Positions 1-64,000 of a stretch of DNA of 64,000 bases are shown here, one piece after another. The stretch lies in assembly GCA_030248295.1 (NCBI GenBank), contig JASANH010000800.1, positions 1-64,000 of the forward strand. Reading direction: 5' to 3'. The notes beneath the pieces were generated by a model. It saw nothing but the letters and a program-made list of their open reading frames with translations, ran no database searches and was not told the DNA's origin. Both the position numbers and the translations under genes were made by a program. The first letter of the stretch is position 1; every line of letters starts with the position of its first letter. Source of the stretch: Mesodorylaimus sp. YZB2_4 (Eukaryota > Nematoda > Enoplea > Dorylaimida > Dorylaimidae).

Positions 1-325
1 CAGCAACATTTCTTCCAGCAAAGCAAAGCACCAGTTACAGTTCGTGAGCACACTCAGATTCATATCCGTGAGAATAACAACGGCCAGCTTATCCCAAGCA
101 CATATCAACAAAGCATAAATAAGACAAGATAGTTGAGAAAAGCTCAAAGTTTTTTCTGAAATCAAAAGTCGGAATGAGTCCTCGATTTATGGATATTTCT
201 TAACACCTGACTTTGGGAAGACAGAAATTGGATTGACTTGCAGACTTTTAAAAAACCGTCTAGCATACTGGGCATTCTGGAACAATGATTTGGTGGCTGG
301 CTCCTTGCATTAGTGCTTTTGAAAA
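1..325. other. Flank of the Helitron ORF
   Basis: The 3' flank of the minus-strand Helitron gene. No ORF is present. A Helitron 3' terminus (hairpin plus CTRR, or a Helentron-like end) could lie here, but none was recognised with confidence. Confidence 0.4.
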
Positions 326-3300
326 TTAGAGAATACTGACATGGAGACCTGCTGGAATTTCGGACGTTTTTTCTAACAGCATGAGGTACACATTTTTCAA
401 ATCGTATGGGAAATCATCATACTGCAAATTGTGATCATCGCAAAGGACCCATCCACGTTCAGTTCGAACCAAAGCCTTGTAATGGCCAGAAATCATGGCT
501 GCACCAAAATGGAAAACCAAAGCTGTGGCTTTGAACTTAGCGTTTCCAATCTCAATTTCATCTGGATCGCAACCAGGAATACCACGATTGTCAAACCCCC
601 TTTCCGTGTGGCGCGTCACGTGAATCAGAAGCTGATCAGGCGGATGACCCAGATCGAACGAACACTTTACAGACTGTTCATGGCAAACATGGCAAGGAAC
701 AGTTTCGTCAGACCCCCATACCCGTAATTGCTCTTGGAAGGTACGACCTGAGCGTGGGTCAAACACCAAGAAAAAAGACGATTCGATTTGATCGCCTAAG
801 TGATTCTGGCTGCATCCAGCAGTCATGCATCGACGTCGATAAGTAAATCGAAACAAGTCTTCCAGCATTACCCTCTGCAGAATTTTTTCAACAAATTCTC
901 TGGCGCATTGTTGACCAGTAAGAAAGGGCACACCTAAGCTTTTCCGAACCGACGTCGCACTTAATGCCCTCACATGCGTGCCAGCCTTCCTCTGTTCGTA
1001 CGCGAAATAGAGATCTTGCAAAGCCGGAAGAGCGCCTCCAAACGAATCTTGCTGCAAAAATTCGGTGAAGCGAGGTGAAGCAAACAAGAAATGTATCGAA
1101 CTATTCGCATAACAAGAAGAGCCAGGATTAGTCATTGCTGCCCACTGTGGTTTCATCGTCATCCGCACACATGGAAAAGCAAGTCCCATATCAAAATTAG
1201 ATGATTTCTCTCCCATGATCTTTTCGCCAGGCTCCCCCTCGACTCTTGGAACTATGCGCTCTTTATTTCGCCCCTTCATTTTTCGAGCCCCCTTGCTCTG
1301 ATCATACATAGCCGGAGACGGGTCTGTGCCAGCACCTGAGAATTCATACCATCTCCTATCCTTTCGAGTGCCTAATCTTACAACTGAAAATTCCACCTGT
1401 GGCAAATTCGGAGCAAAGGAAGAACGCAATCGATTGATTTCGTCGATGCACAGCTTGCTGCACTTGGCCCATTTGGGATCAAAATTGATCAAATGTAAAC
1501 CGTTGAGCGATCTCACTCGAGACATTCCAACATACATCATGCTACTCTGAAAAAGGCTATTGCCAGCATCCAGAAGCACGTTCGATAAGCTAACACCTTG
1601 AGATTTGTGGATGGTCATGCTGTACGCCAGGGTCACGGGAATCTGATGCAAGAATACGACGATACGAGAATTCAAGTTGAAGGAAACTGTAAATCGAGGG
1701 ACTATGCGAGCTTCAGTTGCATTATCGAAAAGGACCCTAACGCCCATCACGACCTTTTTATCCCAGACAAATTCTTGCACTGTTCCAATAGCACCATTCA
1801 CAAGCCCCGCTCTAACATCAATATTTCTCCGAAGCATCACCCGAGCCCCAATGGCCAAGTCAAGAACCATCTCGACGCCCGCAGTCGTGCTCACTTTTTT
1901 CGAACGACTGCGCAGCTGTGCCCGAGCTCTTACCAACTCTGCTTTTGTGTGATGGCCATGGATCCTATCGATGGCTGGCACCTGCACTACCTCCTTGTTT
2001 TCTTTCGCTAGAATGTAGGAGTTGAACTCCATGACCATCTTAGTGGTCGGCAAAAGACACACTGCCCCCGAATCCTTGGAACGAATTTTCATATACTCAT
2101 TGGCTAATGAGCCAATCAATGGCTGTTCCTTGGCGGACTTCAAGATGATGCAACGCGATTCGAGTAGTGCAACATCATTATCCGTCACAAAGCCGTAGCG
2201 AAGTCTCTCCAACACGGCAGCATATACTCGATCATCCTTCTGTCTCATGTTCTCCATCAACTCATCGTAAAGATCGAAATCGCGCTGCCAAATATTGTTG
2301 CTGCCTACGCCAAGGTTTCTGGCAACTATAACATCGCTCGGAATAGCTTCAAAAACATATTGCGCATTGACTGGCTTCAATTGAGCGAAATCGCCCATGG
2401 CCAGAACACTAACGCCTCCAAACGGTGCATGGCCGCCCAAGATTTCCTGCAGTCGCTTGCTGATATATAGGAGCAGAAGATTCGAGACCATGCTTAGCTC
2501 GTCAATGATCAACAGCTTCAAGTTATGCAGCGCCCCAGCTAGCTTCGCCCGCTCATCTGCATTTAATTTAAACCAAGGACCAGTCGTGCCGTGCTGCACA
2601 GGCAGCTTGAACAAGCGATGCAAAGTAATCCCACCAACATTGAATGCTGCTAACCCAGTAGGAGCTGAAATCGCAACAGTTGGTGAGTCAGCTTCAAAGA
2701 AGAATTTCTGAACAAATTTTTTTATGGCGTGAATTAAAAAACTTTTCCCTGTTCCTCCAGCACCGGTCACAAACATTCGAAAAGGCCCAGAGTCTTTAGT
2801 GGATATGCGGCTTGTTACGGTTTTAAAAACTCTGCGCTGGCCAGCGTTCATTTTTTCGAAGTCTTCTTCCCAAGAACTCATACTTGCGTCGGCTCCCATA
2901 GCAGTAGTCAACTCTTCGACTGCATTCTCGATATGAGCCGGCATGCCTATCGCCTCAGGATCAAAAACTTCCTGCGAATCAGGGTTCTCCCCCGCTTTAC
3001 GTATTTCTTCTTCTTGCGCAGCAAACTCTGCCACCTGCGCTTGCAACTTCTGATGATACTCTAACATGCGCAGATTAGTCGTCAATTCCTTTTCGAAAAT
3101 GGAACTGCAATTGCCAGTGACATCCAACAACTCCTCAGCCTCGCAACGAAATGGCTTGAACATCAACAGCAAGCTGTAACGATAAGCCTCGACCTCCTCT
3201 GGTCTCTTGAACACAGGATGGCTGACTAAAATTGGTTCATTGCGCAACTTTACCCCTCCACTACCTTTCACAAAACGCAAATCCCGCTCCTGGCTGACCT

Positions 3301-6300
3301 CGGGCGTATTAACCTTTTTATACATCCTCATAAAGTCGTACAGGCACATTTCTTCTAGCATCTTGGGCCTATTTGGATAATGGTCATCAATCCAATTCGG
3401 CTCGTATTTTTCTTTTGATGTCGGATTTTCCGCCTGCATTTGTTTCAGCTTCGACCACGATTTCATACACACTGTGCGGGAAGAAGGCGCACGCGCATTG
3501 ATGTATACCGTTTCTCTCGACTTCCCGTATAAAGGCTGACCGCGCAACCTGTCAACAGCTTCGATGATTCCACACTCGCGGTTTCGCAGCTTGGCAAAAC
3601 CATAAGCATAAAGCTGTTTTGAAACGGATTCGTTCTTATCAATGCTTTCCCAGAGCTCGGTAGCTCCTTTCTCTCCTTTTGTAACATACCCACACGTGTA
3701 ATTTGCCAGGGCTGTTGTCGACTCACCAACAAATGACACATCGGTATTAGCGCGCCATCCCAAAAGAATGATTTCATTGTAATCATTCACCCTACGCTCA
3801 CTTTCTGATCGTGGTAAATCATAAAAACGTTTTTCAAATTTCCCTTGTCGACGCTTTCCCAAAACTTGAAGTGGATCTCGAAAATGCAAATCGTCGCGAG
3901 CAGGGCGTGGAAAACCAAAACGACATTTTTTGATAAAACCTGAAGATTCAGGTACTCCCGAGTCATCCAGATCCCCTCGATTATTCTGTCCTCGCCTTTT
4001 CGAGAGCTTAATAGTTTTCAGGCAGTAAGAATTGCAGCGATGCATCTGATAGCTTTCCACCAATTTGTGCAAAATTGGCTCCTTCTGAGCATTCGGCAAA
4101 CGACATGTGACATGCTTATTTATGAAGTCCTTTACAACGTCGTCAGAATCAACTCCAGCACGCGGAGCATCCTTCACCCACAGCAACGTGTGGTAATGAA
4201 TATGCCCCCTGCACTGGTACTCTACCCGCCAGAAATAGTCCAATACCAAACCCAAGGGAGGAGACTCCTTGCTTAAAATTGCCTCATTAAAAAAAGAAAC
4301 GAAACGATGATGAAAATGATCTTGCGTCATTACCGGATCAATGGCAGTCAGGGTCGAAGTGCGCACAGTGTCGATATTAGGCAAATCCGAGTTCATTACC
4401 CTGAGCACCTGCGACATATCCTCCCAGTCAAACTCCGCGGCACTCAACGTATGAAACCAGGTAGGAGGCCCGAGCTCACGAATCATGCACAACACTTTCA
4501 TCTTCACCTGCTTCCAATATTCCGGACTGCCACGCATGTTTCGGAAAACTGTGGTCAGACAATGCTCTAATTGTCTATTTCCATCGCTAACCATCTGCAC
4601 AAACTCATCGATGCTCAAATTGTCAAATCGTTTCGTATTTCGCAAGGTTTGGTAAATACTAGCCGACATAGCACGCAATTCGTAGTCCCAGAGTAAATGA
4701 AATATGTATTGATGGTCACGCCTGAACCTAGGATCTTTATGCATGAGGCGATTTTTTGCAAATGCGCTTGGTTTTACTTTCTGCGGCCTAAAAGCTGCCT
4801 GTCCGAAACGGCCTGTTGGATAGAGTCCAGGGAAGCAAGCCAAATCGAGTTCCGGATGACGATTGTCAACCTTTTCCTCTTCGATGCGCATCATTTGGAA
4901 CATTTGCAGGTTCGATTCCTGCGGCATATCACGATCTAATGGACGGATGGTGTACGAGTCCAAAATCCTGGCCCGTTCGTCCGTGTCGAGCTGTCGTAAC
5001 ATTGGCTTCCCAACGGCCTTGGGAAAGGCACCCCTTTGCGCCAGTTGCTGACAAGCTTCCTGCACATCAGCAGCATCGACGTTTTCCTTAGCTTCCTCGT
5101 CCATATTGCTGCAAGAGCTTATTAGCTCTTCAATACTCAGAATCCATCTGTGCAAGTCTATGTCTTTGTACAGTGGATTGCTCGCTTTTAGCCATTGCAT
5201 AGCTTCCTTGACTTTGTCAAGCCGAATCACTGACTGCCAGATCTCCCTGTTTTTGGTTGGCACACTATTCAATAAAATGTGCAAACCAGGAGCTTTGTCT
5301 GAAGCTTCAGACAATTGCTTGATCGTCTCAGTCAAAGGCAGTGGATAATAAAGAACCTGACCCTTCACGGCCTTTAGCCGATCAGACGGGGGAACTTTGG
5401 ACCCAACTGACCCTAAACGACAGACAACCTGGAAGCACTTCCCCAGTTGAAGACACAACTTTTCAAATTCGTTCAGATCTAAAATTTCAGGTGGAACTTC
5501 GTCCACTGCCAGATTATTAAAAATCGATAAAGGCGAAAACTCGACTCCAGTTTTTATAAATTTATAGCAAACGTTGCAAACAAAGAAGCTCGAGTCATCC
5601 TTATCTGGTCGTAATGCAATCACACGCTCGTATAGTCTAGCCCACAGCTCATTCCATGGTGGGCCATGCCTATTCCGACCACCAACATGCAACGTTGGCG
5701 TCGTATCCTTTAAACGACGCAACTTGGGCATTCGTTCCCTTTTCTGACTCACGAAAACCTCTTTCACTGTTTTCCGATAATGCACAGTATGACATGACGC
5801 GCACACACAGTCTGGTTTTTCAAAAAAAGCCTTCTCCAAAGCTTTTGTATAAGGCAGAGCTGGAAATACTTCCTCAGCTGTCAAGACGGGATCGGCCCGA
5901 TGGACGTGCGTTTCACCTGCCGTATTTGGTCCACCAGAAGAGGAACCTGCTTTTACTAACGCTTCCAAAGCCTCGATATCACTCGAAATCAAAGCTTCAT
6001 CAAATTTTTGTAATTTTCTGTCAGTCGCGATAAGCCGATAAATCAACTGAACTAACAAATGCATGCGCTTAAAATGCACACCTAATTGACGAAGAAACAA
6101 AAGCTGGCTTTTGCAATTGCTAGGCAAGCAGGAAGAAGAATGGCCTAGCTTATCTCGCTGAACGATTAATGGAAATGATTCGCGTAGCTCATTTTCTGGC
6201 CAGCCTTTAGCAGTCGCTGGATCTTCTGGATAACGCAATATAGCTGAACGACAACCTCTCAAATTAGAGCATGAATCAATGCCCGAAATAACACGCCTGA

Positions 6301-7618
6301 TTTGCGAAACATTTGCAAAGAGCTTCAAAACCTCAGTCAATTTTCTGCCGCCATTTTCTGGATAATGGCAATGGGCATCACAGGGCCAGGTGTCCCTGTC
6401 ATGTTCTGGATGACGATCATCAGCGCCCAAAGAGATGACCGGGCAACGCAACGTTCTCGATGAATCCCTAAAGGCTACTTTTTTTCGGACAAGAAACATT
6501 TTCCTTTGCATTTTCGTTTTACTGATTTTACGAGTCAGTCGACATCGATTGCCTAAATCGGGATACCTGGCGTGCATTTTGGCGATTTGGGCGACTGCCT
6601 TTGCTCTCAGCCGAGCATATCGATATGGCCTGCTCTCGACCCTTGACACCACAGTCGTCGGTGGTTTGTAAGCGAACTCATAAAAATACGGTTCGCGTGT
6701 TCGCGCATGCCCACTTTCCCCGCAAAGCTCAGCCAAAGAGCAATCTGGATTTGAATCAAGTATCCCCAAAATTTCTTCAGAAACCTCTTTCAATTTTGAT
6801 GCCTGATCTTTTAAAGCAGCTGCGCACTGATTCCTCTTATTTACAACGCGCTGAACTAGCTGTTGAGCATCCGTCACAGATTTACTTATGCCCGCTTTTC
6901 GGTATGCCATCGAGACATTACGAACCATTCTCTGTTGGGAAACAATTCTACCAGTTCTCAAAAACCCCCGATTCCTGACATAGGCATATTCGCGGCTTGG
7001 AATCAAATAAAGAAACCTACGCTGCCGATTTATTTGCCTGGCGACCTCACTACTTATTTCCACGTGGCAACGTTTCTTCCTTCTATGTCGTTTTGAGGCA
7101 GCAGCAACAACTTCGGGATTTGCCAAAGCATATTTTTTGCTCGCTTTTGCACCAATTTCTGGGTGTCGCTGACGGTACCTCTCTCGCGCCGCTTTTCCAA
7201 CATCGGGCTTAGCACTACTATACCTTTTTCGGGCCTGCTTTCCAACTAGGGGATTTGATCGATTGTATTTTCCCCGCGCTTTCCTTCCCACCTCAGGATT
7301 CAAATCACTGTACTTTTCCCGCGCCTTTTCTCCTACTTCAGGATTCAATCGATTGTATTTTTCCCGCGCTCTCCTTCCCACCTCGGGATTCAAATCACTG
7401 TACTTTTCCCGCGCCTTTTCTCCTACTTCAGGATTCAATCGATTGTATTTCTCACGCGCCTTTTCTCTTACTTCAGGATTCAATCGATTGTATTTTTCCC
7501 GCGCTCTCCTTCCCACCTCGGGATTCAAATCACTGTACTTTTCCCGCGCCTTTTCTCCTACTTCAGGATTCAATCGATTGTATTTTTCCCGCGCTCTCCT
7601 TCCCACCTCGGGATTCAA
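326..7618 (-). CDS. Helitron-type Rep/PIF1 helicase fused to a ubiquitin-specific protease domain
   Basis: A 2430-residue ORF. Residues 1-180 are basic 15-residue repeats of NPEVGEKAREKYNRL type. Cysteine pairs near residues 603 (CVCASC) and 677 (CNVC) look like the zinc-binding part of Helitron Rep proteins. The region at about 900-1050 resembles the Helitron N-like domain. An HUH nuclease motif (CRGHIHYHTLLWV) lies near residue 1135, with paired tyrosines (YTCGYVTKGEKG) near 1306. A PIF1-type SF1 helicase follows: Walker A GAGGTGKS near 1618, Walker B IIDELS near 1700, GDFAQLKP near 1743 and TIHKSQG near 2003. The C-terminus is a USP protease: Cys box NPGSSCYANSSIHFL (Cys about 2169), zinc-finger cysteines (CMTAGC, CHVC) and His box SGHYKAL (His about 2377) followed by DD. 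HUH nuclease plus helicase is the rolling-circle transposition machinery. OTU protease fusions are known in Helentrons; a USP is unusual. Catalytic residues look intact. Element termini were not identified. The true N-terminus probably lies upstream but is frame-broken. Confidence 0.9.
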   Translation of the reverse strand: MNPEVGRRAREKYNRLNPEVGEKAREKYSDLNPEVGRRAREKYNRLNPEVREKAREKYNRLNPEVGEKAREKYSDLNPEVGRRAREKYNRLNPEVGEKAREKYSDLNPEVGRKARGKYNRSNPLVGKQARKRYSSAKPDVGKAARERYRQRHPEIGAKASKKYALANPEVVAAASKRHRRKKRCHVEISSEVARQINRQRRFLYLIPSREYAYVRNRGFLRTGRIVSQQRMVRNVSMAYRKAGISKSVTDAQQLVQRVVNKRNQCAAALKDQASKLKEVSEEILGILDSNPDCSLAELCGESGHARTREPYFYEFAYKPPTTVVSRVESRPYRYARLRAKAVAQIAKMHARYPDLGNRCRLTRKISKTKMQRKMFLVRKKVAFRDSSRTLRCPVISLGADDRHPEHDRDTWPCDAHCHYPENGGRKLTEVLKLFANVSQIRRVISGIDSCSNLRGCRSAILRYPEDPATAKGWPENELRESFPLIVQRDKLGHSSSCLPSNCKSQLLFLRQLGVHFKRMHLLVQLIYRLIATDRKLQKFDEALISSDIEALEALVKAGSSSGGPNTAGETHVHRADPVLTAEEVFPALPYTKALEKAFFEKPDCVCASCHTVHYRKTVKEVFVSQKRERMPKLRRLKDTTPTLHVGGRNRHGPPWNELWARLYERVIALRPDKDDSSFFVCNVCYKFIKTGVEFSPLSIFNNLAVDEVPPEILDLNEFEKLCLQLGKCFQVVCRLGSVGSKVPPSDRLKAVKGQVLYYPLPLTETIKQLSEASDKAPGLHILLNSVPTKNREIWQSVIRLDKVKEAMQWLKASNPLYKDIDLHRWILSIEELISSCSNMDEEAKENVDAADVQEACQQLAQRGAFPKAVGKPMLRQLDTDERARILDSYTIRPLDRDMPQESNLQMFQMMRIEEEKVDNRHPELDLACFPGLYPTGRFGQAAFRPQKVKPSAFAKNRLMHKDPRFRRDHQYIFHLLWDYELRAMSASIYQTLRNTKRFDNLSIDEFVQMVSDGNRQLEHCLTTVFRNMRGSPEYWKQVKMKVLCMIRELGPPTWFHTLSAAEFDWEDMSQVLRVMNSDLPNIDTVRTSTLTAIDPVMTQDHFHHRFVSFFNEAILSKESPPLGLVLDYFWRVEYQCRGHIHYHTLLWVKDAPRAGVDSDDVVKDFINKHVTCRLPNAQKEPILHKLVESYQMHRCNSYCLKTIKLSKRRGQNNRGDLDDSGVPESSGFIKKCRFGFPRPARDDLHFRDPLQVLGKRRQGKFEKRFYDLPRSESERRVNDYNEIILLGWRANTDVSFVGESTTALANYTCGYVTKGEKGATELWESIDKNESVSKQLYAYGFAKLRNRECGIIEAVDRLRGQPLYGKSRETVYINARAPSSRTVCMKSWSKLKQMQAENPTSKEKYEPNWIDDHYPNRPKMLEEMCLYDFMRMYKKVNTPEVSQERDLRFVKGSGGVKLRNEPILVSHPVFKRPEEVEAYRYSLLLMFKPFRCEAEELLDVTGNCSSIFEKELTTNLRMLEYHQKLQAQVAEFAAQEEEIRKAGENPDSQEVFDPEAIGMPAHIENAVEELTTAMGADASMSSWEEDFEKMNAGQRRVFKTVTSRISTKDSGPFRMFVTGAGGTGKSFLIHAIKKFVQKFFFEADSPTVAISAPTGLAAFNVGGITLHRLFKLPVQHGTTGPWFKLNADERAKLAGALHNLKLLIIDELSMVSNLLLLYISKRLQEILGGHAPFGGVSVLAMGDFAQLKPVNAQYVFEAIPSDVIVARNLGVGSNNIWQRDFDLYDELMENMRQKDDRVYAAVLERLRYGFVTDNDVALLESRCIILKSAKEQPLIGSLANEYMKIRSKDSGAVCLLPTTKMVMEFNSYILAKENKEVVQVPAIDRIHGHHTKAELVRARAQLRSRSKKVSTTAGVEMVLDLAIGARVMLRRNIDVRAGLVNGAIGTVQEFVWDKKVVMGVRVLFDNATEARIVPRFTVSFNLNSRIVVFLHQIPVTLAYSMTIHKSQGVSLSNVLLDAGNSLFQSSMMYVGMSRVRSLNGLHLINFDPKWAKCSKLCIDEINRLRSSFAPNLPQVEFSVVRLGTRKDRRWYEFSGAGTDPSPAMYDQSKGARKMKGRNKERIVPRVEGEPGEKIMGEKSSNFDMGLAFPCVRMTMKPQWAAMTNPGSSCYANSSIHFLFASPRFTEFLQQDSFGGALPALQDLYFAYEQRKAGTHVRALSATSVRKSLGVPFLTGQQCAREFVEKILQRVMLEDLFRFTYRRRCMTAGCSQNHLGDQIESSFFLVFDPRSGRTFQEQLRVWGSDETVPCHVCHEQSVKCSFDLGHPPDQLLIHVTRHTERGFDNRGIPGCDPDEIEIGNAKFKATALVFHFGAAMISGHYKALVRTERGWVLCDDHNLQYDDFPYDLKNVYLMLLEKTSEIPAGLHVSIL

Positions 7619-8165
7619 ATCACTGTACTTTTCCCGCGCCTTTTCTTCTTTTCTCTTGTACTTCAGGATTCAATCGATTGTATTTTTCCCGCGCTCTCCT
7701 ATCCACCTCGGGATTCAAATCACTGTACTTCTCCCGCGCCTTTTCTCCTACTTCAGGATTCAATCGATTGTATTTCTCACGCGCCTTTTCTCTTACTTCA
7801 GGATTCAATCGATTGTATTTTTCCCGCGCTCTCCTTCCCACCTCGGGATTCAAATCACTGTACTTTTCCCGCGCCTTTTCTCCTACTTCAGGATTCAATC
7901 GATTGTATTTTTCCCGCGCCTTTTCTCCTACTTCAGGATTCAATCGATTGTATTTTTCCCGCGCTCTCCTTCCCACCTCGGGATTCAAATCACTGTACTT
8001 TTCCCGCGCCTTTTCTCCTACTTCAGGATTCAATCGATTGTATTTCTCACGCGCCTCCTTCCCCTCGTTCTCCTTTTTCTCCTACTTCAGGATTCAATCG
8101 ATTGTATTTCTCACGCGCCTTTTCCCCAACTTCAGGATTCAATCGATTGTATTTTTCCCGGGCTT
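7255..8165 (-). repeat. 45-bp coding minisatellite (NPEV repeat), about 20 copies
   Basis: About twenty tandem 45-bp units, each coding a 15-residue basic, probably helical peptide on the minus strand. Two unit types recur, ending KYNRL or KYSDL, often alternating, which gives a 90-bp higher-order period. Neighbouring copies are nearly identical at the DNA level, which suggests recent expansion. The copies at the 7120-7255 end are much more diverged. Confidence 0.9.
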
Positions 8166-8427
8166 TTATCCCTACTTGGGAATTTGATCTGTCGTAATTC
8201 TGACGTGATTGTGCTCTGCTGGCGCTCTCAGAATAAAATTGACGTGATCTTTGGCCTGTTTCTGAGTTTTCATACCTTTTACGTGCCTTTTTCAAAGCTG
8301 ATGCGTTTGCTTTAGCAAATCGCCTCTTTGACTCCCGTTCTTTAGAAACATCGCGATCACAAGAGGCTTTACGCCTTTCATCGTAAGCTTTCCTAGCCGA
8401 CTTTTTTCGCCTTTGCTTAGAAACCAT
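7620..8427 (-). pseudogene. Frame-broken N-terminal extension of the Helitron ORF
   Basis: Two ORFs lie immediately upstream of the Helitron Rep/helicase ORF. The first, 8427 to 8047, starts with a lysine/arginine-rich segment (MVSKQRRKKSARKAYDERRK) and enters the same NPEV repeat; it stops after a 19-nt pyrimidine-rich insertion near 8055-8080. The second, 8033 to 7620, is pure repeat and stops after a 10-nt insertion near 7645-7665. Both insertions break the frame inside the repeat array, so the element probably once encoded one longer protein starting near 8427. The downstream ORF can still start at an internal methionine at the head of a repeat (7618). The alternative is that this allele uses two separate ORFs or contains assembly errors in the repeats. 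Confidence 0.6.
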
Positions 8428-9011
8428 CTTTAAGCCCCAAAACCTGTTCCTCCCACACCTCTGATCAGCAAAGCATTACCAAGACCAAGAGCAACTCTCA
8501 ATCTCAAAAAAGTATTTGAACAAGTACTGACCAGCTTTAATGTAAATCCAATTTCAGTCGCTCCAGTCAATATCGAGAACCAATTCGTGATGCACGCCAA
8601 TACCAAAAAGAACAACTCTTCGTAATAAGGGAGTGTGATTGACCAAAACCTACACCACGCGCACCCGTAACTTCACTACACACACTCAAAAATGACCCGC
8701 CCACTAAACTCGTAGGCGCCTAAATCGCCACGCACCTGTGGTAAGGAAACAAAGAAAGTGAGGTAGGCTGCCTGCTCGGCCAGTGTGTATACTTCACACG
8801 CAAAGTAGCAATCGTATACTGTAAGTACCTAAGTACAATAGGTTAGCCTTTTTCATTCCTCATTAATGGATATATATACGGATTAGTTACACTGGATTCA
8901 GCCCCTTTCCAATATTGACAAAAAATTTATCGATGGTAATAGGCTATGAGAAGGTGATGGGGTGACTAGTTAGGGAGGAAGCTAGCACTGAAGAAATCAC
9001 TAATGGTTTGA
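8428..9011. other. 5' flank of the Helitron, no gene seen
   Basis: Upstream region of the Helitron coding sequence with no convincing ORF or RNA gene. Its promoter and left terminus may be here but cannot be placed. Confidence 0.4.
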
Positions 9012-10192
9012 GAGATCGCTTAGTTCATTATATGATCATCATCTGTCACATACCGGATGATCAGTCAGCGACCGGGAGATAGGTAAACGATCGCGTGATT
9101 GAGTGATCGGTCATCGATCATATGGCCGGTCGTCGATTGGGTTATCGGTCATCGATCAGGTGATTGGTCACGGATTAGGGGATCGGCCATCGATCTTGTG
9201 ATTAGTTAGCGATCGAATGATCATTTTATCGATCAATTGATCGGTCATCGATTGGGTGATCAGTCATCTATTAGATGATCGGTCATCTATTAGATGATCG
9301 GTCATCGATTGGGTAATCGGTCATCGATCAGGTGATCGATCACGGATTAGGAGATCGGCCATCGATCGGGAGATTGGGTGATCCACTATCGATCGGGAGA
9401 TTGGGTGATCCGCCATCGATCGGGAGATTGAATGATCGGTCATCGATTGGGTGATCGGTCATCGATTGGGTGATCGGTCATCGATTGGGTGATCGGTCAT
9501 CGATCAGGTGATCGACCACGGATTAGGAGATCGGCCATCGATCGGGAGATTGGATGATTGGTCATCGATTGGGTGATCGGTCATCGATCAGGTGATCGAT
9601 CACGGATTAGGAGATCGGCCATCGATCGGGAGATTGGGTGATCCACTATCGATCGGGAGATTGGGTGATCCGCCATCGGCTGGGTGATTTTAAGCAAGGC
9701 GTCTCCTCCCTTGCATCGGCCATTGATTGGGAGATCGGCTAGTGGACGAATGATCAGTCATCGATAGGTAATCGGTCATCGATCCAGAGATCAGCCATCG
9801 ATCGAATGATCAATCATTGATCGAAGCTCGGTCATCGATCAGAATATCGGTCATCGATCGGGTGATTGGTTAGCGATCCAATTATCATTTCATCGATCTG
9901 GTGGTCAGTTAGAGGTCGAATGATCAGTCATCGATACGGTGATCGATCATCAGTCGAATGATTGGTCATCAGTTGGGAGATCGCTTAGTAGTCAGGTGAC
10001 CGGCTAGTGGTCGAATGGTCAGTCATCGATAGGTAATCAATCATCGACCGTGTGATTGGGTGATCGGCCATCGCTAGGGTGATCGGTCATTGATCGGGTG
10101 GTCAGTTAGCGATCGAATGGTCAATCGTCCATCAGGTGATCTGCCCGCGGCCTTACGATCGATTCATGATCGAGTGATCAGTCGAGTGACAT
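9012..10192. repeat. GATC-rich satellite, about 19-bp degenerate unit
   Basis: About 1.2 kb of degenerate tandem repeats with a basic unit near GATCGGTCATCGATTGGGT. Larger blocks are visibly duplicated, for example those containing CACGGATTAGGAGATCGGCC around 9345, 9515 and 9605. The palindromes GATC and ATCGAT recur every 9-19 bp. The array is interrupted near 9687-9713 by a non-repeat segment that matches the Helitron ORF. No coding potential is seen. Confidence 0.92.
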
Positions 10193-11483
10193 GCGTTCTT
10201 ACGCTATTTCATATCACTCATCTGTCTTGAGAGTGCTGATCGTTGTTTGCTGTATTTTGAATTTGCCGCCATTTTAAAATGTTATCTCACCTTCGGGTCA
10301 GCGTAATCCACGCTCACTTCGCTGTCAGCAGGTAATCCACGTTCAGTTTCGCTATTCCTCCATCGTCTGTAAGCTAACAATGTTCTAGGGTTACTCACGA
10401 TCAGCTAACATTATTATAATATTTTGATCTTTCATGCCCAAACAGACCGCCTTCAGAAATCGAAAACATCATACTGTTGTAATAAGAGGCTTTTCTCAGT
10501 CGCAAATTGTTCCCCGCACCATTCTGACTCGATTGAGCTATAGAAAGTTGCCCTAGGCCTCTCCAGACGGTTTTTATAGGGTCTAAAAGTACAAAAAATG
10601 ATAATTCCACCTGAGTGGACCCCCTTCTGAGCACCCTACAGCAATTTGGGTCAATAACTGGTCAAAATCAATGCCAAAAGGCACCAACAGTGATGTTACC
10701 CTGTCGATTGAACATATAGCTGGATCCCCCGCTCTCACACAGCTCCAGATCGGCGTTGTGATCTATCGGGTCCATACATACATACCTACATACATACCTA
10801 CATACATACATACATACATACGTACATACATACATACATACATACATGTATGACGCGGCACGTTTCTGCCCATAAAAGGATAACCAGTAAAGATTTCGAA
10901 AAGATTTTTGGTACGCGCCTTCCCCAACTAGTCCCCTATGTCCACACCAAATTTTATCGGTTTTGGCCGCATGGTTCGCGAGTTATAGCGAAAACAAGAA
11001 ACCTGGTCGGGTTTTTCGCCCTCGCACCCCTAGTATGAGTGGGGCCCGAACGGATAGAGATCTTGCAAATTCCTTCAGTAGAACTTAATCTAGTGTAAAG
11101 TTACACTAAGAAACGAAATTTCATCGCTTCATGACATCAGGCTGTTGAGATATCGTTGTTGGTGTGGCACATGTACTACATGGGGGACGCTACCGCGCCC
11201 CCATGGATAAGATCAGTGCCTGGACATGTGCGAACGCACAAAATTCCAGCCCAGGGGCAAAAACACCCGCGCGAGCGGGACAAAACAAGACCGCCAAAAA
11301 AAGAGAGAGAAAAGAAGAAAAAAAAAATCACAAAATTCCAAAAAAGAAAACACCTCCCCGAAAAAAAACCCAAAAAAGCACAAAAAAGGCCATACACAGA
11401 CACAGGTAAATTAAGTTCACTAGTATGGCCCTTCAGCAGTCATGTAAACTGACTTCTTTAGACAGGCTATGGGCTGCATTTGA
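10193..11483. other. Intergenic stretch with a TACA microsatellite
   Basis: No gene recognised. It contains the tetranucleotide array at 10776-10848 and an A-rich low-complexity stretch at about 11270-11400. ORFs here are short and compositionally driven. Confidence 0.5.
10776..10848. repeat. (TACA)n microsatellite
   Basis: Tandem CATA/TACA tetranucleotides with a few CCTA and CGTA variants. It is a simple repeat. Confidence 0.95.
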
Positions 11484-11870
11484 TTCAGACAAAAACTGCC
11501 ATTTGAAACTGGATCAATGCTTGGGCAACTTGAATGCGAAACAACGGAAGTATATGGAAAAGAAAGTTTCTGCGACAGCTTCTGGTGCACTGGGGTGAAA
11601 AGTTATGCCTACCGTGTCGTTAAACCAGATGGTACGACAGTTGTAAATAATAAAGCCAATGGTAAGCTAGCTCAACAGCGAAAAACAAGCCGTTGAAATA
11701 CAAATTTTATCCTAGGGTCTCGCTTAATCAGTCAAATCCGAGAACTCCCGACACCCAAAGTGTTAGAAGCCTTAATCACCGGGGCAGGCCAGCATAAAAG
11801 CATCCCAATAACATACGACTACCAAATAGTCAGGAATCAGCGAGCGGTTACGATGAAAACCAGGGCATGA
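11484..11870 (+). pseudogene. Degraded Polinton/Maverick-type DNA polymerase B C-terminal remnant
   Basis: Reading from 11484, a segment contains ETGSMLGQLECE and then GVKSYAYRVV. This pattern (LGxL acidic stretch followed by G-K-Y-A-Y) is typical of the C-terminal part of protein-primed type B DNA polymerases of Polinton/Maverick elements and related viruses. It reaches a GTAAGC donor at 11662; a CCTAG acceptor at 11715 would give a 54-nt intron. Beyond it, family-like residues appear in two different frames: GVSLN-type residues in one, and an ITYDYQIVRNQ block before a stop at 11870 in the other. That indicates at least one frameshift. The polymerase active-site motifs are absent. It is a partial, dead copy; family assignment is by recognition only. 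Confidence 0.5.
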
Positions 11871-11959
11871 TAAGCGATGGGTTGATAGGGGAGGAAAAAT
11901 CCCTTCCAATGTAGCTTATACTTGGGGGTATAGACGCAGTGACTAAATCACTATTTGTG

Positions 11960-13160
11960 TTTTAAATGTTATGGTCTTCTATGCATTTAAAATAAATTTA
12001 TTCAAATGAATTTTTTAGTTTGAAATAAGTCAAACTGAACTAAAAATTCTTCTTAGACTGTATCGGATAAGACTGTATAATTTCCAGCATATAAGGAATC
12101 GAGTAATACTCTACTTTTATTTTAGAGCTAATTTTCCTTAATTGTTGTACAAGTGGGGGTTCCCTTTCGAGGAAAAAAAGAAGTTTGTCCGCGAGGAAGT
12201 GTATTGGAGATTCCATCTGAGTACATGGACGAACATGAAATTGGTCAAGAAAATAATGTTCGTGAAGGCTTGAATGTGGCAGAAAAATGGGCTGTAACGG
12301 GACATGTTTTTCTTGCACGTCTATTGAGATTCAAGTTAGTTATTGGAAGACTCAAGTTACTTAGGACTCAAGTTAGGAAGATTCAAGTTAAATTATTAAA
12401 TATTATGGAAGACCAGTAAAACTTCATACTGCGATGCTAACCGTGTAGAAAAAGATAAAACTAGCCACTAAAGATGGTGTGCCGCGACAAATACTTAAGC
12501 AACGAGGAATATGCCGACTAGCATGTCTAAAACCAATAGCTTTTCATCATCTATTCGAAACAAGAATTTCCTTGTCTCATGTGGGAATGCGGAACCTCGG
12601 TCGACATTCTAAAAAGAAAGTTAAGCTATGTTTGGGGAACTTCAATTATCGTCGAGGTTGAGTGTACCAAACGGTATCACGAACACTGAGAGCGAATGAA
12701 ACTTATCAATTTTACTTAACATCTGCTTTGTTGTTAAACGCTTGAAATAAACTTATTCAAACGGACTTTCTAAAAGGCTTATAATGACTCAGGAAGAAAC
12801 AAAAAAATACTTCTCAGACTGTATTTGATTGACATCTTGTATTAGTTGACCAAACGTGGTAATGGAAAAAAGTTTAATGTTGATTATAGATTTATTTTAG
12901 GGTCGATTTTTTGTTAAAACTGGTAACGGACGGAGCAGTTGCGCTAATCGAAGTTCACCCTCTCGAATCTCAAGTTCCATCAGAATATCTCGATGAGAAG
13001 ATATGTGCCTTTCCAAGAATACCTGCAACACGGGAAACGGATCATAAAATTACTATGCAGGTGACACGTATAACGATGGACCAATATAATTGGATTATGG
13101 CTAATGAAGATGTGATGTCATTTATATTTTTCTTTCAGAAACACAAGTCCCAATGAAAAA
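11960..13160 (+). repeat. Diverged tandem duplication, about 760-bp period
   Basis: Corresponding landmarks recur with a near-constant offset. AATAAATTTATTCAAA at about 11993 matches AATAAACTTATTCAAA at about 12748. AGACTGTAT near 12054 matches AGACTGTAT near 12817. A peptide block IPSEYMDE (about 12212) matches VPSEYLDE (about 12975). Each copy has TTTATTTTAG just upstream, suggesting a duplicated exon with its acceptor. Function unknown. Confidence 0.55.
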
Positions 13161-13171
13161 TTATATTGCAG

Positions 13172-13440
13172 GAGGACCATCAAGAGGACGCTTATTTGGC
13201 GGCCGTATTGTTTGGTCAACTCCGTGATGATGAGTTAAAAGCGAAATGGCCGATCATAAAAGAAATTTTTGAGGCGACTGACGATTCAAACTTTAAGAAT
13301 AAAAAAGAATCCGTATTTACACTACTGAAATTACTACATTACGACAAATGTCTGAAAAATATTCTCGAGGCTCGGAAACAATGGTCACATTTCATAAAAC
13401 GGAATTTGCGACCTGGTTCAATGAATTCCATAAATAAAGT
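13172..13440 (+). CDS. Orphan exon of an unrecognised protein
   Basis: After a polypyrimidine/TTGCAG acceptor, an open segment codes for about 89 residues beginning EDHQEDAYLAAVLFGQLRDD and ending near SMNSINK. It ends at a consensus GTAAGTGAT donor at about 13439. The composition (charged helices, regular hydrophobics such as IFEATDD and LLKLLHYDKCLKN) looks like a genuine folded domain rather than random sequence. The duplicated exons upstream (12.15-12.4 and 12.9-13.1 kb) may belong to the same gene. I do not recognise the family and could not place a start or stop codon. It could be a host gene fragment or part of a mobile element next to the polymerase remnant. Confidence 0.45.
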
Positions 13441-13645
13441 AAGTGATAATGTAAGAACATCCATGCTGCTCATGGACAGCAACCGCAACTTTTTTTTATA
13501 ATAAGTAACGGATATTTTCTTTTCGTTTCCACTCCTCACTAATATTTCTGTCGTCCAACTCCAAACATTCGCAACTGGTCATGATTAGGCGTTTGGCGGC
13601 ATCTCGAGGTTCATCGACCAAACTACTAAATTCTGGGAGGCGCCT

Positions 13646-13939
13646 TTGGAGGGCTCCACAGTGTCAAATAAAAAAAGGGATCTTTTGAAACGTGCTTATC
13701 GTGTCTACAGGTCTCCTGCCGTCCGTACCCTACGGGATTTCGATTATTCTGGGTTTTCTCTAAAGCAATTGCGTGAATTTGAGCACTCATACTTGGTTTG
13801 GGCGGCTTGCGCCTTTTGGAAAGCGGGTCTGAGTCGAGACAGATGCGAATTCTTATGCTTGCGATTTTTGGCTTTCCAGGGTCTAGTAAGGCACGAGGCG
13901 ATTCCCCGTCTGGTCAAGCAGCGTCTTCGCCGCTTGTAG
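13646..13939 (+). CDS. Hypothetical 97-residue basic ORF
   Basis: An ORF starting MEGSTVSNKKRDLLKRAYRV with many arginines and aromatic residues. No family is recognised. No splice sites, signal peptide or supporting context is visible, so it may be spurious. Confidence 0.2.
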   Translation: MEGSTVSNKKRDLLKRAYRVYRSPAVRTLRDFDYSGFSLKQLREFEHSYLVWAACAFWKAGLSRDRCEFLCLRFLAFQGLVRHEAIPRLVKQRLRRL

Positions 13940-15318
13940 TTCGATTCTTTTTCGTGCGGCGCCTTGATGGGGCCGCGGGAAGATCGGGATAGTACTTATT
14001 AACTCCGGGATAGCCAGTTGAGGTTATGCAGCACATAGACATCATCATGTACACCATGTAAATCATTTGTGCGCCGCCCGTCAATCGCATTTTGTCGTTT
14101 CCGAGGAGAAAACAAATCGATTCTAGGCGAGTAAGCGCAGGAATGGGAGCCAAATCTTACGCGTAGAACGAGCGAACACAGATTAGATTATGAGAAAACC
14201 CCTGTAAAGACTCTCAATATTTGGTATTGCTAAGGTGTGATGCTCGGCAAGCATGGGAAGGGAGAGGAAATGATGCTGCAAAAGGTGCTAAAAGTAGACA
14301 CTGGCCACTGTCCACTCGGATTTTGGTTTTACGCGCTCAGTCATTCTTTCTTGCCTGAACAGTTTGGCACGACTTTAAATGGCTTTTGACTATCAGGTTC
14401 CATACACCACACACCTATGGTCAAAAATTTAAGCGGCCGTATGAATTTACCCGCGTTTCGTGCAAAAGAAATGGTGCATTACGATTCATTCACCATTTCA
14501 TTTATGAGAAAACCCCTCTCGGGAGGGGGGTAAAGACCTGGAGGCGCGACGATGAGAAAAGCCACGAATCACCTGTCACGTGATAATGCGCGAGAAAGAA
14601 AGAAAAATGCAAAATTTATGGATGAAGTGGGAGTTGAACTTGCACACAGCTGAACTAATTAGCACCAATCCAAGCGCCTTTCCCCCTCACTATCATTCGG
14701 ACATCGTGTCGTTTCGCTCTCCCGGTTTAATGGGTCGTCACCAGCTTCTCGGATCGCGGTGCAAATTAGCATTTTATCCTGTTTTGGATGAACTCCTTGT
14801 CTTGGCTGTGCCACGTTTTGTGTCATGTTCGTTTCGCGCCGACGTAAAGCCACGTAATCGATTGGTTCAAAGAAAGACAAACGGCCACGCAAGCCACCCA
14901 GAACTGGGCGGCTCGTGAACGACAACGGCAACAGTAGCCCCCACTTAGTCTCTATCAGATCATTGTTTGAATATCACGCTCTTTGCGATAAGAAACACCT
15001 GCCTGAAAATATTTGGCTCCAATAATTGCCGAAAATCGAGGGCTTACCCATTTCCTTTAAAGCAAAGAAGGCACGAACAAAACACAAAAGAAGTAGTGTG
15101 GCACATAAGTGAAAAAAGAAAACGTCTGCCAAACCCGATTCTGAGTCCAATTCCCTGTCCGAGCGCACCAGTTATCATCTTGGAGAGGATGTATCGTGGG
15201 TTGCAGCTGAAGAGTTTTTTGCAATAGACAGTGCACTTCACTGCTTCCCATGATCGTATGCACCCGGGATGTTAGCTCAGATTTGTTCATGTCAGATCCT
15301 CGAGTTCGACATCTGGCC
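13940..15318. other. Intergenic stretch, nothing recognised
   Basis: Only short overlapping ORFs on both strands, without splice signals or recognisable motifs. Confidence 0.4.
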
Positions 15319-15479
15319 TTATATGCTTCTCACATCAAAAAGTATCTTCAAACATACTCTCAAAGTTTGGATAATTACGTTGCAAAGCTCTGAACAAAAA
15401 AATTCAGATCGTATAAAGGCTAAAAGCGAGTTACTCGATGGAGTGGCACATTTCATACGACGCTTATAAATAAAAATGT

Positions 15480-15670
15480 TCTCGTCCACAACTTGCTGAG
15501 CCTTCGTGATTCCGTGAGTGACTACAGTGTACGCTTCTGCTAACTGCTGTTTCATCTGGACAATGTAATCGATATGCCAAAATTGTTGACTGCTATCCAG
15601 CCAAAAGGCGCGATCCAATGGAAAAGCCATGTCACGTCCATACACGAGCATTACGGGTGAGTATCATGTT
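15480..15670 (-). pseudogene. Gypsy-type LTR retrotransposon integrase fragment
   Basis: Read on the minus strand from about 15670, the segment begins YSPVMLVYGRDMAFPLDRAF and continues through a DYIVQMKQQLAEAY block to AQQVV. The pattern P-x(3)-LVYGR-x-M-x-x-P, then a (D/E)Y-x(2)-L-x(3)-L-x-x-A helix and AQ, is typical of the C-terminal part of the integrase core in Gypsy/retroviral-type pol. No catalytic D,D,E segment, reverse transcriptase or LTR was found nearby. A stop lies just upstream and the similarity fades downstream. It is a short dead remnant. Confidence 0.6.
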
Positions 15671-16883
15671 GGTGCTTTTTTCCTACTCGCTCTCTGATGC
15701 TGCCTGTGCCGAGAACAGCCGCCTTCTCTTCGTCTCTTGTCTTCGCGTAGACCGAATCTCGGGTCAGACCCGTGGCAAGGTAGGATACCTACACGACTAC
15801 AAACCGATCAGCATCGGATCGGCTTCATTAGCCATAATCCAATTATATTGGTCCATCGTTATCCGTGTCGCTTGCATAGTAATTTTATGATCCGTTTCCC
15901 GTGTTGCAGGTATTCTTGAAATGGGCCTAAAGTCCTGAAAATTTTTTAGTAAGGAGCCCGAGCGTTGAGATAAACATGCAGGGTTCTTTTCAAACTAATC
16001 TTCGAGTTTTGGACTTCGATTTATAGCTTCCAAGACTCCAGTTTCGGGGTTTTTCTCTCAAAACACCCCCAAAAAATCCAGAAGAATTTTAAAAATCTAT
16101 GCACATTAAGCACTGACCCCTGCTAACCAGTTGGCCAGATGCCCCAATATTTTTCAGAGAGCTTTCTTTTACACCTGAAAACAAATTTCAATTTTTAGTT
16201 TTGAATTGTTAAAGTTTTTGAAGTTCGACGCAACGGTTTTCAAGATTGCCTTTCCTCATTTTGCAAATGTTTGGAGTTGGACGACAGAAGTATTAGTGAA
16301 GAGTGGAGACGGAGTGAAAATATTCGTTATTTATTATAGAAAAATTGAAGTTGCGGTTGCAGTCCATGAGCAGCATGGATCTTCTTACATTATCACCTTG
16401 TAAAATAGATTCATGATGAGCAGTGTGGCAAAATTTTGAGAAAGGCGCTACTTGTGCCATGACACCGTGATAATAAATACTGTGTGTTCATCATAGGGAG
16501 CAAACTTTCGGAAAAAGTTCATGCGTTATTGATTGTTGAAAAATATTTGAAGCACCTTTATCACATGATCCAATCCGAAACTCATCCGATCCGATCCGAT
16601 CCGACAAGATCTGTCGAACATTCAAAATCTACTTAAAGACGAGGAGTAAGCATTTTACTACAACCGCAAGCAACTGTGCATACTATTCATGAACTAGTAC
16701 ACAAACTAACAATGGTACCCACTGCAGTTGATGCAGTATAACTGCGATACTGTATCCAGCCCGTTGCGCTGGTTTCACTAATAATTATCAGGAAAGCGAA
16801 CATAGTCACGGACTATACTCATGGATGAAACACTAGCTAGCACCATAGAAGCTAGCACTAACGGCTATTGTACTGTAAAATAT
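15671..16883. other. Intergenic stretch 3' of the cuticlin gene
   Basis: No gene recognised. A short (CCGAT)n run occurs at about 16587-16604. Confidence 0.4.
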
Positions 16884-18504
16884 CTAGCATGTTTTACGCT
16901 CTCTTTTCCAGACGCATGTTAGCGTAGTCAATCCAAGACCGAGCACGACTGCTATCGCCCCCAAGGTCATCATGATAGCGAAGGCTACAGGTTGAAGGCA
17001 GAATTGGTTGTCGCCTTGATGACCGACAGCCTTTGAGAACAAGATCGAAGAGGCGTTGTGCTGACGACCCTTAAGGTAGGATGATAAGCTTGATTCGTCC
17101 ACTCCGATTTCGAGGGTCGTGATGGTTTGGGCAGCGACATCCAACGTGCCGTACGTGTCACCGACATTGGCCGATGGAATTTGAAGTGTGGTCTCGGTTT
17201 CGCTTTCCTTGGCCACGTTACGAGCGTAACGGAATTTAAATACGCGTCCGCCCAACCTAGCGGCGTCGTTTCGGGGCGCAAGACGAGATCCTGGAGAGCC
17301 GTTGGGCGGGACAGCATTGGTGTCACGGCGTGAGGCGATAAGTGAGCTGGCTATGGGTGCGGGGGCCGCTGGTGTGGTCCCGGGGGAGCGTGGGGTGACG
17401 CCTGGAGCGGTGCTGCCGCGTATGCTGGTTGATGGGCGTGGAGGTGATGAGACTCGCGGAATGCCTGCGGCGGGAGATGCTGGAGGCGAAAGAGCAGCGC
17501 CCACGCTGGCACCTCCTGCCCCACCAGGTTCAGAGCACTGCGGTCGTTGACAGGGCTGACCTGGCTCTTTGCCAAGAATACTGATTTGGCAATTGAAGAA
17601 AAGGGCAGGCTTGTCCGCGTACTTAAACACGTGGGCCTCGTGGCCTGGAAAGGCAACATGTTGCAAAACCTCACAGTTAGGCTCACGTACTCAGTACTTA
17701 CCGGCCATCAGATCAGTCTGGTATTCCAAATTTCCCAACAAATGTCTATCCACAGCGCAACCTTGGTCATCCAACAATTGGACGCTGTTTCCAGCCCCGT
17801 CATCCACAGTGCACGAGTGAATAAGGGCACAGAACATGTCCACTGTTTCAGTCTCGCACGTCCATTTGTGATACACTTGCTGACCAATGATGGCAAACTT
17901 GACGGGTTGCCCTTGTGGACCCTCTTCCAAGATATCGTATCTGCAAACCGGCATCTGGGCTGCCTGAGTCTGCAAGACAGTTGTAATTTCGGACACTTCC
18001 AAGTCCTGGCTAACCGTCTTATCAGCTTCCATATAGAAGCACTGAACGGTGTAGGCTCGATCCACCTTGGTCAGAAATTGGGGGTGGAAAGTGATAACGA
18101 CCTAAAGCACACTTTACACTCAATTTGTGCCTTCTAATGTCAGTCGTTGGCCTCATTACCGTATTAGAAACGAACACGCCCTTCGGGTTCAACGATCGCT
18201 CACGTTTGGTGCCGCAGGCAGTGAAAGGCAACTTGATTCCAGCCACGCGACGTCCATCTCCGCTGCCATCTGTGCGGCACTCGGCACCTTCGGAGAACCG
18301 CCCTTTAACATAAACGTGACCTTGAAAGTCATTGCGCACATTGAAATTTACAGTAATACTATCAGCGGCACATTCGATTTCGGGATCGCCTTCAACTCCA
18401 TTGTCGATAGGAATGGATGAAACAAAGGAGATCGAAGCAATGGACAAGACGAAGAGCATAAGAGCCATGATGCTTATTGCTGAAGGAGACAAGTTCGACG
18501 ACAT
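16884..18504 (-). CDS. Cuticlin-like zona pellucida (ZP) domain protein
   Basis: Three exons: 18504-18160, 18101-17702 and 17644-16884. The introns are 58 and 57 bp with GT-AG ends and matching phases. The product starts with a signal peptide (MSSNLSPSAISIMALMLFVL...). A ZP domain follows with cuticlin hallmarks: DPEIECAADSITVNFNVRN, AGIKLPFTACGT, SLNPKGVFVSNT, QCFYMEADKTVS, MPVCRYDI, GQQVYHKWTC, LIHSCTVDDG and CQRPQCSEP. After the ZP domain comes a Pro/Ala/Ser-rich linker, a basic site (RYAR), and a C-terminal membrane segment (FAIMMTLGAIAVVLGLGLTT) with a short basic tail. Family members are secreted or membrane-released and polymerise in cuticle or apical matrix. Length and domain order are typical of nematode cuticlins. 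Consensus splice sites and an intact frame suggest a functional gene. Confidence 0.93.
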
Positions 18505-18530
18505 GTTGCCATTTTTATGATCAAACCTTC

Positions 18531-18538
18531 CTTATATA
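18531..18538 (-). promoter_or_regulatory. TATA box of the cuticlin-like gene
   Basis: On the minus strand the sequence GGGTATATAAGG lies about 30 bp upstream of the start codon at 18504. It is a good TATA match in the expected place, implying a very short 5' leader. Confidence 0.65.
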
Positions 18539-20112
18539 CCCACATTTGGGTACAGGATGTGCCCAGACTGTCACTGACGTAATACGCACCTGTCATTTCG
18601 CACTACATTTTTCTAAACACCCGCTCAGATGACGAGATTTCTTTTAAATTTGTCCCTATTTTATTCTTGCATTGTACACGTGAAACTATGGGAAAAATGG
18701 GGATGGTGAGAAGGAACGATGTTATTTGGACAGGACGGACAAGGGCGGGAAAGACTGATGTGCACACCGGATCCTCACCAATGCGAAGGGGCCTAAAAAC
18801 TATCTGTTTCTCGTTCTATCGTAATATATGGAGCGGTGCGGCCAAAAATGTTGATCATTCCCATATTCGATTACCAAAAGTGGGAAATGGGCAATGACGT
18901 TGCGTAAGGACGTTTCGCAGTGGGTTTGTTTTTCTTAGCATGGAAGAAATAAGGTCATATTGAATCATATGAGCCTGGTCTCGTCCGTACATATGCACCA
19001 TGTCCCGAAATACTCTTTCGGTTTCCTTCTTATTGTTAGCAGCCATGTGGCAAATCAATTTCCCCTCGAATAGTTTACCCATTACAGTGTTTGGCATCGA
19101 TATATGCCCTGTGAGAGTTTGTGCGATGATTCACGGAGCCCATCGACACTCTTCTGTGATGTTTTCGATACAAGGAGGAAGGGGACAAGAAACTTACTTC
19201 GATTAATTTAATGAGCTAAGAGTACAAGGGTATCCGCTCGCACTAACTGTTGAATAGACATCAATTTGGCGGTGTTAAAATGCCAAAAAATGATGAAATT
19301 ATATTTTCCCTCAAACAATGTCCCCTATTTGTGGTATAAAACATATCGCCGCAGTAAAGACAACCAGATTAGGCCTGCTGTATTTATTATTTTACGCTTG
19401 TAGGTATGGGTTCCCGATAAAAGCAAGATACAAAAAAGAAAAATAATGTAAAGAAACATCGTCATCGAAAAATTTAACTTTTAGCAGCAGAAACATTTTT
19501 TTACAAGTATGTGCTGATCGGTTATTTTTGGGTCCTTAATCAAGTGATGAAACTACGTCATCGACTGCTCTTTAGTAAGGATGACGCAGGATGACGATTT
19601 CCGCCGCTTCGATTTTTTATTCAGCGGGGTGAATGGCAGTCAACTAGCGCCTTTCATTAATCAATGGTGCTTTATTAGAGCAGATTATATGAAAAATCCA
19701 AGCATAGAAGCCTGAGCATATGTAAATCGCCATAGTTTTACGTCGCTAAAGTTCAAGCACTGCGTCCATCAGCCCACAATATCTCATCGCCTTTGTTGTC
19801 TTTCTCCTGTGTTCCTACATTTTTCTCCGCCCTTTCTTCGCCCTTTCGCTTTTCGTTTCCATGACTACGTTTGCTGAATCCAGAGCGTACAAGCCCTCAA
19901 AGGTCGAGAAGCCATCCGGAACACGACTCTTGAGCGAGCTCTCCTCGCTTAGACATAAGGGTGCTAAAATATTTACAGCTTTAACCTTAATTAGGTGACA
20001 TTTTCTCAAGCAGAGAGAGAATACGAAGCTTCGCGATGAGCCGACAAGACCTTCGTAATAAGGCTCACGCTCATAATAATTCCCGGAGCCGTCTGGAAAA
20101 ACATCACACGAA
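18539..20112. other. Intergenic stretch, nothing recognised
   Basis: About 1.6 kb with short ORFs only. The minus-strand ORF at 18855-19097 has a plausible composition but no recognised family and no context. Confidence 0.4.
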
Positions 20113-20775
20113 ATGCCTCTGGACAGCCTGAAATTGCCTTCTATAACTGTATCACGAGGTCGATCACCAGGCAGCAGCCCCGAAGTCAGACGTCGATCTA
20201 TAGAACGAGGTAAGCGAAATCAAACCTATTCCCTGAGTCAGGAATCCAGCGATCACACCATCGGCTTACCCCGATTATTTCAAAACGGTCTGACGCTATC
20301 GAATGCGTCGACTACCACTTTCGATATCATATCCGAGGACGGGTCAAGCGACAGCACCACCGATCGCCAGTCATCGGATCAGTGGCATGGAAACACTGGC
20401 GAGAGAGCGGCAACGTGGTTGTCACCCCACAGGTCATCGCCCAACATCAGCATACCTACAAAACATCTAGCACCCACGAAAGACGAGTCGAAACGCAAAG
20501 ATTACGAGGTCACTCGATCAAGATCCTTTGGTTCGTGCAAGGAATCTCTTACTTCATTTTTCACGGCATTTACCGAAAACAGTAAGAAAGCAAGAGCTGA
20601 AAAGGACCAAGATTGTAATGGCGATTGGGAAGAATATTTAGCTGGTCCAAGTACTCGACCAGCGCGCGCATGGAGCAACAAAAATACGTATTTTACAACG
20701 TCAAAGTCAGCTGATTCTATTTTACATATGATTATTGATGACGAGGAAAATGGAGATCAGCAAGTTTTCCACTAA
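20113..20775 (+). CDS. Hypothetical serine/threonine-rich protein, 220 residues
   Basis: An uninterrupted ORF starting MPLDSLKLPSITVSRGRSPG and ending with acidic EENGDQQVFH. It is rich in Ser, Thr, Arg and Asp, with RS/SP-type phosphorylation-like motifs (RGRSPGSSPEVRRRS, TRSRSFGSCKES). It has no signal peptide or membrane segment and looks intrinsically disordered. Its length and consistent composition argue against chance, but no family is recognised. An upstream ATG at 20036 is in another frame, so an upstream exon is possible. A chance ORF remains an alternative. Confidence 0.4.
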   Translation: MPLDSLKLPSITVSRGRSPGSSPEVRRRSIERGKRNQTYSLSQESSDHTIGLPRLFQNGLTLSNASTTTFDIISEDGSSDSTTDRQSSDQWHGNTGERAATWLSPHRSSPNISIPTKHLAPTKDESKRKDYEVTRSRSFGSCKESLTSFFTAFTENSKKARAEKDQDCNGDWEEYLAGPSTRPARAWSNKNTYFTTSKSADSILHMIIDDEENGDQQVFH

Positions 20776-22772
20776 AATTGCTTTGTGAATTATCTGAATC
20801 CCATATTGGTAAACTGTCAAATCAAAACCTTTTCCTGTTTCACTGACAAGTGTGAAGTGTAAAATAATTTTCATTTCAACGATTTTATATTCACGAGTAA
20901 ATTCATTGGCGAGATGGAGCTTTGTGTTGTGTTTTTTCTCCTATTCTGTTGAGACCCGCACTTAGCTCTTACAGTGCGCGTAGGCGTGTAGATCGCCATG
21001 TTCAATCACATGACATAGCGATTCTTTAAATGCCAGTCTGGAATATGGAAAGCACAGAAAAAATTCTGTTATCTCTGCATCAAGAGGCGCGGGCTATTCC
21101 GTTTTCAGCTCATTACTTGTATCCTTATTCAGCTAGTGTAACAATAAAGGGCGATCGGCAAGAATTTATTGCAGAGATGAGAAAAATTCTTTGTTGGGCT
21201 TCTATCCTAACTAGGACCTTTTTAGGTTCCCAGAAGAGCAACTGACTAAGCGGCGTCAAAAAGTTTGAAAAAGTGAAGTAGGCCTTTGTAGATGTAGAGA
21301 ACCATTGTTAGACTGCTTCTATTCGCGAAGCAACATGCACACAGAATTTTCTGGCTTTTTTCCTCAGGTTTTTTGCAATTCCTGGGTTCCACTTCAGGTT
21401 TAGGCTTCTATTCAGGAAGTACTTCGTTTGAAAGTGCTGCTAGTGTTCGTCAAGATAAATGCGAAAGGAAGAAAGGCATGGAGGGACAGAGGGAATGCGA
21501 AGGGCTACAAGCGCGATTCTGGTCATTGCACTTGGGGTTTGCGGCTTCTTGTGTGTACGGGGAGTCCAAGAAGTTCTTGCAACTGGCATATAAATGGCAC
21601 CGAATTGAGGCAATACTTTGCACTTTTCGACATAATCGCCTCCTAATTTACGACATTTCTTTCATATTTTTCAAAGTTCTATCATTACGCCATGCCAGTA
21701 AGATTTTGGTCGATCATCCAACCACCCACCACCACTGAGTTGCGAATCATTCCCATCAACGAATGTCTTTTCCTTGCTGTTTCCTTCAACTCATTCAACA
21801 GTTTGAAGTCGGAGGGTGCTAGTTAGGTAGAGCGAATAGTGATAATAGTAGCATATACAGCGTTAACGATTAGCGATAACGGTATTTCTTTAGATATCGT
21901 TAACGAACGATAACGATATCGTTTTCCTGTAACGACATATACGTTAGACACTAGTTTCACTGCGAGTCGTGAATGGCGTCTCGAAAAGCCTGCGCGGCGA
22001 GACTGCGCATTGTCATCCAGAAGCAGTCGCGGAGGCAGATTTTTCAAGGGTGACCTGCTTCAAGGTTGTATATTTTCCGATTTCCTCGAAGTAGCCGAGA
22101 GCGCTTTTGCACATATAGTTCCAAGATGTTAGTGTCCGCAGTCATTTATATAGCATTCGAAGAGCAGCGGTTTTAAATGCCAGTTGCAAATCCCCCTTGC
22201 ATTTGGCTGTTTGCTGAAGTTTATCACGTACGTTCGAATTCACCGCCATCTGACAGAACTTGATTATCAGGCTTCGGTCGCATATTACACGCGTGAGCTG
22301 CCAGGGCTAGGGTTATTTGAGGAGATAGGTACTTCCGAATAAACACAGCACTGTACAAATGACAAGCTAGTGAGACGAATGAGATTTATCGAAATCCGTA
22401 ATGGCCTGTTGCTTGGAGACCAGCTGCCGTTAGAGCCAACAAACCAAACTCACCGTTTCGAGCTCATTTTCTAAAGAAGCCGGATGAAATAAATATAAAG
22501 GCAAACGCGCACAGCGTAGAAGCTAATCAAGCAATGTACAGGATATTGGTTAGGAAAATCCTAATATACTGTCAAAGGTATTTTGTGCTCGTAAGTCAGT
22601 CCTTGGGTGTCGTAAGCCGACACTCCTTCTTACTGGAATGTAATCCAGGTGAAAGCAAAGTATCAGAGCCTCACATGCGTCTTCAGCACCTTATCACCTT
22701 GTCCCCTGCTAAAGGGATGAAGCTCCCGTGAGCGGTAAAAAGCATTTGTTCTCTAGTCGCCTTGCACCTTTG
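20776..22772. other. Intergenic stretch with a small AACGATA-type element
   Basis: No gene recognised. It contains the short inverted-repeat element at about 21848-21950. Confidence 0.4.
21848..21950. mobile_element. Short AACGATA-rich inverted-repeat element (MITE-like)
   Basis: About 100 bp that begin TAGCATATACAGCGTTAACG and end CTGTAACGACATATACGTTA. The ends are imperfect inverted repeats, with AACGAT/ATCGTT hexamers between them. The same two end types occur at 33526 and 37264. No clear target duplication is present. Confidence 0.5.
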
Positions 22773-23735
22773 CTAGCAGTATTTTTCAAGGAATCGACGA
22801 GCGAATGACCCATCGACAGGGACGTTGACGGGTGTCCAGTACTTTAAAGTCATGTAATGCCAGAGGTGCAGAATAAACGACTTTCTTGAGCGTCTCTTCA
22901 CTGTGTATCCATATTCTGGCAGAAAAGGCAGTTTGAAATCGAAGTAATGAATAGGATAAAATGCCCACGATGGCAAAGTCTTATAAGTGGTCCAATCGAC
23001 CGACTGATTTTTATGTAAATCAGTTAGTAACTCGGGTCCTACTGACCCCCACCTGCTCGAATCAAAATGGTCTATAAATTTAAATATCGCTGCCTTTATT
23101 AGGGGGTGCTCTTTATCAAAAATTAATACGGCTCCATTCAAGGCTAAGGGGGCTTCATAATTGCCAATCACATTTCGTAAGGATTCAAAGTTGCGCAGAG
23201 TCAAGCAATCGGTGTCCAAATATTTGCCCCCGTATTTGAACAAATAAGCGTATCGTAAAGCATCGCTCATTTCCCAAGTAACTGAGCTGTTTTCGCTGTG
23301 AATGCTTTCATTAAGGACATAGTTTTGGTACCACTCCATCAGGGGCGTATTCTCGAATAATAGAGTGATATTTAAAATTCCAAATTCTAAGTTTGGTAAA
23401 TTTACTAATTTTTCTTGAGATAACATTTCTGTTTTCGTCAACACGCAAACTCCGCTTTTTCTATTCATCAATGCAGCGCTTCGAAAGGCGCACATTTCTA
23501 ATGGACTCCATTCATTTGTTTCGTTTGTTAGATGAATAAAAATAATAGAATTTGTTACTGAATAACAGTAAGGGCCAGGTGGGACTGTTCGGCTGAAAAT
23601 TGAATGTGTCCAAGTTTCGTTCGCAGAAATGGCAGCATTTTTTGAGCGTAGGTGAACTAATACAATTGTCAAAATTAGCGAGACAAAAGATGAGAGAATA
23701 AAAAGTTTATAAAATTTCTTTAAAGGCATATTCAA
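22773..23735 (-). CDS. GT32 glycosyltransferase, alpha-1,4-galactosyltransferase-like (copy 1)
   Basis: An intronless ORF of 320 residues. It has type II Golgi topology: a short basic tail and a membrane anchor at about residues 9-28 (YKLFILSSFVSLILTIVLVH). The luminal GT32 catalytic region contains SDALRYAYLFKYGGKYLDTD with the metal-binding DxD (DTD, about residue 174). The downstream Gb3-synthase-like region has NGAVLIFDKEHPLIKAA and WGSVGPELLT. Family members transfer galactose or GlcNAc in alpha-1,4 linkage to glycolipids or glycoproteins from UDP-sugars; the exact acceptor cannot be read from sequence. Length is normal for the family and the frame is intact. It is a clear paralogue of the ORF at 26774-27802 on the same strand. 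Confidence 0.92.
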   Translation of the reverse strand: MNMPLKKFYKLFILSSFVSLILTIVLVHLRSKNAAISANETWTHSIFSRTVPPGPYCYSVTNSIIFIHLTNETNEWSPLEMCAFRSAALMNRKSGVCVLTKTEMLSQEKLVNLPNLEFGILNITLLFENTPLMEWYQNYVLNESIHSENSSVTWEMSDALRYAYLFKYGGKYLDTDCLTLRNFESLRNVIGNYEAPLALNGAVLIFDKEHPLIKAAIFKFIDHFDSSRWGSVGPELLTDLHKNQSVDWTTYKTLPSWAFYPIHYFDFKLPFLPEYGYTVKRRSRKSFILHLWHYMTLKYWTPVNVPVDGSFARRFLEKYC

Positions 23736-24386
23736 AACTGATATGAGTCTCTGAGTTTAGTTGCACTGTTTTGATTTTTCTCCCGACTCAGGATCATAAG
23801 ACGCGTTGCTTGGCAGCAGACGCGCTTCGGTTGGCAGGGCCTGACGCTCAACTAGGCGTAGCTTACTCCATGCGACGATCTCCCGCAGCAGGCCGTAGAA
23901 AAACCGATCAATACCGAGAAGGCAGATGTTTGCGACCGAGCATGAGAGACAGGTTACCTACTGTATGATATCACAAAATACAAAGCGGATGCCGCCATGG
24001 CAACTGTTGTTTCCTGGTGCTACGGTCCAAATTTTCTGACATAGTAATGTTGAAGGGAAGCAGGCAAGACCAGCGGGATTATATCCGATGTTTGATCAAT
24101 CTGGCCAGCTTTCGAGTTCGCCTTCTGCCAAGGGATTAGGAATGCCAGCTAACTATTGGTTGGGAAAGTGTTGTCTTAGTTACATTGACCAACACAACAC
24201 AAACCTCACTTGCCACTGAACATGGCCCTGTGCTGGCTCTACTGTACGTCAAAACCCGATCTGAAATCACATTTTACAGTCGTTGGGGTTTCAGAGAGCA
24301 TTAAAATTTCTTTGCGCGAAGCAGTTTGTTGCGTTTTTGCGGCAGAAGGGCTCCATGGTGTCTTCGTGAGGACCTAATTATAGTCC

Positions 24387-24759
24387 GGTGCACACGCGCC
24401 TTTCGAAATGCGTTTTTGCGCCTCCGCCGCTTTCGGGCGATTTTTCTCGAAATTTTTTGCGATAACCTAAGTTAATGTCGGTGACAACTTTGAAGAGAAA
24501 AATATGCTCTATCGGCGGGCTGTCTTTGTTTCGCTTTTACTGCTTTTATTAAGTTTATAACAGATTTTTCCATTTACGTCGCGAAATTTCACGAAAGATC
24601 TTAAAAACTGAAAACGAAAAATCAAGCCTCGAAAGTATATCTACTTGATAGAGCACCTTTTTCTCTACAAAATTGCCACTGACATCAACTATGTTATTAC
24701 TGGAAATTTCTAGAAAAATTGCCGAAAGCGGTAACTTCGCGAATTTGGTGCACACGCGC
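24387..24759. mobile_element. Foldback MITE bounded by 13-bp direct repeats
   Basis: Two imperfect inverted arms, 24427-24513 and 24647-24731, both start CCGCTTTCGG when read inward and both end GCTCTATC; I judge them roughly three-quarters identical. The structure is bounded by perfect direct repeats GGTGCACACGCGC at 24387-24399 and 24747-24759, which could be a target duplication or part of the element. It has no coding capacity. Confidence 0.65.
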
Positions 24760-25737
24760 TTGTAATACGACAGGGGAGCGACCGACGACAGGGGAGGCCC
24801 TTAGAAAGACAGCAAAATGCACCTGTATAGCTGCACATATTATCATACTGTAAGGGATGATTGTGTTCTAGCACATGTTTTCTCAGAATATCTGTCTGAT
24901 TCTACCCATTAAATCTGTACAGCAAAAATCTAGTGCTGTAAAACTCAGATGATAAAATTTTCTTGTACGATTCGCCAGCCTGTTTCTACAGTAGACTGTA
25001 CTGTAATCTCCTAGCGGTACCACATTGGAATTGGTGAGGTAAATATTCTAAATCACAGACCTATATTACAGCTATTGGAAATGGGACCAAAATACAGAGG
25101 AAGCTTTGTTACTCGTACTTCAGTTTGACGAGGTTTTAATTCTTTATTAGTTATTGCAATGGTTTGGAAAATTTTGTTTGCTGTTGCTACGCTATGCCAT
25201 TCTTTGTTGCTATGCTCTCGAGTGGTTGGCTGCATTGTTTTCGTCGTAAGCCTCTTTGATTTGGTTTTGCAAGGTCTTCAGACATTCGCTCGGCGAGAAT
25301 TCTGAGATTCTCAAGATCGAAGCCGAGTATTGTTTGACGAAGGTGTTATGAACTGACGAATGAAACCTCCAAACTCAACTAAGTGAGCATTAACCGATTC
25401 TGATTTTTCCCTTCATCAACATCTGCGACGCACATGACATGGCTCGGACCTCAAACCCCTACGATTCCTTTTACTGATATGAGTCAGGTCGCAGTTGCAC
25501 CAGGCTTGAATACTTATATATTGCTGCTCCACAGCAGGTAGCTACTTGGCAACGTTATAACCAAAAATATGCGCGCAGACGAAGTCCTCAGAACCCATCA
25601 GCTCCTCATTTTCACGCTTCTTTGTACTTTGCCCAAACGTTAACTGTGTGTATGTGCTTGCCTGTGAAATCCTTAGCCAACCCTAGGGGATACTAGGACA
25701 AGCCATTGGACGGCATTAGCCTCATGAACGAACCCAC

Positions 25738-25925
25738 GCAGCCCGCGACGCCTCGTGTATCGTTTATTTCCCAACTACACACAAGGGCCGTTTAGGCTTA
25801 CAATTCGGATGGCGGCCGCACGAGTCGATCCTGACGGAGGTTCTGATGGTCCAGACCAGTTCTCTGAACCAGTGCACTGATAGGTGCAGATAAGTGTATC
25901 CACGCCTATTGCACCAGTATGCTGA
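25738..25925. repeat. Dispersed repeat family, copy 1
   Basis: Shares many blocks with 50909-51240, including CACAAGGGCCGT, AATTCGG, GCCGCACG and CTGAACCAGTGCACT-ATAGG in the same order. This copy is shorter. The type of element is unknown. Confidence 0.6.
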
Positions 25926-26773
25926 TGACGGCTGCTCCATGCTGCTGGAATGGTCCTGTTTTCTTACACCGCTGCATTTTGTTTCGTGATTTTTTTCTTC
26001 TGATGCTGAAACGACCTCAAAAATCAAGTTTCAATACGAAGAAATAGCGATAAGATTTTATCCTGAATGTGTTTGGCATAATCTGTGGCACTAAAAATAT
26101 ATACTATACAGTATTTATAAATTTCGTATCATTACGTACGCAAGTCCTAACATTTATTACACTGTACTACAAACATAATGCAGAGACTATCTACTGTAAT
26201 TGCCTCACTGCTATTATGAAGCTAAAAATCTTTACTACAGAACATGCTGGACGATTCGTATGCGATAAACAGGGACATGACCTACGGAGGCGTCAACCGA
26301 ATACATATCCTCGCGCTAATATCCACTCTGATTTCGCGTACTGACGATTATATGAGTTTTCACAAAAGCCATTTCAGCTTTTGAAATGAATAAAACATTG
26401 AAAGCGCCAAGGGATAATGTGCATCGCTAGGCGATACAACACCGTCATTTCGTACCGTACGTGATCATTCCCACGTCAAAATTTACTCATTGTCAGAGAT
26501 TCATACAAAGGCCACTGAAGTTGAAAACTGCGCTAAATCATGCCCGCAGGGTAGCCATTATAGGTTCATAAATTCATGTGTGCGGTGTAAAAGTGGTCAT
26601 ATACATACAGTAGTCACGACTGGCACATTTCCAGCACACACACTGGGCTCGCAGACTATCACTCACGCCCCCTTAGTTATGTCGGAGAATCAAATTTCAA
26701 CTCCCAACTTTGGAAATCTGCAAAACGCGGAACGACTGCTAGTTTTTTGTTACTGCATTTTTAATCGCAAATT

Positions 26774-27802
26774 TTATTTTTTTGCCACTTCAGGACACAT
26801 ATTTAGCAGAAACCATTCAATGTAGGAGCCCTTTGGTATGACAGCATCTGTTTTCCAATATTTTGAAGCAAGAAAACGCCACAAATGTAACGTATAAGAA
26901 AGCTTGGTCATGGACTCAACTTTGGTCTTAAAATTAGAGTCGAACGGCAACTCAACTTGGTGATAAGTTAATGGGTAAAAAGAATCAGGACCTAAAACAG
27001 TATATGTTGAATTGTCCACTAAATTTTTTCTGTGTAATTTAGTCAACAATTTTGGTCCGACAGATCCCCAGAGACCCGAATCAAAACTTTCCATAAAATT
27101 ATCCAAAGCTGATTTTATAAAAGGGTGGCCCTTTTCAAAAAATAGCACCGCTCCATTCAACGATTCATTACTTTCCCAACCGAGAACGTTCTTCAGCGAA
27201 CTAAAGTCACGTAAAGTCAAAATATCTGTGTCCAAATATTTTCCACCATACTTGTATAAATAAGCAAATCGCAAAGCATCGCTCAATTCCCAAATTACGT
27301 TGCTCGTTGCTGCCCATTTATTCAGAACATAATTCTGATACCAAGATTTTAGATCAGTGTTTTCAAAAAGCAAAGAAATATTTAACGGAGTGATTTCTAC
27401 ATTTGATAAATTTTCAAATATCCGATGCGATTCCATTGGATTTTTTGTCAAAATACAAATACCTGTTTTACTATTTTTCACAGCAGCGCTTTTGAATGCG
27501 CATAATTCCAACGGCGACCATTCTGTCACGTGATCAGTAAGATGCATAAAAATTATTGATTCCTTGTTCTCGTTATAACAAAAACTGGACCCGTCTTGCA
27601 CAGCCGGCTGGAAAAGGACAGGCAGGCGTGTGTATAACTGAGACTGTAAATTGAATGTGCCATATGCAAAGAGAAAAATAAAGCACAAAAGACAAATGAG
27701 AAAGGCAGTCAGAAGAAATCGAAACTGACGTTTATCAAATAAATGTGAGAATTTCATTTGAAAATAGTAATATATGTAATTTTGGGTGTACCTAAAATGC
27801 AC
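26774..27802 (-). CDS. GT32 glycosyltransferase, alpha-1,4-galactosyltransferase-like (copy 2)
   Basis: An intronless ORF of 342 residues, closely similar to the GT32 ORF at 22773-23735. The more likely start is the second methionine (MKFSHLF, about 27757), which aligns with the start of copy 1. A membrane anchor (FRFLLTAFLICLLCFIFLFA) gives type II topology. The catalytic region contains SDALRFAYLYKYGGKYLDTD with DxD near residue 191, then NGAVLFFEKGHPFIKSA and WGSVGPKLLT. The reaction is probably UDP-sugar-dependent alpha-1,4 transfer in the Golgi. Key motifs are conserved in both copies, so both look functional. An AATAAA overlaps the stop codon. The pair probably arose by local duplication; intron loss or retroposition happened before that. 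Confidence 0.92.
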   Translation of the reverse strand: MHFRYTQNYIYYYFQMKFSHLFDKRQFRFLLTAFLICLLCFIFLFAYGTFNLQSQLYTRLPVLFQPAVQDGSSFCYNENKESIIFMHLTDHVTEWSPLELCAFKSAAVKNSKTGICILTKNPMESHRIFENLSNVEITPLNISLLFENTDLKSWYQNYVLNKWAATSNVIWELSDALRFAYLYKYGGKYLDTDILTLRDFSSLKNVLGWESNESLNGAVLFFEKGHPFIKSALDNFMESFDSGLWGSVGPKLLTKLHRKNLVDNSTYTVLGPDSFYPLTYHQVELPFDSNFKTKVESMTKLSYTLHLWRFLASKYWKTDAVIPKGSYIEWFLLNMCPEVAKK

Positions 27803-29363
27803 ATAAAGAGTAGAAATCTAACCAGTTAAACAATGCAATATGAATGACACATTGTAGTGCCCAATCAAGTAATCATACATTCCACGAGTAAGGTAAAATC
27901 GACCGAAAAGGCTTAGAATTGCAATGCTTTTCGTTGTTGTCACCACTAGCGAGTGTGTGTAGCTTTTCCGTCACCACAGCAACATACTCGCACGGGGGAT
28001 AAAATCAATCTAGATTTTATCAAAGCTAATCGTGAGAAGGCTAATGAATGTTGTCATAGCAACGTTAGGAAAAACAGGATTTCTTCACGACGCTTGCGCA
28101 TGAGTGACCCATGTGTGCCCTATATATCTCCTATAAACAACGCTAGGGACAAGTTGGGACCACATGTGATTGCTGCACCCAAGAGATACGCGTTATGGGG
28201 AATGAAAATTCAGGGTAGCTTGTCGCTAGCAGCTGGAAATTGTCGGAAAAATACGACCATTAAGTCAAGAATGACACGCTGACATCTCTCAACCATCTCC
28301 CCAGGGGGTCTCTCAGTTGCGAACCTATTTGAGCTTGTGAGCCATAGATTTTCTTAAAATGTCCGCTTTTGCTACCTGTTGCGAAAAAATAGAACAGGCA
28401 AACAGAAAGCTGTCGGTGCACGAAAACGGCGGAAAGCAATTTATGGTGAGTGAGAGTCAAAAAATAAAAACAAAAAATGGACTGGAACAGAAATAGGAAA
28501 CCGGGATAATTTATGTCACTGCATTAGGTATTTGGTTCACATCGATATTGGACCGCTTTTACAGTAAGAGCGGCCGGGCCCTGGCGAAAATACCTGGTTT
28601 CCTTTTGAAGCGTGGGCCTAGAAGCTGACAAAGCGTGCACATCAGCAACCTGCACACAACAAACAATATTCTGCCCACAACTGAAATCCTTTTCAGAGCT
28701 TTTTGGTTTTAATCACAGATGACGCAGTGCTTGGTGTGCAGCCTTGCTCACACATTGCGCACTGGAAAGCGTAAGCAGCGCAGTTAAACCTAACCGCTGA
28801 TAAAAGCCTAGAGTACTTTTCTTGAATTATATCACACATAAAAACGCCCCATATCGAATATCTGGTTCATCTATCAGATGTCACACGTCTGCGTGTACTA
28901 CGGAGTACTGCATGCTCATGTCACATTTCATGACCAAGTCTGTCTGAACAAACGCAAGATTGCGCACTTTTATTCCTGCACCACTGTCGCTCGGTTTAGG
29001 TGGATATTGCGACAAATAGGAATTTCATAAATATATTGTACCAAGCTGTGTCAGATTTACCATACTCACTGGCAGTATGTTCCTGTACTTTGCCTGTTTC
29101 AACACTCTCAAAGACTCACGTAATTCTGTTCGCTACTTCTCTGTGGAGGGAGCTAATATAAAAAAGCAACGAGTGAGTGAGGTGGCCGTTGAGACAAGGG
29201 CGTGGACAAATTTAATTGGTGATGTTGGGGCAGATAAGCTAGGACCAACATTCCCATCCCATATGGCACTCGAGAAATATCTGCCCATGAAGACAAAAAG
29301 TAGCGCGCGAAAAGTAATATTTGAAAATTCCCTGTAAATTAAGTGGCATCCACATTTCACCTA
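27803..29363. other. Intergenic stretch, nothing recognised
   Basis: About 1.5 kb with only short ORFs lacking motifs or splice signals. Confidence 0.4.
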
Positions 29364-29369
29364 TTTATT
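29364..29369 (-). terminator. Polyadenylation signal for the small secreted protein gene
   Basis: AATAAA on the minus strand about 120 bp beyond the stop codon of the 29488-29940 ORF. Confidence 0.45.
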
Positions 29370-29487
29370 CGAATTGTCAATCTGTCATTTACTAGAACCC
29401 GTTCAAAAGCGATTTTAACTTGTTATGCTGATACAGAAAAACGTCAGAAAACATGGAATTTTTTTCTTGTTGATCAGCTCATCTGTT

Positions 29488-29940
29488 CTATTGGTCGTAA
29501 TCAACTTTTGAGGGACATGACACGGCAGTGTTGCGCATTCGTTTACATTTAAATCCTTTTTTTGTTTTGACGCAAGTACATGGTTCCGGGCAGTCGCTTG
29601 GTACTTTACATTTCCCGAAATATTTGACCCCATCGTCCACCACTTCACCAGGCACCGCTGCTGTGTTTCCTCCTAGGTGATCTCCATGCCCTCCATCGCT
29701 TCCATGTCCTTCGCCTAGGCCACCACCAAATAAACCACCGCCATGGCCACTATCCGTGGGTTGTGGGGCCGCAACGGGTGGCTCCTCAGTCGCCGATGTT
29801 GTGGGTTCGATCAAGGATAGCGGAGCAGTTGTTTCGTCTAATGACACCGTCGTCTCTGTTGTAGCATCTTCTTCGCCATTGACACCCGCAATTAAACTCA
29901 GGAAGATTCCAACAAAGAGTGTGGCCTTCGACGTCACCAT
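29488..29940 (-). CDS. Small secreted cysteine-rich protein, 150 residues
   Basis: A signal peptide (MVTSKATLFVGIFLSLIAGVNG) is followed by a Thr/Glu/Pro-rich segment likely to be O-glycosylated. Next is a Gly/His-rich spacer (GHGGGLFGGGLGEGHGSDGG). The C-terminal module has six cysteines in the pattern C-x5-C-x3-C-x-C-x7-C-x9-C (about residues 110-145: KCKVPSDCPEPCTCVKTKKG...). The pattern suggests a small disulfide-bonded extracellular domain, but no named family is certain. Start, stop and a downstream AATAAA fit a single-exon gene. It might be a matrix, cuticle or secreted defence protein; the sequence does not decide. Confidence 0.65.
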   Translation of the reverse strand: MVTSKATLFVGIFLSLIAGVNGEEDATTETTVSLDETTAPLSLIEPTTSATEEPPVAAPQPTDSGHGGGLFGGGLGEGHGSDGGHGDHLGGNTAAVPGEVVDDGVKYFGKCKVPSDCPEPCTCVKTKKGFKCKRMRNTAVSCPSKVDYDQ

Positions 29941-30454
29941 CTTGAAAAGTTATTTAGTTTGGTAAAAGTGCCAGCGACGTCTGAACCTGGCATTTTGTAT
30001 GCGCAAATAACAATAGATTTTAGGGATGACGAGTGGGTGGCATTCGGCGGCAAATTACTTCTTTCTTAGTCCAGTGGCTGCCCAGTGCTTAAGTAAAATT
30101 ATTGCTATTCACGAAACCGGATCTGTTTTGTTTGGACGATTCGAATCTTCCTATTTCACCCCATCGAACACTCGCTTTTTTAAAGGATTGAATAGAATAT
30201 GTCGCGAAGGACTAGTTTGGAGTAAACTTAACGATGCATACCATAGTGCCAAGCTATTACAGTACTTGGACTTGTGCACCATTGGATTTTCTAAACTTAG
30301 AAAATAGGTTTTACTCCTTTTGTGGGCACAGAATAAATGGAGCCGCATCAGCATATTTTAATTCCGCTTGGGAAATCCATCCCGTCGAGAAGTGGTGAAG
30401 GTAGGGATGCGTGGAAAAACTCACTGACAGCGCTGTCCCAGAGTTTTGATCCAT
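29941..30454. other. Upstream region of the small secreted gene and possible 5' exons of the next gene
   Basis: No certain gene. Upstream exons of the Tyr/His-rich gene should lie here or further left, but could not be fixed. Confidence 0.35.
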
Positions 30455-30807
30455 GAAAGAAAAATCGGATTTCTTTCCGACGGCATTCTCACTATGATCA
30501 TACTCCTGATCAGAAGTACGGGTATGATCATGGTGAGAATTACCAACCCCATCAAAAATGGATTGACGATGCGATTGAAATCAGCAAACGTTTTGACAAT
30601 GATCAAGTGCGGCCTCGATAACACCTATTGAAGATCAGCCACACTAATGACTGCCTATAAACGATCATCATAGTATCTCGCGCAATTGACCTTTCTCATC
30701 TCCCACAGGCACCAGTGCGCAAACCTGAGAAACAGAAACAGCACGAACAGAGGGATGAAAAACAGTATTCGAAACGGTTTGCTCATTATACTGTTACATA
30801 CTCGTAG
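30455..30807 (+). CDS. Partial Tyr/His/Lys-rich protein, two 3' exons
   Basis: An exon from about 30455 to 30606 reads through HYDHTPDQKYGYDHGENYQP and WIDDAIEISKRFDND. It ends at a GTGCGG donor in phase 0. After a CTCCCACAG acceptor, exon 30709-30807 reads APVRKPEKQKQHEQRDEKQY and ends at a stop; phases agree and the intron is 102 bp. The composition is strongly biased to Tyr, His, Asp, Lys and Gln, as in extracellular-matrix or tanned-cuticle proteins, but no family is recognised. No in-frame start exists in the first segment, so at least one upstream exon (probably with a signal peptide) is missing. The opposite-strand ORF here is hydrophobic and looks like its shadow. Confidence 0.4.
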
Positions 30808-32659
30808 TCATCGTCAGCGCAAAAAGAAGTGGAGGGTGACGGCTTTGGCAGACATACATTGCCGACGAAGATTTACGATTTGTGATAGCTTTCTTCTGTG
30901 GTAAGATTCGGTCACAAGCTAATTGATTTTTACGTTGAACATCTGGCGATTTTCTCTCAGCTAAGAGAGATGAGAACACCGATCGCAAAGATTGAAAAAG
31001 TCAGCAGAAATCTCAAAAGAAGTTTTCGGCTTTTTGTTGCGATTGATTGGATTCATGCCACGAGCCCATCAGAACAGACGCGAAGATCTACCAAGCCAAG
31101 TCGGACAAGCTGGTGCTGATGAGCTCTCCCTTCTCATGTTTCGTTTACAGATATCATAAGCCGCATTGCGACATGGCTTAGAGCAGATCTGTAAGACTAA
31201 GCGGTATTGGGGTGAGATGCAGGTCATATCCATTTGTATCTTGCAGCAGTCATGTCACTCAGGGGTGGAGCACACGAATACTATGTACATATGCATACAT
31301 ATGAAATCAAACGATATCAAGATCAAAGGCAGTCAATTATGATAAAAAACCACACGCAAGGATTTCTTAAAAGCACATAGTCCTTTAGTTACACTGACAT
31401 TTGGCAAAGAATTTTCATACAAGCAAAGCGCTACATTCAAAGGACTGCTTAAAACTTTCAGTCCGGTGGTTTGGTACCAAAAAATGTGCCTCAATGACGG
31501 TTCGAGCACTTCTGCGCTGACCAGTCATAGCCTCGGACTGTGTAAACACAGAACGAAAGGAACACTCATGCTAGCAATCAATCTGGCGAATCACTAGTTA
31601 GCCGTAGATGCAATAAATCAGTTTAATGGAACTTGGTTTGCCAAAGAAGCAGCATTTGAAAAAGTGGGAATACTCGTAAGTAACGAAGTAGCAGTGATCT
31701 GACGTGCGGAATACGCGGCTAACATGAGCGCATCATAGGAAAAAGAAAGGCCGAAAGGGTAAGAGCGGGAGTCCACGATAGGCAGCAAAAAGGGTAAAAA
31801 TTATGCCCGGAAGAGAAAACATATCAGAAACAGGAGCTGCCACGAGCCAACCCAGTCGGCTATGCTAGTAGAAAGAGGAACTTCTGAGAAGCAGTTGGAG
31901 ACCTAGTGTTGTCTAGATAGAGAACCCAAGTGACTCGAGTAATATTTAAATCCGTGCCACTTGACGCTAAGAAACACTGAAGCAGGCGAAGCAAAGAGGC
32001 CAGAAATACCGTGGAAAAGACTACCTGGATGGATGGCTGCAGACGGGCGATTGGGCATCTTCTCACGTCAGTTCAGAATCCATGCTTCTTCGATGGCTCA
32101 CGTCCGCACTGGAAGTGAATCGCTCGAGCAAAGCCCGTTGTTCATCCGGCAGGTCCAGCATAGAGTTGCTTTTGCGGCAGCCGACGAAGTTGAACTGATG
32201 AGTACGAAATCTGCAAAGCAGCTTGACAAAGCAGGGCCCTCCACAAGTGGAACCTATGTCAATGAAACAGATTTAAAAAAATGCAATATATGTGCAACCA
32301 ACAAGAGTCGAAGGGGCGGTAGGACTGGCGCGGAACGCTCCTTCATACCATGGTGAGCAGAATCTAGCCTCGGCAGTCGGCGTGGCGGGAGGTACGACGT
32401 GAATAGCAGGATTTTCCAGGCACATACGCGGCGGTTGGGGCATCACACTGATTGGTCTGATGCCATTATGCCAGGGAGAGTATCTATAACCCGACCGCTC
32501 AGGAATCCTGATCCTGTGCTTCCAGGAACATACCTCACGAGGGAAGGGCCCACAGTGAAAGGGGGAGGGAGAACTCTGGTACTAGAGGCAGAAATTTTCT
32601 AACTCGATGGTTGTGCTTGGCAAAAATTTACCTCGACAGGGATTTTTATTTGCTTCTCC
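30808..32659. other. Intergenic stretch, nothing firm
   Basis: No recognisable gene. The ORF at 31961-32356 lacks motifs. Confidence 0.4.
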
Positions 32660-32950
32660 ATGATCATCTGATCGCCCGATCGCCATCGCCTGATCGCCAA
32701 CGCATGATCGACATCATTTGATCGCCAACGACTGATCGACATCATCTGATCGCCAACGACTGATCGTCATCATCTGATCGCCAACGACTGATCGACATCA
32801 TCTGATCGCCAACGACTGATCGACATCATCTGATCGCCAACGCCTGATCGACATCATCTGATCGCCAACGCCTGATCGACATCATCTGATCGCCAACGCC
32901 TGATCGACATCATCTGATCGCCAACGCCTGATCGACATCATCTGATCGCC
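32660..32950. repeat. 28-bp minisatellite with TGATCG core
   Basis: About nine tandem copies of a 28-bp unit, CTGATCGCCAACGCC followed by TGATCGACATCAT, with minor variants (GACT for GCCT). The array ends at 32950. A related fragment recurs at about 33043-33057. Confidence 0.92.
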
Positions 32951-33525
32951 ATGCTGCAATGCCATGCAGATATCCTAAATGCCATCAATTATCCTGAAAG
33001 GTGTGTCACATTTTCCTCAAATACACCATAATTTCTTTAAACATCATCTGATCGTCATGCTGCAATGCATGCTAGGGTCAGTTAAGATTCCTCCATCTCT
33101 GGCTGTGACACGGTGTAAGGGGGAATGAAGACCAAGTTATGCAAATGAGAGTGCCCTCGTTGGATGTTAGGCCTGTTCGGTATCATTCGGTGATTGCTGT
33201 GTTTGGAACTGGCCTCCCTGTGTCTGATGTGTGTTGTTTGTTTGCTTTGTGCCAGTGCACTATTGACTATTGCTCTTTGGGTTGATGCTCGTTCTCTAAT
33301 CAGTGCTCATGCCTGCGTGTACTCGGTGCGGTTGAGTAATAAATCCTCTTCTATAAGACACGAGGTCTTATAACGGGCCACTCTGCCAACATTGAATGGG
33401 AACTGCCGCATGAAAGGGAAAGGGGAAGTGATAGAGTCACGAATTCGATGCCCGCATACTAGTACGTCCCAGTGACCTGGGCTATGTGTCATCGCTGCAA
33501 GAGGAAGCGCTTTAACATTATATGT
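32951..33525. other. Intergenic stretch after the minisatellite
   Basis: No gene recognised. Confidence 0.4.
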
Positions 33526-34499
33526 AGCGTATATAGCGTTAACGAAAACGAGAACGATATTATGTCATTGACGATGTCTTTTCGTCGTCGTTAACGAAAC
33601 AATAATGATACGATAACGATTTTTTGAAATAACGGTAACGATAACGATATTTGTCCTAGAAAACGATATGATATCCCTGATTATACTGTTAGTTATTAGC
33701 TTCAAATTTTTTAATTTAACGCGCTTTAAAAAACGGTATTAAGCACGATCACAGGATATCAGTGTAGGTAAATGAAGCGATGCATCAGTCTCCCAGAGCC
33801 CACACATTTTTCCCTAACCAAATACTCTACCAGACGCAGTGTATGAAAGCACCTGCATTATTGGAGTATCTATAATGTCAACAGTGTTCTTCAAGATGTC
33901 AAAAAAGATTGTAGAATTAGCTAGCAGAAACTTAAAAAACTGACAGTAATTGAAAGAGGCACGTAATTGTGCTTGGACGGCAGAAGTCCGATTTTGCACT
34001 TGCATAGTGAAATTAACAAACCCATCCAATAAATCGCAGGTACAGATCACATCCTCAATCAAATGTTACTCCAAAAAAGTTGAAGGAAGCTTGAGAGCGA
34101 CCATGAGTGTGGCAGTCCTTCTCCTTGGTGTCGGTGTTGCTGGCGCAATGGTGGACAATGATGGGCTAGGCTAGGTGATAGACCATTAGGGCAAATTAGC
34201 CAGCGAGCCAAAGTCCATGGACATGGACAGGGATTCTGGCCGCAATTCGGTCAAGGAAGCAGACCCCAGCTTGGTGGCCTAATCTGAACGCGGGAGCAGA
34301 CAGATCTAGACAAGGCTGGGCCGATCAAGTGGCAGCAATGGAGGTTGTTCCTCGGAAGCAGGTGACTAGCGGACCTGCTTGTTGGCGGCAAGTCCCCTGG
34401 TTCTCTGCTCCTTTCCCACTGTTTCTCTCCAGTGCTCAGGAGTCCAGCGGAAGCACCGCCGGATACCTGCCCAGATTCTTCCTGCCATGACATTCCATT

Positions 34500-34730
34500 G
34501 TGGATCCACATGGTTACCACATGGAACCCTGTTTTCCACGCCTTCCATGTGGATCCATGTATTTTCCATGTGGTTTCCAGACCTTTAATCCATGTGCCAC
34601 ATGGATCCAGCGTGGAATAATTTGGCTGCCACATGGATTTGCATGGAAACTGTGTCTGGAATCCATGGTGGAATTTCCGTGGGGACCATGTGGGGATGTT
34701 TGTGGTTCCACGTGGATCCATAACATTATG
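34500..34730. repeat. Subterminal palindromic CCATGTGGATCC repeats
   Basis: A dense cluster of variants of the palindrome GGATCCACGTGG/CCATGTGGATCC, about 15 occurrences in 230 bp. It starts about 60 bp beyond the 3' end of the minus-strand transposase fragment. The same motif family occupies the mirror position at 36925-37195. Confidence 0.75.
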
Positions 34731-34791
34731 ACACCCACAATGACCTATTCGACCGTAAGTAGTAAAAGTGACAATTTAGATCGGCAAGATT

Positions 34792-35833
34792 TTAATCATG
34801 CTCAAAAGGCAGCAAATCAGTTGCAGTCAGAGTCCCCAAAGCTTCGATTAAAACGGCAGTGCAAATAACATCCATCATCAACACACATTCCAATTCATCA
34901 TTCTTCTCGACTATGTGAAAGAATGAGCCATACGCGCGATCTTCGTAAAGGGCAAGTAAATGCTCATTTTCTGGCTGGGGAACCTCGAAAATATTTGATG
35001 GCAATAAAGTTCTAAGCCGTTCAACCAGCAAATAGACATCACCATGAAAACAAAAAAAGATTTTGACCTCCCCGTAACACTCGCCGCTATCTGAGCATCT
35101 GTCCACAAATTTTACAACACTGGCAGTTGTCTTTGAATATGACGTCGAGTGATAAACCTCTGATCCATTAGCAGCACGAGTTGCAAATCGAAAATCGACT
35201 CCACTAGACGCTGGGAAGCGAGTTAACAAATGCTCCAAAATTCGTGTATTTGAGTAATTATCAATCATGCTTAGCAATCGGAATCTGAAAAGAGCGAAAC
35301 TTAAAAGGCGCAAAACAGTTACGACAATAAATACAACCAACCGATTTTCTTCCAAACGTGGGCTCCATCGATCATACAAGCGGGGAAAAAGATCTTTGAT
35401 CAATGCGGCAGAAGCATGCCCTGTTCGAACTTTCTTTGAAAAATACTGATATGTGGTTTGCTGCAAACCAAACCGCCGCCCCAATTGATCTAATGCTCCC
35501 TTCGAACTTTTGATAAAGCTGAAAAGCAATCAGTTACTCCTGGGAATCAAAGCCCTGGATTAAGAGATTCAGATTAAGATTTGTGAAAGCAGGCCCGCCT
35601 GAAACCACATAGCTGAAAGATTGTGCTCACCGAGAAAAATGTCCATTAAACCCCTCGAAAGCGAAAGTGCTAATTGCCCATAGAGGTCCGAAACGTTTTA
35701 CTTGGTCTGGCAAGTGTCCGACTGCATGCGCATTAAACGTCTGCGAATTCTCATGACATAATTCAGGAATGAGCTTCTGCCAAACATCAATCAACCGTTG
35801 TGCATTGTCCGCATCACGCTTGCTCACCGTCAC
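34792..35833 (-). pseudogene. CACTA/En-Spm-like transposase C-terminal part (copy A)
   Basis: Exon 35833-35633 includes the block GHLPDQVKRFGPLWAISTF and FEGFNGHFS, typical of the DUF4218-like region of CACTA-type transposases. A GTGAGC donor and a TTTTCAG acceptor near 35521 join it in phase to the ORF ending at 34792. That ORF contains GEVKIFFCFHGDVYLLVERL, QPENEHLLALYEDRAYGSFF and, near the C-terminus, LLPFEHD. The catalytic N-terminal part is missing from the window, so this copy is truncated. The family assignment rests on the DUF4218-like block and is tentative. Confidence 0.55.
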
Positions 35834-35924
35834 TCGCGATAGCAGCCTATATAAATTGAAGCTTGAAAGATTTAAAAATTGTGGGGCGGCGTGTGAGCGT
35901 TGTGTTGGCGTTGTGAGCGGCGCC

Positions 35925-35958
35925 GGTGGCTCCAGTGCTCATGAGCACTGGAGCCACC
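35925..35958. repeat. 34-bp perfect palindrome
   Basis: GGTGGCTCCAGTGCTC, then AT, then its exact reverse complement. It lies between the two oppositely oriented transposase fragments. Flanking GC-rich sequence extends the symmetry imperfectly. Confidence 0.95.
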
Positions 35959-36529
35959 GCCGCCGGTTCCGCTGGACTGCACTGGAGTCTTTGCCGCTGG
36001 ACGCGCAATGACTCCTGAGCTTACTGAACACCAATATTGCGATTTTTCTGCGAAAAAATAACGATTTTAAACGCGTTAACGATATCTTTTGAGAGCCCGT
36101 TAATTATTATTGATAACGATATTTTTGGTCGATTTTTGGTATTTTTCGTCAGCTCGGTCGCCGTTTCGCTATTCAAAAGGCATCTTACAAGCACCTAGCG
36201 GAAAGAACTCGCGAGCAACTACCGCTTTCAGACATTGTCAAAGAAATCTTGCCGAATTTACATCATCGATGGTCGCTGAGATCGGAAGATAATCGGTAAT
36301 TTATTCTTTTTTAAAATATGATTTACTTCATACCCCTTTCTTCAGGTATCGATTATTAAAAAAAATACCAGTCGGGCCAATTACGAAGAGTTCGAGGTCT
36401 ATTTGACTGGCCAGTTTCCTGCTTATGGAAAAGAAGAGTATTCGTTCTCTTCACGTGCTGCAATTGGTTCGGAAATTCTCCACTCAACATCGTATTCCGA
36501 GGAAACTGCATATTATAAGTATTATTAAG

Positions 36530-36849
36530 TACCACAGGCACGAAGCAGAACTGGGCGAAGCTTACGGCGAGGTGAAAGTCTTTTTGTCTGTGCGGGGTAA
36601 TGTCTTTTTGCTGGTGGAAAAGTTCGAAACTGTTGCGCCCACCATTATCTTTGAAGTTAAACAGCCAGAAAATGAATTTTTGTTCTCTGCGTACGATGAT
36701 CGTATTTATGGTTCATTTTTCCAGGTGGTCGAAAAGTCAGGAGTCTTTGTTATCCTTCCAATGACTGACGTTTTGTGTAGCGCTGTTTGGTGGAATCGAA
36801 AGATCGACTTGTAGTTTCCGATGTTTTACCTTTCGAGCATGACTGATAA
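36530..36849 (+). pseudogene. CACTA-like transposase C-terminus (copy B, inverted)
   Basis: A plus-strand segment reads YGEVKVFLSVRGNVFLLVEK, then QPENEFLFSAYDDRIYGSFF and MTDVLCSAVWWN, before an early stop near 36814; a PFEHD remnant is recognisable just beyond in another frame. It is clearly homologous to the ORF ending at 34792 but diverged, with at least one frame break. Together the two copies form a head-to-head inverted pair. Confidence 0.6.
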
Positions 36850-36924
36850 ATTGTGTATTGAAATGAGCTTTTGTCGTCGCTTTCAGTTTTAGAACACAGA
36901 TAAGAAATCTCAGTTTCACTTGGT

Positions 36925-37195
36925 CCATTTGGATCGAGGTGGATTCCACTTGGATGAAGATGGATTCAGGGCGAAATCCAATTGGATCCATTAAAAAGTC
37001 CACGGTGGATTCCAGCATGGATTGCACGTTGTTCCACGTGGATTCCAGGAAATTCCGAGTGGAATGCTCTTGGAATCCAACTGGAATGGAATAGATCCAC
37101 GTGGAAAGGCTGGAAAATAATGGATCCACGTGGAAAGGCTGGAAAATAATGGATCCACGTGGATTTTGGTGGATCCACGATGGATTCTGATGGAT
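36925..37195. repeat. Subterminal palindromic GGATCCACGTGG repeats (mirror cluster)
   Basis: Repeated GGATCCACGTGG/CCACGTGGATTCC motifs, including adjacent duplicates of about 35 bp (37101-37170). The cluster starts about 75 bp beyond the end of the plus-strand transposase fragment, mirroring 34500-34730. Confidence 0.75.
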
Positions 37196-37799
37196 TGGGG
37201 AATCTGGGTATCATTAACGAACGAGAACGATAATGATATCGTTTTCCTGTAACGATATATATGTTATCATATGGGAGATATGTGCAGGCATGGTGAGTTT
37301 TTGTGCTTGACGCTCTGTATATAAATAATAATATCCCAATAGCACAACAATGTCCAAGCGATATCGGATATTATCTGTTTATTCCGGATGAACAAATCCA
37401 AACAAAAGCTTTTCAAGTGTCCACGAAAGCGGTGATTTCTTCATGTTGTAAGGGCTTGGGCCCGACCCAAAACAAGAGGCCAATATCCGCTAGTGCTTTA
37501 CTAAGCAGCCGCTTACAAACGAGCGCCACGAGACACTGACACAGGCACCATAACAGGAAACTGACAGGCCGCACCCTCGACCCAGACAGTTGGGGACCAA
37601 GAAGAGAGGTCGGGCGCATATCGTGCTGCACTTAAAGGTCAACCCAACTCTACAGTAGGCTCAGACCATTAGCATAGATCCCAAGGGTAAACTGGGGCCT
37701 CAGGTAGGGCACCTTAGCATCACTGTACCTGAGCATCAGGCCTGAGACTCACTGGCGCCTTATCAATTGGCGGTCGCCATATTCCAGCCGTGTTCAACC

Positions 37800-38227
37800 T
37801 GTTACAATGTTATTCGAAGCGTTTCAGTACATTTCGCCAAACTATTAGTGACCAGGGGCATAAGATTAACATGTGTCCGATCTCATCGTTGTTCGCACCA
37901 CACGCGCAGCTCGCTAGTGTCCAGCAGACCCCACTTCTGGAGCTCCAAAGGGGCCGCAAGTGTTCGACGGAGGACCTTAAACTGAAATAATCGTAGCTTA
38001 TTTGGCATGCTGAGTGCCTTGGTTGACCCCCATATCTGTGGCCACGGCCAATCAGCGACGGCTGTATACAATAGACACCATCGTGTTTGCCACGCGGCTA
38101 TACAGCGACAAGTCATGACATAACTTTCCTTTCCTGCCTTGGCCCATTCCAGGTGTAGTCTTTCATCCAAAGCCAGCGCTGGTACCTTAGTTGTCATTAT
38201 TTTCCATGCGGCTGTTATTGCTGACAA
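37800..38227 (-). pseudogene. Non-LTR retrotransposon C-terminal zinc-binding remnant
   Basis: The minus-strand ORF 38227-37883 ends LQKWGLLDTSEL and resembles the helical region preceding the zf-RVT domain. The zinc-binding motif itself, CACGANNDEIGHMLILCPW (C-x-C, H, C), continues in another frame just downstream (about 37915-37845). One frameshift near 37910 therefore separates them. No reverse transcriptase or endonuclease is nearby. It is a dead 3' fragment of an L1/R1/RTE-like element. Confidence 0.5.
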
Positions 38228-39475
38228 AATTTGGTTTTACTGAAAGCGAGATAGCTCGCTACCAACCATGGCTGATAGTTCCTGCCTGAAGGTCGTGGCC
38301 GTCCAATTTATCTCTGTTAAATCAGGAGATCACTCTGGCAAGTGAACCATCCCGAAGTTATTCATAATCGGTAAGAATGAATCGAATAGCTGCGTGGCAA
38401 TCCTCAGTGTTCTCGACGTTTCGGACAGGTGAGTTCCGAATCCATCTGTGTGCGTATTTCTTTGTGCATAAAACCAACGACAGAGACAGATTTTAAAAGC
38501 GATTTTTGAGCAGCTTCTATTGTTCTCTACAGGCTTCTATTCTTCTATCATCCACACCGTCCGCTTCTTTCATAACGCGAACAATAAGAGGTCAACTGGG
38601 ATTTTAAACTATGCAATAGAACGTACTTATAGTGTATGTGTGGAAACGTGCTGAATATAATCTCCGAAAAAGTTTAATTGGGTGTAAGATGCCGTGGAGA
38701 CACAATTTCATCGCCATGACTCGCGTCCTTTGTAGTCATGGTTGGTCGATCCCATGTGTCTCATATCTGTTTGGATTTAAGAAAATTTTATGTTAGACAG
38801 AAGAAAACCGGCCCACAATATCTTTCTCGAAGCGAATGATAAGTGTAAGAAGCCCAGCTTGCAACTGTCGAGCTAGACAGGGTGGTGGGCATAGAGAGTG
38901 TTGTATGTACCTGTCAGGAGGAATTACCCACTCGATTTTGTTTTTGCGGCCAGGCACTACTTCCCGAGGTTTTCCCATTACAGAGCACAAGGCATAAGCT
39001 ACGTGTATGAGTCCGTGGCTTCGGATGGGGTCTAGCCATGAAAACTAATCCAGCACTTTGGCACCTCTTTTGCAGGAGGACTTTCCTCAAAGGTATGAGA
39101 AATCGATTAGCCGAAAAAACAGGGTGAGAATGGTCTTTGCGCTTGCGAGTTATTGATTAGTTGTAGGCTTCCTCGAGGCACAACTACACATTGAGCCAAT
39201 AGTAAAAGCACTTGGGCCAGCCGCAGCTTGTATGTCCCGTAGTGTCGTGTGCTTAAATTCACACATGGTTTCTCTTTGCACGCAATGCGCTAGCTAACAT
39301 TCTATTATCAGCCGAATGAGCGGTTGGCAGCCAAGCAACAGCAGAAACATTCTTTTGCTTTTGACAAACAGCTGCCACCGCTTGGCTCAATACGGCCTCC
39401 CGCTATTCCCAATCAGACGCTTCGAAAATAACATTGGCGAACGGGGACTATTCAAGTCCATGCTAAAAAAGCAAT
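38228..39475. other. Upstream region of the P450 gene
   Basis: No other gene recognised. Promoter elements were not identified with confidence. Confidence 0.4.
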
Positions 39476-42400
39476 ATGGCCGCCTTCATGTTTCCTGTCG
39501 TCGCCACCGTAATTACAACTGCATTGACATACTTGTGCATAAAATGGTTTTTGGCTCGACTCCAATTCTATCGCGTGATTGACAAATTGCCCGGACCACC
39601 TGCTCGATTTATTTTTGGAAATACCTTGGAATTCAAATTGGACAGAATTGGTATGATAATTTATGTTTCGTTTGCCTTTTTTGGCTTCCAGTCTAATCTG
39701 AAAATTTTCTGCTTCATTGCTTCCTAGTCTGCGCACTATTCAAAGATTTCCTATGCTTTAGCGTTTTCTTATCAGTTGGAAAGCTTGTGTTGGACTTACA
39801 CAAATAAAGGAATTTTTCGTTTGTGGATTGGTAGTTATCCTTTGGTTATTCTAATCCGCTCAACAACAACTGAGGTAGCGTAGATTTTTTCAGCATTTGC
39901 CGTTGTCATTTTGCTGAAGTTTGCCAGGTGCAGATAAAATTCATTTTCAGGCGGTATTTAAAAGCAACGAGCTGATAACGAAATCAAGCAACTACGACTT
40001 TTTGAAGCATTGGCTCGGTACTGGTTTGTTGACGAGGTAATGCGTGCCATTTGCACCCCAGGACATCGGGAACATGTTGACAAAGGCTGATAGACAGTCA
40101 CAGGTTGCACAGTAGACAAATATATGATATTCGCGCAGTCCCTTGGGCCAAATAGGGCTGCAAACTTTAATTTCTTCGCCTCCGCTCTTAAGTAGTTCCT
40201 CCCACGAACAACATCCCCGGGATATTATTTTAGCACTTGCTGTAATTAGGGCACACGAAGGCGCTGCCCATGATGAAGCACTGCAATGGACATTTTTTAG
40301 TACCTGGTGTCTCAGTGTACCACGCCCGAAGTTGCAGCAGTCTAACTTGAAGTAATGGTACAGTACAGTAGTTAGGTATCCATCCACATACCATAGGCAC
40401 AGCTTTATACTACAGCAGCAAGACCATGTACTACATAGTCTCGCTTACAAGACTACGCACTACATAGCAAGACTATGTATATAGGACCTCACGGTTATAT
40501 GCATATACTGTAGTTCAACTGAATGCATATGCTACATATTATAGCACTGGCGAGAAGTGGCGTGTCAGACGGAAAATGTTGACGCCAGCATTTCATTTTT
40601 CCATCCTCAATCACTTTATCGACGTTTTCAACCGACAGTCGCTGATTCTGATTGATGAGCTATCAAAACTAGTCAAGCAGAATGTGTCCTTCGATGTATT
40701 TCCATTTATGGGCCGATGCGCTCTGGACATCATTTGCGAGAGTGCCATGGGTGTGACTGTGAATGCGCAACGAAATCATCGCTCCGAATATGTCCTGTCT
40801 GTGAATAAGTAAGTGCGGTTATGCTATTGACAGGGCATGCATTGCTTCAACGAAGCGCATGCATCGGTTTCATTGCTCTTTGGCCAGCTGTGCTTGATTC
40901 TGGTTGGTTCCCTCAGAAAATACATCATTTCCAACTCACTGCGCCCCAGATAGACGATGACTTCATCATAGGATGACAGAGATACAGTTCCACTACGAGA
41001 GAAAACCATGGTTATGGATTAAACCTATTTTCTACCTTCTTCAATATGGTTATGAATACGACCGGTGCTTAAAGATCGTAAAAGGTTTTACTAACAGAGT
41101 AAGGACTAGTTAGACACTTGACCCATCGCAGAAAGAAAAGCAGAAATAAAACCAATTTCAGGTCATTGCAGAGCGAAGCGAGGAGTACAGACGACGTAGC
41201 ACGTCTGATAACACGGATGGGGAAAGACGAGAGCGCAAAGCATTTCTTGACTTACTTTTGTCCATGCAAGAGGAACATCAGTTGACACTAGAAGATATTC
41301 GTGAGGAAGTGGATACTTTCATGTTCGAGGTGTGTGGTGCAGCAAAAAATATTCGCAGATTATTTGTGGCAGGTGTACAGTGCACTGTACATCTGTTCTT
41401 CAGGGTCATGATACCACTGCCAGCGGCATGTCGTGGGCAATATTCCTCCTTGGACATCATCCAGCTGTTCAAGACAAAGTGTACGAGGAAATGCAATCCA
41501 TATTTGGTAATCCGCGAAGGCCACGTTTTGTGTTGTATGACCTTGATAAAATGATGTCCAGATGCATCTCGTATCCTCCAATTTTGTTTGTCCTCCGCCG
41601 CACAATTGCCAGTCTGTGACGGGATTGTTACAAGGAGGAGACCCTGGATTCTGGATTTCTCCAACCTAGGTCTATTTTTCTCACTGTCAAACATCAATTT
41701 TTTATTCTCTGACGCAGCTACCACAGCTGCTATTAAGAAACTGTAACATAGGTTTTCTGTTTCCAGGCGATTCCGACCGCATGCCAACAGCAGAAGATTT
41801 GAAAGAAATGAAATACCTTGAATGTGTGGTCAAAGAATCCTTGCGCCTTTATCCACCAGTCCCAATCATCGCTCGTCAGGCAACCGAAGATTTCATTACT
41901 CGTAAGCATCACTTTCCCTTTCAAGAATGATCTTTCAAGAAAGTCGTATTTCCCCTCATCAGGTGGTCACTTAATTCCAAAAGGATCCAGCATCATTATG
42001 GTTCCAATGACCAGTAATCGCGACCCACTTGTTTTTGGCCCAGATGTGCACGATTTTCGCCCAGAAAGATTCGAAGAAGATGCTGACATGGTGGCGAGAA
42101 ATCCGTACGCTTATGTTCCCTTTTCAGCTGGTCCACGAAACTGCATTGGTAAGTGTTTTTGCCGACCTTTTGCCGTTCTGGAAATAGATCTTATTGTTAG
42201 TCTGATCGTGAGTGTGAGATGCTGGCGATCTGTCAGGATATCCAGCATGAGCGCGCAAACAAAGGTTTCGTTGGACACAATGTGTGAACTTTCCACCTTG
42301 GACACCTGTGACATTACAGTTGCTGATAACAGTGAGCGGAAACACCCAGTATGGATTCAAGTCTGCTAAATAGGAGAATATCTCGCATGGGTTCGCATGT

Positions 42401-43327
42401 CATCAAAGTTCAACATGACCCTACATTATATGGTTCCAAATCGCAACTTCTCTGGATCCCGCAACCTTTGACAATGGAGTCGCCTCGGTGTAAAGGTGTG
42501 GAGCTCGCATTTTGATGTAGCTAGCTGGCCCTGTCAGGGTGCAGCCCCCAGGGACTAAGGTCGCTTTGCGAAACATGAACACCTGCAAGACTGGCGTGTT
42601 GGCATGTTGACTTACTCAGTTCTGTCGAGGTACTTTGAGTGTTAGCCGGAGCCACACAAGTGGATACTCTAGTATGTCGAACATCAATATATTGATTCAG
42701 GGCCATCCCACAATGTAGTACCTATGGTAGCTAAACCTTTCGCAATAATCTGGGACGTGTACCGAATTTAGAACTACTATAGTCCTATGATAGGACTTAC
42801 GATACTGTATGGTCCTAAGAGTCGCATGACACGTCTTGCAAAAGGTTGCAAGTGGCCTTCTGTGAAAACTTATCCCAAATGAGTCGTATCCTACACATTG
42901 CTGATATGGCATCGTAAATGTGGGAAAAGCCCCAGATGATTGAAAGCGGCTCCTGATGTCCACTACTACAAAGCGGAGGCTCTACTTGTGGGGCTGCAAG
43001 TGGATAAGGAGGAAAGTACGTGTGGCCGACAGCCTTACTAAGGTTAGCCTTTATTAAAAACGGGCTCTGATCAAGTTCGCGATGCCCACGTAAATGTAAA
43101 CCGAAGTCGCATGATCAGTTCCTGCCCAAATTTTGTGTACGAGTATGCTCTGTTTGCTAGGTCAACGTTTCGCAACAACGGAAGAGAAAACCGTTTTGTC
43201 AACGATTGTTCGTCATTTCACTATCAAGTCTCTGGATCAGTGGGATGCCGTTCGCCCTGTACCAGATGTCATTCTTCGTCCCGCTGGTCAAATTGCTGTT
43301 CACTTCACTCCTCGTCAGCGCCTGTGA
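39476..43327 (+). CDS. Cytochrome P450, CYP4-type
   Basis: Ten exons: 39476-39664, 39728-39874, 39951-40036, 40545-40808, 40972-41098, 41162-41329, 41404-41506, 41767-41901, 41963-42148 and 43161-43327, giving about 523 residues. It starts with an ER membrane anchor ([15 protein letters not shown]) and a LPGPPA hinge. Helix C is [17 protein letters not shown]. The CYP4 signature [15 protein letters not shown] spans exons 6-7. The K-helix ExxR is ESLR, followed by FRPERF and the haem-binding [11 protein letters not shown] with its axial cysteine. Family members are haem mono-oxygenases, often fatty-acid omega-hydroxylases; the substrate is unknown. Phases agree at every junction only if exon 1 uses the weak donor GTTTCG at 39665; the stronger GTATGA at 39651 would break the frame. 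Introns vary from 61 to 1012 bp. Confidence 0.93.
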
Positions 43328-43873
43328 CAAGTTCGAGCAGTCTGCAAAACTTGCACATGTACGCAAAGAGGATTTTTTGTGCCATTTCAGGTTAGGGTGT
43401 CATACTGGTAATATGCAGAACTGGCTCTGCATCGCGTAATGGCAGTCCAACCAGTCCTGCATAAGTTCATGCATTGTGCTGAATTCATTGATTTTTATTA
43501 GTTGCCAATCAATTATCTAGTCTGGGTCCAAATGTGCCATTGTGTACGTTTCTCGTCTGGGACGCTTGCTTACTTTGGCACTTTTTCCCTTTCGACATTG
43601 GACGTGCACTACGGGAAATACTTGTAGAATCAGGTGCTTTCTTTGGATTACTTCCAGCTACTAGTTTCGTGCTGGGTGACAGTAAAATATGTAGTACCGG
43701 TTTTGCAATGTGATGCTGTCTCTCGTGTTTTGCCGTCTCTGTCGGCTACCAGTACAGCTCGTTGCTTGGCAAATTCGAATTTTTTCTTGTTCCAGACGCG
43801 TGACAAATATACGAAGGTTATGTGAATTTTAGAATTTGGTGACCATAGCATTTGAATCAATTGGCGCAAAAAA
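43328..43873. other. Spacer between the P450 and NDRG genes
   Basis: 547 bp on the same strand as both neighbours. No gene is seen. It must hold the 3' end of the P450 gene and the promoter of the NDRG gene. Confidence 0.5.
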
Positions 43874-45995
43874 ATGATGTCTTGCGATTTCATTCAAGTT
43901 CCTTATTCGAAGAAAGTGAAAGTCTCTGTGCAGGTAAGTAAAAGCAACTTGCTGCAGCGGCAGCGACTTGCTGCAGAAACTGTTGCAGGAAAAATTGAAA
44001 TAATATTCCGTTTGTTTCAGGGAGATATTAAGGACAGAAACGGAAAAACCGTTTTTATCACTGTGCATGATGTGGGCGAGAATGGTAAGGCCTCTGGCCA
44101 ACTTTTTTAAAAGGATGTGCTGACGCATGTGCTTTATGCAATAGTGTCTAGAAAACCTCACGGTCAGGTTTGACGTCATAGCCTCAAACCCCTTTGACTT
44201 TTTATCCAGAGAGAATTACGTAAAAACTTCAAATTTCAATTTAGTAGGGCCAAAATCTTTGTTATATAATTCTTTATTTGCTGTAGTACTGGCCCACTAA
44301 ATCAACTGACGACAAAATCCTTAGGAATACTTTAAGATTACGATACCTCACGTCTGACTGATAGAAATTTTCAAAACGAAAAAATGACTTTGATAGTTTT
44401 TTTTAATTCCAAATTCTGTTGACTGTGAGAGAAAAATTCCACCGAAGAGATCACAAGTTCTACATAAGAGTAGCCCCTGCTCGGGACTGTGCAGAATTCT
44501 AAATACAAGTATAATTATTTCGTCTACTTTATGTGATCATGCGGTTACTTCAATTATGTTGCATTAGCAGCATTTCAGGGCGCTCATTTATCGATTTTGT
44601 GGATTCTCCGTGGATGAGCGAAGTAAAGAAAAAATCAGTGTGGTTGCATGTCATTCTACCAGGACAGGATGATGACGACGATCCATTGCCGCCCACTTAT
44701 AATTTTCCGTCCTTGGATGACGTTGCGAAAGATCTAGCCGTCGTTCTTGACGCCTACAAGTATGCGTGACATTTCTGGTTTTATAATTTCTGAAGGTTTA
44801 AGCGAATGACATAGCAATTTGCATCCAAGCATCAAAGGCCTAAGCATATGTGACAGCTCAAAGAGGACACCATTCCAATTTCAAATGTGCAAAAGGGACT
44901 CCCTGATATCGTATCAATCATATCAAACAGAGGCATCCTTCCCACAAACTTTTTTTCCAGGGTCAAAGGCACAGTGATTGGATTTGGTGAAGGGGCAGGG
45001 TCCAACATTTTATTGCGATTCAGCCTGATCTTCCCGAACCGTTGTTTGGGTCTGATCCTGTTGGACTGCACGCCGACTTGTGCTGGCGTCGATGAGCAGC
45101 TTCTGCGCAAAATGTACAACTGGAGGGAAAGTGGTTCAAAATTATGGCATAAAGTGATGAATACGATTTCGCGCGAAAAGTTGGATTCAGTGCGGAGTTT
45201 GTTTCTTTTTAATCATGATTTATAATTAAACATAAGTTATACCTTTAGAAGCCACTTACCAGACGAAAAATGAATTCAGGAAATGTGAGTCGGTATTTGG
45301 AAGCTTATTTGAGACGGGATGATATTTCTTTCGCGATTGCAAATGGTCTGAGGTATGCAGGGAGACCGCACAAAAAATTAAGCAGGGCGATCATTGTTTT
45401 CCTTCATCAAAACTGGATTTTGATAAATAGAGTCCTGGGAAAACCTTTTTCGTGTCTTTTTTGAATGCATTCTTCGATCTTTGTGAACTGGGAGTCTTGG
45501 CTGCAAAATTTTGAAGATACTTGAAATCAAAACAGTCAGGGTTTGCAACGAGCAGGATAATTCTATCAGTCATTCAGCTACTTTTTAGCACTGATCTTGT
45601 GTTGGTTTGCGGATCGCGTTCGTCGTTTGTTCAAGACGCTTATCATCTGAACCATTTGAAATGCAGCCGAAGCACTGTGCTGATTTTGGATGATAAAACC
45701 AGCGTTATTCTGGAAGCCGTGAGTTTTGTGTTTTTTTCATAACTAAATATTGTCATATCCAAAAAAATATTTTTTTTCTAATAAGCAACGTCTGCGTCTT
45801 CATTTTTAGCCAAAAAATCTGGCCCGGGCTTTAATTTTATTTTGCAAAGGCGTTGGAATTTTGACAAGTGTCCCACTTTTGGGATTGGAAAAAGAATTTC
45901 GACGAGTACAAGAGAAAGGAAAAATAAGCGATAAAGAGTTGGAGATGGCCAAAACCATTCGAATGTTTGAGGACTGGGTCGATTTTGCTGCGTAA
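43874..45995 (+). CDS. NDRG-family protein (N-myc downstream-regulated, alpha/beta-hydrolase fold)
   Basis: Seven exons with matching phases: 43874-43933, 44021-44084, 44579-44759, 44961-45189, 45249-45352, 45589-45718 and 45810-45995, about 317 residues. The NDRG hallmarks are in order: VQGDIKDRNGKTVFITVHDV, FVDSPWMSEVKKKSVWLHVI followed by LPGQDDDDD, a YNFPSLDDVAKDL block, VIGFGEGAGSNILLRF, PNRCLGLILLDCTPT, then RYLEAYLRRDD. The hydrolase nucleophile position reads GEGAG, without the serine, as is normal for this non-enzymatic family. Relatives act in cytoplasmic stress, trafficking and differentiation pathways. It is shorter than vertebrate NDRGs mainly because the C-terminal tail is short. 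The intron 4 donor is the unusual GTGCGG. The gene converges on the SNAP-25 homologue. A second ATG at 43877 could be used. Confidence 0.92.
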
Positions 45996-46349
45996 TGCAC
46001 TTTAATCGGGATAATAAGGTTAAGGTGGGCTTTATGTCATGCGTGACCTTTTTGCATTGCCTTTAAAAGGTAAGAACAAACAATAAGGTTCTGAAATGGC
46101 TTCTGTTTTGCATATAGCTGCATTTTTGTGTTGTTTCTGTGTACATGTCACATACTGTGCGTTGTGCTAGTAGTATGTATGTACTGTATATACCTTCGAG
46201 TGTGCATGCCTGCGTTTGGTGATGTGGTAAAATATGAATATGCAAAAGGAAACACTGCTAATGGCACCAATTTTTCTTTGTTGCCAAGAATGAATTTTTT
46301 TGTGGGGAGAAATGGAGCAGCTGTCAGAAAAGGAAGAAAGCCGTGAATC

Positions 46350-46355
46350 TTTATT
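46350..46355 (-). terminator. Polyadenylation signal, minus strand
   Basis: AATAAA on the minus strand, about 40 bp beyond the stop of the possible tail exon (46393) and 250 bp beyond the main SNAP-25 stop. It fits as the 3' end of that gene. Confidence 0.5.
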
Positions 46356-46392
46356 CGAACAATAGATTGGCGCAAAATAACAGCAGATAAAC

Positions 46393-46494
46393 TTATTTTG
46401 GTGCTGCTGAAGAACCGGTATATTTCTTCTTGCCGCGTCGGGGAGCGGATCCGATAGCGCCTGTAGTCTCCGCATCTTGATTTTGGCCGCTGAC
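46393..46494 (-). CDS. Possible alternative last exon of the SNAP-25 homologue
   Basis: After a GTTTAG acceptor, an open segment reads VSGQNQDAETTGAIGSAPRR and ends GKKKYTGSSAAPK before a stop, with AATAAA 40 bp further on. The composition looks coding. Joining it in phase to the last SNARE exon needs a weak GTCTCA donor at about 46615, so its membership in that gene is uncertain. It could instead be the end of another transcript. Confidence 0.35.
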   Translation of the reverse strand, partial: VSGQNQDAETTGAIGSAPRRGKKKYTGSSAAPK

Positions 46495-46606
46495 CTAAAC
46501 ATTAGAGCGCGCGATTTATTGTCAGCTATGTAAGAGTACCGTGGGTCCGCACTATATGTATCCCTTACATGATCGTGAGGTAAATAGGTACACACCAACT
46601 TGTTAG

Positions 46607-49526
46607 TTATGAGACACATTTTAAGTAACCACATTTTGATTTTGGGTTTTTTGTTAAAATTTCCGCGAAAGCGATATTTGTTGTTGCACGAATTCTGTCT
46701 AAACCCTCGGACAACTTCAGCAGTTTGAAGAGTTTGCCATATTTACCACATGCACGTCTCATTTTCTTCCATTTTCCCCACTAATTATTTATCATGGGTT
46801 GTACGATAAAAACGAAGACAAAAATGTAGTCATAAGTATGTATACAATGATGATCATGAGAATTGTAGTAATCTTCAGTAAACTTGCAATGCTGAAACCT
46901 AGAAATCTCAAAAATTATTCAAAAGTTATTTTCCATGTATTCTATGCTCCACTTTGGCCAAAATGCGCAGTAATTTTTCCATTGCGATTTCGGATAATGC
47001 AATCCAAAATTTTGGGGCTGCGGTTGCATTCTGATAGATTGTCCAATCCAAACTTACACTCACAGTGAGTCACCGGCGGATCGGTTCGGTTCTCGTTTCA
47101 GTTCGGTTTCTGGAACCGAATCGAAATTGTTTCGGCTCCATGGCGCCCAAGCAGCTGATGTCGCGCAACCCTGGAGCATAAATACACGAGCCTTTCACAC
47201 GCGCTTGCAGCACACAGGCAGCGGAACACTGGCTGCAGTGTTGCCAGGTGCAGGGCAACTGCCCTAAATCTGGGCAATTTCAAGCTGTCGGGGCAGCGGC
47301 CTTTCACGGAAATCCGATATTTTTAGGGCATTACAAGGCATCTTTAATTATTGGCACTATTTCTTCTTGTTAGCTCTCTCGACAGCGCCGTTGCTCCAAA
47401 GGGTGTTTTCCATGATGGGTGGAGATCTCGCCGAAGCATTGGAAGTTTTGGAAGTGGCGCCTTTCAATCCTGATATGGTATTCAAACGCGCCATCATAGC
47501 TGGCTGAGAATATTGTAAGCGTCTGTGAAGCAGTTTTTCTCAAAGGGCTTTCTTTGCATTTTTTTTGGGAAGTTGAGTTTTAGGGCAGTCTGAACCTGCA
47601 TCTGGGGCATTATTGCGTTGCAGACCTGGTAGCACCTACTGTAGCTCGCTTGAGTCATACCGCAGCCTAGTGGCAATGAAAATGTGCTTGTGCGCGAACG
47701 TGCTCCGCATTTTGTATAATTCATATAGTTATTCGGCTTAAAATGTGCCTTGATTTCCTTTTTTTATGATGGCGATTTGCTATGCAGCATGCTTTGTAAA
47801 GGTAAAATATCGCAGATGATTCTCTAAGTTGAGGCTAAATTGCACAGAAAAACCCACTGCTCTCGAACCGAACCGAACTGATTAGCTAGAACCGAAACAT
47901 ACATTTACAGTAGAACCGACCCGGCAGTGAAAAAGAGTCAGTTCCCTTTAAAATCCTACACACCTAGGGTAACAAGTATAGATTTATAATGCATTCATTT
48001 TCGGACTGTCTTGACTCAGCCAGAATGCCAAAATCAGTCCCAAACTGTCTGCAACATTACAGGTAGCATGGCAGAAGGCCATACTACCCTGTACATACCT
48101 CCTTTATTATTTTCGATAGTGCACAGTTTTGTCGCCCAATTTCCATGCTGATATCGAATGCCATATCTCGCAGACCAGAGATGGTTTTGTCCACGCTTTC
48201 TAAATTTGATTCCATCTCGTCTTCTCTCCAATCGTCAAGAATTCTGGGGCAACGTTTTTTAACATGTTAAAGATAGATCAAAAAATACAAAAATTAACAA
48301 ACTCTGCAGCACCTGTCAACAAATTTAGGGTTTTCGGGTTGCTGGCGAGAAGAATAAGGTGCTCCATCGTGTAACAACTTCTGATGAAGGTGTCCCTGCT
48401 TGGAGCATTCACAAGCTTCGTCCCCGCTGTCGCTGTCCGTCAGTTCACCAACAACTCCACAGTTATTGAAAGTGCTGAAGGATGTCCTACAGGAATTTAC
48501 GAAACAGAGTCTCGAATTCAGATATATTTGAATTCCCTATAGGAGCTATCGATAAAAAGTACGGTACTGCAGCGCCTTTTGTCAATGGTCAGTTGGGTGG
48601 CACTTTCAGTCCAGGGGAGTATTGCAGAAAGAATTCAGGGCAATGAATGCGCAGTCCACGGTATACATACTAAACGTGGAATCTGCTCATATGAGGTCAA
48701 TAAACCAAAACGTCGCCTGTTAAAGCAAAATTTTCAAAAGATAACGGCAGCATTGAAAAACTGTTGTTCTCAGATTTCTTGTCGGCTAGCTTGGGCTGCA
48801 TCTGCCTCATTTTCACATAGTGGATTAAAAAACTGGAAGGGGAAACTACCTACGTATGCCAGCGGATCTAGTGAAGGTAAACTAAAAGAGAGTGGAAATG
48901 AATGAAATAAGTATTCATGCTGTGTTCCCAACAGTAGCAAATAAAAAAGTACAATATGATGTCAATAAAAAAGCTGCTGAAAATAAAAATACTGCAGATT
49001 CTTACCAAGGAAAAATGCACATACCGCACCATGAAGCATGCTGAGACGTTGTCATCGCATTAGATGATTCGCTCATTGATGTCTGGACCAATGTCATGTC
49101 ATCCAGCTGATTGTCAATCTTTTCTGTTTCCAAAAATTGTTGCAGCCTACTTCACTCTCTGTAAGTAATCTTCCTTACCGCCTTGCTCATTCAGCAAAGT
49201 CGTTGTGTATTGCGCCATTTTCTTGCTCTAAAAAAGTTGTTGATTAAAAACACAGAAACCTATAGATTTTAAAAATTTCAGTGAAGAACAAATTGTTGAG
49301 GTAGCCTATTGCGCCTAAAGTTCATTATTTGAGCCATGTAACTTTCAACATCTGCTTACCTCGTCACAAAGCGTTTTTATTCTCCTCGTACTCTCCAATG
49401 ACTAAAATATAAGTTTGAATTGTTTGACTAATAATCTAAAATATTCGGTCTTGCCTCAGTCGATAAATGATCACATTTCGATAACAGTTCGATTTTGGAC
49501 TTCAATTTACCACACTTTCTTTCCAT
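46607..49526 (-). CDS. SNAP-25 family t-SNARE (Qbc-SNARE)
   Basis: Seven exons: 49526-49455, 49401-49360, 49227-49179, 49123-49006, 48474-48313, 48243-48099 and 46714-46607, about 231 residues. The N-terminal (Qb) SNARE motif runs through SLESTRRIKTLCDE and SKKMAQYTTTLLNEQG. The central cysteine cluster WCGMCIFPC corresponds to the palmitoylated membrane-binding region of SNAP-25. The C-terminal (Qc) motif contains WREDEMESNLESV, DMAFDISMEIGRQN and RIRATTNIAFAEIL. Both zero-layer glutamines are kept (NEQG; GRQN). The protein pairs with syntaxin and synaptobrevin in vesicle fusion at the plasma membrane. All phases agree. Intron 1 has a GC-AG donor (GAG/GCAAGA), intron 6 is 1384 bp and contains a transposable element, and the exon 7 acceptor is a weak GAAG. 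An in-frame stop upstream of 49526 supports the chosen start. Confidence 0.9.
47072..47930. mobile_element. CGGTTC-rich inverted-repeat element inside a SNAP-25 intron
   Basis: The left end has CGGATCGGTTCGGTTC and AGTTCGGTTTC; the right end has inverted CGAACCGAACCGAAC and AGAACCGACCCGGCAGTG. The ends are imperfect inverted repeats with subterminal CGGTTC motifs. No transposase and no convincing target duplication were found. It lies entirely within intron 6 of the SNAP-25 gene. Confidence 0.5.
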
Positions 49527-50908
49527 GTCTTCTCCCGATATCTAGCTACGATTCTTTTCCCTCTTGTGTCTTTGCCCACGATTGGAAAGAGCGTCATGTG
49601 GGAAATGAAGCCCGAATGTTTGCATTTGCTTTTGGTTCCAATTAAATCAATAAAATAAAATTGAAAACATTCTAACTAGAAGAATAAAACGCTACTAAAG
49701 CAGCATTTTCTCATTTAGCCGTGAATGAATAGTTTTATAAGTCTAATTGCCAGCTTAATAACCCGATTGAGAAAGAAGGAATGATGGAGCAGTGAGAAAC
49801 CAGTAAGGTTGGACGTAAAAAGTGAATATTATTAGAAACTAGTATTCATTTTGGCCCTCCCAATATTTCTTCCACAAAATGGTTGGAATAATCAGAATTC
49901 CATAGTTGACCCCATTCAATGCAGCAGTGGCGATGATAACGCAAAAAGAACTGTCATATTGCTAATACTTTTGTCCGCAATCCGAAAGCGCCCAAGCATG
50001 AACATGGAACTCCTATGGGCCTCACCAGAGCACAGTAATGAATGCACCTAGAAAATACTGGAGTAGGGCCTACACATAAAATAATTCAAATTTGGCGGTA
50101 TTTTTTAGCAGCGCAAGAATTGACTGAGGTAATGAGGTGCACTTTCTAGCCTATATTTTTCATTTGACTTTCCACTGTCTGAGTTATCGCTGGTTATGCT
50201 AGCCAACAATTTTTTGGGAAACGGTTGATATACTGTGCAGTACGTAGTTTCAGAAACATTGCACAGTTCATGCACACAGTGGATAACCAGGGTTTAAAAT
50301 GGATGGCCTACTCAGCCACTGCAAATGCAACCACAGTCGATTAGGAAACAGGCTCAAGTAGAGGCTGCTTTTTCCGCATTGAATCAGAAAGGGGGCTCAC
50401 CCGCCGGCGGGAAAAATTATAAGCGGCATGACTGATTGTGGGCAAACTTGCGGGAATCATGTAAAGATCCAGCTCGTGATCTACAGCTAGCAGGAGCCCC
50501 ATCTTACGCTGGGTGCGCACTCACTGACTAGTGCGAATCGCTTCTTGACAAATCATTCTAGTGCGCATTGCCATTGGCGATGTGGTGAAAAAATGATCGA
50601 TATACAGTAGATGGAAGAATGGGAGGAAAGGTTGTTGGAAGTCTTTCTCGACGTATGCGGGCCTCAAGGCATAATCTAGGCCATGGCACTTTCAGGGTAT
50701 TTATCTGTCGATGTGGGGAGCTGGGACTTTGGCACACTTGAGAGAAATGCCGCAGCTGGTATTTCTTGGAGAGCCCATCCTGACAGCAGAAGTATCCTTG
50801 CGCCCTGACAGCACGCAGGCAGCGTCTTTGATGCTGATGAAATACTTGGCTCGCCCTAGGGCAAACTAGGGCTGACCAGAGGATGGCTGAAGCCACAGGA
50901 ACAGTACC
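49527..50908. other. Upstream region of the SNAP-25 gene
   Basis: No gene recognised; it should include the SNAP-25 promoter. Confidence 0.4.
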
Positions 50909-51240
50909 ACGCAGTCCACGGACACCTCGTGCTACAGTTTATTGCCACCACGCCACAAGGGCCGTGTAGACTCAAAATTCGGGGAGCAGCCGCACGTGCC
51001 GGCCGTCGAAGGGGATCTGACGGACCTGAGCCCGAAGTGCTCACAGAGTAAGTTCAGACCAGGAACTCAAGACTAGTTCTCTACCGATGCCTGCAATCAG
51101 ACCAGGCACTCGACCTCGACCTCGCTCTCGGTCTCGAGCTGGCCCTGACTAAGGAGAGGCGGAGCAGCTCCCTGAACCAGTGCACTCATAGGCCAGAGGG
51201 CATTGTACATGCCTAGTCCATACCTATTACACTGATATTG
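50909..51240. repeat. Dispersed repeat family, copy 2
   Basis: A longer relative of the repeat at 25738-25925, with the same ordered blocks. It carries about 120 bp of extra sequence in the middle containing CGACCTCGACCTCGCTC low complexity. Confidence 0.6.
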
Positions 51241-51264
51241 GCACGCTTTTGTATGTGAGTGATT

Positions 51265-52235
51265 TAGCGTTGATACAGTTAACTGAAACTGAAACAATCT
51301 GAATCTATCAGTTAAATGAATTAACTGTAATTGAAACTGAAAGTGAAACAGAATCTCTTCGCCAAAACAGAATTTCACTTCAACTGAATCGTTTTAGAAT
51401 CAGTTAAATTCAGTTTTGAAATGGCCGCGCTTTCTAAACCTCGCGAAACTGTTTTCAGTTGTTCGTGCAAAGCTCAAAGAGAAACGAAAGTCAGCTAAGC
51501 CAATTGCTGGTTCGAATGCTGTTAGTCGCGACTCAGGGGCATATTCTCTCATCCCTAAGCTCATCCCTCATCAAAGCCCTAAGCGGCTGTGCATGAAGTG
51601 AAATAAAAAGAATTTTGGTCTAAACGTAGAAATTGCCGCATTTTTGCAATATTGCGGTGGTTTATCAGCTCCTGCTACGTTAGCGCCGAGTGAGAGAGAT
51701 TTCAGAGCTAGTTCCATGTTAAAATAGAGTCAGCGTAATTCAAACATAAAAAAATGATTTCTATAATTTCAATCATTTCATTGGGCAAACATGTTAAAGT
51801 TACTCGTACATCTCCTTGATTTGAGGGAGCCTTGCCAACCGTCCAGTTGAGCTTGACATAATCGATGACTAAAGTTTTCGTAGGTGCAAAAGAGAGTTAT
51901 TTGCAAAATATTGGATCCGTCTGGCCAGTTTGTCAGGAGTGGTCAGCGACTAAAGTCCTGCAAGTTATTGAATTCCTGTGAGCTTGCAGGGTTTTTCTAA
52001 TCTCTGTTTTTAGGTTCTAGGCTTTGGTCTGGTGTTCCAGCGCTCGGGTTTTGGGCGCCGACAAAGCAGGATGACTTCAAGAAAATCGCAGGATTTCTGG
52101 CGCCCCAAAATTCAGTTAACTGAATCTTTTTTAAATTCAGTAACATAACTCCAACTGAAACTGAATCTATTCGGAGAGTCAGTTACCTTAACTGAAATTG
52201 AAATTGAATCTTTTCCCGAAACTGTATTAACTCTA
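51265..52235. mobile_element. Non-autonomous hAT-like element with AACTGAA subterminal repeats
   Basis: 971 bp flanked by perfect 8-bp duplications GAGTGATT (51257-51264 and 52236-52243). The terminal inverted repeats are TAGCGTTGATACAGTT at the left and TAGAGTTAATACAGTT at the right (14 of 16 match). Subterminal AACTGAA/TTCAGTT heptamers are dense within about 150 bp of each end. An 8-bp duplication and TAGNGTT-type ends fit hAT. No transposase is encoded. Confidence 0.85.
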
Positions 52236-52243
52236 GAGTGATT

Positions 52244-53009
52244 AGACTATACAGCATGTGCACTGCGCAGCATGTGAGGCACTTTCTCTTCCTGTGACCG
52301 AGTGACCAGTCATCAAGCCATCCTAAGCCTTTGCAGCCCACTGTGTGTATTGTCTGGTCTAAATGTTTTTCGTCTGATAACAGGCTTTTTTAAAGCAATA
52401 AGATTGTTTTTCGGTTTTGTATGGGCAACTAACCAGTTTGGACCAAAGCACTGCATGCCCACATAGATCGACCACGATAAATGGGTTACGCGTGCATCTT
52501 CCCAATGTTCAGTCTCTGAAAAACGAAGCCCGAGTGGAACTGGCATACCTGAGACTCCGTTCAATCCCTCTCGCAGAACGATTATGCATATGAACTGTAT
52601 TATTGTCAGCAGCTTATCAAATATCTAATTTGTAAAGGCGGCAGGGAAAAAATAGTTTTTTTTAAATTTTGGGGAAACGGCAAATTGGCTAGAGAGGGAG
52701 GGGGCTAGAACGAAAGGGCATGAAGGTCACACGATGAAAGGAGCTGCAGTCTCGAAGACAACACCACCCACAAATTGCACATACAACCTCAAGGAAACCA
52801 AAACGTGCTTATTGAAAAGTACTGGATCTTCTCCTGAGAATCCCTGAAACAACGGGAAAAATAGCAAGCCATATGAATGGCTTCTAAAACGCAAAACATG
52901 AAGTGGTGCAACAATACATTTTCCAGGTCTCTGTTTAAATTCAAATGCTGCGCAAAATACATTTCTACTGATAAAATATGCTGGACAAAAAATATTTCTT
53001 GTTTAAAAA
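52244..53009. other. 3' flank of the GT14 gene, nothing recognised
   Basis: No coding or RNA gene seen. Confidence 0.4.
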
Positions 53010-54602
53010 TCAGCAAACAAAGTCATTTTTATTTGCTGTACGCTGATACCTAACTGATGGAAAATTTTCGTAATAAGTTGCATTCAAATTTTGAATTGAA
53101 TTCACAGTTTTACTCCAAAACCATTGCTCCAAGCAAAATGAAGCCGCCGGCTGTAACTCTTCATAGAGTTTATGCGCCATGAGTTCTGGCCTTCGAGTTA
53201 AAGTTGGCACATCACCAACACCGAACGCGCAGGACATGTGTGTCCATTCGCCTTCGCAAGCCGCCTTATGCCACCAATCGAACATCCAGGTTTGGTATCT
53301 GGACACGAATGGCTTCCATCTGCCCTGTTGCCAATAAAAGTGCAAACACTCGCCGGGAAAGGAGCCTGGAGCATTAAAATTCACGTTGTGAATTAACGTA
53401 GCAAAATAGTGTTCTTCTGCACATTTTGTATGGTTCAGCCATTCGTAGAATCGTTGTCCAGTTGGATTTGTGAAAAAGAATTCCACAAAGTCTTTCGACA
53501 TAGATGTAGCAAAACTGCCTTTGTACATGGTCAGGCCATCAGGGACGATAGTTTTTGGTTGCGTCATTGTGTTCCAATTTTCATCAAAATTTGCTACGTA
53601 ATAATGTGGCATCAATGGATCCAAGGCGCTGTCTTGACTTCCATTAAAAATCTGGAATATTTTTACCATCTCTGCATTTGTTCTTAAAGGAAAGTCGTTC
53701 CACGAAATTATCTGTACATATTTCCACGGTGTATAGATGTGCCTTTTCAATAATACTTTCAAACAAGACATTGTTGTGCGCAAAATAGAAAAATGCATCC
53801 AATTTATAATTTCTGGTTCAGGATTCAAGAAAACATTCTTTTCTGAAAAACAATTAGCCAACTGTTGAATAGTTCTGATATATATTTCTGGACTTTTCTG
53901 GTCATATGCTAAGCAATAAATATTTTGTGGTTGATAAATCATACGAAACAAACGCACTGTCTGAGCTGCATTCCTCTGACCCATAATCACATACGCTAGT
54001 GGAAACTCTGCCTCAGTTTTCGATTGTGGCTTAGTAGGAAAAGAAATATTTTGTAAAAGTTCTTCGCAGTTGGCAATCATGGAAGCCATTGATTCGTCGG
54101 TGTGGGGGAAAGGAATTTGCCACTGCTTTGCCTGTGTAAGAAAAGGCTCTAGTTCAGTCAAATTCGTACTTGGTGACCATAGAATGGCTTGGCAAGTGTC
54201 TTCAATATCTGTCCAATTCACCAAGTCGGGCTGCTGACTCCATAAATAGTAGCTGGTTAGCCCTAATCGATGATTGGCAGTCAAATGATCATTCTCCTCA
54301 ATGCCCGAATTCGACTGATTTAAAATAGTCCTGATGTCATTTTCGGTATCATGCTTATCAAAATTTGGGATATACGAAGTCAAAGTCGTGGAATCACTTT
54401 GCGTTGATCGGCTGCTCACAGTAGCAAATGGGTAAGGCAGTCTCCAAACATGAGCGTCGTAGGTGTCGGCTTGATTTAAAGCATAAAATAGCAGCAATAG
54501 AAAACAAGATGTGATCGCAAAAAATGAAAAATAACGACTCTTACAGCTCAGAAGAGATGTAAGTTTGGAAGAAATACGCAGATGCATTTGAGGATGTGAC
54601 AC
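53010..54602 (-). CDS. Core-2/I-branching beta-1,6-N-acetylglucosaminyltransferase-like (GT14)
   Basis: An intronless ORF of 530 residues with type II topology: a short tail, a membrane anchor (YFSFFAITSCFLLLLFYALN) and a long stem. The GT14 catalytic region starts near residue 210: LAYVIMGQRNAAQTVRLFRM, NIYCLAYDQKSP, VFLNPEPEIINWMHFSILR, WKYVQIISWNDFPLRTNAEM, MYKGSFATSMSKDFVEFF and the conserved cysteines around CAEEHYFATLIHN and CLHFYW. Relatives transfer GlcNAc (core-2/I branching) or xylose in the Golgi, and nematodes have many GT14 genes. The precise acceptor is not decidable. The frame is intact and length typical. A 100-bp tandem duplication lies just upstream in its probable promoter. 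Confidence 0.93.
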   Translation of the reverse strand: MSHPQMHLRISSKLTSLLSCKSRYFSFFAITSCFLLLLFYALNQADTYDAHVWRLPYPFATVSSRSTQSDSTTLTSYIPNFDKHDTENDIRTILNQSNSGIEENDHLTANHRLGLTSYYLWSQQPDLVNWTDIEDTCQAILWSPSTNLTELEPFLTQAKQWQIPFPHTDESMASMIANCEELLQNISFPTKPQSKTEAEFPLAYVIMGQRNAAQTVRLFRMIYQPQNIYCLAYDQKSPEIYIRTIQQLANCFSEKNVFLNPEPEIINWMHFSILRTTMSCLKVLLKRHIYTPWKYVQIISWNDFPLRTNAEMVKIFQIFNGSQDSALDPLMPHYYVANFDENWNTMTQPKTIVPDGLTMYKGSFATSMSKDFVEFFFTNPTGQRFYEWLNHTKCAEEHYFATLIHNVNFNAPGSFPGECLHFYWQQGRWKPFVSRYQTWMFDWWHKAACEGEWTHMSCAFGVGDVPTLTRRPELMAHKLYEELQPAASFCLEQWFWSKTVNSIQNLNATYYENFPSVRYQRTANKNDFVC

Positions 54603-54740
54603 AAGAGGACGCGACAGTTTTGGGCTTTATCGTATGATAGTGGCATAAATTTTCTTCCAGGAGCATAGGGAATCGAGAAGAGGCATTGACGCAGCTCGGT
54701 ATCATCGGGAAGTAAATCACAAAATTCCACCAACAGCGTT

Positions 54741-54929
54741 GAGCGTGAGTGCTTAGCAACAGTCGCGCCAGTTCTTGCTCCTTTGTTGCCTGGTTAAGGC
54801 GATTGGATTGTGAAATTTCTTAGCAACATGTTAACAGCGTGAGCGTGAGTGCTTAGCAACAGTCGCGCCAGTTCTTGCTCCTTTGTTGCCTGGTTCAGGC
54901 GATTGGATTGTGAAATTTCTTAGCAACAT
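54741..54929. repeat. Two-copy 100-bp tandem duplication upstream of GT14
   Basis: Copies 54741-54829 and 54841-54929 lie exactly 100 bp apart and differ by a single base in their common 89 bp (GGTTAAGG versus GGTTCAGG). The position, about 140-330 bp upstream of the GT14 start codon, suggests a duplicated promoter segment. Confidence 0.93.
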
Positions 54930-55601
54930 TTTCCAAATGTCGATCATAAATAAAGGTAATCGATGTTGTTAGAGTTCCAAAAGATAGACATAACTCCAAG
55001 GTAGCTTTTGTGCTGGCAAGTCATGATGGGTGCTCATATACTGTGTTTAAATAAACTGACTTGGATTATGTGTAATCTAGCATATCTCTGGTGCTGGGCC
55101 GTGACCTGGGCTGCAGACAAAGCCTAGGGCTACTTTTCACTGGTGGCTACGCGGGCTATCCGCAGTCCTACAGAGAGCACATAAAGCTCATAAATTCGGC
55201 GTTTCTCTGGCTAAGGGTTTGATGAGTCGTGAATCTGGTGAGCGGATGGCGTAACCTGTAATGATTGAAATTTACAGTAATTATAGGGTGCCCGCTCATG
55301 GTCAGTTAAAAATAGCAGGAATTCGTGAAAACTCTGCATTGTTTGTTGAGTTTACAGATCACATATCAGCGACCTACATTCTTTAATCAGTCTTCCCTAA
55401 AAAGGCGGGCATGAAAAGCTTGACGGTAGCACCCTGGTGCAAGTCCGTATATCACTCCTGATCGTGAACTTTAGCTTTTTCGCTGGTTTCTAATCTATAC
55501 CTCATCTATTAAGTACAGATGTACGTTTGTTTTGCCCAAATAATAATATGATTTGGAATATCAGCGTCCAGAGATTCATAGCGGAGGCTTCGAGCAGGAT
55601 A
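54930..55601. other. Intergenic stretch, nothing recognised
   Basis: No gene seen between the tandem duplication and the TIR element. Confidence 0.4.
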
Positions 55602-56084
55602 CCGTATTTCCTCGAAATTCTCCCTGGGGGAGAAATTTTTTAAATGGATTCCACACGGGGGGGAGAATAACCAGAGGGGGAGGATTTCCAGAGGGGGAGC
55701 ATTATACTCAAACATTTTGCAGATGCCATTATAGAAAGACAGACAGCCTAAAGCTTCCCAACAAGAACCGCTAACTTTGTTAATTCCACTACTTCTCTTC
55801 CCGTACTCTTGCCACTCATAGCCGAATTGATTCAATATGCTCGATATCTTCGTCTTCAACCTCATCTTCATCGTCGGTCTCTTTAAGGAAAACATTTTTA
55901 TCACGCCAACACTTATGTCCTTCACATTTTCCACACCTGATGATGCTGTGCTGCAATTCAAATTCGTCCCGGGGGAGGATTTCCAGAGGGGGGAAGAATA
56001 AAGTTCAATCGGGGTCTAGACGGGGAAGGATAACCAGAGGTGGGAGGATTTCGAGGGGCGGGAGAGAATTTCGAGGAAATACGG
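55602..56084. mobile_element. TA-flanked TIR element (MITE), CCGTATTTCCTCGAAATTCTC ends
   Basis: Perfect inverted repeats start CCGTATTTCCTCGAAATTCT at the left (55602) and at the right (read from 56084). TA dinucleotides at 55600-55601 and 56085-56086 are the likely target duplication. The interior has repeated GAGGGGGAGGATTTCCAG blocks in both halves. CCGTATTT-type ends with TA duplications are common in non-autonomous TIR elements of invertebrates. No transposase is present. Confidence 0.8.
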
Positions 56085-56310
56085 TATGTCGATCAGACTG
56101 GCTACACGCTGAAAAATACAGACTAACAATATGTGACTGCAGTCAAAATAGTATAGTGCTGGTTGTCCTGGCTGAGTTTTCAGTCTACTGTACATGAACA
56201 AGCAAAGAAACATTAGCCCTGAGCTTGTGTGAATCCGACTCTACCAAAAGCCGATAGAGGGATAAACAACAGGACCAACACTACTTACCGTGGACATGTC
56301 AGCATAAACC

Positions 56311-56466
56311 TGTCATGTCATGTCATGTCATTCTTTATCCGTAGCCGGACTATAGCGCGAACTCATATTTGACAATCATTTCTCGCCGATGCGGGAGTCG
56401 AACCCTCCCCTGCAAGTGCGCACTCAGCGTGAGAGACAGACGCACTAACCCGCTAGGCCACGACCC
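56311..56466 (-). mobile_element. tRNA-derived SINE with TGACA tail
   Basis: On the minus strand, a tRNA-like head has box A (TGGCCTAGCGGG, 56449-56460) and box B (GGTTCGACTCC, 56394-56404) with a long variable region as in Ser/Leu tRNAs. A short body follows and then four TGACA units (56311-56330). The absence of a clean acceptor stem with a matching 3' strand, plus the tailed body, fits a SINE better than a working tRNA. No target duplication was found. Confidence 0.65.
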
Positions 56467-56740
56467 CGGTAAGTATATAAGCTTTCTACAATATGAATAA
56501 TTCCACAGCGGCTTTCAAACAGGGGCTGAGGTTTGGTTATTTGTGATCGAAAAGGAAGAATGAATTTCACAAAAGCAACAGGCGCAAAGTAGCTGTTGAC
56601 TGAAAATAAGGTTACAATTTGCTTTCAGTACAATCTTTGCTAAGTCCCTGGGAAGAGTGTGACCCAGAACGGGATAAATTGTTTTTATGATTCAACTTGG
56701 CACAATATACAGGACTATGCGCCGGTTGAGCGTCATGTAA

Positions 56741-57136
56741 TCCTTTATTTTTTTAAATTTTTCTGTGCCGAAGCCAGTTTTGCCTCCAGCCGGTCAGCAG
56801 TCAAACCTTTTAAGCAGCCTACACACAACAGCTTCCCTCTGCGTGTCTCCACTAGGAGCACTTCCACGCGAGGGCATCCTGGACAGGACACCAACTTCCT
56901 CGGACAATTGCGGAAGGGCTTTGAACCCTGCCTCCTCGGCTGGCTTCCGCCTCTCCACTCGGAGCACCTCGACGGTACCGGATGAGTCACCCGCGGCCTG
57001 GCAGGCAAGGTCAGCGAGGGTTTATGGTTCGCAAACCGACTTCCGTCACCGGGCATCGAACTCGGGACGAGTCCAGCCACTCGCTCCCAAGCAATACGGA
57101 GAGACGAATGCCGAACCGCTGCACCACCGCGGCCGC
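56741..57136 (-). mobile_element. tRNA-derived SINE with 12-bp target-site duplication
   Basis: Perfect 12-bp duplications AGCGTCATGTAA lie at 56729-56740 and 57137-57148. Within them, on the minus strand, the head has box A (TGGTGCAGCGG, 57116-57126) and box B (GAGTTCGATGCCCGG, 57049-57063). A GC-rich body of about 270 bp follows, then an A-rich tail (AAAAATTTAAAAAAATAAAGG). This is a complete retroposed insertion by L1-type target-primed reverse transcription. Confidence 0.88.
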
Positions 57137-57391
57137 AGCGTCATGTAACTCGCCAAAGTCGGTATAACGGGAGTGAAGCCGAGCTTTTGCGCTTTTGCTA
57201 TTGGGCAGTGCCTAGGCTCCTCGAAACAGCTCCTCCTCTTACTGCACACACCACATGCCTTCTATTACTAATGAAATGGATAACGAAAACTGCACTGCCA
57301 AATATTAGATTTAAACTGAAAAAAATTGGAAGCATTACGCATTAAATTATCACTCCCAATCAAAATCCTTCGCGTTTTCTTCTCTGTCGCT

Positions 57392-58758
57392 TTATTTTCC
57401 AACGCCTTGGAGAGCTGCATTTTTTGCTCGCGAAATTGTCGCCGGACTCGTGTTCACTGTTGTCGGATTTGGGGCTGGATTCAAGGCCAGAGTGGTAGCT
57501 GGACTCGAATCTGGATTCAAGGCAGAACTCGCAGCTGTGCTTGTAGCTAGACTAGCTGGACTTGCAGCTGTGCTTATAGCTGGATTCGAAGTTGTACTCG
57601 AAGCCGGACTGGAAGCTGTGCCCGTAGTTGGACTCGAAGCCGGCTCCGTAGCTGGTTCTAACGCTGTCTTGTTAGCCTTGCATACAAAACGTAGTGGAAC
57701 CTGACAAGAAAGAGTAAAGAAATGCTGCAACCTGTCCTTCCGAGTCAGAAATATAAAACAAGCATCGCGTGGGGTCAGGAAGCCAGAGCTCTATCATCTA
57801 GACGAAACCATAAAAGGCAAAGTCTCTACTCTCAGGCTGATTTCAGCTCTACGAGAACAAGCTTTTCACAGCCAAACTCCTGCCTCATAGAAGGACACCT
57901 TTCAATAACGTTCAATATTGAGACCGGTGAGAATTCGTTTGAAGAGCAGATAAATGCCCATCTATAACTACCCGCTCATCTCACCCCGGCGGGAAAAAGT
58001 GTTTGATGGACACGTGATAAGGATATCATTCTCGGCGAGCCCGTCACAGCTTCATAGGTGATTGTGAGCCGTATGGAAACAGACGAAATCAATTTTCGCA
58101 TTCGTTCCTCTTTTTCCAATTTGATGACTAGGAGAGTATATCAGTCCTTACCAGCTGCCGGGTCCCGTTGCTTAGAAAGCTTATGTCAAACAGGCCCCTG
58201 AGCCCGCAGCTCTCGCTCAAACAAACCTTATCCCTAATACTTTCTGGAGAACCACTTACATTGCACTGAACATCAGACCATTTTCCACTCTCAATCAGAA
58301 CGCAGTCTTCGTCCACCCAGCGCAGGTTGAGATAATCGACTTTGCTGCCATCGGCCCAAATCAGTTTGTTGTCATGGGGATGCTGTAGGCCAATCCAGAT
58401 TCCGACGTGAACGCCGTAGCGCAGGCCCCTAAAGTCAAAATTAAAATTAAAAGTCAGAGGGAAACGTAGGTCACAGGTATACTGCCTACACGACTAGGTT
58501 GATCCAGTCATCCTCGTCCTTGTCCAAGATGCTAGCCAAGTGACCACCAGACAGCGGCTTACCGTTGGCCACCATTGAGGACACGCACATGGCCTCGGCT
58601 TCGTGCCAGGTCTTCAAGCAATCGAAGAATTGATAATATGCGTTCTTGTAAGAAATAGCTTCATTAGGAGAGCACTGCGTCGGTTGGGCAACGACAGGCT
58701 GAGCACTGATACCAGCACACGTGGCGATGACGAACACAGTCAGGATGAACAAATGCAT
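57392..58758 (-). CDS. Secreted C-type lectin with mucin-like C-terminal tail
   Basis: Three exons, 58758-58490, 58428-58260 and 57700-57392 (about 248 residues), with agreeing phases. A signal peptide (MHLFILTVFVIATCAGISAQ) precedes a C-type lectin domain. Its hallmarks are the cysteine pair in FFDCLKTWHEAEAMC, GGHLASILDKDEDDWI, VGIWIGLQHP, LIWADGS, LRWVDEDC, WSDVQC and VPLRFVCKA. No EPN or QPD calcium/sugar-binding triplet is evident, so classical sugar binding is doubtful. After the domain comes a tail of about 90 residues of Ser/Thr/Ala/Pro repeats (SSPASSTTSNPA and similar), a likely O-glycosylated region. Nematodes have large secreted lectin families used in immunity and surface functions. 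Intron 2 is 559 bp. An upstream in-frame ATG (58863) would hide the signal peptide and is less likely. Confidence 0.87.
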
Positions 58759-60343
58759 TTTCGAAAAAATTCCACTACGAGACTTGACAAAAAGGCAACC
58801 TATCGAGACGTCGGCAGAAGATGGAATAGCGAGGGAAATATGATCACGATGGACTTCTGGCACACAACCGGATTTCTTGGCCAGTTCTGTTTCGTGCTGA
58901 AAAAAGTGTTTTGATAAAGCGTGATGCAGGAGAGATAAGAAAAGTTACCGCCTCCTGTTTGAGTAAGGGCCTTTCAGGTGTCTTGCAGCGATGGCGCTCT
59001 GTTTCCTTCTGGTCGCTGGTTGTTTGCAGGCATTTGGTAGTTAAGTGGTCTTGAGTTCCTGGAGTGCATTGCATTCTACGCACTTTGCGACCCACGATCA
59101 GAAGCGCGCCGACGGCTGACATGCGCGGCTTCTCATCCTATAGTCTGCTCCGCCACAGGTCGTAGCCGCAGTCGAATTGTAGGCCCCCTGTTGGCGAATA
59201 AATTGGGCTTACAAACGAATAAATTGTGCTTATAAACGAAGCATCGGGTGTTGCGGGGATTTGCTCCTGTGGCTTGGGCCTTACTCTGGCTTGGACCAGG
59301 ACGCTCCAAGGAGTTTAGCATTACCATCTTGGAACACCTGCATCAGACTCGATGTCAAACTTGTAGACCAGCAAAAGGGACCTTGGCATTCTGAATTATA
59401 AACAGATCAGGAATAGTCTACCCTCTCCAACGCGTGCTAGTCGGCAGAAGCCACGAGGCGCGTCCTGTCTGGACCCATCACTGCGCGTGCGCGTTCAACG
59501 CCAGAACTTCTCATGAGGAAGAATGCGTCTAGTTTCGGCAAAGGCTTTTGATTTATGGTGTTCTCCCCGCTGATTTCTTATGATGATACCCTCATCGCGC
59601 TTCAGACCTACCTCAGACAGTCGGTGCTTTGCATGATGCAGTCAGTACACGAGCATCACCCGTCAAGGTGATGCTTCAGGCCGCATCGCGCGGTCATCAT
59701 CAGCACACTGGCACAAACACACAACACAACTATACAACGTCATGCCAAAGTGTGAAGAAACGCGGGACTACACAGTAATATCGACCTGAGCTATCCCAGA
59801 TGACCATTCCTTGTATCACTTTTTAGGCCCCTCCGCAAAACAGCTGATTGGCCAGTGCACATTTGATTATAATGCAGAATAAAGTGCTGATCACACTGAC
59901 GGTGTCTCCCAGTCTGACACAGTCTCATTAGATTTTAATGGTCTCAAATAAGATCAAAGTACATTACATGATTTTATAAAATTTTATTCAGGTCGGTTTG
60001 GTGAAAATCATCTTTTTGGAAAATTGAATGTAAGTGTTAGATTCAGTTTGATGTGTTAAAAAATTGACTTTGCTCCTTTTAAAAATCAATTCCCAATGAG
60101 CGCTTTGAGCAAGAGCAAACAAGAAATCTGAATTTAAAAGTCCTCTGTCAGAATGTATAAATTCAAAATCAGGACACTTCTCTTCCCCTTCCCAGTCGCA
60201 TATTTGTGTCGCATATTTGTCTTGCCTCAGGTCTTCGTTCGGCCATTTGCTACGATTGCATGTACACTTCCATTTTATTTGCAATGAGACACTCGGATGT
60301 CCTGTACGTATCACATTTTGGACAGGCATAGCACCACAAATAC
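58759..60343. other. Intergenic stretch, nothing recognised
   Basis: About 1.6 kb with short ORFs only. It includes the lectin promoter region and the 3' flank of the Gly/His-rich gene. Confidence 0.4.
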
Positions 60344-61387
60344 CTATCTCCGTACTGTCACTAGCCAGCAGCCGAGGTCATAGCCGTAAAATCTTTTCGA
60401 CATGTCTGATCCAATGTTGCGCCTTGCTCGATTAAGCCACGGATAGCCACCATAGTGGCCACCATAATGACCACCGTAGCCGCCAGGATGCCTGAATCCG
60501 TGTCCCATGCCCATACAATGGCCACATCCAGGGCAGAACATTCTGCTGGGACCAGCCAGTGCCGAGCACATACGTTTCAGGCGCAGTGTGTTGACTGCCG
60601 ATTCCTTGTTTACAGTTGATCTGGCGTATTTGCCGTGACCCAATCCGTGACCGCATCCGCACATGCAACACGGATGGCAACATCCAAGGCCCATGCAGCC
60701 GTGATGACTACCCATGTGGTGACCCATATGATGACCGCCCATATGGCCCATTCCTGCTCCGCAACGCTTGTATTTGTTTATCATCCGCGTGTACCCGCCC
60801 CATCCACCGTAGCCGCCAGCCCCGTGGTGCAAGCCGGGACAACAGTCGCACGGACCCAGACCAGGACCAGCTGGACCATAGCCGGGGCCAGGGCCAGGGC
60901 CGTACCGTTTGTGTTCTGATATTGTATTAGCAGGCAGCTCTTGATATTGGTCTTGGGCTGAAATTGTGGGACCTGATGTACTCTGTGGTCATTTTGTGAA
61001 GACATACCAACAGTAAATACTCAATTGTTACCCCAGGATGTCAGTTTGCGAAGACCATGGGATACAAGTAAGGATTTACAGTTGATAAAAACCGATGCTT
61101 CAAAGAGGAAAGATTTATCTGAGTCTTGTCTGTCTGCTTTGAAAAAGGTCCATTTCGGACGGCTGGCATTTAAAATGCGCAACTAGGGTGGGGTGGCGCA
61201 TCGCCCCCAGTACAGCTTCTTACCTTGACCCGACAAAGTTTCATCCGTCTGTGACCCCATCGGACTGGCCTAAAACATAGCAACCATACCAAGTCCCCAC
61301 TCCATTATGAGAACTGCTTACCGCCGAAGTCATAGTTGCGAGCAAAACAAGCAATTTGCCAGGAGCAAGTATTCTTGATCCAAGCAT
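60344..61387 (-). CDS. Secreted Gly/His/Cys/Met-rich protein, 241 residues
   Basis: Three exons, 61387-61322, 61269-61224 and 60957-60344, with GTAAGC/TTTTAG and GTAAGA/TTTCAG splice sites and matching phases. Exon 1 is a signal peptide (MLGSRILAPGKLLVLLATMT). After a short linker the mature part has YGPGPGPGYGPAGPGLGPCD. A cluster of His, Met and Cys follows (GHMGGHHMGHHMGSHHGCMG and CCHPCCMCGCGHGLGHG), then a second Cys/His block (CPGCGHCMGMGHG) and GGHYGGHYGGYPW repeats. KR dibasic sites (EHKR, KYKR, LRLKR, SKR) divide the chain and could be processing sites. It resembles metal-binding or Gly/Tyr-rich antimicrobial or matrix proteins in composition, but no family is recognised. A TATA box lies 79 bp upstream. 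Confidence 0.75.
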
Positions 61388-61465
61388 TTTCCCGTCGCTG
61401 ATTCTTTTGTTGTGTCATCAACCATCGACGGACCTCACATTGCCGAAATCAAAGCATGCCGCGGG

Positions 61466-61472
61466 TTTTATA
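61466..61472 (-). promoter_or_regulatory. TATA box of the Gly/His-rich gene
   Basis: TATAAAA on the minus strand, 79 bp upstream of the start codon at 61387. Confidence 0.55.
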
Positions 61473-61890
61473 AGCCGTGAACAAGGGCGCCTTCTTTGCC
61501 ACTTTCGTGATCAGTGTTCATGATGTCTGCTGTGTCTAACACACGGCAAGAATGAGCTTGGAAAACATGAAATAAAGAATCCGAGAATGGTGGTGCCAAT
61601 TTGCGACCAGTACCCGCGTGAAAATGAACATCAATTTGCAGACACTCGTGTGCCGTGCAGACGAGAGACAGACAAAACGATGGCTCATCCGTGAGGCGGC
61701 AATGCTAGCATTTGCTGGCACTGTACACAACACTAAATCAGTCGCATGACTGCTCCATTTTCGGTTACACGGAAATTTTAAATTTGGTTCGTGGGTTTTT
61801 CAGAGGATCGCTGTCGGAAAGAGTGCCCATTTGTGTAGAGCGCAGTGGATGTTAGGCGCAACCGCTCGATCTTGCAGTTTTGCTTGGCAC

Positions 61891-63035
61891 CAGAGTCCTA
61901 CATGGGTACCCATACCCGTACCCATACCCGTACCCATACCCGTACCCACCCGTACCCGCCGGGCATGGGTACGGGTTGTTGGTAAGAGGCGACGGGTACG
62001 GGTGCGGGTATTTCTTCTTGTTTAATTTTTTTTATTCATACATATTTATGACAGCGCTGGAAATTTTAATCTTATGCATTTTGTGACTGTTTTTAGCGAA
62101 ACAGTTCTGATGTATCCTTTTTCGAGGTTAGTTGTCACTACTGTTGATATCCGTATCCATATCCACATCTAATCGATATCGATATCATTTGACATATCGA
62201 TATCAAAATCATATCCATACCTGCTATCTGGTTTTTTTGACTTCCCAGCGGCACTATGCGGCACGTTAAACGCATGTATATTTTCAAATAAAACAGGTTA
62301 TATATAACCTATTATATCTTTTCACAACCAAGATATACTTATAAAAAGATGTGGATATTTAAGCGTTTTTAAGATTTGAAAATGGTCGTTTACTGCAAAA
62401 AAGAACATGGTTTATGTCGCTATGGCGCCATCCGTGGAGGACGTCAAGGCTCCAGAGTGGGTGGCAGACTAGCTTGTTTTATCTGCAGTAGTTGTTGTCG
62501 ATCTCTTCAGACAAGTTACACTAGCGATCAAAAGTAAAGCACGTTTGGCACTCCTGATGAAGTTAAACTTACTTGCTCTCCTCAACATGACTGCAGTTTC
62601 ATTCCACGGTTTATACTGTCAGGTTGTTGTTAGCTTCAGGCTTTTAAGTTTAGATTGAGACGTCTATTTCCAAAGGAACAAGAAAACCAATACATTAATC
62701 AAAATAGACATTATTCAGGCTTTTAGCGCCGAAGCATTTGGCTCAGATGCTTCAAGAAAGTCCTTCATCTTGCGATAGTGAATAAACTTTTAAATGAAAA
62801 TTGAACGAGTTTCGTTGAAAACTCTTGTTTTCTGTAATTATTTTTATGAGCTGCTTACTTTTCTTTTTTTATTCTACATTCGAACATTTATCGAAAAACC
62901 GGGTTTGGGTATGGGTATGGGTGAATTTTTTGAAAAATGACGGGTACGGGTATGGGTACACAGGTTGTCCAGCGGGTACAGTAGGGTACGATTTTCATAC
63001 CCGCGCTAGGCCTATTTTTATACCCGTGCCCCCTG
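61891..63035. mobile_element. Non-autonomous hAT-like element with GGGTAC subterminal repeats
   Basis: 1145 bp flanked by perfect 8-bp duplications CTTGGCAC (61883-61890 and 63036-63043). The termini are CAGAGTCCTACATGGGTACC and, inverted, CAGGGGGCACGGGTATAAAA, matching the CAGNG ends of hAT elements. Subterminal arrays of GGGTAC/GGGTAT hexamers occur near both ends (61904-62009 and 62904-62990). The interior encodes no transposase. A cluster of GATATC/ATCCATATCC motifs at about 62140-62225 may be a nested element. Confidence 0.85.
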
Positions 63036-63043
63036 CTTGGCAC

Positions 63044-64000
63044 TAAGAGGAAAGCTTTAGACATACAATACGTACTAGTGGGAATAGGAGTGAGTCAGAG
63101 ATAGATGGCAAAGGTTACAATGATTGCGAGATGCAACAATCGCAACCTAAAAATTTCATGACTCCAACAAAACTGCTGTAAACTGTAACGTTAATACATT
63201 TTAATGGCTTTTTGAAAACTGAGCAATACCTTCTTTGAGGAATCCTCGCTTCTAGTAAATACCTTACTTCTCTCTCTATTTGAATGACCTTTAACACCCT
63301 TCCAAAGTTACCCCCTGCTCCATACGACGACTGTGGCAGTCCACATGAAAGCAGTGTGATGGATCCGAGATATTCACTGGATGCGGCAGGCCCTACTCTA
63401 ATAAATACCAAAGGAACGGCCCTCCTTTTATTGCAATATCAAAATCAAATAAGTCACCCGCCCAAAAGCGTTTAAAACTCAAATTTTTCAAAGAAATACA
63501 GTATATATATATACAGGCTTTTGTGCAATAAAGCTGGTATCAGTTTTAAGATAAGATCACCTCCATTAAGCTGTCACAGCAAGTTCCAGGTCACAGCCGA
63601 AACGTGAACAGAGGCATGGAGCGAGCATTTTCTTGTCGCAGAAGAGCTACTTAGAGTAGATATAAAATATCCTTAGCTAATCACAGACTATGCCAGTTAC
63701 AGTTCATGCGCATTCAAATTACACCGTCGTTATCGCACGGTAAACCACCAAAAAGGCTGGAGTAGCAGGGGAAAATGGGTCTGACCTGGCGCATGGACGA
63801 AGGCATTTTTGCAAGTGCCAGCAAGTTCAAAATACACTCGATTAGTTAGAGAGCCTGATTAGACATTAGCAGTTAGCCAGATTAGCAAAAAATCTCTTTT
63901 GCTAGGCCTAAAAAGAACAGTAGGGTTCCGCGCAAAATGATGTAATGGAAGCTGTTCCTCACAGAAGAGCGACTAATTTTCCTTTTGCCCTTTTCTGCAT
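63044..64000. other. Right end, nothing recognised
   Basis: Short ORFs only, plus a small TA microsatellite near 63501-63514. No recognisable gene in the last kilobase. Confidence 0.4.

Follow-up and report, generated by a model that had tools for sequence, protein, structure and literature searches.

A ubiquitin-specific protease domain at the C-terminus of a Helitron Rep-helicase in a nematode-like genome

The window analysed here, a stretch of 64,000 nucleotides, carries near its beginning a long open frame that reads as a Helitron Rep-helicase (RepHel) and closes with what looks like a deubiquitinase. Does a rolling-circle transposon encode a ubiquitin-specific protease (USP) as part of its own transposase, and what might such an enzyme do there? 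The genome looks like that of a nematode, since cuticlin exons occur in the window (16.9-18.5 kb) and Col_cuticle_N has 133 matches genome-wide, both being nematode hallmarks. No Rfam family reaches its gathering score in the window, and a search for SL1 RNA gave no match, which is uninformative about the host.

Architecture and ends of the element

No internal stop interrupts the 2447 codons of the stop-to-stop frame (Table 1), whose probability of arising by chance is about 2e-64 in a model of independent bases of the same composition. Along this frame, Pfam places DUF6570, Helitron_like_N, PIF1, Pif1_2B and UCH in that order, and the translation contains HIHYH and NYTCGY, which we take to be the HUH-type and two-tyrosine motifs of Rep. 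The combination by which a Helitron protein is recognized, Rep (HUH, two Tyr) together with a PIF1 helicase within one protein, is present. The preliminary description had proposed that a USP is in frame with the Helitron Rep-PIF1 protein, and the Pfam analysis of the frame bears this out; single frames with Rep, PIF1 and USP also exist on two other contigs (C203 and C506), and their helicase-USP linkers contain basic stretches too. The Pfam scan of the frame found no AP endonuclease at E<=1, and the frame terminates with the USP; the element is therefore not a Helentron by the AP-endonuclease test.

Table 1. Features of the element in the window
Feature	Position	Strand	Details
Open frame for RepHel-USP	326..7669	-	2447 codons; stop 326-328; Pfam domain order
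DUF6570	5150..5533	-	Pfam
Helitron_like_N	4181..4759	-	Pfam; presumed HUH-type motif HIHYH at 4190-4204
Presumed two-tyrosine motif NYTCGY, Rep nuclease	3686..3703	-	located in translation
PIF1-like helicase	1478..2851	-	PIF1 2231-2851, Pif1_2B 1769-1876, C-terminal helicase motif 1478-1624 (Pfam)
Linker helicase-USP, basic stretch inside	1199..1423	-	translation
USP-type deubiquitinase domain, 290-aa segment	329..1198	-	Pfam UCH 422-1132; profile and structure matches
Catalytic Cys codon (presumed role)	1112..1114	-	in Cys box NPGSSCYAN, 1103-1129
Oxyanion Asn codon (presumed role)	1127..1129	-	Cys box
Zinc-ribbon Cys, CX4C...CX2C (presumed role)	683..829	-	827-829, 812-814, 692-694, 683-685; invariant in 8/8 rows
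Catalytic His codon (presumed role)	482..484	-	in SGHYK, 476-490
Third catalytic residue Asp and next Asp (CDD; presumed role)	434..439	-	Asp 437-439, next Asp 434-436; alignment
45-bp tandem repeat, codes AREKYNRLNPEVG-type repeats	7251..8063	-	N-terminal side of RepHel
19/38-bp tandem repeats inside element	9097..10100	.	repeat search
5' terminus: TC then palindrome CATGGGGGCGCGGTAGCGTCCCCCATG	11179..11207	-	copy comparison; host A at 11208

The 5' coding part of the window copy is split into three overlapping frames (326-7669, 7620-8081 and 8047-8475), as the frame shifts twice around the 45-bp array, and the USP part is unaffected. Farther upstream, copies on contigs C316 and C280 match the window through position 11209, 11208 being the host base. 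A 28-bp pattern taken from the 5' end occurs at 75 places with <=2 mismatches (34 of them exact), and its reversed control at none. Helitrons start with TC and insert after a host A; this is the configuration found at all 10 loci read among the 75 sites, and the flanks beyond the A differ. The 3' end of the element lies outside the window. The likeness between copies C289 and C316 extends ∼3.6 kb beyond the USP stop, and there is no CTRR at the point where the two cease to match. Contigs C280 and C289 both start within the same element (C280:1-7073 and C289:1-7073, the overlap being computed from USP positions) and show 100% identity over the stretch compared, window 1-2698; they may therefore represent the two ends of a single copy left unjoined in the assembly.

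Class and catalytic residues of the USP domain

The C-terminal segment is a USP (peptidase C19) and not an OTU protease. UCH covers residues 2179-2415 of 2446, in agreement with the span of 326-1180 first proposed for the USP; it scores 32.7 bits in the whole protein and 41.0 bits (E 2.3e-10) in the 290-aa segment alone, for a cut-off of 23.9 that all eight rows of the USP alignment (A1) exceed. No OTU profile is listed for this segment within a limit of E<=10, at which the HMMER filters drop most matches above ∼0.1. Structure and profile matches both assign the USP fold, among them the cellular USPs USP2, USP21, USP12/46 and USP15, with 16-21% identity over ∼255 aligned aa in the structural alignments. 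The listed structure matches are USPs, hence a fold different from OTU, as had been claimed. No VTD (viral-tegument-like) row occurs among the Pfam matches, a set that holds no VTD profile, and here again the listed fold matches are USPs. The 50 rows listed in a BFVD fold search include USPs of giant viruses and some protease regions of coronaviruses, with identities of 7-20%, which indicates a shared fold only, and a scan of IMG/VR with the USP alignment gave 37 pattern matches and zero relatives.

The Cys box, zinc-binding cysteines, His box and following Asp noted at first sight were all found, their individual roles (catalytic, oxyanion, zinc) being assigned from what we presume for the family. 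In alignment A1, the oxyanion Asn, the Cys, the His, Asp255 and the four zinc cysteines are invariant. Lineage A has Asp as its third catalytic residue and lineages B and C (defined later in the text) have Asn, both of which occur at this position in USPs. The Asn-Cys spacing is one residue longer in lineages B, C and D than in A. Among distinct fetched places, decayed copies included, the Cys is retained in 25/25, the His in 29/29, the Asp/Asn in 28/29 and the next Asp in 26/29, copies within one lineage not being independent.

Compared with cellular USPs, the domain shares the fold, the Cys and His boxes and the zinc ribbon, but it is compact, fused to RepHel and carries Q-C-A instead of QQDA. 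This replacement is seen in 27 of the 29 places covering the site and in all four lineages, whereas a host USP (L001) has the ordinary QQDA. QQDA is common in USPs and was not treated as defining. As this site contacts ubiquitin in USP7, the specificity of the transposon enzyme may depart from the ordinary one.

Lineages, selection and origin

A USP query gave 58 matches in the genome, merged into 50 places, 32 of which underlie the lineage assignment. Lineage A comprises the window copy, C289 and C929 (identical in the USP), C507, C316, C722, C322 and others. Lineage B (C203, C628, C851, C611 and others) is 28-29% identical to A in the USP, and lineage C (C506, C767, C778, C504, C867 and others) 23-24%. 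Lineage D consists of C5, with a shorter frame and a USP 25% identical to that of A (blastp). The aligned frames of C203 and C506, USP included, are 38% identical to that of the window, and their Rep and helicase parts 43-49%. A C-terminal tail VSIL or SISIL is common to lineages A, B and C despite differing residues before it, and is absent from D.

A USP lies behind Helitron_like_N, on the same strand and within 7 kb, at 22 of 58 merged loci. The 36 Helitron_like_N loci with no USP match behind them represent decayed copies, contig ends or another Helitron type; at least one USP-less type exists, as the C47 and C22 frames end after PIF1. Conversely, no Rep match precedes the USP within 7 kb at 28 of the 50 USP loci, and on C339 Rep and USP are both present in reversed order. 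C67 was rejected as a USP-less Helitron: it belongs to lineage B, and its resemblance to the other copies breaks off at the USP start.

The USP is under purifying selection. In 11 of 16 copy pairs (dS>0.15; one shared reference copy per lineage) its dN/dS is 0.22-0.55, with all bootstrap intervals below 1, whereas the five pairs with dS<0.1 give 0.45-0.70 and one value of 2.04, compatible with 1. Many copies carry stops, which should shift the ratio towards 1. The helicase gives 0.35-0.50 in four comparisons, two others having no comparable codons, so selection on the USP appears about as strong as on the helicase. Between lineages B and C, synonymous sites of the USP are saturated (pS 0.78, pN 0.295), and its differences fall unequally on the three codon positions (97, 78 and 166; p 6e-9); the USP is 57% identical, PIF1 65% and the linker 49%. 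Divergence has been faster in the USP than in the helicase (A versus B, 29% versus 44-49%), and between A and B or C the USP is almost as diverged as the linker (USP 23-29%, PIF1 43-44%).

Acquisition of the USP most likely preceded the split of the USP-bearing Helitron lineages now present in this genome. The occurrence of Q-C-A in all four lineages suggests one acquisition, which the tree does not prove. The support for grouping lineage B with lineage C is 59 in a tree built from the helicase and 100 in one built from the USP. In the USP tree, which included L001 as its one host USP, lineage D adjoins this host sequence (support 92), and D may have acquired its USP separately.

Function and relation to known systems

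The combination of a Helitron with a deubiquitinase is already known. Helentrons carry an OTU cysteine protease (PMC4067079, PMC2836005), as the preliminary description had noted. Like the present element, they are rolling-circle transposons joining a Rep-helicase to a ubiquitin-type cysteine protease; however, theirs is an OTU with an AP endonuclease at the RepHel C-terminus, whereas here we found a USP and neither of these two in Pfam scans. Helentron VTD deubiquitinases, in turn, lie within the transposon ORF and have conserved catalytic residues, with activity measured for zebrafish copies that cleave K48 and K63 chains, but the VTD is a class apart from USP and occurs with an AP endonuclease (PMC9741609, in part). 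The accessible part of that paper makes no mention of USP-bearing Helitrons. Ginger1 and Mutator transposases with OTU or Ulp1 are likewise transposase-protease fusions, and a Trichomonas transposase shares the peptidase C19 domain, but none of these is rolling-circle (PMC2836005, in part). Among the papers listed from an open literature library there was no USP on a Helitron; within this scope, the deubiquitinase class is new for such an element. Because this class differs from OTU and VTD, its recruitment was likely independent, as first proposed. Three protease classes with related chemistry are now known from rolling-circle transposons. The suggested recurring need is strengthened accordingly by OTU (PMC4067079), by VTD with measured activity (PMC9741609) and now by USP; it suggests that such transposition generally requires the removal of ubiquitin.

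Since the USP is fused to a nuclease-helicase, we infer that it acts in cis. We consider it probable that the C-terminal USP of RepHel was acquired before the lineages split in this nematode-like genome, is selected and acts in this way. Tethered to the HUH nuclease-helicase, it would work at the sites of transposase binding and could cleave ubiquitin off RepHel itself, or off replication and repair proteins at the replicating transposon end, these being its putative substrates. The transposase might then escape degradation, or the rolling-circle intermediate clearance. Comparable proposals exist: VTDs of Helitrons and Helentrons would stop degradation of proteins needed for transposition (PMC9741609), and OTU and Ulp1 domains have been suggested to act on repair factors (PMC2836005). 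More tentatively, the USP, as the third deubiquitinase class recruited by rolling-circle transposons, may have been retooled in this nematode lineage: with Q-C-A and the basic linker, it would be an enzyme tethered to the transposase, specific for a modifier or chain type of its own and essential for transposition. The domain is small, the assay standard and a testable partner adjoins it, so the effect of ubiquitin on a Helitron transposase is directly testable.

An action in trans on host defence, for instance on germline silencing factors instead of the transposition machinery, has been speculated for Helitron-related VTDs, which might help transposons past limits on their inheritance through the male germline (PMC9741609); we consider it unlikely here, as the RepHel fusion would put the USP on transposon DNA. 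It is also rather improbable that the domain acts on a different ubiquitin-like modifier (NEDD8, Fubi, SUMO) or serves as a self-processing protease. The Q-C-A replacement would fit such a role, and complexes of USP18, which acts on ISG15, and of USP36, which acts on Fubi, are among the structure matches, but the structures and profiles that match best belong to USPs acting on ubiquitin, and the Pfam matches of the frame include no ubiquitin-like domain. Helitrons are known gene capturers (PMC4289320), so that a host USP fragment could have been carried along without a role in transposition. Several observations speak against such passive capture, which is very unlikely and largely refuted by the selection test. 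Three lineages share the position of the fusion, in an open frame and at saturated synonymous sites, and a fourth has it in a shorter frame; the catalytic residues are kept, and the informative pairs give dN/dS values below 1. Finally, an assembly chimera of a Helitron with a neighbouring host USP gene, conceivable as the window contig begins inside the element, is refuted, as many contigs and several divergent lineages show this fusion.

We also noted other mobile elements in this genome. OTU domains have 24 matches, and three places were examined (C944, C378 and C185). The C944 OTU was rejected as a Helitron partner, as it adjoins an integrase zinc-binding domain and no Helitron. Its frame (L064, C944:1247-2697) starts like a Tf2-type integrase SH3 domain, under the Pfam cut-off, and sits behind the zinc-binding domain, which is in another frame; several contigs carry OTU frames like it. 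It represents a further transposon class of this genome that bears a domain of deubiquitinase type. On C378, an OTU frame (L065, C378:11356-11949) lies on the same strand as a decayed lineage-C USP, ∼4.3 kb downstream of it. Four copies of lineage A (C289, C929, C765 and C936) have an exon for a NADAR domain (ADP-ribose chemistry) behind the USP, on the same strand and at a distance of ∼1.5-1.6 kb; in C289 (C289:8248-8517, L042:3-272) this exon is followed by frames that look like an SGNH hydrolase (GDS and GTND by eye, none in Pfam). NADAR has 75 matches in the genome, and eight of these fall in uninterrupted frames 485-570 codons long, which suggests another mobile family carrying this domain.
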